Made by a program: the position numbers and the translations under genes
Notes under the pieces: generated by a model
Seen by the model: only the letters and a program-made list of their open reading frames with translations
What the model was told of the DNA's origin: nothing
Database searches by the model: none
Shown here: one piece after another, positions 1-64,000 of the stretch
Layout: every line of letters starts with the position of its first letter
How positions within the stretch are numbered: the stretch's first letter is position 1
Source: Carnobacterium divergens DSM 20623
Lineage (GTDB): Bacteria; Bacillota; Bacilli; Lactobacillales; Carnobacteriaceae
Direction of reading: 5' to 3'
NCBI RefSeq assembly: GCF_000744255.1
Contig: NZ_JQLO01000001.1
Span: 1,736,001-1,800,000 of the forward strand
Length of the DNA: 64,000 nucleotides

Positions 1-2475
1 ACAAGGATCATTACGTCCAATTTTATCTTCAACTTTGACTGGTTTTGATTTTGCTGCTTCAACAACATCTCCATCACCAGATGAACGAGCAGGTGTTCCT
101 TGAGCTACTTGTTCTCTTTGAAGGTTTTGTCTAATTTCAGATTTCATTAGTAAACGAGTAACATCGTAATCAATTGCTGCAATCATTTCTTCAAATAATT
201 TGAAGCCTTCTGCTTGGTACTCAACTAATGGATTTGTTTGAGCGTATGCTCTTAAGCCAATACCTTGTCTTAATTGATCCATTGTATCAATATGGTCAGT
301 CCATTTGCTATCAACAACACGTAAAACAACTACTTTTTCAAATTCAAGAATTTGATCTGTACTATTTAATTGTTGCTCTTTAGCTTGGTAAATTTTCTCA
401 GCTTTTTCTAATAACAAAGCTTTGATTTCTTCAGGAGATTTATTTTCTAAATCACTTACTTTTAAACTGTCTTCATGAACAATTGCAGATGTTGCAAAAT
501 CATGAATTCCTTGTAAGTTCCACTCTTCTTTTGGTCCTTGTGTGTTTATATCAACGATACGATCAATTGTACGTTTAATCATTGGAATTGTAATTTTTCT
601 TAATGATTCTTCTGCCATGATGACTTCTAAACGTTGTCCATAAATAATCTCACGTTGTTCACGCATTACGTCATCATACTCTAAAACGTTTTTACGCGTG
701 TCATAGTTATTTCCTTCAACACGTTTTTGAGCCGATTCAACTTGACGTGAAATCATTTTACTTTGAATCAAGATATCTTCATCTTGAACTTTCATACGCT
801 CAAGGATTGCTTGGATACGTTCTGAACCAAAACGTTTCATTAATTCATCTTCTAATGATAAATAGAATTGAGTGATACCAGGATCTCCTTGACGCCCTGC
901 ACGTCCACGTAATTGATTATCAATACGACGAGATTCGTGACGTTCTGTACCAATAACGCATAGTCCACCAACTTCAAGTACGCCTGCACCAAGTTTAATA
1001 TCGGTACCACGTCCGGCCATATTGGTTGCGATTGTTACAGCACCTTTTTGACCAGCACTTGTAATGATTTCAGCTTCTTTAAAGTGATTTTTTGCATTTA
1101 AAACTTCATGATGAATACCCGCTTTTGTTAAAAGGTTTGAAAGTAATTCTGATGTTTCAACAGCAACTGTACCTACTAAGATTGGTTGACCTTTTGCATG
1201 ACGTTCTTTGATTTCTTCTACAACAGCATTGAACTTGCTGGTTAATGTTGCATATAATAAATCTGGACGGTCATCACGAATAATTGGTTTATTTGTTGGG
1301 ATTTCTACTACTTGAATGTTGTAGATTTCACGGAATTCTTCTTGTTCTGTTTTAGCAGTACCAGTCATTCCTGCTAATTTTTTATACATACGGAAGTAAT
1401 TTTGGAAAGTAACGTTAGCCATTGTTTTTGACTCGTTTTCAATTTCTACGCCTTCTTTTGCTTCAATCGCTTGGTGAAGTCCGTCAGAATAACGACGACC
1501 ATCCATAATACGACCAGTAAATTGGTCAACAATTAGCACTTCGCCTTCTTGAACTACGTAATCGATATCTAATAACATGATGTAGTTTGCACGTAATGCT
1601 TGATCCACATGGTGAATCAATGCTGTATTGTCGATGTCATATAAGTTTTCAACACCAAATGCTCGTTCTGCTTTCACCATACCTTCTTCTGTTAATCCAA
1701 TGGTTTTAGATTGAACATCGATTGTATAGTCTTCTTCCGCTTTTAACCCTTTAGCAAATTGATCTGCTTTCGTATACAGAACAGTTGATTTTTCAGCTTG
1801 TCCTGAAATAATTAACGGGGTTCTAGCTTCGTCAATTAAAATTGAATCGACTTCATCCACGATGGCATAGCTAAGAGGACGTTGTACCATTTGTTCACGG
1901 TATACGACCATGTTATCGCGTAAATAATCAAAACCTAGTTCATTATTGGTTGTATAAGTAATGTCGCATGCGTAAGCTGCGCGTTTTTCTTCGGCACTTT
2001 TAGAATTTAAATTCAACCCTACAGTTAAACCTAAAAATTCATACAATTCACCCATTTCAGTTGCATCACGACTTGCTAAATATTCATTAACAGTTACAAC
2101 GTGTACGCCTTCACCTGCAATCGCGTTTAAATAAACGGGCATCGTTGCTGTTAACGTTTTACCTTCACCTGTTTTCATCTCTGGGATATTTCCTTTATGA
2201 AGAGTAATACCACCCATTAATTGCACGTGGTATGGGTAAAGACCTAAAACACGTTTTGCTGCTTCACGAACAACTGCAAAAGCTTCTGGTAATAAATCAT
2301 CAAGTGTTTCGCCTGCTTGATAGCGTTTTTTAAACTCAGGTGTTTTAGCTTGTAATTCTTCATCTGTTAAAGCTGCCATGCGGTCTGCATATGCTTCTAC
2401 TTTATTTGCTACTCTGTCTAGACTCTTAATTTCTTTTTTGTCATTTTCAATTAAATTTTTTAAAAAATTTGCCAT
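1..2475 (-). CDS. secA: Protein translocase ATPase SecA (3' end outside window)
   Basis: SecA is the cytoplasmic motor that drives unfolded preproteins through the SecYEG channel. The frame begins at the ATG at 2475 ([11 protein letters not shown]) and runs 825 codons to the window edge without a stop. The Walker A motif GEGKT lies near residues 103-107, and a DEVD motif followed by the LIDEART signature marks the DEAD motor. The last visible residues, IGRNDPC, are the start of the SEC-C zinc motif, so only about 15-20 residues are missing. An AGGAG-type ribosome binding site precedes the ATG. The gene lies downstream of hpf, separated by a terminator, so it probably has its own promoter. Confidence 0.98.
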
Positions 2476-2556
2476 CAATCTTTCTCCTCTTTGTTGTTCA
2501 TTCTATTTTTATTAGTTTAGTTTAAGATTTATCTAAAATTCTATTTATCTCAAATA

Positions 2557-2562
2557 ATTATA
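2557..2562 (-). promoter_or_regulatory. Candidate -10 element for secA
   Basis: TATAAT read on the minus strand, about 80 bases upstream of the secA ATG. No good -35 hexamer is visible at 16-18 bases, so this is a weak call. Confidence 0.35.
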
Positions 2563-2716
2563 CCCTTATTAGCTGGTAAGTGCTATCTTTTTAATTTTAT
2601 CACTTGTTATTGATAATTGGAACCTTTTTTTAGATATAATCGTTATGTTTCCGTTATTGACTTTGCTAAATTTCTTTATAGCGCCCTTTAGAGGTATTTT
2701 TTATTTTTCCATAAAA

Positions 2717-2751
2717 AAACACCCAATCTTAAAAATAAAGATTGGGTGTTT
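2717..2751 (-). terminator. Rho-independent terminator after hpf
   Basis: A perfect 14-bp stem (arms 2717-2730 and 2738-2751) with a 7-base loop is followed by a T-run on the minus strand. It starts just after the hpf stop codon and separates hpf from secA. Confidence 0.9.
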
Positions 2752-2754
2752 CCT

Positions 2755-3291
2755 TTAATTGGTTTCAATCAAGCCATATTTACCATCTTTACGACGATAA
2801 ACAATACTTGTACCGTTTGTCTCAGCGTCTTCAAAGATAAAGAAATTATGTCCTAACATATCCATTTGTAGAGCAGCTTCTTCACTGTCCATTGGTTTTA
2901 GTGACACTCGTTTTGTACGGACAATATCAAGCTCTCCTTGTGAGTCAAGCGTTGCTTCGTCGGGAACGATAAAATCAAACCCTTTTTCACGAGATTTACG
3001 ATTGATTTTAGTTTTATATTTACGCATTTGTCTTTCTAATTTGTCCACTACTAAATCCACACTCGCGTATAAATCAGGTGAGGTTTCTTCTGCACGTAGA
3101 ACCAAATATGGTAGTGGAATGGTTACCTCTACTTTAGCAGTTTTGTCAGAGTATACTTTTAAATTCACATGTGCAGTTGCATCAGGTGTATCACTAAAAT
3201 ATTTCTCCAATTTTCCTACTTTTTTTTCAACGTAACTGCGGATTGCCCCAGTCACTTCAATATTTTCGCCACGGACATTATATTTAAACAT
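2755..3291 (-). CDS. hpf: Long-form ribosome hibernation promoting factor
   Basis: HPF binds the 30S subunit and dimerises 70S ribosomes into inactive 100S particles in starved cells. The N-terminal S30AE/YfiA domain (about residues 1-105, MFKYNVRGENIEVT) is followed by a linker and the C-terminal dimerisation domain (about 120-178, ending YRRKDGKYGLIETN), the architecture of long HPF. The frame opens at a GTG at 3297, but the GGGGAG ribosome site lies 7 bases before the ATG at 3291 and only 1 base before the GTG. I therefore use the ATG, giving 178 residues. It has its own consensus promoter carrying a cre-like site. Confidence 0.95.
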   Translation of the reverse strand: MFKYNVRGENIEVTGAIRSYVEKKVGKLEKYFSDTPDATAHVNLKVYSDKTAKVEVTIPLPYLVLRAEETSPDLYASVDLVVDKLERQMRKYKTKINRKSREKGFDFIVPDEATLDSQGELDIVRTKRVSLKPMDSEEAALQMDMLGHNFFIFEDAETNGTSIVYRRKDGKYGLIETN

Positions 3292-3374
3292 AAACACTCT
3301 CCCCTTTCATCTGACGATATGCCAGAATGTGGAACATCATAGGGACCACTCACTACGATGTTATCCTTAATTCA

Positions 3375-3403
3375 ATTATAAAGGATAGCGCTTTAATTGA
3401 CAA
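3375..3403 (-). promoter_or_regulatory. hpf promoter with embedded cre-like site
   Basis: On the minus strand, TTGTCA (3398-3403) and TATAAT (3375-3380) are separated by 17 bases. Within the spacer, TTAAAGCGCTATCC (3383-3396) matches the CcpA cre consensus TGWAANCGNTNWCA at all but two fixed positions. Its position between the -35 and -10 would suit repression by CcpA. CcpA control is an inference. Confidence 0.75.
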
Positions 3404-3429
3404 ACAAAATAAGCTACAATTCTCTTTTT

Positions 3430-4122
3430 TTATCGAGCAATTGAAAAACTTCTAACATTTCTAGCTCCATGTTTGATTAAAATGTCCTTCGCATAGAGGA
3501 TTGTTCTTCCTGTTGTATATACATCATCAACAATTACGAGGGATTGATTTTTGATAAATTCTGCTTTTTCCTTTATTAAATGAAATGGCTGTTCCATTTG
3601 TAATCTTTCTTTTCTAGTTTTACTAGATTGTTTTAGCTGATTTTTTTCATTAATTAAACAATCTGTATATGGAATCTCTGCTGCTTTCAAAATAGCTGTC
3701 ACTTGATTAAAACCTCTTTTTTGGTAACTTAATTGACTAATTGGAACTGGTATAACAATCTCTTTTTTATAAGTTTTGAAAATGGCTTTCACTTCTTCAT
3801 TGAATAGATTTCTTAAGCGATAGTCTCCTTGAAACTTAAATCTTTCCATCCACTCTTTGATAAACAGATTGTACTCATATAAAGCCAAATGTCTTAATTC
3901 AAATTTTGGGTATTTGACTTGCCATTTTAGGCAATCTTCACACAGCTTACTATCTTTAAGTTTCCTACCACATCCTCTACAAGTTGCAAATTTTTTTAAC
4001 ACCACTAAGTTTTTTTTGCATTTTCTACATAATTTTTCCTCTGTTATTTTGGTAAAAAATAAAATTTCTTTTAGCATTATTTTTTTTATTTCTTGTTGTC
4101 CGCAAAAAAGACAATCTAACAT
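3430..4122 (-). CDS. comFC: Competence protein ComFC, phosphoribosyltransferase-like
   Basis: ComFC is a cytoplasmic late-competence protein of the GntX family that acts with the ComFA helicase in DNA uptake. The N-terminus carries a zinc-binding cysteine cluster (CLFCG near residue 4, then CRKC, CRGCG and CEDC by residue about 70). The C-terminus has the phosphoribosyltransferase signature VIVDDVYTTGRT. At 230 residues it has the usual family length. Its start overlaps the 3' end of comFA by 7 bases, so the two are translationally coupled. Confidence 0.95.
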   Translation of the reverse strand: MLDCLFCGQQEIKKIMLKEILFFTKITEEKLCRKCKKNLVVLKKFATCRGCGRKLKDSKLCEDCLKWQVKYPKFELRHLALYEYNLFIKEWMERFKFQGDYRLRNLFNEEVKAIFKTYKKEIVIPVPISQLSYQKRGFNQVTAILKAAEIPYTDCLINEKNQLKQSSKTRKERLQMEQPFHLIKEKAEFIKNQSLVIVDDVYTTGRTILYAKDILIKHGARNVRSFSIAR

Positions 4123-5477
4123 TCATTTAACAACCCTTTCTTTTTAGCAAGTTGATTCATTGTTTTTATTTGCTTGATCGCACCTTTCATTGCTCTGGTT
4201 TGTCCATAATGTAAAAATAGTACCTCTCCTTTAGGAAATTCAGGGTGTCTACCCACTCTTCCTGCAATTTGTACAAGCGATGCTTCTGTGAAAGTTTGGT
4301 CTTCTGCTCCTAAAACGAGAACATCGATATCTCTAAATGTCACACCTCTTTCGAGAATTGTGGTTGATAATAAACCTGACAACCGTTCTGCCCTCATCTT
4401 TAAAACACTCTCTTTTCTTTTTTCATCAGCAGAATAGACGCTTAAAAATAATTGAGTTGGGAAACATTCTTGAATCAAGTATGCTAGTTTTTCCATAAGT
4501 TCAATTTTCGGGACAAATAAGAGAAAACGTCGCTCGTTATGAATGAGTTTTGCTAGTATTTGTTTTAATTTTTTGGGTATTTTATTTAACGACAACTGCT
4601 TTCGCCAATCACCTACCCAGTTGGTTGTAGGTTCAGGTAATGGATAACCGTGATATCTGGCGGGTAAAATCGTAGCTACTAGTTGATTATTAGTAATTGC
4701 TTTTTGCATTTCTTTACTTGGTGTTGCTGTTAAATAAATCAAGGTTTTTTCTTTTTTTACAGCTTTGTTAACAGCAAAATGAAGCCCTCTATCTGAATGA
4801 AATGGGAAAGCATCAATTTCATCAATAATTAATACATCAAAAGCTTCTTTAAATCGCATTAACTGGTGAGTTGTTGCAACGACTAAAGAGGTATATTGAT
4901 AACTTTCTTCACTAGATCCATATAGTAAGGCTACTGTCGTATGACCGAAGGCATTTTTTAAACGTGGCGCTAATTCTAAACAAACGTCCACTCTAGGTGA
5001 AGCAATACATACGCGTTTCCCCTGATTTAAAGCCTTCTCAATTCCAGCAAATATCATTTCTGTTTTTCCAGCTCCTGCCACCGCCCAAATCAGATGAGTC
5101 GTGTTTAAATCGATAGCTTTTTTGATTGCTTTTGAAGCCATTGATTGTTGTTGAGACAATACCCCACGCCACGTTAGAAGATTGGATTGGTTACATGACA
5201 TACGATTCGGTTCGGCTACTGAAAATAAAGAGCTACATTTTTTCACCTTTCCCATTTGAAGACAGTTGGTACAGTAATAGCACTCTCTTTTACAGACACA
5301 GGGGGCTACTTGACGCTTTTGCTTATTTGTTTCTCCACAACGATTACAGCTTATTTGACTTTCTGTTTTTTCTTGAAATCCATTCTCCACAATGAGATTT
5401 GAAATCATTGTCACGTCTAGTTGGTGATTGATTTCCTCTTTTAAGAGGTGTCTACCAAAAAGCAATTCTATCACCAC
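4116..5477 (-). CDS. comFA: Competence DNA-translocating helicase ComFA
   Basis: ComFA is a DEAD-box-like ATPase thought to pull single-stranded transforming DNA into the cytoplasm. An N-terminal four-cysteine zinc motif (CNRC, then CVCKRECYYC, residues about 44-70) precedes Walker A AGAGKTE (about residue 137) and the DEID Walker B. The C-terminal helicase motif with QIAGRVGRHPEF is intact. The start is the GTG at 5477, with AGGAGG 7 bases upstream; no suitable ATG lies nearby. Length (453) is normal, and the gene looks functional. Confidence 0.96.
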   Translation of the reverse strand: MVIELLFGRHLLKEEINHQLDVTMISNLIVENGFQEKTESQISCNRCGETNKQKRQVAPCVCKRECYYCTNCLQMGKVKKCSSLFSVAEPNRMSCNQSNLLTWRGVLSQQQSMASKAIKKAIDLNTTHLIWAVAGAGKTEMIFAGIEKALNQGKRVCIASPRVDVCLELAPRLKNAFGHTTVALLYGSSEESYQYTSLVVATTHQLMRFKEAFDVLIIDEIDAFPFHSDRGLHFAVNKAVKKEKTLIYLTATPSKEMQKAITNNQLVATILPARYHGYPLPEPTTNWVGDWRKQLSLNKIPKKLKQILAKLIHNERRFLLFVPKIELMEKLAYLIQECFPTQLFLSVYSADEKRKESVLKMRAERLSGLLSTTILERGVTFRDIDVLVLGAEDQTFTEASLVQIAGRVGRHPEFPKGEVLFLHYGQTRAMKGAIKQIKTMNQLAKKKGLLNEC

Positions 5478-5498
5478 AATTCCTCCTTTCTATTAAAC

Positions 5499-5512
5499 TA
5501 TACGCAAAAAAA
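5499..5512 (-). promoter_or_regulatory. Candidate competence sigma-factor (CIN-like) box for comFA
   Basis: Read on the minus strand, a seven-T run leads into TGCGTATA (5499-5506), about 20 bases upstream of the comFA start. Competence promoters in streptococci and lactococci carry TACGAATA preceded by T-rich DNA; this matches 6 of 8 positions, including the central CG. No ordinary -35 is visible. The T-run also serves as the tail of the degV terminator. Confidence 0.4.
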
Positions 5513-5535
5513 GCCGATAGATTTTCTATCGACTT
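5511..5535 (-). terminator. Rho-independent terminator after degV
   Basis: An 11-bp stem with one mismatch (arms 5511-5521 and 5525-5535) and a 3-base loop is followed by a T-run on the minus strand, 28 bases after the degV stop codon. Confidence 0.75.
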
Positions 5536-5563
5536 TCAAAATAATTGCTATTCAAAAAAATTT

Positions 5564-6427
5564 TTAATAAGGATGACTTCTATTTCTATCTTCAATCCAA
5601 GCCATGCCTAACGCTCCCTCACCTAAATGAGTACCTATTACTGGACCAAAATAACTTAATTCAAACCGAACCGTTGGCAAGGTTTTTTCTAAATGTTTCT
5701 TCCATTTTAAAGCTTCTTCTTCTGCATTCGCATGAATGATTGTGGCAACGATTGGATAGCCTTTTTCGCTATCTTCTACCAACATACCTTCAATTCGTTT
5801 TAATGCTTTTTTTGAAGAACGAATTTTTTCAAAAACAACAATTTCTTTGTCTTCAAAGTGCAAAATAGGTTTAATTTTTAACATTGAGCCTAAAATAGCA
5901 GCACCATTAGATAGTCTGCCTCCACGGACTAGATGATTCAAATCGTCTACCATGAAATAGGCCCTAAGTGTTTTTTGCATTTCATCAAAAGCAGTTAGAA
6001 TTTCTTCAACAGTTGCACCATGCTTAGCCATTCGTGCACCCTCTAACGCAAAGTACCCTTGGGCCATACAGCTAATCCCAGAATCATAAGGAAAAACTTT
6101 TATGCCTTCTACCATTGAAGCAGCACCTGCAACATTTTGATACGTTCCACTTATTTTACTAGATAAATGAACACTAATAACAGCGTCATAATCTTTAGCC
6201 AATTGTTCAAACAATGTGACAATTTCTCCTGTTGTAGGTTGAGAACTGGTTGGTAAGTTTTCCATAGTACGAACTTTTTCAAAAAACTCTTCACTCGTAA
6301 TATCAACTTCTTCTCGGTAAACTTCATTGCCTACCACAACGGAAAGTGGCAACATATAAATGTTATTTTGTTTATATTGCTCATGTGTTAAGTAAGCAGT
6401 GCTATCTATTACAATTGCAATTTTCAA
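5564..6427 (-). CDS. DegV family fatty-acid-binding protein
   Basis: This is a DegV-type protein of 287 residues. The family binds fatty acids and some members act as FakB, handing acyl chains to the FakA kinase for phospholipid synthesis. The N-terminus MKIAIVIDSTAYL, the TSQPTTGE loop and the VVVGNEVYREEVDI segment are typical. The C-terminal domain carries GPVIGTHLGEGALGMAW, where GPVIGTHxGPGA is the family signature. The substrate cannot be told from sequence. It is transcribed alone, divergently from the IMPACT-family gene. Confidence 0.9.
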   Translation of the reverse strand: MKIAIVIDSTAYLTHEQYKQNNIYMLPLSVVVGNEVYREEVDITSEEFFEKVRTMENLPTSSQPTTGEIVTLFEQLAKDYDAVISVHLSSKISGTYQNVAGAASMVEGIKVFPYDSGISCMAQGYFALEGARMAKHGATVEEILTAFDEMQKTLRAYFMVDDLNHLVRGGRLSNGAAILGSMLKIKPILHFEDKEIVVFEKIRSSKKALKRIEGMLVEDSEKGYPIVATIIHANAEEEALKWKKHLEKTLPTVRFELSYFGPVIGTHLGEGALGMAWIEDRNRSHPY

Positions 6428-6493
6428 CTTTCCACCCCACTATTTACTCATGTATCGTTACATTTTCAGCGTTATTGTTATATTCAAGGATTA

Positions 6494-6502
6494 ATTATAG
6501 CA
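6494..6502 (-). promoter_or_regulatory. Extended -10 promoter for degV
   Basis: TGCTATAAT on the minus strand, about 70 bases upstream of the degV ATG. No convincing -35 is seen, as is common with extended -10 promoters. Confidence 0.55.
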
Positions 6503-6669
6503 CATTTTTCGACACCCGTCTTATTAAAAATAAGATTTTTTTGTTTAAAAGGATCCCTACGTTGACGATTTATGCAGTTTTACTTTTTGTTACATTCATT
6601 ACAAATTATTTTCAATTTAATGGAACCCTGTTTATTCCTATTAAAAACTGATATTCTTAACAATATCTA

Positions 6670-6699
6670 CTAACATTCCTCACATTTTTCGTTTATAAT
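6670..6699 (+). promoter_or_regulatory. Promoter of the IMPACT-family gene
   Basis: CTAACA (6670-6675) and TATAAT (6694-6699) with an 18-base spacer precede the AGGAAGG ribosome site. The -35 matches only 4 of 6 positions. Confidence 0.5.
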
Positions 6700-6734
6700 G
6701 TAAATTAAGATTATGTTAGAGGAAGGAACTCTCT

Positions 6735-7379
6735 ATGCTGCAAACCTATCAAACACTTTATCAAGATGGCATCATTGAAATTGAAATCAAGAAATCTCGC
6801 TTTATTTGCCATGCTAAAAGAGTTACTGACGAATTACAGGCTACTGAATTTATTCAAACCATCAAAAAAGAACATTGGAAAGCAAACCACAATTGTGCGG
6901 CTTATCTAATCGGTGATAATGATGAACATCAACGAGCTTATGATGATGGCGAACCAAGTGGTACTGCGGGCGTTCCAATGCTAGAAGTTTTAAAAAAAAT
7001 GAAGTTAAAAAATGTTGTTGTGGTTGTAACTCGCTATTTTGGCGGTACAAAACTTGGTGCAGGTGGTTTGATACGCGCTTATAGCAAATCTGTGAGCACT
7101 GCACTTCAAGAACTTGGTATCGTTGAAAAAAGTTTACAAACTGAAATTATTGCTACAATTTCTTATCCTGATTCAGGGAAACTTGAATACTTTTTAAACC
7201 AAGAAAATTATACGATTAAAGACATTGCCTATACAGAAAAAGTAATCGTAACCTTTTTTGTTAGTGAGTTATTCATATCTGAAATAAAAGAAGAATTGAC
7301 CAATCTCTTAAATGGTCAAATATCATTCAAAATAGGAGATAAAAGTTACTGTGAAAAAAGAATCGATGTCTCTTCTTAA
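6735..7379 (+). CDS. IMPACT / YigZ (YvyE) family protein
   Basis: This 214-residue protein matches UPF0029/IMPACT in its N-terminal half. The segment KSRFICHAKRV, then HNCAAYLIGD and the block DDGEPSGTAGVPML, with RYFGGTKLGAGGL near residue 105, are the family signatures. The C-terminal part fits DUF1949. Eukaryotic IMPACT modulates GCN2; the bacterial role is unsettled. The ribosome site AGGAAGG lies 8 bases before the ATG. In Bacillus the homologue yvyE also lies in the degV/comF neighbourhood next to an LCP gene, which agrees with this context. Confidence 0.92.
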   Translation: MLQTYQTLYQDGIIEIEIKKSRFICHAKRVTDELQATEFIQTIKKEHWKANHNCAAYLIGDNDEHQRAYDDGEPSGTAGVPMLEVLKKMKLKNVVVVVTRYFGGTKLGAGGLIRAYSKSVSTALQELGIVEKSLQTEIIATISYPDSGKLEYFLNQENYTIKDIAYTEKVIVTFFVSELFISEIKEELTNLLNGQISFKIGDKSYCEKRIDVSS

Positions 7380-7464
7380 TAAAAGCTTACGTTTTCAGCA
7401 ATGGCTTTCATGATAAAATAATAAAGACTATTTTTAGCTAAGTACACTTACAAGGAGAATGACT

Positions 7465-8562
7465 GTGAAAAAAAATAAACTAGAACCTGTAACTTCTTCC
7501 CCTCTAAAGCGGAAGAGAAAGAAAAAAAACTTAACCTTAATTATTTTAATTCCTTTACTAGTATTAGTTCTGGCTGCCGTTACTTATGGAGCAAAACTAT
7601 ATGCAGAAGCTAAAAAAACAGTAGATGATTCTTATCACGAATTATCTGGAACCAATAATACGATTACTAAAAATGGAAAAACTGTAAAAGTAAATCCTAT
7701 TGAAGATACCATTTCAATTTTGGTAATGGGAATTGACGATGATTCTGCTAGACAACTCGGCAGTGCACGAACGGATGCTTTAATTTACTTAACAATCAAT
7801 CCTAAATCACACGAAATCAATATGGTAAGTATCCCACGTGATACCTATACAAAAATAAAATCAAACAAATTTAACGGAAAAGACAAAATCAACGTTGCTT
7901 ACACTTATGGTGAGGAAGAAGCTAGTATTGCTACTGTTGAAAATCTTTTAAATGTTCCTATTAATTATTATGTTACGTTTAACTTTGAATCTTTCCTAGA
8001 AATTGTTGATGCTCTTGGTGGAATTGAAGTCGATGTTCCAGTATCCTTTACAGATATCAATACTCTGGGTGATGGTCAAGTTACTCTAGAAAAAGGAATT
8101 CAACATTTAAATGGAGAGCAAGCACTCGCATTAGCAAGAACTAGACACTTGGATAATGATGTAAAACGCGGAGAACGCCAACAATTAATTTTTAAAGCTA
8201 TTGTTGATAAAGCGATGTCTGCAGGTTCCATTACTAACTATTCAAATGTAATCAAAGCTGCTGGTAAAAATATGCGAACTAATTTAAAATTTAATGAGAT
8301 GTTATCTATTGCTCAAACTGGGATAGATAGCAAATATAGTTTCAATTCATATATTTTTGATTGGACTGATTTTACTTTAGAAGGCGCTAGTATGGTTGAA
8401 CTATATTCTGATAGTGTAGATTTCATAAGCCACCGTTTACGAGTATCTCTTGGATTAGATGAAAAAGACACTACAGATGAACCAGACTATCAATTTAAAA
8501 CTAACGGAATTAGTAAGTATCACAGTGACGATTCTCAATTGGACAATGGTTCAACTTACTAG
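7465..8562 (+). CDS. LytR-CpsA-Psr family wall-polymer ligase 1
   Basis: LCP enzymes transfer undecaprenyl-linked glycopolymers such as teichoic acids onto peptidoglycan outside the membrane. A basic cytoplasmic stub (KRKRKKK) and one membrane anchor (about residues 20-40) are followed by the LCP domain. The domain shows ILVMGIDDDSARQLGSARTDAL, VSIPRDTYT and the arginine-rich LARTRHLDNDVKRGERQQ pocket. An ATG at 7459 lies only 1 base after AAGGAG, whereas the GTG at 7465 lies 7 bases after it, so GTG is the likelier start (365 residues). The nearby tagO gene makes the lipid-linked primer such enzymes use. Confidence 0.93.
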   Translation: MKKNKLEPVTSSPLKRKRKKKNLTLIILIPLLVLVLAAVTYGAKLYAEAKKTVDDSYHELSGTNNTITKNGKTVKVNPIEDTISILVMGIDDDSARQLGSARTDALIYLTINPKSHEINMVSIPRDTYTKIKSNKFNGKDKINVAYTYGEEEASIATVENLLNVPINYYVTFNFESFLEIVDALGGIEVDVPVSFTDINTLGDGQVTLEKGIQHLNGEQALALARTRHLDNDVKRGERQQLIFKAIVDKAMSAGSITNYSNVIKAAGKNMRTNLKFNEMLSIAQTGIDSKYSFNSYIFDWTDFTLEGASMVELYSDSVDFISHRLRVSLGLDEKDTTDEPDYQFKTNGISKYHSDDSQLDNGSTY

Positions 8563-8566
8563 AATT

Positions 8567-8618
8567 AATTAGGCTACAAACCACTAATGTTTATCGATTA
8601 GTGGTTTGTAGCCTAATT
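8567..8618 (+). terminator. Strong terminator after LCP 1
   Basis: A perfect 22-bp stem (8567-8588 and 8597-8618) with an 8-base loop is followed by T's. Its outer arm begins AATTAGGCTA, identical to the outer arm of the hairpin at 19394-19439. Confidence 0.93.
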
Positions 8619-8852
8619 TTTTTAATAAATTAGCTACCTAATTTTAACAAACTACTTTAGATAAAAAATTTAAGAATGACTTCTACCTCCATGTTTCATT
8701 TCGATAAATATGATGTACTAATATTAGTACTTTTTAAATTGAATTCGCTCTAAAACAATAAATTTTTTTAATATCAAAAACTGCATTAAAAAATGAATTA
8801 AATATTGCATATCAATGATTAGGACATCTCTAATTTTTGTATAATAAAAATA
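8619..8852. other. Gene-free AT-rich stretch with a 16-bp palindrome
   Basis: No credible gene is visible between the LCP 1 terminator and the tagO distal terminator. The stretch contains a perfect palindrome GTACTAATATTAGTAC at 8715-8730. The only open frame is about 25 codons (8674-8751) without a ribosome binding site. Function unknown. Confidence 0.6.
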
Positions 8853-8897
8853 GAGCTTAATCAATGATTGTAAACATTACATCCATTGATCAAGCTC
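8853..8897 (-). terminator. Distal terminator downstream of tagO
   Basis: Minus-strand arms of 14 bp (8853-8866 and 8884-8897, one G-U pair) with a 17-base loop are followed by TATTTTTATT. It lies about 140 bases beyond the tagO stop codon, which implies a long, structured 3' untranslated region. Confidence 0.7.
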
Positions 8898-8938
8898 CAC
8901 AATTTTCGAGAAGGATATCCTAATTTTCTTATCTTATA

Positions 8939-8973
8939 TTTAATATTTTATGGAACCTATATAAAATATTAAA
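8939..8973. repeat. AT-rich inverted repeat in the tagO 3' region
   Basis: A perfect 13-bp inverted repeat (arms TTTAATATTTTAT and its complement) with a 9-base loop lies between the tagO stop and its distal terminator. It lacks a T-run on the minus strand and so is probably an RNA stem, not a terminator. Confidence 0.5.
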
Positions 8974-9038
8974 CATCTCTATTCTACTATATCAAGTTCA
9001 GTGACTCTTCACTTAGGTCATACAACTTAAGTTTAAAT

Positions 9039-10139
9039 TTATTCTTCCGAATCGCTATTATTGTTATTTCTCTTAGCAAATTTTTTGAATCGCGAAAGTA
9101 ATGGTTGATGGTTCTCACCAACTAATCCAATCAATTCAACAAATAATTCCAAGCCAACAAGTAAACTAATTGTTAACAGAATCAAGCCCCATAATGTAGA
9201 AATTTTATACAATAGTGCAATAAAAGAAAAAATTACTGCTAAACTATAAATAGCTAAAACGGTTTGTCTATGAGTCAATCCTAACGACATCAATCGATGA
9301 TGTAAATGCATTTTATCAGCACTTGATATAGGACGGTTGTTTAAATATCTACGTAACATTGCATAAATTGTATCTGTAATTGGAACACCTAAAATTACTA
9401 CAGGGATTATAACTGAAAGAAATGTTACATTTTTTAAGCCTTGCAGCGACATCACAGAAATCATAAACCCGAGAAATAATGCACCTGTATCTCCTAAAAA
9501 TATTTTTGCTGGGTAAAAGTTATAAGGAAGAAAGCCAATTAAAGCTGCTACTAAAGCAAAAATCATAATTGGAACATTAATACTGGCAACTGTTAAAAAG
9601 AAATAGCCAATAATTCCCATCGTGGTTAATGCAATAATCGACACTCCCGTTGCTAATCCATCTAATCCATCAATTAAATTCACTGCATTTGTTATTGCTA
9701 ATATCCAAATAATCGTTACCGGAAAACTAAAAATTCCTAAATTAAAAGAACCTATAATCGGTAATGTAACCATATCCATTCGAATTCCTGCATAAAAATA
9801 AATAACCAATGCAGCTGCAATAATACCTAACAATTTCATTTTAGGACTCAATTCTTTAATATCATCTACAATGCCTGTTACAATAATCAATGTTCCACCA
9901 ATAAAAATTGGAAAAACCTGTTCAAAAGGAATCGGTAACATAAAAAACATTGAAATGAAAAATGCTAAATAAATTGCAAGTCCACCTATGGTAGGCATTT
10001 CTTTTTTATTTACTCTTCTTGCATCAGGTTTATCTGTAGCACCTATTTTAAAAGCCAATTTTCTAACTAACGGTGTCAATATCAGTGATAGAATCATTGT
10101 TGCCACTAACATAACAACAATATGAAACATATTATACAT
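9039..10139 (-). CDS. tagO: Undecaprenyl-phosphate GlcNAc-1-phosphate transferase (TagO/WecA type)
   Basis: This integral membrane enzyme transfers GlcNAc-1-phosphate from UDP-GlcNAc to undecaprenyl phosphate, the first step of teichoic acid and many wall polysaccharides. The 366 residues form about ten or eleven membrane segments. Cytoplasmic loops carry the motifs DKPDARRVNKKEMPTIGG near residue 37, VDDIKELSPK, NLIDGLDGLA and FLGDTGALFLG, with HHRLMSLG near 280, as in TagO. It lies between two LCP ligase genes and is read in the opposite direction. A motif with one mismatch to the NagR operator sits between its -10 element and start codon. Confidence 0.94.
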   Translation of the reverse strand: MYNMFHIVVMLVATMILSLILTPLVRKLAFKIGATDKPDARRVNKKEMPTIGGLAIYLAFFISMFFMLPIPFEQVFPIFIGGTLIIVTGIVDDIKELSPKMKLLGIIAAALVIYFYAGIRMDMVTLPIIGSFNLGIFSFPVTIIWILAITNAVNLIDGLDGLATGVSIIALTTMGIIGYFFLTVASINVPIMIFALVAALIGFLPYNFYPAKIFLGDTGALFLGFMISVMSLQGLKNVTFLSVIIPVVILGVPITDTIYAMLRRYLNNRPISSADKMHLHHRLMSLGLTHRQTVLAIYSLAVIFSFIALLYKISTLWGLILLTISLLVGLELFVELIGLVGENHQPLLSRFKKFAKRNNNNSDSEE

Positions 10140-10160
10140 TTAAAAGAACCTACTTTCATT

Positions 10161-10176
10161 ATCGGTTTATACCAAT
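10161..10176. promoter_or_regulatory. NagR-operator-like site at the tagO promoter (one mismatch)
   Basis: The reverse complement reads ATTGGTATAAACCGAT. It matches the pattern TGGTNTANACCA, which the nagA operators also follow, except for one base. It lies just downstream of the tagO -10, a usual operator position. Binding is an inference. Confidence 0.35.
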
Positions 10177-10179
10177 TCT

Positions 10180-10208
10180 ATTATACAAATTAAAAGTTCA
10201 AATTACAA
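10180..10208 (-). promoter_or_regulatory. tagO promoter
   Basis: Minus-strand TTGTAA (10203-10208) and TATAAT (10180-10185) are separated by 17 bases, about 40 bases upstream of the ATG. Confidence 0.65.
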
Positions 10209-10268
10209 TTGCAATTTCTCTAAAAATCATCTACACTTAATAAATAATTAAAATTTAGGAGAAATTTA

Positions 10269-11351
10269 ATGAGAGCAGACCGTTATAAAGCTGAAAAAAA
10301 GATAAGAAATAAGAAAATAAAAAAAATTAGTTTTAGTGTTATTTCGATACTATTAATTGGTTTGATTGGATATTTTACATATTTTGCTTTAGCCACAAAT
10401 CAAGTTTTAAATGACATCCAGGGAGAACCTTTGACAGCTACAGAAACAAACCCACGGTCTGTACCTGTTAAGTTAAAAAATAAAGACTCATTTTCTGTAT
10501 TGCTTTTAGGTGTAGATGAGCGTCTAGAAGATAGTGGTCGAAGTGATTCAATGTTAGTAGCCACTGTTAATCCTAAATTAGGAAACGTCAAATTAATTTC
10601 AATTCCTAGAGACACCCTCGTATCTATCTCATCTAAGGGAAAAGATAAAATCAATGCAGCATATGCATATGGTGGGATTACTTTAGCTGTTAAAACAATT
10701 GAAGAGTTTTTAGATATTCCTATCAATTATTATGCGAAAATAAATATGGAAGGATTAATTGATTTAGTTGATGCCGTCAACGGGATTGAAGTTAATAATA
10801 AGTATTCATTTGAATTAGAAGGAATTTCAATAGATAAAGGAACTCAGACTATTGATGGGACTAAAGCGCTCCAATACGCCCGTATGCGAAAACAAGATCC
10901 TGCGGGTGACTTTGGAAGACAAGAAAGACAAAAAGAAGTCATTCAAAAAGTCGTTGAAAAAGGTTTGAGTATCACTAGCTTAACTAATTTTAATTCGATT
11001 TTTCAAGCTGTTGGTAAAAATGTAGAAACAAATTTTACAGGCAGTGAACTTTGGGATTTACTCAATAATTATAGCTCTGTTGCAAAAAATATTGAAACAC
11101 TTAATTTAGAAGGAAAAGATAGTTACCTTTACTACATTCCTTCTTATGGCCAAGAAGTTTACGTATGGGAGCCGACAAATGAGTCTCTTAGCTCAATTCA
11201 ACAAGAGTTGCAACTTCATCTTAATCTTGAAACAACGAATGGTGAAGTAGACTCAAGTTCAGACGAAGCAGTTGATTCATCATCTTCCGAAATAACTAAT
11301 GATAATAGTAATCAAATAGATTCAACCGAAAAAGAGTACAATCCCAATTAA
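10269..11351 (+). CDS. LytR-CpsA-Psr family wall-polymer ligase 2
   Basis: This second LCP protein is divergent from tagO. It has a basic N-terminal stub, one membrane anchor (about residues 20-40) and the LCP domain with VLLLGVDERLEDSGRSDSML, ISIPRDTLV and LQYARMRKQDPAGDFGRQERQ. The last 30 residues form a Ser/Asp/Glu-rich tail. AGGAG lies 7 bases before the ATG. With the first LCP gene 2 kb away it suggests two ligases with different polymer substrates or partial redundancy, as is usual in Firmicutes. Its stop codon lies inside the terminator palindrome. Confidence 0.93.
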   Translation: MRADRYKAEKKIRNKKIKKISFSVISILLIGLIGYFTYFALATNQVLNDIQGEPLTATETNPRSVPVKLKNKDSFSVLLLGVDERLEDSGRSDSMLVATVNPKLGNVKLISIPRDTLVSISSKGKDKINAAYAYGGITLAVKTIEEFLDIPINYYAKINMEGLIDLVDAVNGIEVNNKYSFELEGISIDKGTQTIDGTKALQYARMRKQDPAGDFGRQERQKEVIQKVVEKGLSITSLTNFNSIFQAVGKNVETNFTGSELWDLLNNYSSVAKNIETLNLEGKDSYLYYIPSYGQEVYVWEPTNESLSSIQQELQLHLNLETTNGEVDSSSDEAVDSSSSEITNDNSNQIDSTEKEYNPN

Positions 11352-11368
11352 TTGGGATTGTACTCTTT
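11331..11368. terminator. Bidirectional terminator between LCP 2 and nagR
   Basis: A perfect 38-base palindrome with A-run and T-run flanks contains the LCP 2 stop codon and ends 3 bases before the nagR stop codon. It can terminate both converging transcripts. Confidence 0.9.
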
Positions 11369-11370
11369 TT

Positions 11371-12084
11371 TTAATTATTTTTTTCTAAATAGAATTCAAA
11401 ACGATTCCCTACATACTGCGTTCGTACATACTCAAAGGGCTTGCCATCTACAAAATAACTGATTTGCTTCAATCTAAGCACAGCTTCGCCTCTTTTAATA
11501 TCTAAATACTCTGAGATCTTTTCTGATGCTAACATAGCCGATACAGTCTGTTCAGCACGACCGATCACTAACCCTTTTTCAAGTTCCAATGTTTTATATA
11601 GCGAACGAGTCACTTCTGGTTTACTTAAGGATTCTACTAAATGAAAAGGTATCGTTGCTACTTCAAAACAAATTGGAATCCCATCGGCATACCGAATGCG
11701 TTCCATTCTTAAAACAGATGTTTCTTCTTCTAATTGAAGTTTTTCAGCTTCGCTAAAGCTTGCAGGCTTAACATGATAAGAAACAGTTTTACTCGTTGGC
11801 TTTCTTCCTTGAGAAAGCATAATATCGGTAAAACTATCAATGCCAGACATTTGCTCTTGAACTTTTTGACGTGCAACAAAGGTTCCTGAACCAATCTTTC
11901 GTTCTAAGATTCCTTCATCTACAAGCGTTTGAATGGCTTGACGTAATGTCATTCGACTGACATTAAAAAAAGTGGATAATTCTCTTTCTGAGGGAATTCT
12001 TTCGCCCACAGCCCACTTACCTTCTTCAATTTCTTTACGAATTTGGTTATGAATTTGAATATAAACAGGTGTGCTTGCCCCCAT
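11371..12084 (-). CDS. nagR: GntR/HutC-family repressor of GlcNAc use (NagR/YvoA type)
   Basis: NagR-type regulators repress nag genes and release DNA on binding glucosamine-6-phosphate or GlcNAc-6-phosphate. The winged-helix domain (about residues 5-70, with SERELSTFFNVSRMTLRQAI and LERKIGSGTFVA) is followed by a UTRA effector domain. The frame is open to 12129, inside nagB, but the start at 12084 (MGASTPVYIQIH) has AGTAGGAG about 10 bases upstream, leaves a 13-base gap after nagB and gives 237 residues, the family norm. It is the last gene of the nagA-nagB-nagR operon, with its likely operators upstream of nagA. Confidence 0.9.
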   Translation of the reverse strand: MGASTPVYIQIHNQIRKEIEEGKWAVGERIPSERELSTFFNVSRMTLRQAIQTLVDEGILERKIGSGTFVARQKVQEQMSGIDSFTDIMLSQGRKPTSKTVSYHVKPASFSEAEKLQLEEETSVLRMERIRYADGIPICFEVATIPFHLVESLSKPEVTRSLYKTLELEKGLVIGRAEQTVSAMLASEKISEYLDIKRGEAVLRLKQISYFVDGKPFEYVRTQYVGNRFEFYLEKNN

Positions 12085-12097
12085 AATTAGTTCACTC

Positions 12098-12802
12098 CTA
12101 CTTTTGAAGTAATTTCGCTGCTGACTCATCCATAATTATAACAACATTTTTATGGTTTTGTAAAATACTTGCTGGTACTTCTTCGGTTACTTTTCCTTCA
12201 ATCGTTGCTTTGATTGCTTCTGCTTTACCTTCACCATAAGCAATTAAAATAATTTTTTTAGCAGCCATAATTGATGCGATTCCCATTGAATAAGCAAAAC
12301 GCGGTACATCTTCTGCTTTATCAAAGAAGCGTGTATTTGCTTCGATTGTTGATTCTGTTAAAGCAACTTTATGTGTTGTTGAATCAAATGGTGTTCCTGG
12401 CTCATTGAAACCGATATGAGCATTGCCACCGATTCCTAAAATTTGAATATCAACTGGATTAGCAGCAATGATATCGTCGTAATGTTTGCATTCTGTTTCA
12501 GCATCTGCCAAGCCATTTGGAACGTACATTTCTTTAAATGGTTTTTGATTGAATAAGTTTTCGTTCATGAAATAGCGATAGCTTTGTGTATCTTCCCCAC
12601 TTAAACCAACATATTCGTCTAAATTGATTGAAATCATATCCGAAAAATCAACGTCACTTGCTGTCATTTCTTTATATAATGAAATAGGTGTGCTTCCAGT
12701 TGCTAAACCTAATACTTTAGCGTCTTTTTCCATTCCTTCTTTGATTAATTCAAATGCTTTTTTTCCGCCTGCTTCTTGATCTTTTACAATAATAATGTCC
12801 AA
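12098..12802 (-). CDS. nagB: Glucosamine-6-phosphate deaminase
   Basis: NagB converts glucosamine-6-phosphate to fructose-6-phosphate and ammonia, sending amino sugars into glycolysis. Motifs are [39 protein letters not shown] and the C-terminal [10 protein letters not shown]. The frame opens at a GTG at 12814, but that GTG is part of the ribosome site AAAGGTGG. The TTG at 12802, 8 bases downstream, gives the family-standard N-terminus [17 protein letters not shown] and 234 residues. A TTG start may keep expression low. Confidence 0.94.
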
Positions 12803-12831
12803 CGTAATATCCACCTTTTACTTTTTATATT

Positions 12832-13971
12832 TTATTTTGCTTGAATGCTATTGCCTAAACTGATTGTTTCTTGGATGTGTAAATCTTTATCAAAGAGTAC
12901 CATATCTGCATCTTTTCCAGCAGCAATAGCACCTTTTTGTGTCAAGCCAAATTCTCTTGCTTGGTTGCCGGATGTCATTTTTACAACGTCCTCAATTGAA
13001 CAACCTGTAAATTCCATCATGTTACGGAAAGCATCTTGGTATTCTAAAACACTACCTGCTAGATTTCCTGTTTCAAGACGTGCTTGTTTATCTTTCACGA
13101 TTACTTTTTGTCCGCCAAGCTCGCTTTCGCCTTCTGGCATTCCTTTTGCGCGCATTGAATCTGTAATAAGTTCAATACGGTCTGCACCTTTGACTAAATA
13201 GGCTAGCTTGATCATGTCTGGATGAATATGGAATCCATCAGCAATGACTTCTGTATAAATGTTTTCTTCTAAGAAAGCATGTCCCGTAACACCTGGTTCA
13301 CGGTGATGTAATCCACGTTGCGCATTGTATAAATGCGTAATATGAGAAGCTTTTGATGTCAATAATTGTTCACGAGTTGCGTTACTGTGGCCAATTGATG
13401 GAACGATATTGTGTTCAACACAGTATTCTTCAAATGCAGAAGTATCACTGTTTTCTGGTGCGTATGTTACTAAGCGAATCCTATTGCCACTTAGTTGATT
13501 CCATTCATCAAAAACTGCTACATCTGGAACTTCGATGTATTTTTCAGGTTGAGCACCTTTGAAGACTTTTGATACGAAAGGACCTTCTAAATGAATTCCT
13601 TGAATAATTGGGTTGCGTTTAGCTGCTTCTTTGATTGCTACCATTGCTTTTGAAATGTTTTCGTGTGATTGAGTCATTGTTGTCGCAAAATAAGACGTGA
13701 TTCCTTCTTTTTGCATGTCTTTAACCATTGCATCAATTTCGTCAGCATTTCCGTCCATTGCATCCCAGCCGTAGCCTCCGTGGCTATGAACATCAATAAA
13801 ACCTGGAACGATGATTTTTCCTTTTGCATCAATAATTTCATCATTTGGCTCGTCAGTAAAGTCTTTCATCTCACCTACTGCTAAAATTTCTTTATTGAAT
13901 CGTACAAATCCGTTTTCAATCTTTCCTTCGCCTGTATAAATCGTTGCATGTTTCAACACTTTTGTACTCAT
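12832..13971 (-). CDS. nagA: N-acetylglucosamine-6-phosphate deacetylase
   Basis: NagA removes the acetyl group from GlcNAc-6-phosphate, feeding NagB and recycling wall GlcNAc. The amidohydrolase motifs DVHSHGGYG, IQGIHLEGPF, GHSNAT, THLYNAQRGLHHREPG and ITDSMRAKG are present. The frame is open to 14040, but that extension would cover the promoter and operators. The ATG at 13971 has GAGGTG 6 bases upstream and gives 379 residues. It is the first gene of the nag operon. Confidence 0.95.
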   Translation of the reverse strand: MSTKVLKHATIYTGEGKIENGFVRFNKEILAVGEMKDFTDEPNDEIIDAKGKIIVPGFIDVHSHGGYGWDAMDGNADEIDAMVKDMQKEGITSYFATTMTQSHENISKAMVAIKEAAKRNPIIQGIHLEGPFVSKVFKGAQPEKYIEVPDVAVFDEWNQLSGNRIRLVTYAPENSDTSAFEEYCVEHNIVPSIGHSNATREQLLTSKASHITHLYNAQRGLHHREPGVTGHAFLEENIYTEVIADGFHIHPDMIKLAYLVKGADRIELITDSMRAKGMPEGESELGGQKVIVKDKQARLETGNLAGSVLEYQDAFRNMMEFTGCSIEDVVKMTSGNQAREFGLTQKGAIAAGKDADMVLFDKDLHIQETISLGNSIQAK

Positions 13972-13986
13972 TTTCTTCACCTCGTA

Positions 13987-14022
13987 TTTGGTATAGTCCA
14001 ATTGTAACTGGTATAGACCAAA
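13987..14022. promoter_or_regulatory. Two NagR-type operators over the nagA promoter
   Basis: TTTGGTATAGTCCAAT (13987-14002) and ACTGGTATAGACCAAA (14007-14022) are two copies of the HutC/NagR-type dre motif exactly 20 bp, about two helical turns, apart. One covers the -10 and the other the spacer of the nagA promoter. NagR encoded by the same operon is the expected ligand. Confidence 0.85.
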
Positions 14023-14029
14023 TTTGCAA
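14001..14029 (-). promoter_or_regulatory. nagA-nagB-nagR promoter
   Basis: Minus-strand TTGCAA (14024-14029) and TACAAT (14001-14006) have 17-base spacing, 30 bases upstream of the nagA ATG. Confidence 0.8.
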
Positions 14030-14030
14030 C

Positions 14031-14068
14031 AAAGAACCACTTTAATAATTAAATTAAAGTGGTTCTTT
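14031..14068 (-). terminator. Terminator after the 1427-residue gene
   Basis: A 16-bp perfect stem (14031-14046 and 14053-14068) begins two bases after the minus-strand stop codon. The T-tail is short, and the stem directly abuts the nagA -35. Confidence 0.75.
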
Positions 14069-14070
14069 GT

Positions 14071-17000
14071 TTAAGTTATTTTTTGCATTTTTTTTAACGC
14101 TTCTGGATCTTTTTCAATATTTTTAGTTGCTGTTGAAAGCATCAATCTGATTCGATTTAGTTGATTAACAATTGAAACCCCTGGATCGTAATCAATTGCA
14201 GCAATATTGGCATCTTTGTATTGTCTGCGTAACTCTTTTATTGCACCTTTTCCTACAACATGGTTTGGCAAACATCCAAAAGGCTGCATACATACAATGT
14301 TATTGACACCTGATTTTAAAAGCTCAATCATTTCTCCTGTTAAGAACCAGCCTTCGCCTGTATGATTTCCGATTGATAGAACTTTCGATGCTCCTTCAGC
14401 CAAATCATAAATGGAGTGAATGCCGTCAAAACGTTCTGATTTGCGTAAAGCCTTGTCCATCGGTTTTTCACACATTTCAATTAGTTTAATAGCAACTTGA
14501 GAAATTAGTTTTGTTTTATAAGGAATCCCCATATTTTCATAACGCCAAATTTGATTATACAAACTGTAATTCATAAAGCCTATAATATCTGGAACAACAG
14601 CCTCTGCACCTTCTTGTTCTAATAAACGAATCAAATCATTATTAGCAGTCGGTGAATATTTTACTAGGATTTCTCCTACAACACCTACTCGTGGTTTGAT
14701 TTCATCGGTTAAAGGAATCGTATCAAAGTCGTGAATAATCTGTTTCATATTTTTATTAAAGGCTCTCATTGAACCCGTTTCAACATTTGTTTTAACTTTC
14801 CTTAACCATTTTTCGTGTAAGGCATCCACACTGCCTTTTTCAACTTCATAGGATCTTGTGCGATAGACAACTCGCTCGAATAAGTCTCCATAAATAGCTG
14901 CGACTAAAATTCGTTTTAGCATCTTGATATCATAGGTGAATCCTGGGTTACTTTCCACTCCTTGATTTCCCATAGAAATTGAAACTACTGGAATATCAGG
15001 AAATCCGGAATCTTTAAGGGCTTTTCGAAGTAATGGAATGTAGTTTGTAGCACGACACCCTCCGCCTGTTTGGGTCATCATTACACTGACATTTTCTAAA
15101 TCATAATCGCCACTCTGTAAAGCTTCAACTAGTTGACCAATCGAAATAATTGCGGGATAACAAGCATCATTATTTACAAATTTTAGACCTTCATCAACTG
15201 CCCCTTTATCCATTGCAGGTAGAGACGCTACGTTATAGCCAGATGCTCTTAATGCAACATCAAAAAGTCCATTTTGATGAATGGGACTCATCATTGGCAT
15301 CAATAAGGTATGCTTGGCTTTCATCTCTTTTGTAAATTGAATTTTTTCAACAACGGGTGGCTTTTCTGTTAATTCAGCGCTAATGTTGTCTAAGCGAAGG
15401 GTTCCTCGTTCTCTAACGGCAGCTTTCAAAGAACGAATTCGAATTCGAATGGCTCCTAAGTTAGCTCCTTCATCAATTTTTAGAACGGTATAAATTTTAC
15501 CAGCTTGTTCCATAATTTCTTCGACTTGATCAGTCGTTACTGCATCTAATCCACAGCCAAATGAATTCAATTGAATCATTTCTAATTGGGATGACTTTGC
15601 AACCACTCGAGCTGCTGCATATAAACGAGCATGATAAACCCATTGATTGACGACTCGTAAGTTCGCAACATCTCCTAAATGAGAAATACTGTCTTCCGTT
15701 AAGACATGGAAACCTTCTTGCGTGATCACATCTGCCACTCCATGATTAATTTCTGGATCAAGGTGATAAGGGCGACCTGCCATTACGATGCCTTTTTCAC
15801 CTTTCATATTTAGCATCATTAAGGTTTCTTCGCCTTTATTTTGAATGTCTTGCTTAAAGTGTTTTAATTCTATGAACGCATTTTTCAACGCTTCGTCAAT
15901 CTCTTCTTTTGAAATTCCTAAGTCTTTGAATGTTTCAGCTAAGACTTTTGCCATTGAGGTAGGATTGCCAAGATTTAAAAATGGATTTCGATAATCTACA
16001 AGACCTTCACGAATTTCATCAACATTATTGCGAATAACATCTGGATAAGATTGAACGATAGGACAATTAAATTGATTTTCTGCTTCTTTAAATTCCTGTT
16101 GTTCAAATATAATACCTGGATAAAAGATTAAAGAAACACCCTTGTCAATTAATGCTTGGATATGACCGTGAGTTAATTTTGCTGGGTAACAAACTGTATC
16201 ACTTGGAATTGTATCCATTCCTAGCTCATAAAGCTGTTTGTTAGAACGAGGCGATAGCTCCACTCGAAAACCAAGTTGGGTAAAAAAAGTATGCCACAAA
16301 GGATAATTTTCATACATATTAAGCACTCTTGGTAAACCAATCGTTCCTCTTGTTGCTTGTTTTTTGCGTAACGACTTGTAGCTAAATAAACGTTTGTATT
16401 TGTAATCAATCAAATTGATTTTCTTATCTTCTTTTTTGACTTTAATTCTAGCACCACGTTCACAGCGGTTTCCAGTAACAAATTGACGGCCATCGTTAAA
16501 AATAGTCACTGTTAGCATGCAATTGTTTTCACATAAACCACAATGGGTAAATTCTTTTTCTGAAGTAAATTCTTTAAGCTCTTCCAATGGTAAAATTGTC
16601 GAAATATCCCCTTCAACATAAGCTTCCATCGCTAAAATAGAACAACCATACGCACCCATTAAACCTGCGATATCTGGTCGTATCACTTCTCTGCCACTAA
16701 TCAATTCAAATGCACGAAGCACGGCTTCGTTATAAAAAGTTCCACCTTGGCAAACGATTTTTTTGCCTAAATCTTCTGGACGCTTGATTTTAATAACCTT
16801 GTATAGTGCATTTTTAATTACTGAATATGAAAGTCCTGCAGAAATATCACCAATTGTAGCACCTTCCTTTTGAACTTGTTTCACTTTTGAATTCATAAAA
16901 ACGGTACAACGAGAACCTAGGTCAACGGGATAGTTTGATTTCGTTGCAGCCAATGCAAACTCTTCTACTTTTGTATTTAATGATTTCGCAAATGTTTCAA

Positions 17001-18354
17001 TAAATGAACCACAACCTGAGGAACAAGCCTCATTTAATTGAATAGAGGATAGGGCACCATTTTTAATCGTCATAGCCTTCATATCTTGACCGCCAATATC
17101 TAGTATAAAGTCGACTCCTGGTTGAAAACGATTGGCTGCTTTGTAATGCGCGACTGTTTCAACTTCACCAATATCCACTTTTAAGGCATTCTTAATCAAG
17201 TGCTCACCGTAACCCGTAATTGCCGTTTTTCCAATAAATACATCATTCGGTAATTTTAAGTATAGTTCGCTTAATACCTTCATCGTCATCTCTAGTGGTT
17301 GACCTTCATTATTTCCATAAAATTTGAATAGTAACTCTCCTTGAGAATTAATTAAGGTGACTTTGGTCGTGGTTGACCCTGCATCGATTCCTAAAAAAGC
17401 AACACCATGATGTTCGCTAAGATTTTTTTCAACAACATTCGATTGATTGTGTCGCTTTCTAAATTCTGCTAAGTCTTCTTCTGTTTCAAATAAAGTTGGC
17501 AATGTATCACTTGGTTTCATACTTTCTTCATCCGCTTCTTCAAAGCGCTTGAGCAAATGATTAAGCGTAAGGGGTTGTGTTTTTTCTGAATAAAAAGCAG
17601 CACCTTTAGCCACAAATAATTGAGGGTCCTCTGGGAAAATAATATCTGCTTCATTTAAATTTAACGTTTCAATAAAACGTCTTCTAAGCTCACTCATAAA
17701 GAAAAGTGGTCCACCTAAAAAAGCTACTTTCCCACGAATTTTACGTCCTGAAGCAAGTCCTGCTATCGTTTGATTGACTACTGCTTGATAAATACTGACT
17801 GAAATATCTTCCGGTCTGGCTCCTTCATTAATCAACGGCTGAACATCGGTTTTCGCAAAAACACCACATCTTGAAGCAATGGGGTAAATCGTTGTATAAT
17901 TTTTAGCCAATTCATTAACGCCATTTGCATCTGTTTTTAAAAGGCTTGCCATTTGATCGATAAAAGCCCCAGTTCCTCCTGCACAGCTTCCGTTCATGCG
18001 TTGTTCTAAGGCACCGTCAAAAAAGGTGATTTTAGCATCTTCTCCGCCTAATTCAATTGCCACATCTGTTTCTGGAATCAGTTCTTCAACCGTTCTTGTA
18101 CATGCGATTACTTCTTGAACAAACTCTATTTCTAGTAGTTCAGACAGCCCCATGCCACCTGATCCTGTAATCATCATGGTTAATGAATACTCGCCTAAGG
18201 CTTGACTAGCTTCTTTTAAAATACGATAGCTAGCTGCCTTAACATCCGAGTAGTGGCGCTCATACTTCGAAAAAAGTACGTTAGTGTTGGAATCCATAAT
18301 GACTAGCTTAACAGTTGTTGATCCCACATCTATTCCTGCCCGTAGTAATTCCAT
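14071..18354 (-). CDS. Fused BadF/HgdC-type ATPase and 2-hydroxyacyl-CoA dehydratase-like protein
   Basis: This 1427-residue cytoplasmic protein fuses modules that are separate in known dehydratase systems. Residues about 5-255 and 318-585 are two ASKHA ATPase domains ([14 protein letters not shown] and [13 protein letters not shown]). Each keeps the two cysteines that hold the shared 4Fe-4S cluster in HgdC activators: C124/C163 (SCAGGTG, SRCGVF) and C444/C483 ([13 protein letters not shown]). A further cluster motif CGLCENNC with C631 lies at 605-631. After that come a DUF2229-like segment and a HgdB-like region with [27 protein letters not shown] and PFGCLPNHV. Family knowledge points to ATP-driven low-potential electron transfer. 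The substrate is unknown and no dehydratase operon is nearby. Confidence 0.85.
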
Positions 18355-18622
18355 TTTTAGTCCCCCTTAAATAAACCAGTTCTCAATTATTTCTCAATTG
18401 TCATATTTTGTTCATTATTTCACTTGTCGCTTTAAAAGTAACCAGACAGTTTGTTGAATAAAGAACAACATGTCTGATATGCTATACAGTGTAGATAATA
18501 TTTATTATAAAATTACTGTTTCATTAAATCAACCAGCAACTTTCTTATTTTTAGTGGATAAGCAACACTCATTATCTTTTTGTCGGTTATTTTTAATTTT
18601 ATTTTAGAAAGAAGGGGGAAAA
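18355..18622. other. Divergent intergenic region with a candidate operator
   Basis: This region lies between the 1427-residue gene and the TetR gene. An imperfect 13-base inverted repeat, CAGACAGTTTGTT (18443-18455) and AACAACATGTCTG (18464-18476), is a candidate site for the TetR protein. TATTAT/TATAAA-like -10 boxes are present on the plus strand near 18500, but no clear promoter pair could be assigned. Confidence 0.45.
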
Positions 18623-19240
18623 ATGGAATTTAGTCCAAAAAAAACTGATTTACGTGTTTTACGTACAAAAAAATTAATTTTTAATGCATTTGTTCAGTTA
18701 GTTGAAGAAAAAGGGTATGAAGCAGTCACTATTCAAGATATCGCAACTGAAGCAATGATTAATCGAGCAACTTTTTATGCTCACTTTAAAGACAAAAGTG
18801 CATTATATGATGAAATTTTTTTATATGCAATGGAGGCTTTTACTAAAGTTTTAGATCCAGAATTATTAGAAAATGGCAATCGGGTTCAGTTAAAAAAATT
18901 AGAGCTTATGATTACACAAGTCTTTAAAGAAATTAAAAAAAACCGAGTCTTCTATCAAATTTTGACAGATGGCCCAGCTGCTAATTCTATGAAAGTAAAA
19001 ATCAATTGGCTGTTAGAACAACATTACTATGAAATTTTTTCAAAATTAAAAATTACTGAAAATGATGTTGAAGTTCCAATCGACTTTATCATTGAATACA
19101 TGAGTTCAATTTTTATTGGCATGGTTCATTGGTGGTTGAATAGCGATAGTGATTTCCCACCAGAACAGATGGCTCATTTATTGATTAAGCTTGTTGGGAA
19201 TGGGCATTTGACTGTTTTGGGAATTGAGGTAGTGAAATAA
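18623..19240 (+). CDS. TetR/AcrR family transcriptional regulator
   Basis: This 205-residue regulator has an N-terminal helix-turn-helix (about residues 12-60, VTIQDIATEAMINRATFYAHFKDKSALYDEI) and a C-terminal all-helical domain (EYMSSIFIGMVHWWLNSD) that probably binds a ligand. The ribosome site AAGGGGG is 4 bases from the ATG. It is divergent from the 1427-residue ATPase/dehydratase gene, so control of that gene and itself through the shared intergenic region is the simplest guess. The ligand is unknown. Confidence 0.9.
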   Translation: MEFSPKKTDLRVLRTKKLIFNAFVQLVEEKGYEAVTIQDIATEAMINRATFYAHFKDKSALYDEIFLYAMEAFTKVLDPELLENGNRVQLKKLELMITQVFKEIKKNRVFYQILTDGPAANSMKVKINWLLEQHYYEIFSKLKITENDVEVPIDFIIEYMSSIFIGMVHWWLNSDSDFPPEQMAHLLIKLVGNGHLTVLGIEVVK

Positions 19241-19393
19241 AAAAACACAGTCAAAAAAATCCAAATTTTTTTGAGAAGGTAAACGATTAGTTAAGATTTT
19301 TATTGAGACATTCATAGCTAAAAATAAATTTATAACAATGACTATTCATTGATAAAGGATAACAAAAACTTTGATAACGAACAAATTCAATAA

Positions 19394-19439
19394 AAATTAG
19401 GCTATTAATAATCAGTACCGATTATTAATAGCCTAATTT
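19394..19439. terminator. Strong terminator between tetR and gtrB
   Basis: A perfect 20-bp stem (19394-19413 and 19420-19439) with a 6-base loop has a T-rich tail on the minus strand, 6 bases after the gtrB stop. It probably also stops tetR transcription. It shares the arm sequence AATTAGGCTA with the terminator at 8567-8618. Confidence 0.9.
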
Positions 19440-19444
19440 ACTTT

Positions 19445-20395
19445 TTATTTAGTTGTTGTTTCTTGTGTCTCTTTGATAATGTAAATTGGTCGTTTTTTTG
19501 TCTCTAAATACGTTTTGCCGAGATATTTCCCAACAATTCCTAAACAAAATAATTGTAGCCCTCCTAAAGCTAAAATGAAACACACTAAAGATGGCCAACC
19601 AGAAGTTGGATTTTGAAAAATAATGGTTCTAACTATAATTACTAACAAAATAATCATTGCACTTACAAAAGAAAAGAACCCTATAAATGAAGCAAATGCT
19701 AAAGGAATTTCAGAAAATGCTACAATCCCATCTAATGAATATTTAAAAAGACTCCAAAATGACCATGATGTTTCTCCAGCTACACGTTCTTGATTTTTAT
19801 ATTCTAAATACTTTGTATCAAACCCAACCCAACTAAAGATTCCTTTTGAAAAACGATTGTACTCCTTCAATGTTAAAATAGCATCAACCATTTGTCTCGT
19901 CATTAAACGATAGTCTCTTGCACCATCAACAATTTCAGTTTCAGAAATGCGATTAATCAATTTATAAAAAGTTCGAGCAAAAAATGAGCGGATTGGCGGT
20001 TCGCCATCACGACTTATCCTTCTAGTTCCTACGCAATCATATTCCTCAGTCCTAATTGTGCGCAACATTTCACCTAGCATTTCTGGAGGATCTTGTAAAT
20101 CTACATCCATTACTGCAACATAATCCCCAGTCGCGTGCTCTAATCCTGCATAAAGCCCTGCTTCTTTCCCAAAATTTCTAGAAAAAGATAAGTATTTAAC
20201 TCGATCTTTATCTTTTTTTGATAAATTTCTTAAGACCTGCAAAGTTTTGTCCTTAGATCCATCATTAACAAAAATATACTCAATATCTGCATTTTCAAGT
20301 AATACTCGTTCTTTTTCTAAAGCTTTATAAAACAAAGGAATTGTTTCTTCTTCATTGTAACAAGGTACAACGATTGATATAGTTTGTTCAGTCAT
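19445..20395 (-). CDS. GT2 undecaprenyl-phosphate glycosyltransferase (GtrB/CsbB type)
   Basis: GtrB-like enzymes load a sugar onto undecaprenyl phosphate on the inner membrane face. The GT-A domain has ISIVVPCYNEEETI, VNDGSKDKT, SFSRNFGKEAGLYAGL and MDVDLQDPPE. Two C-terminal membrane segments (about 235-300) anchor it. The frame opens at a GTG at 20404 inside AAAGGTG; the ATG at 20395 lies 8 bases after AAAGG and gives 316 residues. It follows gtrA closely, and the pair should supply a flipped lipid-linked sugar to a membrane GT-C enzyme such as YfhO or the cluster proteins at 28.6 and 32 kb. Confidence 0.9.
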   Translation of the reverse strand: MTEQTISIVVPCYNEEETIPLFYKALEKERVLLENADIEYIFVNDGSKDKTLQVLRNLSKKDKDRVKYLSFSRNFGKEAGLYAGLEHATGDYVAVMDVDLQDPPEMLGEMLRTIRTEEYDCVGTRRISRDGEPPIRSFFARTFYKLINRISETEIVDGARDYRLMTRQMVDAILTLKEYNRFSKGIFSWVGFDTKYLEYKNQERVAGETSWSFWSLFKYSLDGIVAFSEIPLAFASFIGFFSFVSAMIILLVIIVRTIIFQNPTSGWPSLVCFILALGGLQLFCLGIVGKYLGKTYLETKKRPIYIIKETQETTTK

Positions 20396-20408
20396 ATATG
20401 TCACCTTT

Positions 20409-20822
20409 CTAATTATCTTTGAATATGAATAACTTGCTAAAAATATAATTTAAAATAATCACAATAATTTGTACAATAACTTTTGAAATACCATCATTAA
20501 CTTCTAACTTAGAAACTAACACAATCATCAAGATCATATCAATAATAAAAGATAGGCCTCTATACCAAAAAAATAAAATTAGTTCTCTTAATATAATTTT
20601 AAATTTCAATGACTTAGAATTGAAAACAAAAAATTTATTTGTACTAAATGCAAATAATACTGATAGCAACCAGCTGATAGCATTACTTATTTTATAATCT
20701 AACTCTAAAAAATCCTTACAAAAAAAATAAACAGCAATATTTACAACAGTTGTTAACACACCAAAAATAATATATCCAATAATTTCTTGATATTTATGGT
20801 AAAGTTCTATAGTTTTTTTCAC
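20409..20822 (-). CDS. GtrA family membrane protein, probable lipid-sugar flippase
   Basis: This 137-residue protein has four predicted membrane segments and the GtrA signature GYIIFGVLTTVVNIAVYF near the N-terminus. GtrA proteins are thought to flip undecaprenyl-phosphate sugars made by GtrB-type enzymes. The start is a GTG at 20822 with AGGAG about 10 bases upstream overlapping the nadE stop, so it is tightly joined to nadE. The gtrB ribosome site overlaps its 3' end. Confidence 0.88.
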   Translation of the reverse strand: MKKTIELYHKYQEIIGYIIFGVLTTVVNIAVYFFCKDFLELDYKISNAISWLLSVLFAFSTNKFFVFNSKSLKFKIILRELILFFWYRGLSFIIDMILMIVLVSKLEVNDGISKVIVQIIVIILNYIFSKLFIFKDN

Positions 20823-20835
20823 TTAATTATTTCTC

Positions 20836-21666
20836 CTACTTCTTCCAAAAATCATCAAATACATTAATTGGCAAATGACGTTTATGTTGTGTTTTTAAAT
20901 ACCATGCTTCAATTCTATCAGCAATTTTAGTCTCTATTTTTTTACCTTCCAAATAATTATCAATATCATCATACGTAACTCCCAAAGCAACTTCATCTGC
21001 TAAACCAGGTTTATTGTCTTCTAAATCAGCTGTTGGCGTTTTTACATATAAATGCATAGGTGCTCCTAGTTCTTCTAATAATTGTCGCCCTTGACGTTTA
21101 TTCAATCTGAAAATTGGATTAATATCCGTACCTCCATCTCCAAATTTAGTATAAAATCCTGTAATTGATTCCGCTGAATGATCAGTACCTACAACTGCTC
21201 CTTGGTACGCTCCTGCAATAGCATATTGCGCAATCATACGTTCTCTAGCTTTAATATTCCCTTTGTCAAAATCACTCACTGGTACATCAATTCCGAGCAA
21301 GACTTTCATATTTGCATCAACAGCAGGTTTAATATCTACTCGTAAGACTTGATCTGCAGCTATAAATTCAATCGCATCCATTGCATCTTTTTCGTCTGTT
21401 TGCTGTCCATACGGTAAACGCACAGCAATAAACTTATACGCACTATTTCCCGTTTCTTCTCGCAACTCTGTAATTGCCATTTGAGAAAGCTTTCCCGTCA
21501 AAGTAGAATCCTGACCACCACTGATACCAAGCACTAACGTTTTTAAAAAAGGATATTTTCTTAAATAATTTTTCAAAAAATCAATACTCATACGTATTTC
21601 TTCTTGAGGGTCGATTATTGATTTCACTTTCATTTCAGTTATAATTTGATTTTGTAAATTAGACAT
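20836..21666 (-). CDS. nadE: NH3-dependent NAD+ synthetase
   Basis: NadE amidates nicotinate adenine dinucleotide to NAD+, the last step of NAD synthesis. The PP-loop [13 protein letters not shown] lies near residue 47, [21 protein letters not shown] near 160, and [14 protein letters not shown] follows, as in the 275-residue ammonia-dependent class without a glutaminase domain. It lies downstream of pncB, the salvage enzyme of the same pathway, but has its own extended -10 promoter after the pncB terminator. Confidence 0.97.
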
Positions 21667-21697
21667 CTTATCTCAACTCCTAATTGAATTCTATACA

Positions 21698-21706
21698 ATT
21701 ATATCA
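21698..21706 (-). promoter_or_regulatory. Extended -10 promoter for nadE-gtrA-gtrB
   Basis: TGATATAAT on the minus strand, about 30 bases before the nadE ATG and downstream of the pncB terminator. No clear -35. Confidence 0.6.
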
Positions 21707-21733
21707 TAGTTCTACTAAACATAAATTGTAATG

Positions 21734-21771
21734 AAAAATGAGAAACAAATTTCCATGAGTTTCTCATTTTT
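21734..21771 (-). terminator. Terminator after pncB
   Basis: A perfect 13-bp stem (21734-21746 and 21759-21771) is followed by a T-rich tail on the minus strand, just after the pncB stop codon. Confidence 0.88.
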
Positions 21772-21775
21772 ATGA

Positions 21776-23254
21776 TTATTTTGCGAAATATTTTTCTTGG
21801 ATTTTCACTTGCTCTCTAGCCAACTCAATATTCGCCATCTTATGATCCCAACAAACTTTGGATAAATCAACAGGATACGGTTCTGGATTTAAATTGCGCT
21901 TGTACTCATCCCACAGTGATTCCAAGTTAGAAGTTGCATAAGCTTTCACTTCAGATAAATTCGGTAATGGATAGATTAAACGACCATCAATGAATATGTC
22001 TTTTAGTAACGGACGAGCTGCGAAATTCACAACTGTTTTATTAATGTACGTATGAACAGGATGGAACATATACAGTTCCCCAGCTTGATCTGGGCGTTCA
22101 TTCCATAATGTAATATAGTCACCTTCAGATTTTCCATCTTCGTTAGCTGTAATTCGCCACACTTGTTTTTTCCCTGGCGTAGAAACTTTTTCCGCGTTTC
22201 CAGATAATTTAATAGTGTCAACCATTTTTCCAGATTCATCTTCAATCGATACTAACTTATATACAGCTCCCAATGCGGGTTGATCATAAGCAGTTATTAG
22301 CTTGGTTCCGACACCCCAAACATCGATTTTAGCTCCTTGCATTTTCAAATTCAGAATCGTTTTTTCATCTAAATCATTAGAAGCATAAATTTTAACATCT
22401 TCAAAACCCGCTGCATCTAACTGTTGGCGCACACGCTTTGAAATATAAGCCATATCTCCACTATCTAAACGAACACCTAAAAAATTAATTTTATCTCCAA
22501 ATTCTTTTGCTACCCGAATCGCATTTGGTACACCTGATTTTAGCGTATCATATGTGTCAACTAAAAATACACAATCCGTATGTGTTAGTGCGTATGCTTT
22601 AAATGCATCATAATCATTACGATATGCTTGTACTAAAGAGTGTGCATGTGTTCCGCTTGCTGGAATACCAAAAATTTTCCCTGCACGAACATTACTCGTT
22701 GCATCACATCCACCAATATAAGCTGCTCTGGTTCCCCAGATTGCCGCATCCATTTCTTGAGCTCGTCTTGTACCAAATTCAAGTAATGGATCTGACCCCA
22801 CAACTGATTTTATTCGTGCTGCTTTTGTAGCAATTAAAGTTTGATAATTTACAATGTTCAATAATGCTGTCTCAATTAACTGACAGTCTGCTAAAGAACC
22901 TTCCACTTGAACTAGTGGTTCATTACTAAAAACTAATTCACCTTCAACTACTGAACGAATGGTTGCTTTAAACTTAAAATTCTCTAAATAAGTTAAAAAA
23001 TCTTCTGGATACTCTTCAACTTCCCTTAGATAATCTATATCAGTTTTTGTAAATTTTAATTTTTCAATATACTCTACAATTCTTTCTAGACCTGAAAATA
23101 TTGCATATCCATTGTCGAATGGATTATTTCTAAAGTAACATTCAAATACAGCATGACTATCTACTTTACCAAGTTCCCAATAGGTTTTCATCATATTGAT
23201 TTGATACAAATCTGTATGTAACGACCAACTATCATCAGGGTAAATTTTATTCAT
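21776..23254 (-). CDS. pncB: Nicotinate phosphoribosyltransferase
   Basis: PncB converts nicotinate and PRPP to nicotinate mononucleotide in NAD salvage. The 492-residue protein shows the N-terminal LHTDLYQINMMKTYWE, FGTRRAQEMDAAIWGTRAAYIGG near residue 165, GTHAHSLVQAY and LGVRLDSGDMAYIS, all typical of the Firmicute class. AAGGAG precedes the ATG. With nadE next door, two of the steps from nicotinate to NAD are here; the adenylyltransferase NadD is not in the window. Confidence 0.97.
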   Translation of the reverse strand: MNKIYPDDSWSLHTDLYQINMMKTYWELGKVDSHAVFECYFRNNPFDNGYAIFSGLERIVEYIEKLKFTKTDIDYLREVEEYPEDFLTYLENFKFKATIRSVVEGELVFSNEPLVQVEGSLADCQLIETALLNIVNYQTLIATKAARIKSVVGSDPLLEFGTRRAQEMDAAIWGTRAAYIGGCDATSNVRAGKIFGIPASGTHAHSLVQAYRNDYDAFKAYALTHTDCVFLVDTYDTLKSGVPNAIRVAKEFGDKINFLGVRLDSGDMAYISKRVRQQLDAAGFEDVKIYASNDLDEKTILNLKMQGAKIDVWGVGTKLITAYDQPALGAVYKLVSIEDESGKMVDTIKLSGNAEKVSTPGKKQVWRITANEDGKSEGDYITLWNERPDQAGELYMFHPVHTYINKTVVNFAARPLLKDIFIDGRLIYPLPNLSEVKAYATSNLESLWDEYKRNLNPEPYPVDLSKVCWDHKMANIELAREQVKIQEKYFAK

Positions 23255-23324
23255 TTAACTAAACTCCTTACTTAATAAAATATTTAGTACTATCATACCC
23301 CATAGCTGCATTAAAAACTAGAAA

Positions 23325-23359
23325 AAAGTACAAATTAGAAAAGTTCTAATTTGTACTTT
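23325..23359 (-). terminator. Terminator of the minus-strand polysaccharide unit
   Basis: A 16-bp perfect stem (23325-23340 and 23344-23359) with a 3-base loop and minus-strand T-tail lies 27 bases after the flippase stop codon. Confidence 0.9.
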
Positions 23360-23385
23360 ACTTAAAATAAAGCATATCGTTAATT

Positions 23386-24897
23386 CTAATTAATGAATTT
23401 ATTAATTATCATATTTTTTCCCTTTATTGTTAACCTTCTAAAACTTGGAAAAATAGCATAAAATAACACAGTTAAAAGACATATTAATAAAGCTGAATAG
23501 ATACCTGCATGTATAAACCAACTAATCATACTTGTAGTTTTTATAAAATTAGATAAGTAAATTTGACTAAAATATCCAATAATTAAGACCATACTTAGAC
23601 AAATACTATACCGCAATAAGTCATGAAACCATCCTTTAGCATATACTTTTTTATAGATAATATATGGGTAATACCAAAAAGTTAATAGCATAGAGGAAAC
23701 TACCACTGCTATTAATATACCTTTTAAACCTAGTAATTTTACTAAAATAACCGAAAGTATAATATTAATCACAACTTCTATAATTGAAACAGTTTGTGTA
23801 TCTTTATATAAAACTAAAACATCTCTCATTAAGTAATAAGGTCGTCTTGTAACTGTATTAAAGAAAAATAATATTATCAATAAAAAACTAAGCCCATCTA
23901 AAACTTTATCCGCACCTACCCAAATTGAAATAAAATTATTCATGACGTATAACAAAGTTGTTCCAAGAAAAGTTGCAACAAAATAAAACAATATGATTAT
24001 TTCTTCAAAAACAAGAAAACTTCGTTCGTTTTCTTCTTCATATATTAAATTCCCCACACTTGCCATGATTGAAGAAGCAAATAAATAAATAAAATCCAAC
24101 AAATACTTAGTGATGTATTTATAGCTTGAATAAATCGTAACAGCTAATGGTGATAAAAAAGCTGAAATCAATAAAATATCAGTACTATCCTGTGCTGCTC
24201 CTATAAACTTATTATTAAGAGCATAAGCCATACCAGTAATTTTATAATTTCCAGTCTCCTTAACTTCCTTCAACCAACTATATTCCTTAAATATTACTTT
24301 ATTAACCATTACATTTGTTAATATTCGAATAAAAATAGTAACAATTAGAACCGTTACGTAATCCCATCCATACATAATTAATAAAACTTCTGCTAAACTT
24401 TCAACAATCTTATAAAAGTTCATGACCACATTTATTTTATAAATTTTTTGATCTGCTTGAAGTACAAATCTAGGTGAAAACATAAAGTAATCCACTAAAT
24501 TTTTAACTAAAAATAGTAGAAAAACTACTTGCATGTAAGTCAAACTTAGTTGATTATTTGTTAAATAATTTAGAAAGAATGACACAGCCACACCTAAAAC
24601 TAATATAATCAAGGATATCCATCTTAACATACGTTTTGATAATGTATAATAAATATTGATTTCATCATTCTTTTTATCAATTAATAATTTGTAATATACA
24701 TTTTGAACAAGTGCACCCACTCCTGCTTCTGCTAAGGACAAGTATGCAAAAATTTGGAAGAATAGTTGATTTAATGCAAATATATCATTTCCTAAATCTC
24801 TTTGCCAAACACTGACCTTCCAAAAGCCAATAAACATTAAGATGATAAATGGAAATAGGCTAGTAAAAAAATTTTTCATTGAATTTTGTTGTCTCAT
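23386..24897 (-). CDS. Wzx-like polysaccharide flippase
   Basis: This is a membrane protein of about 503 residues with 12-14 predicted segments. Its pattern resembles MOP-superfamily flippases (FIILMFIGFWKVSVWQRDLG and LAEAGVGALVQNVYYKLL near the N-terminus). Such proteins move lipid-linked repeat units to the outer face. The frame begins at 24915, but the ATG at 24897 (MRQQNSMKNF) has GGAG 8 bases upstream. It is the last gene of the polymerase-GT32-flippase unit, which fits a Wzx/Wzy-type pathway. Confidence 0.82.
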   Translation of the reverse strand: MRQQNSMKNFFTSLFPFIILMFIGFWKVSVWQRDLGNDIFALNQLFFQIFAYLSLAEAGVGALVQNVYYKLLIDKKNDEINIYYTLSKRMLRWISLIILVLGVAVSFFLNYLTNNQLSLTYMQVVFLLFLVKNLVDYFMFSPRFVLQADQKIYKINVVMNFYKIVESLAEVLLIMYGWDYVTVLIVTIFIRILTNVMVNKVIFKEYSWLKEVKETGNYKITGMAYALNNKFIGAAQDSTDILLISAFLSPLAVTIYSSYKYITKYLLDFIYLFASSIMASVGNLIYEEENERSFLVFEEIIILFYFVATFLGTTLLYVMNNFISIWVGADKVLDGLSFLLIILFFFNTVTRRPYYLMRDVLVLYKDTQTVSIIEVVINIILSVILVKLLGLKGILIAVVVSSMLLTFWYYPYIIYKKVYAKGWFHDLLRYSICLSMVLIIGYFSQIYLSNFIKTTSMISWFIHAGIYSALLICLLTVLFYAIFPSFRRLTIKGKNMIINKFIN

Positions 24898-24944
24898 AGG
24901 TATATCTCCAATCATTTAATTCAAAGCATAAAATTCTTTAATTG

Positions 24945-25640
24945 TTAAAATAAGCGTTTGTATAGCTTAATTCGATTTTTACTAGTGGTTCTTAATTTAA
25001 CCCATTTGTTTATTTTACGTTTGAGTGGTTTTTGACTCTCCATCCAAGTACCAGTAAAAACATGAATAGTAGAAGAGTTGTCAGAAGGATTGCACAATAC
25101 TCCATCAGGATACACTTTAATCCCTTCAAGTAATAATTGTTCTTTATTATTTACTTTACACTTATATTTATTTATTAAAATATCTGACACAATTTTTGTA
25201 TTTACGTTTTTCATCTCATTATTTTTATCAAATTCAAATGAGACCTGATCATAGTAATCTAAAATATCTTTAACTAACGGATGCTTAGGCTCTGCTCCAA
25301 AAACAGCTGTAAAAGGATATGAAGGATTTTCAAAACCAACAAATGCACGATTTTTAAGAAATTGAGTTAAATCATCTAAAACAATTACATCAGTATCTAA
25401 ATAAATTCCGCCCTCTTCATAGACTACATAAGCTCTAATATAATCACTTACATAGGCCCATTTTTTTTTTGCATATGCCTCTGCAATAAAAGGATGAGCA
25501 TTCATGTCAAAGTTTGTTTCATTCCATTCAATAATTTCATACTCTGATAAATGTTTTTTCCAAGTATCCATGCATTTTTGGATATCTTTCGGCTTATCTT
25601 TTCCACCAACCCATACGTAATGAATTTTCTTTGGAATCAT
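24945..25640 (-). CDS. GT32-like glycosyltransferase with DXD motif
   Basis: This 231-residue enzyme belongs to the DXD sugar-transferase group seen in capsule loci. The N-terminus MIPKKIHYVWVGGK, KWAYVSDYIRAYVVYEEGGIYLDTDV (DTD metal site near residue 98) and the C-terminal IHVFTGTWME are characteristic. It has no membrane segment and acts on the cytoplasmic side. The sugar is unknown. AGAAGG precedes the ATG. Confidence 0.88.
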   Translation of the reverse strand: MIPKKIHYVWVGGKDKPKDIQKCMDTWKKHLSEYEIIEWNETNFDMNAHPFIAEAYAKKKWAYVSDYIRAYVVYEEGGIYLDTDVIVLDDLTQFLKNRAFVGFENPSYPFTAVFGAEPKHPLVKDILDYYDQVSFEFDKNNEMKNVNTKIVSDILINKYKCKVNNKEQLLLEGIKVYPDGVLCNPSDNSSTIHVFTGTWMESQKPLKRKINKWVKLRTTSKNRIKLYKRLF

Positions 25641-25652
25641 TTTACCTTCTCC

Positions 25653-28373
25653 TTACTCAACGATTATTTTTACTTTATGATCAATACACATAAACGTTAC
25701 TAATTCTTTAACTCTTGGTGCATCAAGCTCAGTAGTTCTAATTTGATTAAATCCTTTTTCCATTTCTGACAAGAAATTCAAATAAAATTCTGATAATTTA
25801 TTTTCTATCAAATTTTTATTGAAAGCACGCATATCGCTACCTAAATAAATTTTTTCAGATAAATCTATATTTTTTATAACAATTTCACGATTGTTTTGCT
25901 TTTCATAAAATTCAACTACTGAATTTAAAAAAAGATTCTCTTTAAAATCATTGCCCATTCTTTTATTAATCACAAATTTCAAAATTTGGGCTTCTTTATT
26001 CTCTGGTTTTTTTAAATAAAAAGGCGTATACAGAGATAATAATTTCAATTTATTATAAACTCTAAAAATAGTATATTGTTTATTATAAAATGGAAGTTTG
26101 TAGTTTGGAAACAGTCTTGTTAACGTCCGTATTTCACCATTTAAAACATTTAATTCACCAATCTCAGAGTTAATATAATTGTTTTCATGAATACGATATT
26201 TAATGAATGGAAAACTCACATTTTCAACAGATAACGTTTCTACTCCATTTCTTAAATCTAACCAGTGAGGTGTATTCCATTTCAAATAATTTTGACTTAC
26301 TACATTTTTAAATACATCTGCTTGCCAAAAAGCAACATCAACAAATAAATTTCTACCTAACCATAATACCTGAGTGGCAATAGTTCTATTAGATTTATAA
26401 TAATCAAGTACACGTTGTTTTCCGATTTTTTTTCCTTCATCATTTACTAATTCTAAGTCTGCAATCAATGCATCTGAATTAGTTTGATTTAACTGGTTAT
26501 TTGCCATTTTAAAAACATTTTTATTTGCCAACATATCATCTGAATGTAAAATAAATATATAGTCCCCAGTTGTATGTTCCAGAGCTCTTTGCAACGCATT
26601 TAATTGGTCACTATTCTCTTGATAATAATAATGGATTTTTTCTTGATAATGATTCAATTGACAAAATCCATCAATCTTATTTTTTGTATTATCAGTAGAC
26701 CCATCATCAACTACTATAATTTCCCAATTATCATAATTTTGACTTTTAACAGAATTTAATGATGTTTCAATCGTTTCTGCATCATTATAGCTCGGCATGA
26801 TAACGGATATTTTTTTATTTTTTTTACTCTTTGAAAACAAAACATTTCTCAGTAGTTGCCCTTCAACAAAAGCTAAAATAATTGTTACCGTTAAGAAATC
26901 CATTACATTTCCACTATATAAGGAAACTGATAAAGTTACTAAAACTGATAATAACAACGAACAGTTTTTAAAGGTGAATTGTTCTTTGAATTTTATTAAC
27001 ATTAAAATACCACTAAATAAAAGGATTAGTAAATACGGAACTAATAATAAAAGAACTCCAATAATCCCCATTGAAAAATAGTGTGACTGGAAATCACGTT
27101 CTAGATTAAATATATTATTCATTCTAGTATAGGTAATTCCAAACCAATTATCTTTTGGATTATTATTAATCTCTTTAACACGCTGTAACATTAACGTTTC
27201 GATATTTCTAAAATTCAACTTATCTTCAATTGGTAGTTGCATCACTTCAAACCAAAACTTTGGATCATTTACATAAGGATACGAAACCTCGATAAACTGA
27301 CCATTAATTGAATATTCCACATAATGTTCCCTTATATATTTGACTAGTGGACTTTCTTCTTTATGTTCTTTATCTTTAGTTTTCTTTTCTTCTGTTTTTA
27401 ATTTATTATTTCGTTCAGTTACTACAGTTTTATCACCTTCACGTTGAGATTGAACTTGTTGGTCAAAGTTATTACGATTCATAGTTGGAGAAAAAGGTAA
27501 GATTAATCCACTTAGCACAACCATCAGCAGTAACATCAAGCCTATATTATTATTAAATTTGAATTCTTTTTTGATAAAAGAAAAAAAGAAATACATTCCA
27601 ATTGTAACGACTAAAATTCCAACGAATCCCAAAGAGGCTACTTTAGTGCCCAACATAAACATCGCTAGTAGATGTGTCAACATTAAAATGATATTTTTAG
27701 CATTTAACCGCTTAATTAAAAAATAAAACATCAGCGGTGTTAATAATACAGCTAAAGCTGAAATAGCATTCGCATATGAAAAGAATCCTTTTGAAGCTAA
27801 TTCAAAATATTGCCCTGCATATGAACTACTAAACCAATCAAAGATAGATCCAGTAATTTTTAAATTTGTATAGGATGCCAACGAAATTTTTAAAATATTA
27901 GTTATTACAATACTCCCTGAAACTAAAGCAACTAAAGTACTAACAATTACTTCCATCAGGTTATCCGTAATTTCTTGGTAATAGGAAACTACTAGAATAA
28001 TAAGTGGTAGTGTCATTCTAATTACATAAAACAATTCAGAAAAAAGTGAATAATTAAAATTCCCTGGTACTAATGAATGAAAATTTTGAGCATTCATATG
28101 ATGAAAAACAAAATAGACACCAATCAATACAGCATAAATTATGATAAAGTAATTTATTTTTGATTTTCTATGACAAAATAAAAATAGCACACCTAAAACG
28201 AAAATAATCAAAATCCGCATAATAGTGGCTGGTGAAAATTTAAAAATATTAACAATATTATCCGAATACAGATAATAAATATCTAAAAACGGTTGAATCA
28301 AAATAAATAAAACAAATATTTTTTTTAATGCTTTTTCCAAAATCAAACACTCCAATTTTTTAAATAATTTCAT
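25653..28373 (-). CDS. Fusion of an O-antigen-ligase/polymerase-like membrane domain with a GT2 glycosyltransferase
   Basis: The 906-residue protein has two parts. Residues 1 to about 515 form a polytopic membrane domain of Wzy/WaaL type with a large charged external loop (about 300-430). From about 519 a GT2 domain begins (ISVIMPSYNDAETIETSLNS, VVDDGSTDNT, FILHSDDML). Polymerase and transferase are normally separate proteins. The ATG at 28373 has no ribosome site; an in-frame TTG at 28340 follows GGAG by 9 bases and is a plausible alternative, 11 residues shorter. It is the first gene of the minus unit. Confidence 0.82.
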   Translation of the reverse strand: MKLFKKLECLILEKALKKIFVLFILIQPFLDIYYLYSDNIVNIFKFSPATIMRILIIFVLGVLFLFCHRKSKINYFIIIYAVLIGVYFVFHHMNAQNFHSLVPGNFNYSLFSELFYVIRMTLPLIILVVSYYQEITDNLMEVIVSTLVALVSGSIVITNILKISLASYTNLKITGSIFDWFSSSYAGQYFELASKGFFSYANAISALAVLLTPLMFYFLIKRLNAKNIILMLTHLLAMFMLGTKVASLGFVGILVVTIGMYFFFSFIKKEFKFNNNIGLMLLLMVVLSGLILPFSPTMNRNNFDQQVQSQREGDKTVVTERNNKLKTEEKKTKDKEHKEESPLVKYIREHYVEYSINGQFIEVSYPYVNDPKFWFEVMQLPIEDKLNFRNIETLMLQRVKEINNNPKDNWFGITYTRMNNIFNLERDFQSHYFSMGIIGVLLLLVPYLLILLFSGILMLIKFKEQFTFKNCSLLLSVLVTLSVSLYSGNVMDFLTVTIILAFVEGQLLRNVLFSKSKKNKKISVIMPSYNDAETIETSLNSVKSQNYDNWEIIVVDDGSTDNTKNKIDGFCQLNHYQEKIHYYYQENSDQLNALQRALEHTTGDYIFILHSDDMLANKNVFKMANNQLNQTNSDALIADLELVNDEGKKIGKQRVLDYYKSNRTIATQVLWLGRNLFVDVAFWQADVFKNVVSQNYLKWNTPHWLDLRNGVETLSVENVSFPFIKYRIHENNYINSEIGELNVLNGEIRTLTRLFPNYKLPFYNKQYTIFRVYNKLKLLSLYTPFYLKKPENKEAQILKFVINKRMGNDFKENLFLNSVVEFYEKQNNREIVIKNIDLSEKIYLGSDMRAFNKNLIENKLSEFYLNFLSEMEKGFNQIRTTELDAPRVKELVTFMCIDHKVKIIVE

Positions 28374-28426
28374 TATTTGTATTGTTATAATCTAAATAGA
28401 GAAATTTAAAACTTTATATCTTGTTG

Positions 28427-28435
28427 ATTATAGCA
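28427..28435 (-). promoter_or_regulatory. Extended -10 promoter of the minus polysaccharide unit
   Basis: TGCTATAAT on the minus strand, about 55 bases before the ATG of the polymerase/GT2 fusion. Confidence 0.6.
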
Positions 28436-28592
28436 TATCTTAGAATTAGCATGCAATCTTCTTAAAAAAAAATTAATCTGGAGATTCTTTTAAGTTTTGA
28501 TATTTAATTTTTGCACTTAATTTGTTACTGTTTAAATTCTCTTATTATGTTATTCTTCTATGGTATAGATTAATTTAGAAGGAGATTTGAAA

Positions 28593-30152
28593 ATGAAAAA
28601 AAACAACTATATTATTGGTAGTATGTATCTGTTGATATTTCTATTTTTTGCACTATGCGCTTATAACTTCCCATTAACTGGAGATGATTTGAACTGGGCA
28701 GGTCATTTTGGTGACACTTATTTTAAAGAGGGAATTTACAAATATTACGACGGTCGATACTTAGGAGACTTTTTTATTATTATAATGACCAGAAATCTTT
28801 TTTTAAAAATATTTATTTTTTCAACAGTTTGTACAGTTTTACTCTATTTAATTAATTTGCTTACTGAGCGTAAAAATATTCTTGTAATGCTCAGCAGTTT
28901 TTTAATTATCCTATTAGTTCCAAAAACTATTTTTGCACAAATTTTTGGTTGGAGCGCAGGATTTGTAAACTATGTCCCTTCAATTATACTCCCGCTACTA
29001 TATATATACTTGTTAAAAACTAACTTCAATAAACTATCACAAAATCGACATTTAGATGTAAAATTGGCGTTGTTCTTAATTGTACCTTCTATACTAGGTC
29101 AATTTTTTGCAGAACATGTGACAGTCTATAATGTTTTACTAGCATTTATTACTATCCTCTATGCCTTTATAAAATATAAAAAAATATTTTTTACTAATCT
29201 AAGTTTTTTATTTTCTTCACTAATAGGTGCAGTTTTAATGTTTATGAATGATGCCTATTCTAAAATTGCAACAAAAGATGATGCTTATCGCTCTATGGGG
29301 CTATCTTTAAAAAAATTCTATGATGTTGCTGCTAAAGACATCAACCATTATCTTTTTTTTGACAATAGTATTTTAGTTTTATTACTAAGTTTAGCCGGGT
29401 TATTAATTATTTGGAAAAATAATCATCTGGTATCATCGAAGCAACAAAAATATAGTACAATGATTTTTTCAATTGTTTTTATCATTTATCCGTTATACAC
29501 ACCAATATTAGTTACGAATTTTAATATTTTTCCTTTTGGAAATTATTATTTTTTATTCTCACTATTCTTATCCGCAGTTTTTTATTTAGGGTTGATTTAC
29601 ATTTCGTCCGTTTTTTTAATTGGACAAGATAGAATACTTGCATTACTCTATTTATTTTCAGCACTTGTATTGGCTGCTCCGTTTTTAGTTGTAAGTCCCA
29701 TGGGGCCTAGATGTTTCTTTGCTTCATATGTTTTTTTCACTTTGTTTATTTTACTTGTTATAAATAAATTTACTTTCAAAAAAATGGTTTCTAAAAAAAG
29801 TAGTAAGGTTTATTATAAAAACACTCTAATTCTATTAGCTACTGTATCGATTTTCTTTGCAAGTACTTATTCAATAATGTTTGAACGCATTGGTAATGCT
29901 GCTAGATTAAGGGCTGAGTTCATTGAGTACCAAAAAAAACACTCTAAACAAAATGAAATAAAAGTTTTAGAAGTCCCATATTGGGAATACTTATGGGCTG
30001 TAATGCCGATTCAAGAAGATTCTAGTTTTAAAATATATATGGGATTAAAACCAGATTATCCTTTTATTTTCATACCTTACTCACAATGGCATGAAAATTT
30101 TAAAAATACCGATAATAAATCCGATTTTTTTAAATCTTCAATAGATAATTAA
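28593..30152 (+). CDS. Polytopic membrane protein, DUF6056/GT-C-like
   Basis: This 519-residue protein has about 11 membrane segments. After the first segment lies FPLTGDDLNWAGHFG, then YYDGRYLGDF. An acidic pair in the first external loop is a hallmark of GT-C glycosyltransferases, and the layout resembles DUF6056 proteins of surface-polymer loci. The exact reaction is not known. The frame opens at a TTG at 28587, but AGAAGGAG lies 8 bases before the ATG at 28593. It starts the plus-strand block and ends at its own terminator. Confidence 0.7.
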   Translation: MKKNNYIIGSMYLLIFLFFALCAYNFPLTGDDLNWAGHFGDTYFKEGIYKYYDGRYLGDFFIIIMTRNLFLKIFIFSTVCTVLLYLINLLTERKNILVMLSSFLIILLVPKTIFAQIFGWSAGFVNYVPSIILPLLYIYLLKTNFNKLSQNRHLDVKLALFLIVPSILGQFFAEHVTVYNVLLAFITILYAFIKYKKIFFTNLSFLFSSLIGAVLMFMNDAYSKIATKDDAYRSMGLSLKKFYDVAAKDINHYLFFDNSILVLLLSLAGLLIIWKNNHLVSSKQQKYSTMIFSIVFIIYPLYTPILVTNFNIFPFGNYYFLFSLFLSAVFYLGLIYISSVFLIGQDRILALLYLFSALVLAAPFLVVSPMGPRCFFASYVFFTLFILLVINKFTFKKMVSKKSSKVYYKNTLILLATVSIFFASTYSIMFERIGNAARLRAEFIEYQKKHSKQNEIKVLEVPYWEYLWAVMPIQEDSSFKIYMGLKPDYPFIFIPYSQWHENFKNTDNKSDFFKSSIDN

Positions 30153-30163
30153 AAACCAACGAT

Positions 30164-30205
30164 AAAAAATACTTAATCTATCTATAGTTCAATTAAGTAT
30201 TTTTT
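30164..30205 (+). terminator. Terminator after the DUF6056-like gene
   Basis: A 14-bp AT-rich stem (30164-30177 and 30192-30205) runs into a T-tract 12 bases after the stop codon. Confidence 0.8.
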
Positions 30206-30243
30206 TTCAGTACTTTTTTTGCATAGAAGTGGTATTGTATTTA

Positions 30244-30252
30244 TGTTATACT
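30244..30252 (+). promoter_or_regulatory. Extended -10 promoter for the glucosaminidase gene
   Basis: TGTTATACT on the plus strand, giving an untranslated leader of about 150 bases before the candidate start codons. Confidence 0.5.
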
Positions 30253-30448
30253 TTCGATTAGATGTGTTAAGCTATATTGATTTTATAGATTTTTTGTAAT
30301 TTAATTTACATGAAACTGAAAGTTAATATGGACTTAATAAAATGTATTAGTTAAACTGTTTTCGAATACATTAACTAGTAATCATTTCATAGAAAAGGAG
30401 CTTTTATTAGCAAAATGAAAAAAAAATGAAAACTATAAAAAAATACTC

Positions 30449-31957
30449 ATGTACAGCTCACTATTCCTACTGTGTTCAACAACTTTACCTCTAAATGTCT
30501 TAGCTGAAAAAGTACAATCAAATGAATCTTCTCTTAAATCAGTTGATATTCCCGATTCTACCGAACCTGAGGCAACTAATGTTACTACAAATGATCATTT
30601 AGACAATAGCGCTAGTTCTAGTTCTAATGAAGAAACAGAAAATAAAGAAAACACAACCGAAAATGAAATTCCCCCTAATGATATTGATATTAGCAAAACT
30701 TATTCTCAAGAAGCTGCATGGAGTGCTGCTATGAATAAACAACCTGAAATTTTTTCACGCTCATTCATGAGTAGTGAAAGCTTTATAGATTCTATCGCAC
30801 CACATGCTGTCAAGGTTGCAACTGAACGTGGGCTATACCCATCTGTTATGATGGCTCAGGCAATTCTAGAAAGTGGTTGGGGAAAAAGCGGATTAGCATC
30901 AGCACCCAACTATAACTTATTTGGGATAAAAGGAAGCTACAAGGGTCAGTCTGTAATGTTTCCTACTTGGGAGTTTATCAATGGTCAATGGGTAACTGTG
31001 CAGGCAGCATTTAGGAAATATCCTTCTTACACTCAATCATTTGAAGATAACGGAGACTTATTGAGAAATGGATTAACTGGGGACCCAAACTTTTATTCAG
31101 GTACTTGGGTTTCTAACACGTCCTCATATCGTGATGCTACTCAATGGTTACAAGGTCGTTATGCTACTGATCCAACCTACGCATCTAAACTGAATTCTAC
31201 TATCGAAGCTAATAACTTAACTCAATATGATACTATTCAAAAAAATTATCGTATTTCTATTGAAGATTTAAACTTTGTAAGCCCAACATATGCAAAGCAA
31301 GCTCAAGAACAATTAACATCTGTCTTTCCAATTTGGTCGACTGTAGTTCCAAGTAATCAAATGAAAAATTATGCCTACATTCAAACTGGGGATTTCTTAA
31401 ATAAAGTAGATGCTGAACAAGTAAATAAAAATTTTATGACTAGTACTGGTTTTTGGGCATCTGTTGAAAAATCAGATAAATCAAGACCCTATTATCGTGT
31501 TGAAACTGGTGGTTTTCTTGGAAAACAAACAGCTGATATGGTCCTATCAAAATTCATAAAAGATACTGGCTGGTGGGCTGAAGTTGTTCCTACTGGTGAA
31601 CAAAATAAATATAAAATTATTACAGGAGATTTTTTAGATCCACTAGATCAAGACTCCGTAGTTCGTTACTTTGCATCTGAAAAATGGTGGAGTACTGGAT
31701 TTGTTAGTCAAAAAACACCTGAACCATATTACAAAATAGTCACTGGTAATTATCTGAATCACCCTGATGCAGTGAAAAGCAGCAAAGATTTTTTTGCTGC
31801 AAATAATGTTTGGGCTCAATCATTAGATAGTACTTTACAATTTCAGCTTTATAAAATTAATACTGGTGGTTTTGGTACCTATGAGAATACTCTGCATTGG
31901 AAAACTATGATGGAAAGTAAATTTAATTGGAATATGACCATTGAGGAAGATCTTTAA
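30449..31957 (+). CDS. Secreted GH73 glucosaminidase with C-terminal repeats; 5' end disrupted at poly-A
   Basis: From 30449 the frame gives most of a signal peptide (SLFLLCSTTLPLNVLA, then EKV), an acidic linker, a GH73 domain (about residues 112-265, AILESGWGKSG with likely catalytic E141) and about six repeats of 40 residues (YxIxTGxF cores near 310, 349, 388, 428, 468). No well-placed start is in frame. AAGGAG (30395-30400) precedes an ATG at 30415 that runs through nine A's into TGA, and an ATG at 30426 is also out of frame. One A fewer in the A9 run, or one more in the A7 run at 30437-30443, restores a full signal peptide. This may be slippage, phase variation, mutation or a sequencing error. 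Confidence 0.85.
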   Translation: MYSSLFLLCSTTLPLNVLAEKVQSNESSLKSVDIPDSTEPEATNVTTNDHLDNSASSSSNEETENKENTTENEIPPNDIDISKTYSQEAAWSAAMNKQPEIFSRSFMSSESFIDSIAPHAVKVATERGLYPSVMMAQAILESGWGKSGLASAPNYNLFGIKGSYKGQSVMFPTWEFINGQWVTVQAAFRKYPSYTQSFEDNGDLLRNGLTGDPNFYSGTWVSNTSSYRDATQWLQGRYATDPTYASKLNSTIEANNLTQYDTIQKNYRISIEDLNFVSPTYAKQAQEQLTSVFPIWSTVVPSNQMKNYAYIQTGDFLNKVDAEQVNKNFMTSTGFWASVEKSDKSRPYYRVETGGFLGKQTADMVLSKFIKDTGWWAEVVPTGEQNKYKIITGDFLDPLDQDSVVRYFASEKWWSTGFVSQKTPEPYYKIVTGNYLNHPDAVKSSKDFFAANNVWAQSLDSTLQFQLYKINTGGFGTYENTLHWKTMMESKFNWNMTIEEDL

Positions 31958-31979
31958 AATTTATTTTCTTTCTAACTTA

Positions 31980-32011
31980 TTGAAGCAGATTTCAAATAAA
32001 TTCTGCTTCAA
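31980..32011 (+). terminator. Terminator after the glucosaminidase gene
   Basis: A 10-bp stem (31980-31989 and 32002-32011) is followed by a T-run, 22 bases after the stop codon. Confidence 0.85.
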
Positions 32012-32049
32012 TTTTTTTTATTAAAATGACTACAGTTTAGGGGGATTTC

Positions 32050-33336
32050 ATGATACATTTTTTCAAAAAAAATAAATTACTTTTAGGAGTAATACTCATT
32101 GCTTTAATTGAAAGGCTTGTAATACTATTTCAATTAGGGTTTCGATATAGCATAAACAGTGAAGATATTTTATATCTTGAAAGTGGTATTCATTTAATGA
32201 AAACAGGTGAATTAACACTAAACGGCATGCCAAGTACCATCATGCCTGCTCTTCCAGTAATTATTGCACTCCCTCATACAATATTTGGTAGCACAGATGG
32301 TTTATGGTTATTCTTAAAATTAGTAATGATTGCTTTTAGTATTCTATCAATAATTGGAGTTTATAAAATTATAATTCTATTTTCGCCAAAGTGGATAGGA
32401 GCACTAGCTGCTTTACTATTTTTAACTCCAGATTTTATTTGGATAGATAATTTAATTTTAACTGACTCTCCATTTATGTTTGCTTTTGTTTATACTGTTT
32501 ATTTTTCAATAATGTTACAAAAAACTCATGAATGGAAATATTACTATTTGTTAACAGCTACATATATGTTTGGACTACTATTGCGCTCAACATTCTTAAT
32601 ATATCCTTTGATTTTATTGGCTTTTTTATTTTTCACAAATTTTCCAGTTAAACTATTGTTAAAGCAAGCAATAATAACATCAATTATTTGTCTTCTTTTT
32701 TTCATTCCTTGGACACTTCGTAATTATCTTATTTTTGATCATTTTATTCCAACATCCTTTGAATCTGCTAGTTCAAAATTATTAGGAACTTACCAAGGAT
32801 ATGGCTTTCCAGAAGACACAAAAAAAATTAATAAAGAATTAGAGTTACAACTTAAAGAACTCAGAACAACTCATTATAAAAACGGAAAATATATTCCTAG
32901 CTATATGGGGGCATACTATGCTATGAAGTATGATAATTTAAAAGCCAATTATCGTAATACTTTATGGATTAAATCAAATCCAAAAAGTATGCTTATCTCA
33001 TATGGTTACTCAAAACCTAAAACTATTATGACTTCATCTTTTTCAGAAAAAAAATTACTTGGAATCAATAAATTACTAATTCAGAAATTCAAAAAAATCG
33101 AACTAATTATGACTATTAGCTTAGGATTTATAAGTATGTTTTTTCTTAAAAACATTAGGAAATATATATTGTTTATGGCTAGTCTCTATATTGTTAACGT
33201 TTATTTATATGCCATTCCAATTAATTTTCAATATTCTGGTCAATCATTACTTTTCTTACGATACACTATTTTGTTTATTAGTATCTATAACATTTATTTG
33301 TACATTAAAGAAAAGAAAACTAAACAAGTAAAATAA
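32050..33336 (+). CDS. PMT_2/ArnT-like GT-C membrane glycosyltransferase
   Basis: This 428-residue protein has about 10-11 membrane segments and an N-terminal loop YSINSEDILYLESGIHLMKTGELTLNG, with the acidic residues typical of dolichyl-phosphate-mannose or ArnT-type GT-C enzymes. FIWIDNLILTDSPFMF follows. Such enzymes use lipid-phosphate sugars outside the membrane, so the GtrA/GtrB pair could supply the donor. AGGGGG lies 5 bases before the ATG. The acceptor is unknown. Confidence 0.78.
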   Translation: MIHFFKKNKLLLGVILIALIERLVILFQLGFRYSINSEDILYLESGIHLMKTGELTLNGMPSTIMPALPVIIALPHTIFGSTDGLWLFLKLVMIAFSILSIIGVYKIIILFSPKWIGALAALLFLTPDFIWIDNLILTDSPFMFAFVYTVYFSIMLQKTHEWKYYYLLTATYMFGLLLRSTFLIYPLILLAFLFFTNFPVKLLLKQAIITSIICLLFFIPWTLRNYLIFDHFIPTSFESASSKLLGTYQGYGFPEDTKKINKELELQLKELRTTHYKNGKYIPSYMGAYYAMKYDNLKANYRNTLWIKSNPKSMLISYGYSKPKTIMTSSFSEKKLLGINKLLIQKFKKIELIMTISLGFISMFFLKNIRKYILFMASLYIVNVYLYAIPINFQYSGQSLLFLRYTILFISIYNIYLYIKEKKTKQVK

Positions 33337-33356
33337 TCTCAATCAGTTGATTAATT

Positions 33357-33365
33357 TGTTATAAT
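33357..33365 (+). promoter_or_regulatory. Extended -10 promoter for tagA-GT4-LtaS-like unit
   Basis: TGTTATAAT on the plus strand, about 40 bases before the tagA ATG. Confidence 0.65.
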
Positions 33366-33407
33366 GGATACATTACAAAATCATTCCCTAAGGAGACAGA
33401 TTACATT

Positions 33408-34142
33408 ATGAAAAAAATTGATATATTAGGAATCCCCTTTGATAATTTAACAAAAAAACAGTTTGTCACTGAAATAATGAATAACAGTGATGCCAATAAA
33501 AAAACGTTTATTGTTACAGCCAATCCAGAAATTGTCATGTACGCAAAAGAAAACACTTCATACAGTTGTTTATTGCATGAAGCTGATTATATTACAGCCG
33601 ATGGTATAGGAGTTATTAAAGCTAGCCATATGTTGAACACTCCAATTATTGAACGCGTAGCTGGTTTCGACTTAATGATTTCTTTATTGGAAGAAGCCAA
33701 TAAAAAAAATAAGCGAGTATATTTTTTAGGTGCAAAAAAAGAAGTAGTTAAATTAGCTACAGAAAATGTTGCTACTAATTACCCAAATATTATTATTTGT
33801 GGATTTCATGATGGCTATTTTGGTGCTAATGATTCAACCATAATGGAATCAGTTCAAGCATCTAATCCAGATTTTATATTTGTTGCTTTAGGATTTCCTC
33901 GTCAAGAAGAATGGATACACACTTATTTAAAAACTGCTTCAAAAGGTATTTTAATGGGTGTAGGAGGTAGTTTTGACGTACTTTCTGGTAAAGTGAAGCG
34001 TGCACCAAAAATATTCCAAAATTTACATTTAGAATGGCTGTATCGCTTACTTAAACAGCCTACTCGTTTTGTGAGGATGTTAGTTTTACCAAAATTTTTA
34101 TTAGAAGTTAAAAAAGTTATAAAAGAAAAGAAGGTGAAATAA
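33408..34142 (+). CDS. tagA: UDP-ManNAc:undecaprenyl-PP-GlcNAc ManNAc transferase (TagA/WecG)
   Basis: TagA adds ManNAc to the GlcNAc-diphospho-undecaprenol made by TagO, forming the linkage unit of wall teichoic acid and related polymers. GT26 features are ILGIPFDNL, VTANPEIVMYAKE, the catalytic-region DYITADGIGV with Asp near residue 65, and ALGFPRQEEWI with GVGGSFDVLSGKVKRAPK. Length (244) is standard. No TagB, TagD or TagF follows; instead a GT4 and an LtaS-like enzyme do. Its stop codon overlaps the next start as TAATG. Confidence 0.93.
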   Translation: MKKIDILGIPFDNLTKKQFVTEIMNNSDANKKTFIVTANPEIVMYAKENTSYSCLLHEADYITADGIGVIKASHMLNTPIIERVAGFDLMISLLEEANKKNKRVYFLGAKKEVVKLATENVATNYPNIIICGFHDGYFGANDSTIMESVQASNPDFIFVALGFPRQEEWIHTYLKTASKGILMGVGGSFDVLSGKVKRAPKIFQNLHLEWLYRLLKQPTRFVRMLVLPKFLLEVKKVIKEKKVK

Positions 34143-35233
34143 TGAAAGTCTTACACATTAATGTTGGTGCAGAAAATGGTGGGGGAAAAACACATATTAT
34201 TTCACTTTTATCACAATTTAATTCCAATGAAGCTGAGTTATTAGTTCTTGAAGATGGAATCGTTGCTCAAGAAGCTCGAGCACTCAATATTAAAGTGACA
34301 GTTATTCCACAAACTTCTAGATATGATCTTTCAGTACTGAAAAAAATTATTGTTTTTATTAATAAAAACAACTTTGATCTAGTTCACACCCATGGACCTC
34401 GTGCAAATTTTTTAATCAATAAAATCCGTAATAAACTAAACGCAAAATGGGTCATTACTGTTCATAGCAACCCCAAATTAGATTTTATGAATCGCGGACT
34501 TAAAGGAAAATTATTTACTTTTTTAAACTTAAAATGTTTAAAAAAAGCGGATGCTTTAATTGCTGTTACTGAAAATTTCAAAAAAATGTTAATTGAATAT
34601 GGATTGAATGAAAAAAATATTTATGTTGTATATAATGGAATTATTTTTGATGATACACCTATAAAAAAAAGGAATAAAAATTCAATTTTTACAATGTCTT
34701 ATGTTGCTAGATTACATCCCATAAAAGGACATAGTTTATTGTTTAAAAGTTTATCCAAAACAAATATTCCTAATTACAAACTAAATATTATCGGGGATGG
34801 AGATTGTCTATCTCAATTAAAGAAAGAGGCTTCTGAATTAAAAATAGATTCTTTTATACATTTTTTAGGATTTAAAAATCGTGAAGAAATAGATCAATTA
34901 GTTTCTGAATCTGATATCACCTTACTAAGTTCCTATAGTGAGAGTTTCCCTCTCGTACTCCTTGAATCTGCTAATCAACATGTTCCTTTTATATCTACTG
35001 CTGTTGGAGATGTCCACAAACTAATTCCTAATGAAAAATATGGGTGGTTAGTTCCCATCGATAACCAGCTTGCCTATACAAAAGCTTTAGATGATGCATA
35101 CCGCTCTTGGCTAGATGATACACTCATAGCAAAAGGTGAAAATATTTATAAACTAGCTTCTACTAATTTTTCATTAGATAAACTTTATCAAGATACTAAA
35201 AAAATTTATTTAGATGTTCTTAGAAAGGAATAA
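34142..35233 (+). CDS. GT4 family glycosyltransferase
   Basis: This 363-residue GT-B enzyme has an N-terminal domain (LHINVGAENGGGKTHII, DLVHTHGPRANFL) and a C-terminal donor-binding domain (SYVARLHPIKGH, NIIGDGD, SSYSESFPLVLLESA with the E-x7-E motif). It is cytosolic. Overlap with tagA by one base shows translational coupling, so it probably extends the TagA product. The sugar added cannot be named. Confidence 0.9.
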   Translation: MKVLHINVGAENGGGKTHIISLLSQFNSNEAELLVLEDGIVAQEARALNIKVTVIPQTSRYDLSVLKKIIVFINKNNFDLVHTHGPRANFLINKIRNKLNAKWVITVHSNPKLDFMNRGLKGKLFTFLNLKCLKKADALIAVTENFKKMLIEYGLNEKNIYVVYNGIIFDDTPIKKRNKNSIFTMSYVARLHPIKGHSLLFKSLSKTNIPNYKLNIIGDGDCLSQLKKEASELKIDSFIHFLGFKNREEIDQLVSESDITLLSSYSESFPLVLLESANQHVPFISTAVGDVHKLIPNEKYGWLVPIDNQLAYTKALDDAYRSWLDDTLIAKGENIYKLASTNFSLDKLYQDTKKIYLDVLRKE

Positions 35234-35234
35234 A

Positions 35235-37073
35235 ATGTCCATCCATACAAAAAAAATTATTTACTACTCAGCTCAATTAATTCTAGCTTTCCTAACACCA
35301 CAGCTACTTTTCCGACTCTTAGAAGGTAGCTTTTTAGATTTTAACTACAATTTTGTTGATGATTTTATTAATTTAAATCCAGAAATTTATAAATTTTCTT
35401 ATTTAATTTTATTTTTAATCGTTTTGTGGTTCTCATCAATTTTAGGAGATATTATTTCTGGAAGTATCATCACAAGTACAATTATGATAGCTATCGCCTA
35501 TGCAAATGCACAAAAGATGCATTCAAGAAATTTCCCTCTCGTTCCAGAAGAATTATCTATGATTTCAGAAGTTAAGTCCCTAATAAAAATGGTTAATTTA
35601 AGTCAGTTACTTCTAATTGGATTAGGAATTCTATTTTTAACTGGACTCACTTTTTTTATTAAATATTATTTTTCATTTAAATTGAAAATAACTTTCAAAT
35701 CTAAATGGGTTTTCCTATTCAGAACTATCTCCTTATGCTTTTTATCAATCAGCCTTTATTCAATTATTCAAATTAGTAACCCTGATTCTGCAGCTGGGAA
35801 ATATGCACAAAAAAAAGGCATTGAATTTTTAGAATGGAATCAAAATGTTAATTTTATAAATAACGGATTTGTTCTAGGCTTCACTTATAATATAAATTCT
35901 TATGCTATGGAAAAACCAGAAAATTACAATCGTAAAAATATTGAAAAAATTGTTACTAAATATAAAAAGCAAACAGCTAAAAAAACAGATACTGCACTTG
36001 ACGTTAATGTCATCTATATTATGAATGAATCTTTTACTAATCCGGCTAAGAGTAGCAATATTTATCAATATGGAGAAAACCCAATTCCATACATTTCAGA
36101 AATTTTGGAAAATTATCCATCTGGTCAAACATTAGTAGGCGAATATGGAGGTGGCACAGCTAACATTGAATTTGAAGCTTTAACTAGTTTTTCAACTTAC
36201 TTTACTAAAGGTACTCCTTATCAAAATTCAGTCTCCAAGGTTAAAGATTTCCCAAGTATTGTTTCGTATTTTAATGACTTAGATTATCAAACAACAGCTC
36301 TGCATCCTTATTTTAAAACAATGTATAAGAGAGATCTTGTATATCAAAACTATGGTTTTGATAATTTTTATGGAATTGATGAGATGGAACATGTAGGAAT
36401 AATTTCACCATCTTTACATGTAAATGATGGTGAAGCTTATAAAGATGTATTGAAACAACTAAATAGTAATGAAAAAAATCAATTTATTTTACTGATTACT
36501 ATGCAAAATCATATTCCTTATGACCCTGACTATCTTTCAAATGAATTCTATATTGAGAACGATACTATTGATCAAGAAAAAAAACAAGCTATGTCTGCTT
36601 ATTTAGGAAGTCTTAATTTATCCGATCAAAGTTTTTATGAATTGACACTAGAATTATCTAAAATAGAAAAAAAAACTGCTGTCGTATTTTGGGGAGATCA
36701 CTATCCAGGTTCCGATATCTATAAAGACCTTTTTGAAGTAGACCAACAACAAGTTCATCAAACCCCTTTATTTTATTGGACAAATTACCAAGAAAAAGAT
36801 TCAGAACTAGGTACTATTAGTCCAAACCAAATAACTAATAATTTATTAGATATTATTGATTACCCAAAAACCCCCTTTTTAACTATGATTAATGAATTAG
36901 AGAAAACTATACCTGCATTAACTAAAGAAATACACTTAGATTCTAACAATCATATAATTGGACCATCTGAATTAAATTCAAAAGTAATGGAAGATTATCG
37001 CTTAATTCAATATGACATACTTTTAGGGAAAAATTATTCAAAAAAATTAAATTTTTTTGAACTTTTAAATTAA
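35235..37073 (+). CDS. LtaS/GacH-like phosphoglycerol transferase (sulfatase fold)
   Basis: This 612-residue protein has an N-terminal membrane domain (about five segments to residue 180) and an external sulfatase-fold domain. YIMNESF (E265), GGGTANIEFEAL with candidate nucleophile T308, and VVFWGDHYPG hold the metal-site residues of LTA synthase relatives. LtaS adds glycerol-phosphate to lipoteichoic acid, while GacH-type members decorate wall polysaccharides; the cluster setting favours the latter. The frame opens at 35214, but AAAGG precedes the ATG at 35235 by 6 bases, just after the GT4 stop codon. Confidence 0.88.
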   Translation: MSIHTKKIIYYSAQLILAFLTPQLLFRLLEGSFLDFNYNFVDDFINLNPEIYKFSYLILFLIVLWFSSILGDIISGSIITSTIMIAIAYANAQKMHSRNFPLVPEELSMISEVKSLIKMVNLSQLLLIGLGILFLTGLTFFIKYYFSFKLKITFKSKWVFLFRTISLCFLSISLYSIIQISNPDSAAGKYAQKKGIEFLEWNQNVNFINNGFVLGFTYNINSYAMEKPENYNRKNIEKIVTKYKKQTAKKTDTALDVNVIYIMNESFTNPAKSSNIYQYGENPIPYISEILENYPSGQTLVGEYGGGTANIEFEALTSFSTYFTKGTPYQNSVSKVKDFPSIVSYFNDLDYQTTALHPYFKTMYKRDLVYQNYGFDNFYGIDEMEHVGIISPSLHVNDGEAYKDVLKQLNSNEKNQFILLITMQNHIPYDPDYLSNEFYIENDTIDQEKKQAMSAYLGSLNLSDQSFYELTLELSKIEKKTAVVFWGDHYPGSDIYKDLFEVDQQQVHQTPLFYWTNYQEKDSELGTISPNQITNNLLDIIDYPKTPFLTMINELEKTIPALTKEIHLDSNNHIIGPSELNSKVMEDYRLIQYDILLGKNYSKKLNFFELLN

Positions 37074-37076
37074 ATA

Positions 37077-37121
37077 AAAAAAAGATTTAGAATATACTTA
37101 TAATATTCTAAATCTTTTTTT
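37077..37121. terminator. Bidirectional terminator between polymer cluster and peptidase
   Basis: A 19-bp stem (37077-37095 and 37103-37121) has A/T flanks suited to termination on both strands between convergent genes. Confidence 0.9.
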
Positions 37122-37128
37122 CACATCA

Positions 37129-38271
37129 TTACATATATAAATACTTTTTAGAAATCTCTTTATAAACCTCAATCATATCCAAGTAATTATCTACATCCAC
37201 ATATTCATTCACTTGATGGGGCGTTTCATTTCCTGGTCCAAAAACAATAATTGGGAAAGTATTTTTTGCTTTAATAAATTCAGCTGCATCTGTCGTTCCA
37301 GGCATACCAAGTAATGGTACTTTTTGCCCGGTCTTTGTTTCAGCAATTTTTTGAGCAATGTGGGCAATATCTGAATCTCGTTCACTTTTAACAACTAATT
37401 TGTTGGCTTCAATCGTTAAAGTGAGATTGCATTCTTTTTCCTTATTCAAATCCTCAATTATTTCATTTAATTTTTCTATTGTTTTTTGATTATCGTATTC
37501 AGGAATTGTACGAATATTACCTTCTAACGTTGCTTTTTCTGGAATACTATTGATTTGTTCTCCGCCAGATATCATCGTAACATTGTAAATAAAATCACCT
37601 AGTACATCATTTGTATAAACTGTTTTTCTAAATTCATGATTCGCTTTAGTGTAAAATTCAATTAAATAATCGATTGCATTAATACCCAATTTAGGCATTG
37701 AACTATGAGAGCTTTTACCTTTAGACGCTACGCTAAAATTAATTGAACCTTGATGTGTGTAAATGATACGGTATCCAGATGGTTCACCAATAATCATTGA
37801 TGTTACATCATCTGCATAACCTTCTTTTGTTAATTGAGCTGCTCCAAGCTCTCCAACTTCTTCTCCGACGGTAGCTAATAATTTTATTTTACCATTCAAT
37901 TCGGTTTTTTCTTCCACCAGTTCAATCATTGCGATGACCATTGCAGCTAGCCCACTCTTCATATCGCAAGAACCTCGACCATAAATTTTTCCATCTCGCT
38001 CATCTGCTTTAAAAGGATCAGTCGTCCAGTCTGCTAGATTACCTGGTGCTACAACATCCATATGTCCTGAAAATGCCAATACCTTTGATGTGCCGTTTCC
38101 AATCTCAGCTACTAAATTATCTCTGTCTGTATCATAAGCTACTTGTTTTGTTGAAATTTTATATTCTTTGAATAAATCAGCTAAATAATCAGCTACGGCC
38201 TTTTCGTTACCATTAACTGATTCTATATCAATAATATCTTTTAAAATTTGAATTTTTTTTGATTTTTCCAT
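37129..38271 (-). CDS. M20 family peptidase (ArgE/DapE-like)
   Basis: This 380-residue cytosolic di-zinc hydrolase has the metal ligands in FSGHMDVVAPG, YGRGSCDMKSG, ATVGEEVGELGA and IIGEPSG, plus a dimerisation lid domain (about 175-285). The family includes acetylornithine deacetylases, succinyl-diaminopimelate desuccinylases and peptidases. Sequence alone does not separate them, and the neighbours give no pathway clue. It is transcribed alone. Confidence 0.88.
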   Translation of the reverse strand: MEKSKKIQILKDIIDIESVNGNEKAVADYLADLFKEYKISTKQVAYDTDRDNLVAEIGNGTSKVLAFSGHMDVVAPGNLADWTTDPFKADERDGKIYGRGSCDMKSGLAAMVIAMIELVEEKTELNGKIKLLATVGEEVGELGAAQLTKEGYADDVTSMIIGEPSGYRIIYTHQGSINFSVASKGKSSHSSMPKLGINAIDYLIEFYTKANHEFRKTVYTNDVLGDFIYNVTMISGGEQINSIPEKATLEGNIRTIPEYDNQKTIEKLNEIIEDLNKEKECNLTLTIEANKLVVKSERDSDIAHIAQKIAETKTGQKVPLLGMPGTTDAAEFIKAKNTFPIIVFGPGNETPHQVNEYVDVDNYLDMIEVYKEISKKYLYM

Positions 38272-38301
38272 AGAGCATTCCTTCTTTCTTTTAATAATTT
38301 A

Positions 38302-38330
38302 ATCATAGACTTAATAACATGCGTTTGCAA
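38302..38330 (-). promoter_or_regulatory. Promoter of the M20 peptidase gene
   Basis: Minus-strand TTGCAA (38325-38330) and TATGAT (38302-38307) with 17-base spacing. Confidence 0.7.
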
Positions 38331-38351
38331 TCATAAACCCTCAGAAATAAA

Positions 38352-38385
38352 AAAGAAGAAACCTTTAATTAAAGGTTTCTTCTTT
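38352..38385 (-). terminator. Terminator after groEL
   Basis: A perfect 34-base palindrome (17-bp arms, can form a tight hairpin) lies just downstream of the groEL stop codon, with T's on the minus strand. Confidence 0.88.
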
Positions 38386-38391
38386 AGTTTT

Positions 38392-40026
<1,635 letters not shown>

Positions 40027-40053
40027 TCACCTCATAATTTTTTATTTTTATTG

Positions 40054-40338
40054 TTACCCAACGATTGCTACTAAATCGTGTTCTTTTAAGACTAAATATT
40101 CTTTTCCATCATATTTAACTTCAGTTCCTGCATATTTTTCAAATAGTACAACGTCTCCAACTTTAACAGCCATCTCGACCTTAGTACCATTTTCTAAAAT
40201 ACGACCTTCACCAACTGCGATAATCGTCCCTGTTTGAGGTTTTTCCTGCGCTGAACCTGGTAAAACGATCCCACTAACAGTTTTTTCTTCCTCTTTAGCA
40301 ACTTCTATCATGACACGATCTCCTAATGGTTTTAACAC
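40054..40338 (-). CDS. groES: Co-chaperonin GroES
   Basis: GroES caps the GroEL ring. The 94-residue protein starts with a GTG at 40338, with GGAGG 7 bases upstream ([12 protein letters not shown]). The mobile loop [14 protein letters not shown] is present, followed by GEGRILENG and the C-terminal [15 protein letters not shown]. Confidence 0.98.
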
Positions 40339-40373
40339 GTAAATCCCTCCATTTATTTATCTTTTTGTTTCTA

Positions 40374-40400
40374 TTAGCACTCATACACAAAGAGTGCTAA
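40374..40400. promoter_or_regulatory. CIRCE operator for HrcA
   Basis: TTAGCACTC (40374-40382), nine bases, then GAGTGCTAA (40392-40400): a perfect match to the CIRCE consensus in the groESL leader. HrcA itself is not in the window. Confidence 0.98.
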
Positions 40401-40411
40401 CTCACTTCTTT

Positions 40412-40440
40412 ATCTTAATCAAAATTTGGATAGAATGCAA
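40412..40440 (-). promoter_or_regulatory. groESL promoter
   Basis: Minus-strand TTGCAT (40435-40440) and TAAGAT (40412-40417) with 17-base spacing end 12 bases upstream of CIRCE, so CIRCE sits at the transcription start. Confidence 0.82.
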
Positions 40441-40535
40441 GTATTTTGTTAACTTTTTTTCTCCTTTCACTCCTTACTATTTGCAAATCATTGGGATTTC
40501 TTTTATTTTGATTTTGTTTTTTTTATTTCCAAAAC

Positions 40536-40565
40536 ATACAGTATGGCAAGTGTGGTATACTGTAT
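40536..40565. promoter_or_regulatory. Inverted repeat over an extended -10, upstream of a GNAT gene
   Basis: ATACAGTAT (40536-40544) and ATACTGTAT (40557-40565) form a perfect 9-bp inverted repeat with a 12-base spacer. The right arm overlaps the extended -10 TGGTATACT (40553-40561). This is a good shape for an operator of an unknown regulator. Confidence 0.55.
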
Positions 40566-40625
40566 ACTGAATTTGTTTTTTCAGCGGATAAAACCACTAT
40601 TTCTCGTCATAAAGGAGTCTTGATT

Positions 40626-41093
40626 ATGCAACTAAAAAAAATGATTCAATCTGACTTTGATGATTTTCTCTCTTTTTCAATTTTGGATTACGCAAAAGAT
40701 AAAGTAGCCGCTGGAACCTGGTCTGGTGATGAGGCTATTGCGCTTGCAACGACAACTTTCAACGAGCTTCTACCTAAAGGCATTCATACTGAAAACGAGT
40801 TTTTATTTTCAATAATTGAACCTTCCCTTTCAAGTAAGATTGGTTATTTATGGTTTCACGCTCATCACGATAAAACTGGAAAATCAGCATTTATTTATGA
40901 TTTCGTTATTTTTGAACCTTTTAGAGGAAAAGGCTATGGCACAAAAGCAATAGAGACACTTATAAAAGAAATAAAAACAATGCATTTTGATAAAATTAGT
41001 TTACATGTATTTGGTCATAATGAAGTTGCTCTTTCGCTATACAAAAAAATGGGCTTTGTTACAACAGACATTAATATGACAAGGTACCTATAG
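40626..41093 (+). CDS. GNAT family N-acetyltransferase
   Basis: This 155-residue acetyltransferase has the acetyl-CoA loop FEPFRGKGYGTKAIE (the R/Q-x-x-G-x-G/A site) and a C-terminal HNEVALSLYKKMGFVTT, as in the RimI/YjcK-like GNATs. The acceptor is unknown. The frame opens at a TTG at 40620, but AGGAG lies 8 bases before the ATG at 40626. It is divergent from groESL and may be read with the following CPBP gene, 35 bases on. Confidence 0.9.
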   Translation: MQLKKMIQSDFDDFLSFSILDYAKDKVAAGTWSGDEAIALATTTFNELLPKGIHTENEFLFSIIEPSLSSKIGYLWFHAHHDKTGKSAFIYDFVIFEPFRGKGYGTKAIETLIKEIKTMHFDKISLHVFGHNEVALSLYKKMGFVTTDINMTRYL

Positions 41094-41128
41094 TTATGAC
41101 AAGATGAATTTTAGAAATGAGGTTTAAA

Positions 41129-41776
41129 ATGAAAAACTCAACAATTACAATTTTGGTCACCTATGTTATCGCTCAAACGTTGCCCGCTCTTTTAGGGAGT
41201 TTGGTTCCAAGTAATGCCAAAACATCGGTCATCATCTACTCAACTATCGCTTGCTTTATACTAGGAAGTTTAGTTATGATACTTTTAAATAAGAAGTTTC
41301 CTATCAAAAATAGTTTGACTATTCAACCTTCTGTTTCAAAGGGACAAGTTTTATCGTGGGGCTTTATAGGAATGTTTTTAGCTATTTTTGTTCAAATAAC
41401 TGCAAATTTAATCGAACAAGCCGTTTTAAAAATTCCCCCCGGTTCTGCTAATACACAATACATTATTGAAATCATAAACAAGTATCCTTTATTCTTAATT
41501 ACTGGCGCTATCTTTGCTCCGATTCTTGAAGAATTTGTATTTAGGAAAGTTATTTTCGGCTTTTTCTATGATTTAACCGGTGTTGTTGGTGCTGCAGTTA
41601 TTAGCTCATTACTCTTTGCCTTTATTCATATGGATGGACACATCTTGCTTTATTCAGCAATGGGATTTGTTTTTTGCTTCCTATATGTAAAAACAAAAAA
41701 TATTGCTACTTCGATAATTGCACATATGTTAATGAATACATTAGTATTTATTTCTCAGATGGTGCTACTAAAATAA
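41129..41776 (+). CDS. CPBP family intramembrane metalloprotease (YdiL-like)
   Basis: This 215-residue membrane protein has about seven segments and the CPBP/Abi motifs: EEFVFRKVIF (EExxxR, about residue 140), FAFIHMDGH (FxxxH) and a third motif HMLMNT. Related enzymes cleave CAAX proteins in eukaryotes; bacterial members act in bacteriocin immunity or signalling. An upstream in-frame ATG at 41117 overlaps the ribosome site GAGG, so the ATG at 41129 is used. In Bacillus, ydiL and ydiK also adjoin groESL, as here. Confidence 0.9.
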   Translation: MKNSTITILVTYVIAQTLPALLGSLVPSNAKTSVIIYSTIACFILGSLVMILLNKKFPIKNSLTIQPSVSKGQVLSWGFIGMFLAIFVQITANLIEQAVLKIPPGSANTQYIIEIINKYPLFLITGAIFAPILEEFVFRKVIFGFFYDLTGVVGAAVISSLLFAFIHMDGHILLYSAMGFVFCFLYVKTKNIATSIIAHMLMNTLVFISQMVLLK

Positions 41777-41823
41777 GTTGCTTTGTTGTTAGTTAACAAA
41801 GGAGCATAGAAAGGAAATCAATA

Positions 41824-42027
41824 ATGAGTAAAAATAGTTTTCTAACTCAAATCATTTTCAACTATGTAATGGCTGCTGTTTTTATTTGGTTCACGATTGA
41901 TTTTGTTAAAAGTACAGGCTGGGGATTCTTTTCAATTCTTTGTGTAGTGATTGCAACAAATGATTTTGTTCGAGGAACTAAAATGTTACAGTTATTTTTG
42001 AAAATAACAAACCATAATAAAGACTAA
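41824..42027 (+). CDS. Small membrane protein, YdiK/DUF4305-like
   Basis: This 67-residue protein has two predicted membrane segments (about residues 8-28 and 33-48) and no catalytic motif. It resembles YdiK in size, hydrophobic pattern and position beside ydiL and groESL. Function unknown. The ribosome site AGAAAGGAA precedes the ATG. Confidence 0.75.
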   Translation: MSKNSFLTQIIFNYVMAAVFIWFTIDFVKSTGWGFFSILCVVIATNDFVRGTKMLQLFLKITNHNKD

Positions 42028-42065
42028 AAAAACGTTGAGAAAGAATTCTTTCTCAACGTTTTTTT
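42026..42065. terminator. Bidirectional terminator between ydiK-like gene and rex
   Basis: A perfect 40-base palindrome (20-bp arms) with A-run and T-run ends lies between convergent genes and reaches into the rex stop codon. Confidence 0.92.
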
Positions 42066-42723
42066 AATCTTCTAAATCAAGGATGTCATTATTACCTGTA
42101 TAATGATCTAAGAAATAAATCAATGTTTGCAATTCATTTGTTAAATCCACATTTTGAACGCGAATATGATCTGGAACTGAGATTCTCAGTGGGGTGAAGT
42201 TCATAATGCCTTTTACACCAGCATCTACTAATTCATTCACAGTTTCTTGAGCTACAGGTGCTGGGACAGTTAAAATGACAACTTCAATCTGTTGTAGTTT
42301 CAATTGCTCAATCATCTCACTCATTGGATAAACTGGTACTCCACTTGCAATCGTTCCAACAATCTCTTCATTTACATCAAAGGCTGCACTAATTCTAGTG
42401 TTATTGCTTTGATGGAAATTATAATTTAATAAGGCATGGCCTAAGTTCCCTACTCCAATTAAAGCGACATTGGTCAAACGATCTTGATTCAATGTTTTAC
42501 TAAAGAAGTTCAATAGATCTTCAACATCATATCCATAGCCTCTTTTTCCTAATGCACCAAAATAAGAAAAGTCTCTTCTGATTGTTGCGCTGTCAACTTT
42601 GACTGCATCACTCAGTTCAGTAGAAGAAACACGATCTTTTCCAGCGTCATGTAAGAAACGTAAGTAACGGTAATATATAGGCAAACGTTTTGCCGTTGCC
42701 TTAGGTATCTTTTGATTTGGCAT
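42064..42723 (-). CDS. rex: Redox-sensing transcriptional repressor Rex
   Basis: Rex senses the NADH/NAD+ ratio and represses fermentation and anaerobic genes when NADH is low. The N-terminal winged helix ([44 protein letters not shown]) is followed by a Rossmann NADH domain ([17 protein letters not shown]). The frame opens at 42783, but the ATG at 42723 has GGGGGA 7 bases upstream and gives 219 residues, normal for Rex. Confidence 0.96.
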
Positions 42724-42839
42724 CTTTCTTTCCCCCAACATTTTATAGTATCTTGATTTTAAAAAGTTATTGTTTTTTTTCACAAAACTATTTTAAAAGA
42801 ATTTACTTCACAATCATTAAGTAATCACCAAGCATTATC

Positions 42840-42848
42840 ATTATAGCA
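42840..42848 (-). promoter_or_regulatory. Extended -10 promoter for rex
   Basis: TGCTATAAT on the minus strand, about 115 bases upstream of the rex ATG. A second TATAAT lies about 15 bases further upstream. Confidence 0.55.
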
Positions 42849-42941
42849 TTTTTTCTATATTATACTACTTTTTTGCTCAAATAATTTCTTAATTTGTTAG
42901 GATTATTGATTGATAATTCAAATAAATTCACAAGCGTTATA

Positions 42942-42959
42942 TTGTGAATTATTTCACTA
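42942..42959. promoter_or_regulatory. Rex operator
   Basis: TTGTGAATTATTTCACTA matches the Rex consensus TTGTGAANNNNTTCACAA at 13 of 14 fixed bases. A further half-site TTCACAA lies at 42928-42934. It sits between the divergent rex and ABC-F genes, suggesting autoregulation of rex, control of the ABC-F gene, or both. Confidence 0.75.
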
Positions 42960-42993
42960 GTTGGATTCACTTAATTTTTCTTGTGATTTCAAT

Positions 42994-43022
42994 TTCAACA
43001 CACTGCTAAATTGTGCTACACT
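42994..43022 (+). promoter_or_regulatory. Promoter of the ABC-F gene
   Basis: TTCAAC (42994-42999), a 17-base gap and TACACT (43017-43022) with TG one base upstream (extended -10). The -35 is weak. Confidence 0.5.
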
Positions 43023-43054
43023 AGGAAGGTAGAAGATGAAGTGAGGGAATGAAA

Positions 43055-45013
43055 ATGATTTTATTACAAACACAATCCGTTGCACGTTATTTTGGTGCAG
43101 ATGTGCTTTTTGAAAATATTCAACTAGAAATACAAGACAATGCCAGAATTGCTTTAGTAGGTCGTAATGGTGCTGGAAAATCAACTTTATTAAAAATAAT
43201 TGCAGGAATTGAAGAGCCTGATGCTGGTCGCTTATCTAAAGGAAAGACGGTTACAATTGGTTATTTGGCTCAACACTCAGGCTTAGATTCGGATAAAAGT
43301 ATCTGGGATGAGATGTTGACTGTTTTTGAACCCATCATTCAAATGGAAGCCAAAATGCGTCACTTAGAAGAACAATTAGGAGAACCATCCTTACTAGAAA
43401 ATGCCGATGCTTACCAAAAAGTTTTAGATTCCTATGACCAGTTGCAGCATGATTTTAATGAAGCAAACGGCTTTGGTTATGAAGCTGAAATTCGTTCTGT
43501 GTTACATGGATTCAATTTTTTTGAAGCGGACTATTCAAAAAAAATCACGCAACTTTCTGGCGGACAAAAAACGCGATTAGCTTTAGCTAAATTATTATTA
43601 GAAAAAAAAGATTTGCTGATTTTGGATGAACCCACCAACCATTTAGACATCGCTACCTTAAGTTGGCTGGAAAACTATCTACAAACCTATCAAGGTGCAC
43701 TTTTGATTGTTTCACATGACCGTTATTTTTTAGACAAAGTTTCTCGTGAAGTTTATGAAATAAGTCGTCAAAAAATGACCCATTATAAAGGCAACTATAC
43801 AAATTACCTCACTCAAAAGGCAGCAAATTTAGAACGTGAGTGGAAAGAGTTTGAAAAGCAACAAGTTGAAATATCAAAACTAGAAGATTTTGTCAGTCGG
43901 AATTTAGCCCGTGCCTCTACGACAAAACGTGCTCAGAGTAGACGTAAACAATTAAATAAAATGGAACGGATGGACCGACCTCTTGGGGATGAAAAGTCAG
44001 CTCGTTTTAGATTTCAACCTGAAAAAGAAAGTGGCAATGTGGTCTTATCATTAGAGAATGGAGCAATTGGGTATCAAGAAACCATTATTTCTAGTCCAAT
44101 CCAATTAGACATTCGAAAAACAGACGCTATCGCTTTAGTTGGACCAAATGGAATTGGCAAATCTACCCTTTTAAAATCATTGGTCGATGAACTGCCTTTA
44201 ATTCAAGGTACAAAACATCTTGGTGCAAATGTGACTCTTGGGTATTATGACCAAGAACAAGCGAACCTTAGTTCAGGAAAAACCGTCTTAGCTGAACTTT
44301 GGGATGAACATCCTACAACTCCAGAAAAAGATATCCGCAGTATTTTAGGAAGCTTTTTATTTACAGGTGAAGATGTCGAAAAAGTTGTTTCTACATTAAG
44401 TGGTGGCGAAAAAGCTCGATTAGCTTTAGCTAAACTTTCTATGGAACAAGACAACTTCTTGGTTTTAGATGAACCAACCAACCATTTAGACATTGATAGC
44501 AAAGAAGTCTTGGAAAATGCTTTAATAGATTTCCCCGGCACGATTCTTTTTGTTTCCCATGACCGTTACTTTATTAATCGGATTGCAACCACCGTTGTTG
44601 AGCTTTCTACTACTGGAAGTAAGCTTTATTTAGGGGATTATGATTATTATTTAGAAAAAAAAGCGGAAGAAGAAGAATTGCGTTTGCTCGCGGAAGAAGA
44701 AGCTTTAAAAAAACAGCCACTTCAAGAGCAAGTGACTGATTCAGGAACTAAAGAACATTATCAAATAGGCAAAGAAGAGCAAAAACTAATTCGCCAACTC
44801 ACGCGCCGCATTGAAACATTAGAAAATGAGATGGCCACTTTAGAAGCAACCATCGAAACTTTGGAAACACAGTTAACTTTACCTGAAGTCTATGGCGACC
44901 ATTTAGAAGTGCAAGAAATCAATCAACAATTAGGACAATTAAAAGAACAACACGAAACCATTATAAATGAATGGGAAGAACAAAGTCTGGCTCTTGAAGA
45001 TTTAGGAAACTAA
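43055..45013 (+). CDS. ABC-F family ATPase (YdiF-like)
   Basis: ABC-F proteins lack membrane domains and act on the ribosome, some rescuing stalled or antibiotic-blocked complexes. This 652-residue protein has two ABC domains: Walker A GRNGAGKST and GPNGIGKST, signatures LSGGQK and LSGGEKAR, and Walker B LLILDEPTNHLD and FLVLDEPTNHLD. A P-site linker (about 240-320) and a C-terminal coiled coil (about 565-645) are present. The likely ortholog is Bacillus YdiF, which also lies near rex. AGGG precedes the ATG at 43055 by 7 bases, favouring it over the ATG at 43049. Confidence 0.94.
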   Translation: MILLQTQSVARYFGADVLFENIQLEIQDNARIALVGRNGAGKSTLLKIIAGIEEPDAGRLSKGKTVTIGYLAQHSGLDSDKSIWDEMLTVFEPIIQMEAKMRHLEEQLGEPSLLENADAYQKVLDSYDQLQHDFNEANGFGYEAEIRSVLHGFNFFEADYSKKITQLSGGQKTRLALAKLLLEKKDLLILDEPTNHLDIATLSWLENYLQTYQGALLIVSHDRYFLDKVSREVYEISRQKMTHYKGNYTNYLTQKAANLEREWKEFEKQQVEISKLEDFVSRNLARASTTKRAQSRRKQLNKMERMDRPLGDEKSARFRFQPEKESGNVVLSLENGAIGYQETIISSPIQLDIRKTDAIALVGPNGIGKSTLLKSLVDELPLIQGTKHLGANVTLGYYDQEQANLSSGKTVLAELWDEHPTTPEKDIRSILGSFLFTGEDVEKVVSTLSGGEKARLALAKLSMEQDNFLVLDEPTNHLDIDSKEVLENALIDFPGTILFVSHDRYFINRIATTVVELSTTGSKLYLGDYDYYLEKKAEEEELRLLAEEEALKKQPLQEQVTDSGTKEHYQIGKEEQKLIRQLTRRIETLENEMATLEATIETLETQLTLPEVYGDHLEVQEINQQLGQLKEQHETIINEWEEQSLALEDLGN

Positions 45014-45025
45014 GCAGAATCCCAT

Positions 45026-45073
45026 AAAAAAAGCATGAAATTGTCATTTAAAAAATGGCTTTCATGCTTTTTT
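45026..45073. terminator. Bidirectional terminator between ABC-F gene and tsaD
   Basis: A stem of about 14 bp (45027-45040 and 45060-45073), with further inner pairing, has A/T tails between convergent genes. Confidence 0.88.
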
Positions 45074-45079
45074 CTATTC

Positions 45080-46108
45080 TCATTTCATCATTTCAAAAGA
45101 AAGTCCCGGTTTAGCATTTAAATCGTATCCTGAAAAATTTCCTGAATTGAATTCTACATATGCAGCTGCACCAATCATAGCTGCATTATCGCCACATAAA
45201 GAAAGTGGCGGAATCGATAAACGAATGGATGGGAATTCTTGATTCATTCTATTTGTTAGCTCTGCTCTAAGACCATGGTTTGCTGCCACGCCACCTGCTA
45301 AAACTAATTGTTTCACTGGATATTCACGAATTGCTTTAAGTGTCTTACTAACCAATACATCGATTACACTTGCTTGAAAACTTGCAGCCAAGTCAAACTG
45401 ATTTAACGTCTCACCTTTTTGTTCGGCATTGTGCACCGTATTGATGAAGGCACTTTTTAGACCGCTAAAACTAAAATCATAGTTATTTTCTTTGATCATT
45501 CCACGAGGAAAATGGAAGGTATCTGATCCCATTTTTGCCATTTCATCAATTCGTTTTCCACCAGGATAGGTTAAGCCAAGAACTCGTCCGACTTTATCAT
45601 ATGCCTCACCACTTGCATCATCTCTTGTTTCACCAATTATCTGATAGTCTCCATCTTTTTCCATATACACAAGTTCGGTATGTCCTCCACTAACAACTAA
45701 AGCTAGTAGTGGAAAAGTCAGTGGTTCAATTAAACGGTTGGCATAGATATGACCTGCCATATGATTTACAGGTATCAAAGGCAATTGATGCGCAAAGGCG
45801 ATGGCTTTTGCAGCATTTACTCCAATAAGCAAGGCACCTACTAAACCAGGACCTTCTGTGACTGCTACCCCGCTTAAGCCTTCATAGGTTACATTGGCTT
45901 CCTTCATGGCTTCTTCAATACATTGCGTAATTTGTTCAACGTGATGTCTACTTGCAATTTCAGGAACAACTCCGCCAAAACGCATGTGACTTTTAATTTG
46001 AGAAGCGACTATATTTGAACAAATCTCTTTTCCATCTTTAATCACGGCTGCACTCGTTTCATCACAACTCGTTTCAATTGCTAAGATCAAATTGCTCTCT
46101 TTAGACAT
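45080..46108 (-). CDS. tsaD: tRNA threonylcarbamoyladenosine transferase TsaD
   Basis: TsaD transfers the threonylcarbamoyl group to A37 of ANN-reading tRNAs, working with TsaB and TsaE. The ASKHA-fold protein (342 residues) has [14 protein letters not shown], the metal site [20 protein letters not shown], and the C-terminal [13 protein letters not shown] and [13 protein letters not shown]. It overlaps the preceding GNAT gene by 8 bases. Confidence 0.98.
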
Positions 46109-46592
46109 TTATTTCACTCTTTTCTTGATTGATTTCTAATTGCATCAATTTAGCGTCTTCATAAGGATTTTGATAATAGTTTGGCCTTATTCCAATTTCT
46201 TTAAAGCCATTTTTTTCATATAGTTGAATCCCTTGACGATTTGAAACACGCACTTCTAGATGAATCATTTCAGCATTTTCAACGGTTTCAACTAATGAAG
46301 TTAACAATAATTGTGCTAAGCCTTGTTTTTTAAATGTAGGATGGATCACAATATTGGTAACTTCAATTTCTTCAAAAATTTGACGATATCCGATAAATCC
46401 AATTAATTGATGTTCGTCATGTAGGACTAAATAGTCGACATAGGCTAATACTAAATCATTTTTAAACACATGGATTTGCCACGGTGAACCGTGTTCATAA
46501 CTGATATCTGCCAATTGGTACAAATCAAATTCATTAAATTGGGTTGCTTTAATAGAATTTAATGTAAGTTCATTTTTAGTGATTTTTTTCAT
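46101..46592 (-). CDS. rimI: RimI-like GNAT acetyltransferase
   Basis: This 163-residue GNAT resembles ribosomal-protein S18 N-acetyltransferase RimI, which is commonly encoded between tsaB and tsaD. It shows [18 protein letters not shown] (acetyl-CoA loop), [29 protein letters not shown] and [13 protein letters not shown] at 46607 lies within the ribosome site; the ATG at 46592 follows GGAAGG by 7 bases. Which of the two tandem GNATs is the true RimI is not certain. Confidence 0.88.
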
Positions 46593-46609
46593 GAAACGTC
46601 CTTCCACTT

Positions 46610-47191
46610 CTACTCATTTAAAGAAAGTGCCATTTCTAAGGCATCTTCGTGGTCATCTGAGTAATAGGATTGTTTTATTTTTCCATCGCTAAATCCTAAT
46701 TGATGATAAAGACTCTGGGCATTTTTATTTGATTTTCGAACTTCTAAACTCATTTTAGTTTGTTTTTCGCTGATAGCTATTTTTTTCAATTCAGTGATTA
46801 GCAATCTTCCAATGCCTCTTCTTTGATAGATTGGTTGAACCGCTACATTTGTAATATGAGCTTCCCCTTCCACAAACCAGGCGCCAATAAATCCAACGGC
46901 TTCTTGAGCTGCATTTTTTATAATTAAATAAATCGAATTTTGATTAACCGACATTTCATGTTCGAAAGCAATTTTACTCCACGGTGCTTTTCCGTCATAA
47001 CTTAGTTTTTCAATTTTTATCAAATCTGAAATATCTTGTCTTGTTCCTATTTTTAAAGTATAGCAATCTGAAGTTGATGTTAAACGAAATTCAGTTTGAA
47101 CTAATGTGACGCGTTCACTTAATTTTCGTTGTTGATTCAACTGGATTGGCGGTTCATTTTGTAATAGCCAATTTTTAAATTTTTTCAACAT
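46610..47191 (-). CDS. Second RimI-like GNAT with N-terminal extension
   Basis: This 193-residue protein has a GNAT domain (about residues 48-190: ITNVAVQPIYQRRGIGRLL, LEVRKSNKNAQSLYHQLGF, YYSDDHEDALEM) preceded by about 45 residues not found in plain RimI (LKKFKNWLLQNEPPIQLNQQ). The ATG at 47191 has GGAGG 6 bases upstream and lies inside the end of tsaB, an overlap of 17 bases. Tandem RimI-like genes in a tsaB-tsaD operon suggest one has another substrate. Confidence 0.87.
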   Translation of the reverse strand: MLKKFKNWLLQNEPPIQLNQQRKLSERVTLVQTEFRLTSTSDCYTLKIGTRQDISDLIKIEKLSYDGKAPWSKIAFEHEMSVNQNSIYLIIKNAAQEAVGFIGAWFVEGEAHITNVAVQPIYQRRGIGRLLITELKKIAISEKQTKMSLEVRKSNKNAQSLYHQLGFSDGKIKQSYYSDDHEDALEMALSLNE

Positions 47192-47897
47192 AGCTTTCCT
47201 CCAGCTGATCTGGATGAGCCTTTCGCCAATTCTCTTCTGCTTCAGCATATTTTAAATAATTAGGAACGAATGTATGTGGATCGCTAGTTTCAGCAGATCT
47301 GCTTAATAGGCCAAGAACACTTGCTTTTGGTATTCGATCTTTTAAAGGCGCAGCCATTACTCGATGTCCTAATTTTTCTTCAAAGATTTGTTGATACAAC
47401 TCCCAATCTTCCCCTACAATTTCGAACTCTCCCTGTAGTGTTGCCAAATGCTCTGCCCATTTTTCTGCCGAACAGTGTTTTTCTGGTTCCACAGCTTCTA
47501 ATTCACCATTAACCCATTGATACAATCCTGTATAAATATTGCCTCTTCTAGCATCCATTATAGGAACGAGATAGCGAGAAGAGTTTTCACAATTTGCTGC
47601 TAATACTTTTAAGCTAGAGATTCCCACTAAATCTTTATTTAAGGTCCAAGCGAGTGTTTTTGCAATCGTTACACCAATTCGCAAACCGGTATATGAACCT
47701 GGACCCATTGCTACTGCTATTCGATCTAATTCATTTGGCTTTAAATGCGCCATTTTGATAACTTCATCAATTGCTGGCATTAAGCTCTCACTATGGTTTC
47801 GTTTCACATTTGTTGTGATTTCTCCAACTATCTTGCTGTCATTTAATACAGCAACGCTCATCACTTGATTGGAACTATCAATTGCTAATATATTCAT
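47175..47897 (-). CDS. tsaB: tRNA threonylcarbamoyladenosine biosynthesis protein TsaB
   Basis: TsaB is the non-catalytic partner of TsaD in t6A synthesis. The 240-residue ASKHA protein has LAIDSSNQVMSVAVL, RNHSESLMPAID and AMGPGSYTGLRIGVTIAKTLAW. It is the first gene of tsaB-GNAT-GNAT-tsaD, all overlapping or nearly so, which indicates one operon. Confidence 0.96.
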   Translation of the reverse strand: MNILAIDSSNQVMSVAVLNDSKIVGEITTNVKRNHSESLMPAIDEVIKMAHLKPNELDRIAVAMGPGSYTGLRIGVTIAKTLAWTLNKDLVGISSLKVLAANCENSSRYLVPIMDARRGNIYTGLYQWVNGELEAVEPEKHCSAEKWAEHLATLQGEFEIVGEDWELYQQIFEEKLGHRVMAAPLKDRIPKASVLGLLSRSAETSDPHTFVPNYLKYAEAEENWRKAHPDQLEESYVEKI

Positions 47898-48156
47898 TTT
47901 CTAGCCCCTCTCCATTTTACTTTAATCGTTCTTCTATTTTATCATAGTTTGTTTTAAAGATTAAGTTAACTCTTAAGTTTCTAGGTGATTTTTCACCTTA
48001 TATACTTTTTATTTAACAATATACAACGCTTTTTATTTTATACTTAATCTTTTTTCTATAAGTGCAATTAGTTGATTTTAAATAAAAAAACCGTTAAGCT
48101 TTTCTTATAGACGTGGTTCACATTTCAGACACAACTTAAAGGAAAGGAGGATTTTG

Positions 48157-48723
48157 ATGAATAAATTTAATCGATTTATATTAATTTTCATTTCAATCAT
48201 TGGATTGCTTTCGATGACCACTTTTGCTTCAATGGCTTATCCAGTTCCTTATCTCTCTAATTTTGCAAGTCATTTATGGCAAAACGGATTATGGTTTTCA
48301 TATACTGTTGTGGTTGTTTCAATTATACTAGGACTTTTCTTTTTAATTTTGTTGTTAACCGCAATTTTTGTTCCAACTTCAGATAAATTTTTAACAATCA
48401 AAACTGGGATGGGCGATATCGATATTTCTAAAAAAACAATCGAATCCACCGCTAGACAATCTTTTAGCGATCTGACAGATGCGAAAAATCCTGAAGTTCA
48501 TGCAAAATTGAAGAGAAAAGCAAAAACTGCCACAATTACAGTTAAAGCAACAGTAGTTGACGCAGAAAAATTACCTACTCTAGGAAAAGAGATACAACAA
48601 CGTGTTGAAGAAAGCATTCAAAGAGCATTAGAGGTTCCAGTCAAATCTGTTAATGTGAAGATTAGTGAAGCCCACGCAACGAATGGCACAGCAAAATCGA
48701 GCCATTCCCCAAGAGTAGTCTAA
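48157..48723 (+). CDS. amaP: Alkaline shock response membrane anchor protein AmaP
   Basis: AmaP tethers Asp23 to the membrane in staphylococci. This 188-residue protein has two membrane segments (about residues 6-27 and 45-70) and a C-terminal cytoplasmic Asp23-like domain (TGMGDIDISKKTIESTARQ, ITVKATVVDAEKLPTLG). The frame opens at a TTG at 48154, but the ATG at 48157 follows AAGGAGG by 6 bases. It leads a four-gene envelope-stress operon. Confidence 0.9.
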   Translation: MNKFNRFILIFISIIGLLSMTTFASMAYPVPYLSNFASHLWQNGLWFSYTVVVVSIILGLFFLILLLTAIFVPTSDKFLTIKTGMGDIDISKKTIESTARQSFSDLTDAKNPEVHAKLKRKAKTATITVKATVVDAEKLPTLGKEIQQRVEESIQRALEVPVKSVNVKISEAHATNGTAKSSHSPRVV

Positions 48724-48739
48724 AAGGAGGTCAACAAAG

Positions 48740-48943
48740 ATGCAACCACCAGAATCATGGTATCCATATCGGGGACGTATTATTGGCCTTTTGATTGGGC
48801 TAATCATCGCCTTATTATTGATTACAATTGGATTTGGTTATACCTTATTAATTGTTTTACTTGCAAGCATTGGTTTTATTATTGGCGCTTGGCGCGATGG
48901 TAAGATTGATATCACTTCTTGGTTACAATTTTTTATGAAATAG
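48740..48943 (+). CDS. DUF2273 small membrane protein
   Basis: This 67-residue protein has two tightly packed membrane segments (IIGLLIGLIIALLLITIGF and LLIVLLASIGFIIGAW) and a GRIIGLLIG start typical of DUF2273. The family is found almost only beside amaP and asp23. It probably helps to hold the complex at the membrane; the exact role is unknown. AAGGAGG precedes the ATG. Confidence 0.9.
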   Translation: MQPPESWYPYRGRIIGLLIGLIIALLLITIGFGYTLLIVLLASIGFIIGAWRDGKIDITSWLQFFMK

Positions 48944-49006
48944 TCTATTTATCTAACTTTATAATGATAAATAAACAACTAACTAATAAAAGGATGGGAT
49001 TTAGAA

Positions 49007-49504
49007 ATGGCAGAATTTAATGATAATAAACAAAATAATGGAAATACTCCACCAGTAGCACCAACACCTGAGCACAAAAATTCATTAACTTACGAAGATC
49101 AAGTCATCAAAAAAATTGCTGGCATTGCAACAAATGAAATTCCAGGAATTTTGTCAATGAGTGGCGGCTTCATTAGTGATATTGCTGATAAATTCCGTAG
49201 TTCAGGAGATATCACAAAAGGCATTGATGCAGAAGTTGGCGAAAAACAAGTGGCTTTAGACTTAAAAGTCATTGCAGAGTATGGCAAAAATATTCCTGAA
49301 ATTTTCCAAACAACCATTGATAAAGTCAGCAGACAAATTAAAGATATGACTGGTTTAACCGTAATCGAAGTCAACATGCATGTGGATGACGTAATGACTC
49401 GTAAAGAATTCGATGAACAAAACAATAAGAGTGATTCACAACCAAAAAATGCCCCAAGTGATGGACCAAAAAAACCAGTAGATTCTACTGGAAGAGTTCA
49501 ATAA
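49007..49504 (+). CDS. asp23: Asp23/Gls24 family envelope stress protein
   Basis: Asp23/Gls24 proteins are abundant cytosolic proteins at the membrane that affect envelope homeostasis and, in enterococci, stress and bile tolerance. The 165-residue sequence has the DUF322 core (about 28-130: SLTYEDQVIKKIAGIATNEIPGI, VALDLKVIAEYGKNIPEIF, VIEVNMHVDDVM) with hydrophilic tails. Its neighbours amaP and DUF2273 support the call. Confidence 0.94.
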   Translation: MAEFNDNKQNNGNTPPVAPTPEHKNSLTYEDQVIKKIAGIATNEIPGILSMSGGFISDIADKFRSSGDITKGIDAEVGEKQVALDLKVIAEYGKNIPEIFQTTIDKVSRQIKDMTGLTVIEVNMHVDDVMTRKEFDEQNNKSDSQPKNAPSDGPKKPVDSTGRVQ

Positions 49505-49541
49505 AAACAATTAATTAATAATCTATTAGGAGGAATTTAAA

Positions 49542-49706
49542 ATGACAGATTTCAAAGACAAAGCTAAAGGTTTAAAAGATAAAGTAGTGGGAGAAGCAAA
49601 AGAAACTTACGGAAAAGTAACAAATGACGTAAAAAAAGAAGCTGAAGGAAAAGCACAAAAAGCTAAAGGTGCCGTTGAAGATAAATTAGGCGACGTGAAG
49701 AAATAA
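49542..49706 (+). CDS. CsbD-like stress protein
   Basis: This is a short 54-residue gene with AGGAGG upstream of the ATG. The Lys-rich repeats FKDKAKGLKDKVVGEAKETYG and AKGAVEDKLGDVKK are the CsbD pattern (KGxxxxxKGKVKE-like). CsbD is induced by general stress in Bacillus; the function is unknown. It is the last gene of the amaP operon, before a strong terminator. Confidence 0.9.
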   Translation: MTDFKDKAKGLKDKVVGEAKETYGKVTNDVKKEAEGKAQKAKGAVEDKLGDVKK

Positions 49707-49714
49707 AGTAAAAT

Positions 49715-49754
49715 AAAAGAAAGAGCAAATGCTTTTGCATTTGCTCTTTCTTTT
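49715..49754. terminator. Bidirectional terminator between csbD-like gene and galE
   Basis: An 18-bp perfect stem (49715-49732 and 49737-49754) with a TTTT loop has A/T flanks, and its right arm reaches the galE stop codon. Confidence 0.93.
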
Positions 49755-50742
49755 ATTTTGTATAACCTTTTGGATGATTAACATGCCAGTTCCACGCTGA
49801 CTCAATAATCGTATCCATTGTTGTGTATTCAGGTTTCCATCCTAACGTATCTTGAGCTTTCTGACTTGCAGCAACTAATGTGCTTGGATCTCCAGCACGT
49901 CTTGCCTCCACTTTTGTTGGAATTTCTTTCCCTGTAATTTTTCTTGCAGCTTCCACGATTTCTTGAACTGAAAATCCGGTAGAGCTACCTAAATTAAAGA
50001 TATTACTTGAATTTCCTGCTTCTAAGTACTCCAAAGCTAAAATATGAGCAGCAATTAAATCCTGTACATGAACATAATCACGAATACACGTTCCATCTGG
50101 AGTGTCGTAATCATTACCGAAAATTGAAAGCTCAGCCCTTTGTCCTAAAGCCGTTTGTAGTACCAAAGGAATCAAGTGCGTTTCTGGTGTATGATCTTCG
50201 CCAATTTGCCCATTAATTTTCGCTCCTGCAACATTAAAATAACGTAATGCAACATAGTTCATTTGATACGCTTCCTCACACCACTTCAACATTTTTTCCA
50301 TCATTAGCTTTGTTTCTCCATATGGATTTGTTGGATTTGTTGGAGCTGACTCTGCAATCGGCATCACCTTTGCTTCTCCATAAGTAGCTGCTGAAGAAGA
50401 AAAGACAATTTTTTTCACATCAAACTCTTCCATCACTTCTAAAACAACCTGAGTTCCGTACACATTATTGTTAAAATAGGTTAAAGGTTGTTCCATTGAT
50501 TCGCCAACTAAGCTATTGGCTGCAAAATGCAACACTCCGTCAATGTCTTCCTTTTTAAAAATATCTTGTAAAAATGCTTTATCCCGAATATCACCTTGAT
50601 AAAAACGAGCCTCCTTATGAATCGCCTCTTTATGGCCTGTTTGCAAATTATCTACGACTACTACCTGATACCCTTTCTCAATTAATTGATCTACCCCGTG
50701 AGATCCGATATAACCTGCCCCACCTAAAACTAAAATAGTCAT
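49753..50742 (-). CDS. galE: UDP-glucose 4-epimerase
   Basis: GalE interconverts UDP-glucose and UDP-galactose (some also the N-acetyl forms), feeding surface polysaccharides. The 329-residue SDR protein has [14 protein letters not shown] at the N-terminus, FSSSAATYG with the catalytic Ser region, and YGETK for the Tyr-Lys pair. It has no gal operon neighbours, which suits a biosynthetic role. AGGAG precedes the ATG. Confidence 0.95.
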
Positions 50743-50857
50743 CCCTAATCTCCTTTAATTTATCTTATTTTATTAAAATTAATACTTCAAATATAGTTTA
50801 CTATGTTTTACATAAAATAGTAATCTTATTTCTCCAATCTTATTAAAAACTAACTTC

Positions 50858-52012
50858 TTACTTGAATTCACCTGTAAGCACATCACTTGAAAATACTTTA
50901 TTTCTCCCATTATGCTTTGAATGGTACAGTGCTTCATCTGCCAGTTCCATAAAACCATTTAGTGTGATTTCACTTCTTAGCCCTTTAACTAATGATGTCA
51001 CACCAACAGATACCGTCACATGAATCAACTGATTTTCATAATAAAAATTCGTTGATTCTACTTTTTTACGCAGTTTTTCAGCGATTCCTACAGTTTCTGT
51101 ACCATTTTTTTTACTTAGAATAATCGTAAATTCTTCTCCACCTACACGAAACACATCTACTTTTTTTAATTCATCAATTTCTTGAATCGTTTTAGCTAAA
51201 TTTTTTAACACAATATCGCCAGCTAAGTGACCATAAGTATCATTAATAGCTTTAAAATAATCAATATCAAAAATAATTAACGAGAAGGCTTCTTTCTTCT
51301 CCCGAGCTTTAAAAAAACCTTCATTCATTTTAGCATTAAAGTCTTTTAAATTTCTTAATTTAGTTAATTCATCCGTTAAACTTTCTTCCATTGTTTGAAA
51401 TAGTAAATTGTTCAAATGATATAAATAGGAAGCACTCACATAGGCAATGATACTCAAAATAACAAAATTTAAATAATCAGAAAAAACTGCAAAAAAGTAA
51501 TAGGAATGATACCCGTCAAAATTAGTCAAATAAATCCAAATCCAAAAAATAGAAGCAGAAATCAGACTATAAATAAACGTCAACAATTGATTTTGCTTTA
51601 CGATCAACTGAATCACTACCACTAATAGAAAAAAAGAAGTAAAAATGGCAATGTATCCTAAGGAAACAAGGGTCATACCATAATAAAAAAGTCTAAAAAC
51701 ACTACACAAAATAACAGATACTAGTGAAATATTCCGATTTAAAAAAATAATAGGAATTAAAATAATAATCATTCTTAAATTCCCAAAAATCAGGTAATAG
51801 TCTTCTTTTTGGGACATCATCATAAAATAGATAGAAAAAAGTGTCATAATCAATCCAGAAATAAGAGTAATCACAATGCGATACGTTCTTTGACTTAAAA
51901 ATTGCTTAATATATAACTTAAATGAAGCAACAATAAATGCTTCGATAAAAAAGATTCCTAAGATAGAGATGATCCCAGTAATGTAGGGTTCAACTAATAA
52001 AAAAGCATCCAT
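50858..52012 (-). CDS. Membrane-bound diguanylate cyclase (GGEEF)
   Basis: This 384-residue protein has six or seven N-terminal membrane segments (to about residue 200) and a C-terminal GGDEF domain. DELTKLRNLKDF, FDIDYFKAINDTYGHLAGD, and active-site VGGEEFTII are intact, so c-di-GMP synthesis is likely. The RxxD inhibitory site normally five residues before GGEEF is absent. The frame starts at 52054, but AAGGAGG precedes the ATG at 52012 by 5 bases. No EAL or HD-GYP protein is in the window. Confidence 0.92.
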   Translation of the reverse strand: MDAFLLVEPYITGIISILGIFFIEAFIVASFKLYIKQFLSQRTYRIVITLISGLIMTLFSIYFMMMSQKEDYYLIFGNLRMIIILIPIIFLNRNISLVSVILCSVFRLFYYGMTLVSLGYIAIFTSFFLLVVVIQLIVKQNQLLTFIYSLISASIFWIWIYLTNFDGYHSYYFFAVFSDYLNFVILSIIAYVSASYLYHLNNLLFQTMEESLTDELTKLRNLKDFNAKMNEGFFKAREKKEAFSLIIFDIDYFKAINDTYGHLAGDIVLKNLAKTIQEIDELKKVDVFRVGGEEFTIILSKKNGTETVGIAEKLRKKVESTNFYYENQLIHVTVSVGVTSLVKGLRSEITLNGFMELADEALYHSKHNGRNKVFSSDVLTGEFK

Positions 52013-52210
52013 AATTACCTCCTTGTAATCAATAATGGAACAAAAATTTAGCAACTAAGAACAGCGCTTATTTTAATCAATTTAAAGTATAACATCTTAA
52101 TAAAAAAATAACACAATTAAACATTTAAAATCTACTAAAAAATCAGTGTGATTCTACCTAATTTCAAAAAAAGAAACCAACTTGGAATTTTCCAAGTTGG
52201 TTTCTTTTCA

Positions 52211-54016
52211 TTATTCAACGGTTACACTTTTTGCTAAATTTCTTGGTTTATCCACATCATTTCCACGATGCAAACTTGTATAGTAAGAAAGAAGTTGCGT
52301 GGGAATCACACTAATTAGCGGTGTTAACAACGAATGTACTTGAGGTAAAATGAATTGATCTTCCTCTTCTGCTACGTCTTCCATCGCAATAATCATGCTA
52401 TGAGCGCCACGAGATTTAACTTCTTGAACATTTCCTCGTGTATGTCCAGCAATGGATTCTTCAGTAATAATCGCCATAACTGGTGTCCCCTCTTCAATCA
52501 AGGCAATTGTTCCATGTTTTAATTCTCCTGCTGCAAATCCTTCTGTTTGAACATATGAAATTTCTTTTAATTTCAGCGCTGCTTCCATAGCAACATAATA
52601 ATCCATTCCACGACCAATATAAAAAGCATTTCTGCTGACGCTTAAATATTCAGTAGCTAGTTGTTCTAATCGTTCTTTTTCATCAATGATCGTTTCCATT
52701 CCTGTTGCAACAAGCGCCAACTCGTGGACTAAATCGAAGTTTTGAGCCAGCCCTTTAGCTTTTCCAACAACATCTGCAAGAACTGCTAACACTGCTATTT
52801 GGGCTGTATAGGCTTTCGTTGAAGCGACTGCTATTTCTGGTCCTGCATGAAGCAACAAGGTAAATTGAGCTTCTCTAGAAAGTGTAGAGCCGGCAACATT
52901 GGTAATGGTTAATGTTGGATGATTCAATTCATTAACTTTCACAAGCACTTGTCGACTATCTGCTGTTTCACCACTTTGAGTTAAGAAAATAAAGAACGGA
53001 TTTTCAGTTAACAATGGCGTATTATAGCCAAACTCACTTGATAGATGAACTTCAGTTGGAATATGTGTCAATGATTCTAATAATTGCTTTCCGACCCATC
53101 CAGCATGGTAACTTGTGCCACAAGCAACTATATAAATACGATCACTTGCTAGCATCGTCTCCGTAATAGCTGAATCAATTTCTAATTGCTGCTGTTCCCC
53201 TTGATAGTGTTGCAAAATTTTACGCATAACAGCTGGTTGTTCATCAATTTCTTTTAACATATAGTACGGATAAGTTCCTTTTTCTAAGTCATTTAAATCA
53301 ATTTCAGCTGTATACGGTAATCGATTGATTTCTTTATTTTCTGCATTTTCAATTTTGATAGCTGTTGCTGTAACCGTTACTACCTCACCATCCATTAACT
53401 CAACAAATTGATTGGTTACTTGGATCATTGCCATAGCATCACTACAAACTACATTAAACCCTTCTCCTAAACCAACTAGTAATGGACTTTTATTTTTCGC
53501 AACATAAATTGTATCAGACACATTTTTATCCATCAATGCAAGGGCATATGATCCCTTCAAAAGACTTACTACTTTTTTAAAAGAGGCAAGTGTTGTTAAT
53601 CCTTCTAATGAAAATTTTTCAATCAATTGCACAATCACTTCTGTATCTGTGTCACTAACAAAATCAACATCTGATAAATACATTGATTTTAGTTTAGTAA
53701 AATTTTCAATCACGCCATTATGGACAAGCGTAAAACGACCGCTTTGAGATTGATGAGGGTGAGCATTTATCACACTCGGAACACCATGTGTTGCCCATCT
53801 AGTATGGCCAATTCCAATGCTTGCTTCAACATCTTGACGAACAATGTTACGTAACGCTAAAATACGACCTTTTTCTTTAAATAGATGGTCTTGCTTCGTA
53901 TCATCAATAAGATAAATTCCAGCAGAATCGTACCCACGATATTCTAATTTTTCTAACCCCTGTAATAACACTTCTTTTGCATTTTGATTTCCTACTACTC
54001 CGACAATTCCACACAT
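52211..54016 (-). CDS. glmS: Glutamine--fructose-6-phosphate aminotransferase
   Basis: GlmS makes glucosamine-6-phosphate, the entry to UDP-GlcNAc synthesis. The N-terminal glutaminase domain starts MCGIVGVVG, with Cys2 as nucleophile, followed by GYDSAGIY and HTRWATHG. Two SIS domains ([38 protein letters not shown]) form the isomerase part, ending [12 protein letters not shown]. The 5' leader holds a glmS ribozyme, and a NagR-like site lies upstream of its promoter. Confidence 0.98.
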
Positions 54017-54059
54017 AAATAAAATCCTACCTTCTGTTTGATATAGTTGTCGTTTCTAG

Positions 54060-54198
54060 GTACTTGGCAATTTCTTTGTTAACAAATCACTTTGTATTTT
54101 TAGAATTGCCTGTAGACTGCACTGCCTAGAGCCATCCGCCGAATCTTTCGATAAGCTCTCTCCTCGTCACCATTTTTTTGATAAAATGGCCTGGCGCT
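54060..54198 (-). ncRNA. glmS ribozyme-riboswitch
   Basis: On the minus strand the leader shows A|GCGCCAG (predicted self-cleavage between 54198 and 54197), then TGACGAGGA, TTATCGAAAGATTCGGCGGATGG and a downstream stem-loop, matching the glmS ribozyme core order. Glucosamine-6-phosphate acts as the cofactor for cleavage, which leads to mRNA decay and feedback control of GlmS. The 3' boundary is approximate. Confidence 0.93.
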
Positions 54199-54247
54199 TT
54201 TATTGGTATACCACATTTCTAATATGATATTTCTAGAAACACAATTA

Positions 54248-54276
54248 ATAATATAACACAATCACGTAATAGTCAA
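54248..54276 (-). promoter_or_regulatory. glmS promoter
   Basis: Minus-strand TTGACT (54271-54276) and TATTAT (54248-54253) with 17-base spacing, about 50 bases upstream of the ribozyme cleavage site. Confidence 0.82.
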
Positions 54277-54298
54277 ATAATATTTCCAAAACCTAAAA

Positions 54299-54314
54299 AT
54301 TGGTATACACCAAA
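54299..54314. promoter_or_regulatory. NagR-type operator-like site upstream of glmS
   Basis: ATTGGTATACACCAAA fits the pattern TGGTNTANACCA shared with the nagA operators and differs from the second nagA site core by one base. It lies about 23 bases upstream of the glmS -35. Confidence 0.6.
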
Positions 54315-54324
54315 AACGAAAAAT

Positions 54325-54365
54325 GCTATTTGAAAGTTCTGCTTAAAAGCATCTTTTCAAATAAC
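54325..54365 (-). terminator. Terminator after glmM
   Basis: A hairpin with outer arms TATTTGAAAG (54327-54336) and the matching bases near 54353-54363, plus an inner GCTT/AAGC stem, has a T-run on the minus strand. It ends the cdaA-cdaR-glmM operon. Confidence 0.8.
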
Positions 54366-54377
54366 ATTTTAAAATTT

Positions 54378-55736
54378 TTATTCAGCTAGTCCAATTTCTT
54401 GACGAACAACATCTGCAATTCGATCAACATATTGATTCACTTTTTCTTCTGTTGGAGCTTCTCCCATCACACGTAATAACGCCTCTGTCCCACTTGCACG
54501 AACTAAAATACGTCCGTCACCGTTCATTTCAGTTTCAACTTCCTCAATTACCGCTTTAATAGCAGGGACTTCCATTGCACCATTTTTATCAGCTACGCGA
54601 ATATTCACTAATTTTTGTGGATATGTTGAAACTTCTGCTGCTAACTCAGATAATTTTTTACCTGTTTGCTTCATCACATTCAATAATTGAATTCCAGAAA
54701 GCATCCCATCACCCGTTGTATTGAAATCCAAAAAGACCATATGACCTGACTGTTCTCCACCAAAGTTATACCCATTTTTGCGCATTTCTTCCACAACATA
54801 ACGATCTCCAACTTGTGTTTGTAGAGCAGTCATTCCTGCTGCTTCAACGGCTTTGTGAAAACCTAAATTACTCATAACAGTTGCAACAATTGTATCTTTT
54901 TTCAAGCGACCTTTTTCCATCAAGTATTTTCCACAAATATACATAATTTTATCACCATCAACAATTTGCCCCAATTCGTCAACTGCAATAATTCTATCAC
55001 CGTCACCATCAAAAGCCAATCCTACATCCGCTTCTTTTTCTAAAACAAATTCTGCTAGTTTTTCTGGATGTGTTGAGCCAACTCCATCATTGATATTGAT
55101 ACCGTTTGGTGTATTTCCCATCACATCAAAATCTGTTTCTAAATCAGCAAACAAGCGATTTAACAGTGGTGCTGTTGCGCCATTTGCTCCATCAAGACAA
55201 ACATGTAATCCAGAAAGATCAGACGGAATTGTTTGTTGCAAGAATTGCGTATATTTCAACGAACCTTCTAAATATTCATCAACTGTACCTAATCCTGCTG
55301 CGCTTGGACGCGGCAATGTATCTTCTTCTAAATCTAATAGAGCTTCAATTTCTAATTCTTGATCATCTGAAAGCTTAAACCCATCTGCTCCAAAGAATTT
55401 TATTCCATTATCTTGAGCCGGATTGTGAGAAGCTGAAATCATTACACCCGCAACAGCACCTTGCACTCTTGTTAAATAAGAAACTCCAGGTGTCGAAATC
55501 ACACCCAACTGCATTACTTCTATCCCTACTGATAACAGTCCAGAAATTAACGCTGTTTCTAATAATTGTCCTGATATTCTTGTATCGCGACCTACTAAAA
55601 CACGTGGATGCTCAATACCTTCTGCATGTTGATTTAAAACATGTCCTCCAAAGCGACCTAATTTAAACGCTAATTCTGGAGTCAGCTCTGAATTAGCTAC
55701 CCCTCTAACACCATCTGTACCAAAATATTTTCCCAT
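54378..55736 (-). CDS. glmM: Phosphoglucosamine mutase
   Basis: GlmM converts glucosamine-6-phosphate to glucosamine-1-phosphate. The 452-residue protein begins [15 protein letters not shown], with the phosphoserine loop [17 protein letters not shown], metal loop DGDGDR and GGEQSGH. GlmM binds and inhibits CdaA in Bacillus and Lactococcus. It is third in cdaA-cdaR-glmM. Confidence 0.98.
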
Positions 55737-55789
55737 GATAAATTTCTCCTTTATGAATTTATTTCATTCTGCTATCTCAGTCAACCTCA

Positions 55790-56923
55790 TTAGTTGCTGG
55801 AATCTTCTTTTGATTCTGAACTTTCACTTGAGCTACTTGAACTTTCTTTACTGGAACTACTGGAACTGCTTGATGAACTACTTGAAGGAGTAGATTCCGA
55901 AATAATACTCTCACTTGTTGGAGGACTAATGACTTCCCCACCAGAATTTGTAGATACTGTGTCGCTAACGGTAATCACAACTTTTATAGTGATTGGACTA
56001 ACTGAAGTAATCCCATCAGGCAGTGATAAGGCAATCTCTTTTGTCGTTGTTTCAGTAATTCCCGTCACATCAACACTAACAGGGAAACTACTTAGACTTT
56101 CTAAAAAGTTTTTATCTCCAGTAACATTAACTTTTGTTTGATCTCCTTTAATTCCAAGTTTATAGGTTTTCCCTGCAACGGGTGTTCCCGTTTGATTCAG
56201 CATAATAGGCACATCTTTGCTAGCTGACTTAACTGGGATTGATACTTGAACTTCCTTAGGATTGATATTAACATCTAGCTTATTGCCACTTTCATCTAAG
56301 ACCTGAACAGGAACTTTTTGATTGATATCTTTTGTTACTCCATTTTCAGGGGATACTGTAGCATAGACTTTACTGATTTTATCAATTGTTGACTCTGCTC
56401 CCGAAATTTGCACCGTGTTATAGTCTAATGTCGGAGTTCCCGCTTCATAACCTCTTGCAAGCAAAGCTTTATTAAATTCAACATCGACATTAAATGTTTT
56501 TATTTTTTTATTTTCAATTATGATAGTCGCATCACTTGGCGTAAGAGTTACCGCAAGCTCATCACTAAACCCTTCTGGAGTTAAATTAATTTTATGAGTT
56601 CCCACTCCTAATTTATTCAGGTTTTTTGCAACAACTTTAAAGTTTTGTGCAGTGATGGTTTGTTGGATAATATTCTTGGACCCTTCAATTTTAACAGAAA
56701 CCGTTTCAGGTAATCCAGAAACGAAATACTTATCTTGATCCACATCAACCGTAATTGGAACATTTGAAATCACTTGTGAACTATTTACACTGAGTCCATC
56801 AATGGGATTACTCGTACTAATACGACCATTATTTTCAAAATTCACATAGCTAAACAGCAACAACGCAAAGACTAAAGCGACAATTCTTAAAAACCAAGGA
56901 TTATTATAAATCTTCTCAATCAT
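55790..56923 (-). CDS. cdaR: CdaA regulator CdaR (YbbR domains)
   Basis: CdaR is a membrane-anchored extracytoplasmic protein that modulates the cyclase CdaA. It has one N-terminal membrane segment (about residues 12-26) and about four YbbR repeats (for example PITVDVDQDKYFVSGLPETVSVKIEGS). The last 40 residues are an almost pure Ser/Glu tail, probably a flexible wall-spanning linker. The start overlaps cdaA by 4 bases (ATGA). Confidence 0.94.
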   Translation of the reverse strand: MIEKIYNNPWFLRIVALVFALLLFSYVNFENNGRISTSNPIDGLSVNSSQVISNVPITVDVDQDKYFVSGLPETVSVKIEGSKNIIQQTITAQNFKVVAKNLNKLGVGTHKINLTPEGFSDELAVTLTPSDATIIIENKKIKTFNVDVEFNKALLARGYEAGTPTLDYNTVQISGAESTIDKISKVYATVSPENGVTKDINQKVPVQVLDESGNKLDVNINPKEVQVSIPVKSASKDVPIMLNQTGTPVAGKTYKLGIKGDQTKVNVTGDKNFLESLSSFPVSVDVTGITETTTKEIALSLPDGITSVSPITIKVVITVSDTVSTNSGGEVISPPTSESIISESTPSSSSSSSSSSSSKESSSSSSESSESKEDSSN

Positions 56924-57759
56924 TTAGAACCATCCTTTCTCAAGCCTTCAATAAACTCTTGAACCGGATTTTTTTTAATTGTTTCTTCTTCAACAATTAA
57001 TTCTTTTTCTAAATATCTAATAAACTCTTCTTGTGTTAAGTCTCGTAAAAGCTCACTATTACGAGTCACACTCACACCACCAGTTTCTTCAGATACAACA
57101 ATTGTTAACGCATCTGTCACTTCGCTTAAACCGATTGCCGCTCTGTGTCTTGTACCAAGCTCTTTAGGAATAAGAGAACTTTCTGACAAAGGTAAGTACC
57201 CTGCTGCTGCTGCAATTTTATAATCCTTAATAATCACTGCACCATCATGTAACGGCGTATTTGGAATGAAAATATTAATCAGTAGCTCACCAGATATATC
57301 TGCATCTAGCGGTATACCGGTTTCAATATATTCATCTAAGCCTGTTTCCATTTGAATAGAAATCAGTGCTCCAATTCTTCTTTTAGCCATATATTGAACG
57401 GATTTATCCAGTGCTTTGATTAACTGCTCACCAGGATTAACTTGTCTTTTGGTTCTTCCAAAGAGCGAACCACGACCTAAATGTTCTAAACCTCTGCGAA
57501 TCTCTGGTTGAAAAACAATGATAGTTGCTAACACACCCCATGAAATAATTAAATCCATGATCCAATCAATCGTTTCTAATTTAAGGAAGAAGCTAACCAT
57601 CTTAATTACTACGATTACAGCCATTCCTTTTAATAGTTGGACAGCTTTTGTACCTTTTAACAATGAAATCAGTTTATAGATAAAAAACCAAACAACTAAT
57701 ATATCAATGACGTTTAATAAATGACGCCACGTAATGAGTTGTGACCAATCAAATGTCAT
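56920..57759 (-). CDS. cdaA: Diadenylate cyclase CdaA
   Basis: CdaA makes c-di-AMP from two ATP, controlling potassium uptake and osmotic balance. Three N-terminal membrane segments (about 12-85) precede the DAC domain with the active-site DGAVII and GTRHRAAIG motifs. The 279-residue length is standard. It is the first gene of the cda-glmM operon; GGAGG precedes the ATG. Confidence 0.98.
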   Translation of the reverse strand: MTFDWSQLITWRHLLNVIDILVVWFFIYKLISLLKGTKAVQLLKGMAVIVVIKMVSFFLKLETIDWIMDLIISWGVLATIIVFQPEIRRGLEHLGRGSLFGRTKRQVNPGEQLIKALDKSVQYMAKRRIGALISIQMETGLDEYIETGIPLDADISGELLINIFIPNTPLHDGAVIIKDYKIAAAAGYLPLSESSLIPKELGTRHRAAIGLSEVTDALTIVVSEETGGVSVTRNSELLRDLTQEEFIRYLEKELIVEEETIKKNPVQEFIEGLRKDGSK

Positions 57760-57801
57760 CTATACACCTCCAACTTTCTAACTTTACTATTAACAATTTT
57801 A

Positions 57802-57810
57802 ATTATAACA
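57802..57810 (-). promoter_or_regulatory. Extended -10 promoter for cdaA-cdaR-glmM
   Basis: TGTTATAAT on the minus strand, about 45 bases before the cdaA ATG. No clear -35. Confidence 0.6.
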
Positions 57811-57851
57811 CAATTTTTATAGGGAAGATGCAACTTAAAAAACCTATTTTT

Positions 57852-60347
57852 TTATCCCCCTCTCTTTTTTTTAAACAACTCTAAAGAAAGTAAACTTATA
57901 AGGGACATTAAACTAATCACACTTCCAAATAAGAAGCCTTTTGGAATAAAGCTTAATTCAATTTGATGGGGGCCTTTTGACAAAGAAATCCCCATAAAGT
58001 CATCTAATACACGATCCGCTTTAATTTTCTTACCATCAACTTTAACTACCCAATTTTTATCATACGGAATAGCCATATACAATAAATTATCATTGTCTTT
58101 AATGTCGACAGTCGCTCTAATATGATTGTCCTTCCAATCTGTAATCATCCATCGTTTCTTTGTTAATTGATCTTTAACCTGATTTAATACAGTTTCATCT
58201 AAAATTTGAATATTTGTTGAATCAATACTTATTTCATCCTTTGTTTTGAAGACTAAATTTGCTGACTCTCCTTTTTTAAGTTCTCCTAAATTAAGCAGCG
58301 CTTGATTACGAATCGCTACTTTAGGGGCAATTAATCGATTATTCATATAAACTTCGATGGTTTCCATTTTGTTATTTGGCAAATACAAATACGCTGTACC
58401 ATCGTTCTCAGCAGTAAAACGATATGCATTGTTAGTTTCTTTTTTAACAACAACAGGCTTAAAAATTTCTTCCCCATTTTTTGTCAAATTAGCCGTAATT
58501 TTATTTTGATTTTCAAAGGGTGATTTAGTCATAAAATGAACAGATTTAATTTCTTCAGGAACTACATAGCCTAAACTCGTCGGGTAAGCTTCATGAATTC
58601 TATGAATCACTGCGTTACCTGATTCCTCTTCGCTAATCTTGTATCGAACATTAAATAGATAATCAAGCAATTCTGTTTGCCCAACACTGCTAATTCGGCG
58701 TTCATTTTTACTATTCAAACCTAAATTTTCAAGTGTTTTCCTTAGGGAATCATTTAATGTTGAACTATAGTAAGGTGTACTATGATAATTGTATAAAAAA
58801 CTACTATTATATCCATTATCAATTCCTTGTATACTATTATCCATTCGGTATAAGTCAGAATCTTTTTCATTTATGGGATCAATTAAATTCGTCAATTCTA
58901 TCATATCTGACCTAAAACGAGACTCACTTTCAAATGGTGTTGCTCTTAGCATTTGTTCAAAATTAACACCTATTTCCACTGCCACAATTAAAAAAAGTAG
59001 AATTTGCTTTCGTTCACTTAATTTTGACCATCCAATTAAGCAGCCATTGATACTTATAAATAAAATGGATATCCAAAATAATCTACTATCCAGTTTTTCT
59101 CCAACAGTTGAAAAATAGTTGCTATAAAAATACCCAATTCCCAATAAGACAATTAAAGAAAAACAAATTTTCCCAATCAAACTGGCAGGAATCTCATCAC
59201 GTTTAAGCCAAGTTTCGTAAGCCAGTTTAATCAATAAAAAACTCAACATATAAGAATTACGATAAGGAAAACCTGCTGTTTCTTGAAACATATGCCAAAT
59301 CGTATTAAATAGCTGTAACCAAAAACTCAAGAAAATAAAGCCTATTAAAGTAAAATTACCCCATTTATCTTTTTTAGATACCTTTTTCAAAAAGAAAAAA
59401 GCGATTGCTAAGATCAAAACAAAACTCCCCACAAAAAAACTAGGAAGATGTTCTAATCTAGTTTGGAAATTTGTATGATCAATTCCTAATTGAGTAAATA
59501 TTTCTAAACCAAATAATGGAGTAGGCAGAAAAATATGCCAATCAATCACAGATTTCCCCGTCTTTAACATACCAAAAACGGCTGGAGCTAATATCACTCC
59601 ATTTAACCCTGCTCCAATCAACGAATACCCCATAAATTTTATCCAATTGGATTTATTAATCGAAATATATTCTTTCCAAGATTGATAGTTTGTTCGAACG
59701 ACTGTCCAATAAATAAAATACATCAATGCAAAAATACAGGTCATATAGCCTAAATAATAATTTGTAAAAATCGTACTAAATAGAATTAAACAATAAAATA
59801 CAGTTCTTCCTTCATCAACTAACCATTGAATTCCCAGTGCAAGCAACGGAAGAAAAATTAGCGCATCCATCCACATAATATTGTACATATAAATTCCAAC
59901 ATAACCAGAGAGTGCATAAATCATTGCAAAAAAAAGTTGAGAAAAGTCATTTCTATGATATGTTTTTCGTAAATAATAGTACATACTGCCAGACATACAA
60001 GCAATTTTCAAGAAAAGAACATATGTAACTGCTGTTGAAAGATACGTTTGTGAGACAAATAAAAAAATAAGATTAAATGGACTCATTAAATAATAGGCTG
60101 CCAACGGTAAAAATGAATCTCCCATTCCACTAGAAAAAGAATAAAGCAGACTACCCTCTCCAAAAAATATTGTTTTTAATTGCGCAAAAAATGGCACGTA
60201 TTGTGTCCCAAGGTCACTTACTAATAAATTGGCATCTCCAAAAGGGACAATTCCTTTACTAATAAAAATCGGTACCAAAATGAACAACGGCATTAAAAAG
60301 CTAACAAGTTGTTTTTTATTTAATTGTTGCATTTTCTTCATTAACAT
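57852..60347 (-). CDS. yfhO: YfhO family GT-C membrane protein
   Basis: This 831-residue protein has about 12 membrane segments, then a large C-terminal external region (about 480-800) and a last segment. The first external loop has FGDANLLVSDLGTQYVPFFAQL, with the acidic pair of GT-C enzymes. YfhO proteins glycosylate lipoteichoic acid or wall polymers using lipid-phosphate sugars from a CsbB/GtrB-type partner. Here gtrA-gtrB lie 37 kb away and could supply the donor. GGAG is 7 bases from the ATG. Confidence 0.9.
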   Translation of the reverse strand: MLMKKMQQLNKKQLVSFLMPLFILVPIFISKGIVPFGDANLLVSDLGTQYVPFFAQLKTIFFGEGSLLYSFSSGMGDSFLPLAAYYLMSPFNLIFLFVSQTYLSTAVTYVLFLKIACMSGSMYYYLRKTYHRNDFSQLFFAMIYALSGYVGIYMYNIMWMDALIFLPLLALGIQWLVDEGRTVFYCLILFSTIFTNYYLGYMTCIFALMYFIYWTVVRTNYQSWKEYISINKSNWIKFMGYSLIGAGLNGVILAPAVFGMLKTGKSVIDWHIFLPTPLFGLEIFTQLGIDHTNFQTRLEHLPSFFVGSFVLILAIAFFFLKKVSKKDKWGNFTLIGFIFLSFWLQLFNTIWHMFQETAGFPYRNSYMLSFLLIKLAYETWLKRDEIPASLIGKICFSLIVLLGIGYFYSNYFSTVGEKLDSRLFWISILFISINGCLIGWSKLSERKQILLFLIVAVEIGVNFEQMLRATPFESESRFRSDMIELTNLIDPINEKDSDLYRMDNSIQGIDNGYNSSFLYNYHSTPYYSSTLNDSLRKTLENLGLNSKNERRISSVGQTELLDYLFNVRYKISEEESGNAVIHRIHEAYPTSLGYVVPEEIKSVHFMTKSPFENQNKITANLTKNGEEIFKPVVVKKETNNAYRFTAENDGTAYLYLPNNKMETIEVYMNNRLIAPKVAIRNQALLNLGELKKGESANLVFKTKDEISIDSTNIQILDETVLNQVKDQLTKKRWMITDWKDNHIRATVDIKDNDNLLYMAIPYDKNWVVKVDGKKIKADRVLDDFMGISLSKGPHQIELSFIPKGFLFGSVISLMSLISLLSLELFKKKRGG

Positions 60348-60405
60348 TTCAAAACTCCATTCTTTAGTTTCTTAACTTTAAAATTATTTTACTAACGGAA
60401 TTTTA

Positions 60406-60414
60406 ATTATACCA
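60406..60414 (-). promoter_or_regulatory. Extended -10 promoter for yfhO
   Basis: TGGTATAAT on the minus strand, about 60 bases before the yfhO ATG. Confidence 0.55.
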
Positions 60415-60480
60415 TGTTCTTATTAAGGATTACTAAAGAAATCCTTAATAGTAGTTGACTATGTATAAAAATACAAAAAA

Positions 60481-60509
60481 AGCATTTATAACAATTTGTT
60501 ATAAATGCT
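60481..60509 (-). terminator. Terminator of the tRNA-5S unit
   Basis: A perfect 13-bp stem with a 3-base loop and seven T's on the minus strand lies just beyond tRNA-Lys. Confidence 0.93.
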
Positions 60510-60512
60510 TAA

Positions 60513-60585
60513 TGAGTCATGTAGGATTCGAACCTACGACCCTCTGATTAAAAGTCAGATGCTCTACCAACTGAGCTAATGACTC
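60513..60585 (-). tRNA. tRNA-Lys (TTT)
   Basis: The cloverleaf reads GAGTCATTAGCTCAGTTGG on the minus strand, with anticodon loop CTTTTAA (anticodon TTT), GGTTCGAATCC T-arm and paired acceptor ends GAGTCAT/ATGACTC. No CCA is encoded. Confidence 0.97.
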
Positions 60586-60594
60586 AATATAACT

Positions 60595-60711
60595 GCATGG
60601 CAACGTCCTACCCTCACAAGGGGAAACCCCTAACTACTATCGGCGCAAAGAAACTTAACTACTGTGTTCGGCATGGAAACAGGTGTATCCTTCTTGCTAT
60701 CGATACCACAC
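60595..60711 (-). rRNA. rrf: 5S ribosomal RNA
   Basis: The minus strand shows the 5S landmarks ACACCTGTTTCCATGCCGAAC and CGATAGTAGTTAGGGG, with pairing terminal arms GTGTGGT... and ...GCCATGC, about 117 bases. It lies between tRNA-Gln and tRNA-Lys. No 23S gene precedes it in this window. Confidence 0.95.
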
Positions 60712-60766
60712 AAATTATTTAATTCATTCTACATATCTATTACATAAAATATAAATATTGTAGAGA

Positions 60767-60838
60767 CTGGGCTAGCTGGATTCGAACCAACGCATAACAG
60801 AGTCAAAGTCTGTTGCCTTACCGCTTGGCGATAGCCCA
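60767..60838 (-). tRNA. tRNA-Gln (TTG)
   Basis: 72 bases: acceptor TGGGCTA/TAGCCCA, anticodon loop CTTTGAC (TTG) and T-arm GGTTCGAATCC. Confidence 0.97.
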
Positions 60839-60845
60839 ATAATGG

Positions 60846-60926
60846 TGGAGGGGGGCAGATTCGAACTGCCGAACCCAAAGGAGCGGATTTACAGTCCGCC
60901 GCGTTTAGCCACTTCGCTACCCCTCC
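60846..60926 (-). tRNA. tRNA-Tyr (GTA)
   Basis: 81 bases with a long variable arm typical of bacterial tRNA-Tyr: acceptor GGAGGGG/CCCCTCC and anticodon loop CTGTAAA (GTA). Confidence 0.97.
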
Positions 60927-60967
60927 ATTTAGAGAAGTCTTGTTAATCAATTAACTCAACGAAAGTT

Positions 60968-60997
60968 ATTATAACAGGATTAACAATCTCATGTCAA
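60968..60997 (-). promoter_or_regulatory. Strong promoter of the Tyr-Gln-5S-Lys unit
   Basis: Minus-strand TTGACA (60992-60997) and TATAAT (60968-60973), both perfect consensus, with an 18-base spacer and a TG at the extended -10. Confidence 0.95.
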
Positions 60998-61260
60998 CAC
61001 CAATTTTCAAAATAGATAAATGGATTGATTTCTTTGTTGCCACATTTCGTAACAACTTCATTATTATAATATAGATTTGAAAAATTGGCAATACCTTTTA
61101 GGCAGTTTTTATGAATTAAAATTAATTTAATCATCAAAAAGTGATAGTTTATACATAAACTACTGGCCATAAAATTAATTCACTTGATTTCTCTCTATTA
61201 GATAGAAATCTTTCCAAAAAAATATATGATAGGATCGTCAGGTTCCTCATGTAATAAACA
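60998..61260. other. Gene-free stretch between tRNA units
   Basis: No gene is visible. A small perfect inverted repeat (TAGTTTA, TACA, TAAACTA) lies around 61146-61163. Nothing else stands out. Confidence 0.5.
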
Positions 61261-61261
61261 A

Positions 61262-61293
61262 AAAAAGAGTCAAGAATAAACTTGACTCTTTTT
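61262..61293 (-). terminator. Terminator after tRNA-Glu
   Basis: A perfect 13-bp stem (61262-61274 and 61281-61293) directly follows the 3' end of tRNA-Glu on the minus strand and has a T-run. tRNA-Glu is therefore its own transcription unit. Confidence 0.92.
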
Positions 61294-61294
61294 A

Positions 61295-61366
61295 TGACCC
61301 GTACGGGAATCGAACCCGTGATACCGCCGTGAAAGGGCGGTGTCTTAACCGCTTGACCAACGGGCC
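61295..61366 (-). tRNA. tRNA-Glu (TTC)
   Basis: 72 bases: acceptor GGCCCGT/ACGGGTC, anticodon loop CTTTCAC (TTC) and T-arm GGTTCGATTCC. Confidence 0.97.
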
Positions 61367-61381
61367 ATAAGCACAAGATTT

Positions 61382-61410
61382 ATTATATAAAGAAATGACA
61401 CATTTGTAAA
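61382..61410 (-). promoter_or_regulatory. tRNA-Glu promoter
   Basis: Minus-strand TTTACA (61405-61410) and TATAAT (61382-61387) with 17-base spacing, 15 bases upstream of the tRNA. Confidence 0.85.
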
Positions 61411-61585
61411 GTACTTTTTTCATTATTTCCATTTTAATTGAATCCTTTGACTTCTTCATTAATTTTTGTTAGCTTTTAGATACTTATTCTTATATATAAT
61501 GTGCTATTTTTATTGAAATTTTAGCTTAATAAACCTGATTTTTATTTTTATTAAAATTTTCTTTTTCTTCATTAGAAATTAGTAC

Positions 61586-61614
61586 TTGATAATAGCTAAA
61601 AACAGGTATATAAT
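61586..61614 (+). promoter_or_regulatory. kimA promoter
   Basis: TTGATA (61586-61591) and TATAAT (61609-61614) with 17-base spacing. The leader to the ATG is only about 50 bases, too short for a ydaO-type c-di-AMP riboswitch. Confidence 0.82.
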
Positions 61615-61669
61615 CACTTGTTTGTGAGGGTAAATTTATATCTAATAAAACAATAAGGAGTTAACTAAA

Positions 61670-63496
61670 ATGTGGAGTGTGATTAAACGTTATTTAATTG
61701 GAAAACCTTTAAAATCTTCTGAAGAAGGAGATCAAAAGTTAGGGAAATTTAAAGCTCTTGCTCTTCTTTCTTCTGATGCACTGTCTTCTATTGCATATGG
61801 AACCGAACAAATCGTTTTGGTTTTAGCGGCTCTTTCGACAGCTGCTATATGGTATTCCATTCCAATAGCTGGATTTGTTTTAATTTTATTATTAGCACTT
61901 GTTCTTTCATATCGACAAATTATCCATGCTTATCCTCATGGTGGTGGGGCCTATATGGTTTCTAGTGAAAATCTAGGACAAACTGCTGGCTTAATCGCTG
62001 GAGGCTCTTTATTAGTAGATTACATGCTGACTGTTGCTGTTAGTGTATCTGCTGGGACAGAGGCAATTACGTCCGCTCTGCCAATGCTCTACCATTACAA
62101 AGTACCAATTGCTATTATTATTGTCTTTTTAATCACCGCAATGAACTTAAGAGGTTTGCGAGAATCAGCTTCCTTCCTAATGTTTCCTGTTTATTTATTT
62201 GTAGCAGTTATTACAATATTGATTGTTGTTGGTATTGGTAAAATTATTCTTGGATTAGCTCCTTTCCATGCAACTGCAACGATTGGTGCAGTTGTTCCTG
62301 GAGTTACATTAGGTCTATTACTTAGGGCATTTTCTTCGGGTTCGTCTTCTTTAACCGGAGTCGAAGCCATTAGCAATGCCGTTCCTTTTTTTAAAGCTCC
62401 TCAAGCAAAAAATGCTGCTGGTACGTTAGCTTTAATGGGTGGAATCTTAGGATTCTTCTTTGCTGGTATTACATTTTTAAACTATTGGTATGGAATTGTT
62501 CCAACAGAAAAAGTTACTGTTCTTTCTCAAATTGGAACGGCAATTTTTGGACAAGGAATTTTCTTCTATTTATTACAATTTTCTACAGCATTTATTTTAG
62601 CCTTAGCTGCAAATACTGGTTTTTCTGCTTTTCCAGTGCTGGCTTTTAATTTAGCAAAAGATAAATTCATGCCTCATATGTACTTAGCCAAAGGCGATCG
62701 TCTTGGCTATTCAAATGGAATCATTACCTTATCACTTGGTTCCATCATCTTGATATCCATTTTTAACGGGGAAACATCCCGTCTAATCCCTTTATATGCA
62801 GTAGGGGTATTTGTACCATTTACCTTATCACAAACTGGTATGATCATTAAATGGAATCGTGAGCGCCCTAAAGGATGGATGGTCAAATCTATTTCAAATA
62901 TTGTTGGAGCTTTAATCTCCTTCTCAATTTTTGCAATTTTATTATTTTACCGTTTATCAGAAATTTGGCCATTTTTCGTTATCATGCCTATCATGCTTTA
63001 TATCTTCTATAAAATTCATGATCATTACAAAAAAATTGCGTTACAACTTCGCATTGAACAGTCTGTACCCGTCAGTTATAAAGGGAATACCGTTGTTGTT
63101 TTAATCAGTAACGTTACGCAAGTAACCAATGAAGCACTAAATTATGCCAAAAGTATCGGTGACAACATAATTGCGATGCATGTTTCTTTTGATGAAAACC
63201 CTGAAAAGGAAGAAGAATTTGCTACTGAATTTCGAGAAAAATACCCCGATGTTCGTCTAGTAAATTTACATTCTTCATACAGAACCATCATTGCTCCAGT
63301 CTTGAGATTTGTAAAATTAGTTCAGAAAAAATCTAGTAAACAAGGTTACACTACAACTGTCTTAATTCCTCAATTTGTTCCTAAAAAACCTTGGCAACAC
63401 ATTCTTCATAATCAAACTAGTTTACGTTTACGAGCAGCACTGATGTCAAAAGAAAATATCATCGTTTCAATTTATAGTTACCACTTAAAAGAATAA
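61670..63496 (+). CDS. kimA: KimA-type high-affinity potassium/proton symporter
   Basis: KimA proteins import K+ with protons and are inhibited by c-di-AMP in Bacillus and Listeria. The 608-residue sequence has the family start SVIKRYLIGKPLKSSEEGDQ, LLSSDALSSIAYGTEQI and SYRQIIHAYPHGGGAYMVS, with about 12 membrane segments. A C-terminal cytosolic USP-like domain follows (about 460-608, VLISNVTQVTNEALNYAKS, IPQFVPKKPWQHILHNQ). It resembles Bacillus YdaO/KimA over its whole length. Generic annotation would be APC-family amino acid permease. Confidence 0.9.
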   Translation: MWSVIKRYLIGKPLKSSEEGDQKLGKFKALALLSSDALSSIAYGTEQIVLVLAALSTAAIWYSIPIAGFVLILLLALVLSYRQIIHAYPHGGGAYMVSSENLGQTAGLIAGGSLLVDYMLTVAVSVSAGTEAITSALPMLYHYKVPIAIIIVFLITAMNLRGLRESASFLMFPVYLFVAVITILIVVGIGKIILGLAPFHATATIGAVVPGVTLGLLLRAFSSGSSSLTGVEAISNAVPFFKAPQAKNAAGTLALMGGILGFFFAGITFLNYWYGIVPTEKVTVLSQIGTAIFGQGIFFYLLQFSTAFILALAANTGFSAFPVLAFNLAKDKFMPHMYLAKGDRLGYSNGIITLSLGSIILISIFNGETSRLIPLYAVGVFVPFTLSQTGMIIKWNRERPKGWMVKSISNIVGALISFSIFAILLFYRLSEIWPFFVIMPIMLYIFYKIHDHYKKIALQLRIEQSVPVSYKGNTVVVLISNVTQVTNEALNYAKSIGDNIIAMHVSFDENPEKEEEFATEFREKYPDVRLVNLHSSYRTIIAPVLRFVKLVQKKSSKQGYTTTVLIPQFVPKKPWQHILHNQTSLRLRAALMSKENIIVSIYSYHLKE

Positions 63497-63498
63497 TC

Positions 63499-63541
63499 AA
63501 AAAGAAGCCATTACTAGAGTTACGAGTAATGGCTTCTTTTT
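63499..63541. terminator. Terminator after kimA
   Basis: A 17-bp stem (63499-63515 and 63525-63541) is followed by T's directly after the stop codon. It may also serve the converging GNAT gene. Confidence 0.88.
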
Positions 63542-63563
63542 TAATTTAGACGCTTATCAAAAA

Positions 63564-63836
63564 TTAAGCTTCAATGTCTTTATATTCAGGCTTACGTTCA
63601 AATTCAGCTTTAGCATACGGACACAAAGGAACAATTTTCTTACCTTCAGAACGCATTTCATCAACTACGCGTTTTACAAGTTGACTTGCTATTCCCTGTC
63701 CTCTTAATGAAGGATCTACAAAAGTATGATCTAAAATAACCTTATTTTCACCTGTTGGTACATAGGTAACTTCTGCAATCATTTTACCTGTCTCGTCGTT
63801 CTTATAAAAGCGATTTTCTGATTTCTCAAACTCCAT
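63564..63836 (-). CDS. Small GNAT family N-acetyltransferase (YjdJ type)
   Basis: This 90-residue protein of the short GNAT class has VILDHTFVDPSLRGQGIASQLVKRVVDEMRSEGKKIVPLCPYA, holding the acetyl-CoA loop RGQGIA and the conserved CPYA. The substrate is unknown. The frame opens at 63905, but the ATG at 63836 (MEFEKSENRFY) has AAGGA about 9 bases upstream and matches the usual family length. Confidence 0.88.
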   Translation of the reverse strand: MEFEKSENRFYKNDETGKMIAEVTYVPTGENKVILDHTFVDPSLRGQGIASQLVKRVVDEMRSEGKKIVPLCPYAKAEFERKPEYKDIEA

Positions 63837-63905
63837 GTAAACACATCCTTTACTATTTGTTACAATTAGTTTACCACTATTTATACAATTTGACCAATAA
63901 TGCAT

Positions 63906-63933
63906 AAAAAAAGAGCCTTATAGGCTCCTTTTT
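63906..63933 (-). terminator. Terminator of the tRNA-Thr unit
   Basis: A GAGCC/GGCTC stem (63913-63917 and 63923-63927) has a seven-T tail on the minus strand, about 20 bases beyond tRNA-Thr. Confidence 0.8.
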
Positions 63934-63953
63934 ATAAGAAACATAGAATTATT

Positions 63954-64000
63954 AAGCCACTTGCCGGATTTGAACCGGCGACCCCTTCCTTACCATGGAA
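63954..64000 (-). tRNA. tRNA-Thr (GGT), 5' part outside window
   Basis: Only the anticodon arm to the 3' end is present. The anticodon loop ATGGTAA gives GGT, with T-arm GGTTCAAATCC and acceptor strand AGTGGCT. It is probably the last tRNA of a further cluster beyond the window edge. Confidence 0.9.

Follow-up and report, generated by a model that had tools for sequence, protein, structure and literature searches.

A glucosaminidase gene of Carnobacterium divergens DSM 20623 was found to have its sole start codon equipped with a Shine-Dalgarno (SD) sequence, ATG 30415, out of the gene frame, owing to the length of a tract of nine adenines (A9) that follows it. Positions are those of the window, namely the whole stretch of 64,000 nucleotides that was analysed. 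The A9 may well be genuine, as one allele of a 5’ poly(A) tract prone to slippage, captured at its OFF or near-OFF length, and this explanation, while tentative, is the one preferred here. Most likely, the gene is an ordinary slippage switch or a young loss of function that was found out of frame, with an error in the sequence being possible.

Glucosaminidase gene and its start region

The features of the locus are as follows.

23386..35233: species-specific polysaccharide/glycosyltransferase cassette holding the hydrolase gene, delimited by comparison with the collinear genome G001
30151..30218: inverted repeat (arms 30151-30184 and 30185-30218) with a T8 run, 3’ of the upstream gene, a likely terminator (function inferred)
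30393-30400, plus strand: Shine-Dalgarno sequence AAAAGGAG, 14 nt 5’ of ATG 30415, pairing energy -8.1 kcal/mol
30415..30429, plus strand: SD-driven frame of ATG 30415, four codons (MKKK-TGA)
30418..30426, plus strand: A9 tract, which fixes the frame of ATG 30415
30427-30429: TGA ending the MKKK frame, overlapped by ATG 30426
30426..30494, plus strand: decoy frame from ATG 30426, 22 aa (MKTIKKYSCTAHYSYCVQQLYL), then TAA at 30492
30437..30443, plus strand: A7 tract, with heptamer A_AAA_AAA in -1 slip phase as read from ATG 30426
30449..31957, plus strand: glucosaminidase (GH73) ORF, 502 aa from ATG 30449, with signal core and C-terminal repeat domain
30797..31219, plus strand: GH73 catalytic domain, residues 117-257 (PF01832, E=4.5e-35; PDB 7qfu, E=1.8e-56)

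The identity of the gene product as a glucosaminidase, proposed in the initial annotation, was borne out by a complete GH73 domain with an intact catalytic region. The match to PF01832 scored 121.4 bits against a gathering score of 30.2, and the best solved-structure match was the peptidoglycan hydrolase 7qfu, with Listeria Lmo1076, 3fi7, also matched. The active-site region, including the catalytic Glu motif, is kept (AQAILESGWG vs AQAIVESGWG in 7qfu). The catalytic domain with its AxxESGWG region is thus common to this protein and other GH73 enzymes (7qfu, Lmo1076, FlgJ), whereas its C-terminus consists of repeats in place of the LysM found in the GH73 glucosaminidases compared.

Between a TGA at 30416 and 31957, the main gene frame stays open, giving 512 codons without any stop or further lesion, among which the first ATG is that at 30449. 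As the frame is fully open and the GH73 active-site region is kept, any lesion would have to be recent. The product of ATG 30449 starts with a hydrophobic signal core (MYSSLFLLC) followed by a cleavage-like VLA-E, and the frame directly 5’ of this codon encodes a positively charged n-region (KKNENYKKIL), which, as judged by eye, completes a signal peptide (KKNENYKKILMYSSLFLLCSTTLPLNVLA-E).

The pairing of ATG 30415 with the anti-SD sequence is close to the median of approximately -8.3 kcal/mol for the best starts of genes of the same genome, whereas ATG 30426 and ATG 30449 were without SD pairing in the same energy computation (+0.4). The sequence is exactly as had been described, with an SD upstream of ATG 30415 and nine A’s after it leading to a TGA, and ATG 30426 is likewise out of frame, its 22-aa peptide stopping at 30492. 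It had also been proposed that the main frame could be gained by loss of one A from the A9 or by gain of one A in the A7. The former stands for ATG 30415, from which the gene frame requires the A9 minus one A, or plus two, while the A9 plus one A takes this start into the decoy frame. The latter holds only in part, as a change in the A7 is useful only for ribosomes starting at the SD-less ATG 30426, with the SD-driven ATG 30415 depending on the A9 alone.

The likely terminator 3’ of the upstream gene suggests that the hydrolase gene probably has its own promoter. An imperfect inverted repeat (TATTAGTTAA ... TTAACTAGTA) was also observed in the RNA fold at 30340-30385, 5’ of the SD, and possibly forms an operator or an mRNA hairpin.

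Proposed slippage at the A9 and other 5’ poly(A) tracts

In the proposed mechanism, ribosomes would load at ATG 30415, make MKKK and either stop at 30427 or enter the decoy frame, such that the exported enzyme would not be produced at a normal level. Slippage of DNA polymerase by one base would then flip a cell from OFF to ON or the reverse, at a rate far above that of point mutation, as has been measured for swrA (8/9 A) and inlA (6/7 A). This supposes that the isolate truly carries A9, that its cells would switch and that switching would be useful. The locus resembles other 5’ slipped-strand loci in that a homopolymer within the first codons sets the frame of the true start, with the gene otherwise intact. 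The switch is favoured by the position of the only SD start behind the A9, the intactness of the remaining gene, the occurrence of this arrangement in a single ORF of those sampled, the depletion of long A-runs, the assembly control (both described below) and the precedents. Counting against it, an ortholog with a comparable tract was not found.

Among these precedents, the poly(A) tract of Bacillus subtilis swrA, near nt 20-27 and appearing as poly(T) on the opposite strand, is OFF with 9 bases and ON with 8 bases (PMC2831843, PMC13228054), with changes from 9 to 8 occurring at approximately 1e-4 and from 8 to 9 at approximately 1e-5 (PMC2831843). As in the present gene, the homopolymer of swrA lies at the extreme 5’ coding end, its 9-base form is frameshifted and the rest of the gene is intact (PMC2831843, PMC13228054). 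However, swrA encodes a regulator, and its length variation and reversion have been measured, whereas the tract described here is known from one assembly. In Listeria monocytogenes, inlA possesses an A6/A7 5’ tract, of which the out-of-frame length results in a truncated product of 8 aa (PMC2831843). This gene shares with the hydrolase gene a secreted or surface-located product and a tiny peptide when out of frame (8 aa for inlA, 4 aa here), but its A6/A7 tract is polymorphic between isolates, in contrast to an A9 seen in one assembly.

The occurrence of A-tracts was investigated in a sample of 464 kb, comprising the window and 20 evenly spaced 20-kb stretches, with 368 ORFs of at least 120 aa. 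No clear in-frame SD start was found for 23 of these ORFs, and the hydrolase ORF was the only one to lie behind an A-tract with its SD-driven ATG out of frame. Tracts of A7 or longer were present within the first 40 nt of 47 of the 368 genes, approximately 2.7 times the 17 or so expected from the density of A-tracts in genes; 5’ A-tracts are thus common near starts in this genome, in line with the survey of Orsi et al. (PMC2831843). When codons were shuffled among synonyms to obtain expected counts of coding A-runs, A7 runs were over-represented (310 vs 259 expected), A8 runs were neutral (101 vs 98.7) and runs of A9 or longer were depleted (17 vs 48.5). Following the argument of Baranov et al. 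(PMC1088944), this depletion suggests that runs of A9 or more are of a harmful and slippery length in this organism, and it does not separate DNA from RNA slippage.

Of all coding A-runs in the 464 kb sampled, the longest was an A12 run near L070:4863, located some 25 codons from the start of a sugar-transferase-like gene (L070:4246-4977, minus strand). This run is in frame and is possibly a better candidate for phase variation than the A9 of the hydrolase gene. Two neighbouring and similar lipoprotein-like genes (LKKKLLI...GCYN; L062:15785 and L062:16579) were also observed to have an A9, which in one of them is situated directly after the start codon.

Should the tract be genuine, a peptidoglycan hydrolase joins the genes that are switchable by a 5’ poly(A) tract. 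For annotators, the locus also carries a warning: they would enter it as a pseudogene or, failing that, as encoding a protein that lacks a proper signal peptide, and may be mistaken in either case.

Alternative explanations

Of the other explanations, a miscall of one A in the A9 (or A7), with the gene normally being in frame, retains the most weight, although it is considered unlikely. Sequencing errors gather in long homopolymers, and one base in what is the region’s longest homopolymer would suffice to explain everything. Moreover, approximately 100 A9 runs are expected in the genes of the genome (17 in the 18% sample), such that one miscall would be unsurprising. Against this, the assembly is a single contig of 2.62 Mb that is 99.95% complete, and the 17 other runs of A9 or longer sit within intact ORFs. 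As a control, collinear stretches were sampled from G001, a sister genome, giving 153 shared genes with a median protein identity of 98%. No true frame break was found in these 153 orthologous genes, which hold 212 A/T runs of at least 7; among these, 62 runs of at least 8 and seven of nine A’s all lie in unbroken frames. The absence of breaks over the 62 runs of at least 8 places the error rate per such run below approximately 5% (rule of three). One apparent break relative to the sister genome (L067/L168) was rejected, being due to an over-long non-coding 5’ extension. A sequencing error, which the initial annotation had regarded as the simplest alternative, is therefore still possible but weakened by this control.

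A recent plain loss, in which a one-base insertion made a young pseudogene without adaptive switching, is improbable, even though a fixed and useless loss of function would give the identical sequence signature to that of an OFF switch. It is in keeping with the location of the gene in a species-specific cassette in turnover, and six places with a glucosaminidase domain were found in this genome, making redundancy likely. However, no second lesion has accumulated across the 512 codons, and the A9 is of the same kind as the tracts found in reverting switches.

Constitutive recoding, whereby a low and fixed dosage would be attained by transcriptional slippage at the A9 or A7, or by ribosomes that re-initiate at ATG 30426 and slip -1 at A_AAA_AAA, is judged quite improbable. 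In its favour, A9 is a classical length for slippage of RNA polymerase (PMC1088944, PMC5009743), ATG 30426 overlaps the TGA at 30427 as coupled starts do, and the heptamer is in -1 phase, such that a slip there rejoins the gene frame with a good signal peptide. A run of at least nine A/T at the frame change is also shared with the programmed transcriptional slippage of Thermus dnaX, Shigella mxiE and Citrobacter tssM; in those genes, however, the slip takes place inside a long ORF and an insertion leads to an alternative product, whereas here it would fall in the first four codons and a single insertion leads to the decoy frame rather than to full-length protein. The slips of bacterial RNA polymerase on poly(A) are mostly insertions (PMC6260861), and the favoured one, of a single A, would thus bring translation from ATG 30415 into the decoy frame. 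To reach the gene frame, the A9 would have to lose one A or gain two, yet deletion rescue by the E. coli enzyme was absent on the poly(A) runs tested, with nothing detectable below A8 (PMC6260861). The initial annotation had suggested that secretion is switched or metered by slippage; switching through replication slippage fits the sequence and the precedents, while metering through transcriptional slippage is disfavoured by the direction of the slip.

With regard to ribosomal slippage, a heptamer of the X_XXY_YYZ type is present in phase, but A_AAA_AAA is a poor one, being much less prone to shifting than A_AAA_AAG in E. coli (PMC5009743). No stimulatory structure was found 3’ of the heptamer (z +1.46, with 192 of 200 shuffles folding at least as well), nor was an SD-like stimulator found in the sequence close 5’ of it, the nearest GGAG being more than 35 nt upstream. 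No homologue with the recoding layout was found, 18 genomes of the family having yielded no ortholog and 395 genomes of the order only distant ones. A low leak through these slippage routes may nevertheless exist. Very improbable is the more specific proposal of a two-tract recoding start, in which a stop at MKKK, a restart at ATG 30426 and a -1 slip on A_AAA_AAA (or slipped transcripts) would give low and noisy export by design; if true, a wall hydrolase of a swappable surface-polysaccharide cassette would be dosed at its start.

Least probable of all is re-initiation at ATG 30449 after MKKK-TGA, the arrangement then acting as a mini-leader for a slightly short working protein, as this codon, while in the gene frame, 19 nt 3’ of the TGA and followed by a hydrophobic beginning with VLA-E, is without an SD and further from the TGA than ATG 30426, and, unlike Sec signal peptides, MYSSLFLLC has no positive n-region, while the frame just upstream encodes one.

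Polysaccharide cassette and homologues

The cassette was found to contain transporter-like, glycosyltransferase, DUF6056, PMT-like and TagA-like genes (Pfam, with names partly assigned by eye). Its genes had no counterpart in the sampled collinear stretch of the sister genome, apart from the GH73 domain. The flanking genes on both sides are mostly more than 75% identical to those of the sister genome, beyond a sulfatase-like gene of 36% identity at 35214-37073; those flanking the swapped cassette were mostly more than 90% identical between the sister species. In place of 23386-35233, the sister genome carries another polysaccharide gene set (L162:8819 to L163:500), which includes a secreted glucosaminidase (MKNKKITLGIVFIIVMSVLFPSLSTIVYATE...) that has a normal in-frame start and is not an ortholog. 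Each of the two cassette versions was thus observed to have its own glucosaminidase, with architectures unrelated outside the catalytic domain.

From this comparison, the hydrolase looks like a component of a surface-polysaccharide cassette that can be swapped. Provided that the tract is real, the switch would be placed within a polysaccharide cassette that is itself variable, and on/off cutting of the wall could there alter chaining, autolysis or surface display between sister cells. Neighbouring genes of the cassette also possess 5’ A-tracts, these being in frame (A8 at 28596 and 32065, A7 at 33411).

No near copy of the locus was found in collections of genome contigs, viral contigs and plasmids, and phage and plasmid records matched the GH73 domain only, at no more than approximately 62% identity. 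Conservation of the upstream region was limited to A/T-rich chance matches. No ortholog with the same C-terminus was present among 18 genomes of the family, and 395 genomes of the order yielded only distant orthologs of 31-33% identity; an ortholog with a comparable tract or ORF layout was not found in either set. Similar C-terminal repeats were present only in two distant genomes of the order (G111 and G167), in both of which a glycosyltransferase gene adjoins the equivalent gene. Among other proteins of the genome, YfhO aligned only with relatives at 26-37% identity (Furfurilactobacillus, Vagococcus and others), and GroEL was 81-85% identical to those of Vagococcus, Enterococcus and Listeria, which places the organism near Vagococcus/Enterococcus.

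Elsewhere in the window, a glmS ribozyme was observed at 54056-54209 (minus strand), situated 5’ of the gene for glucosamine-6-phosphate synthase.
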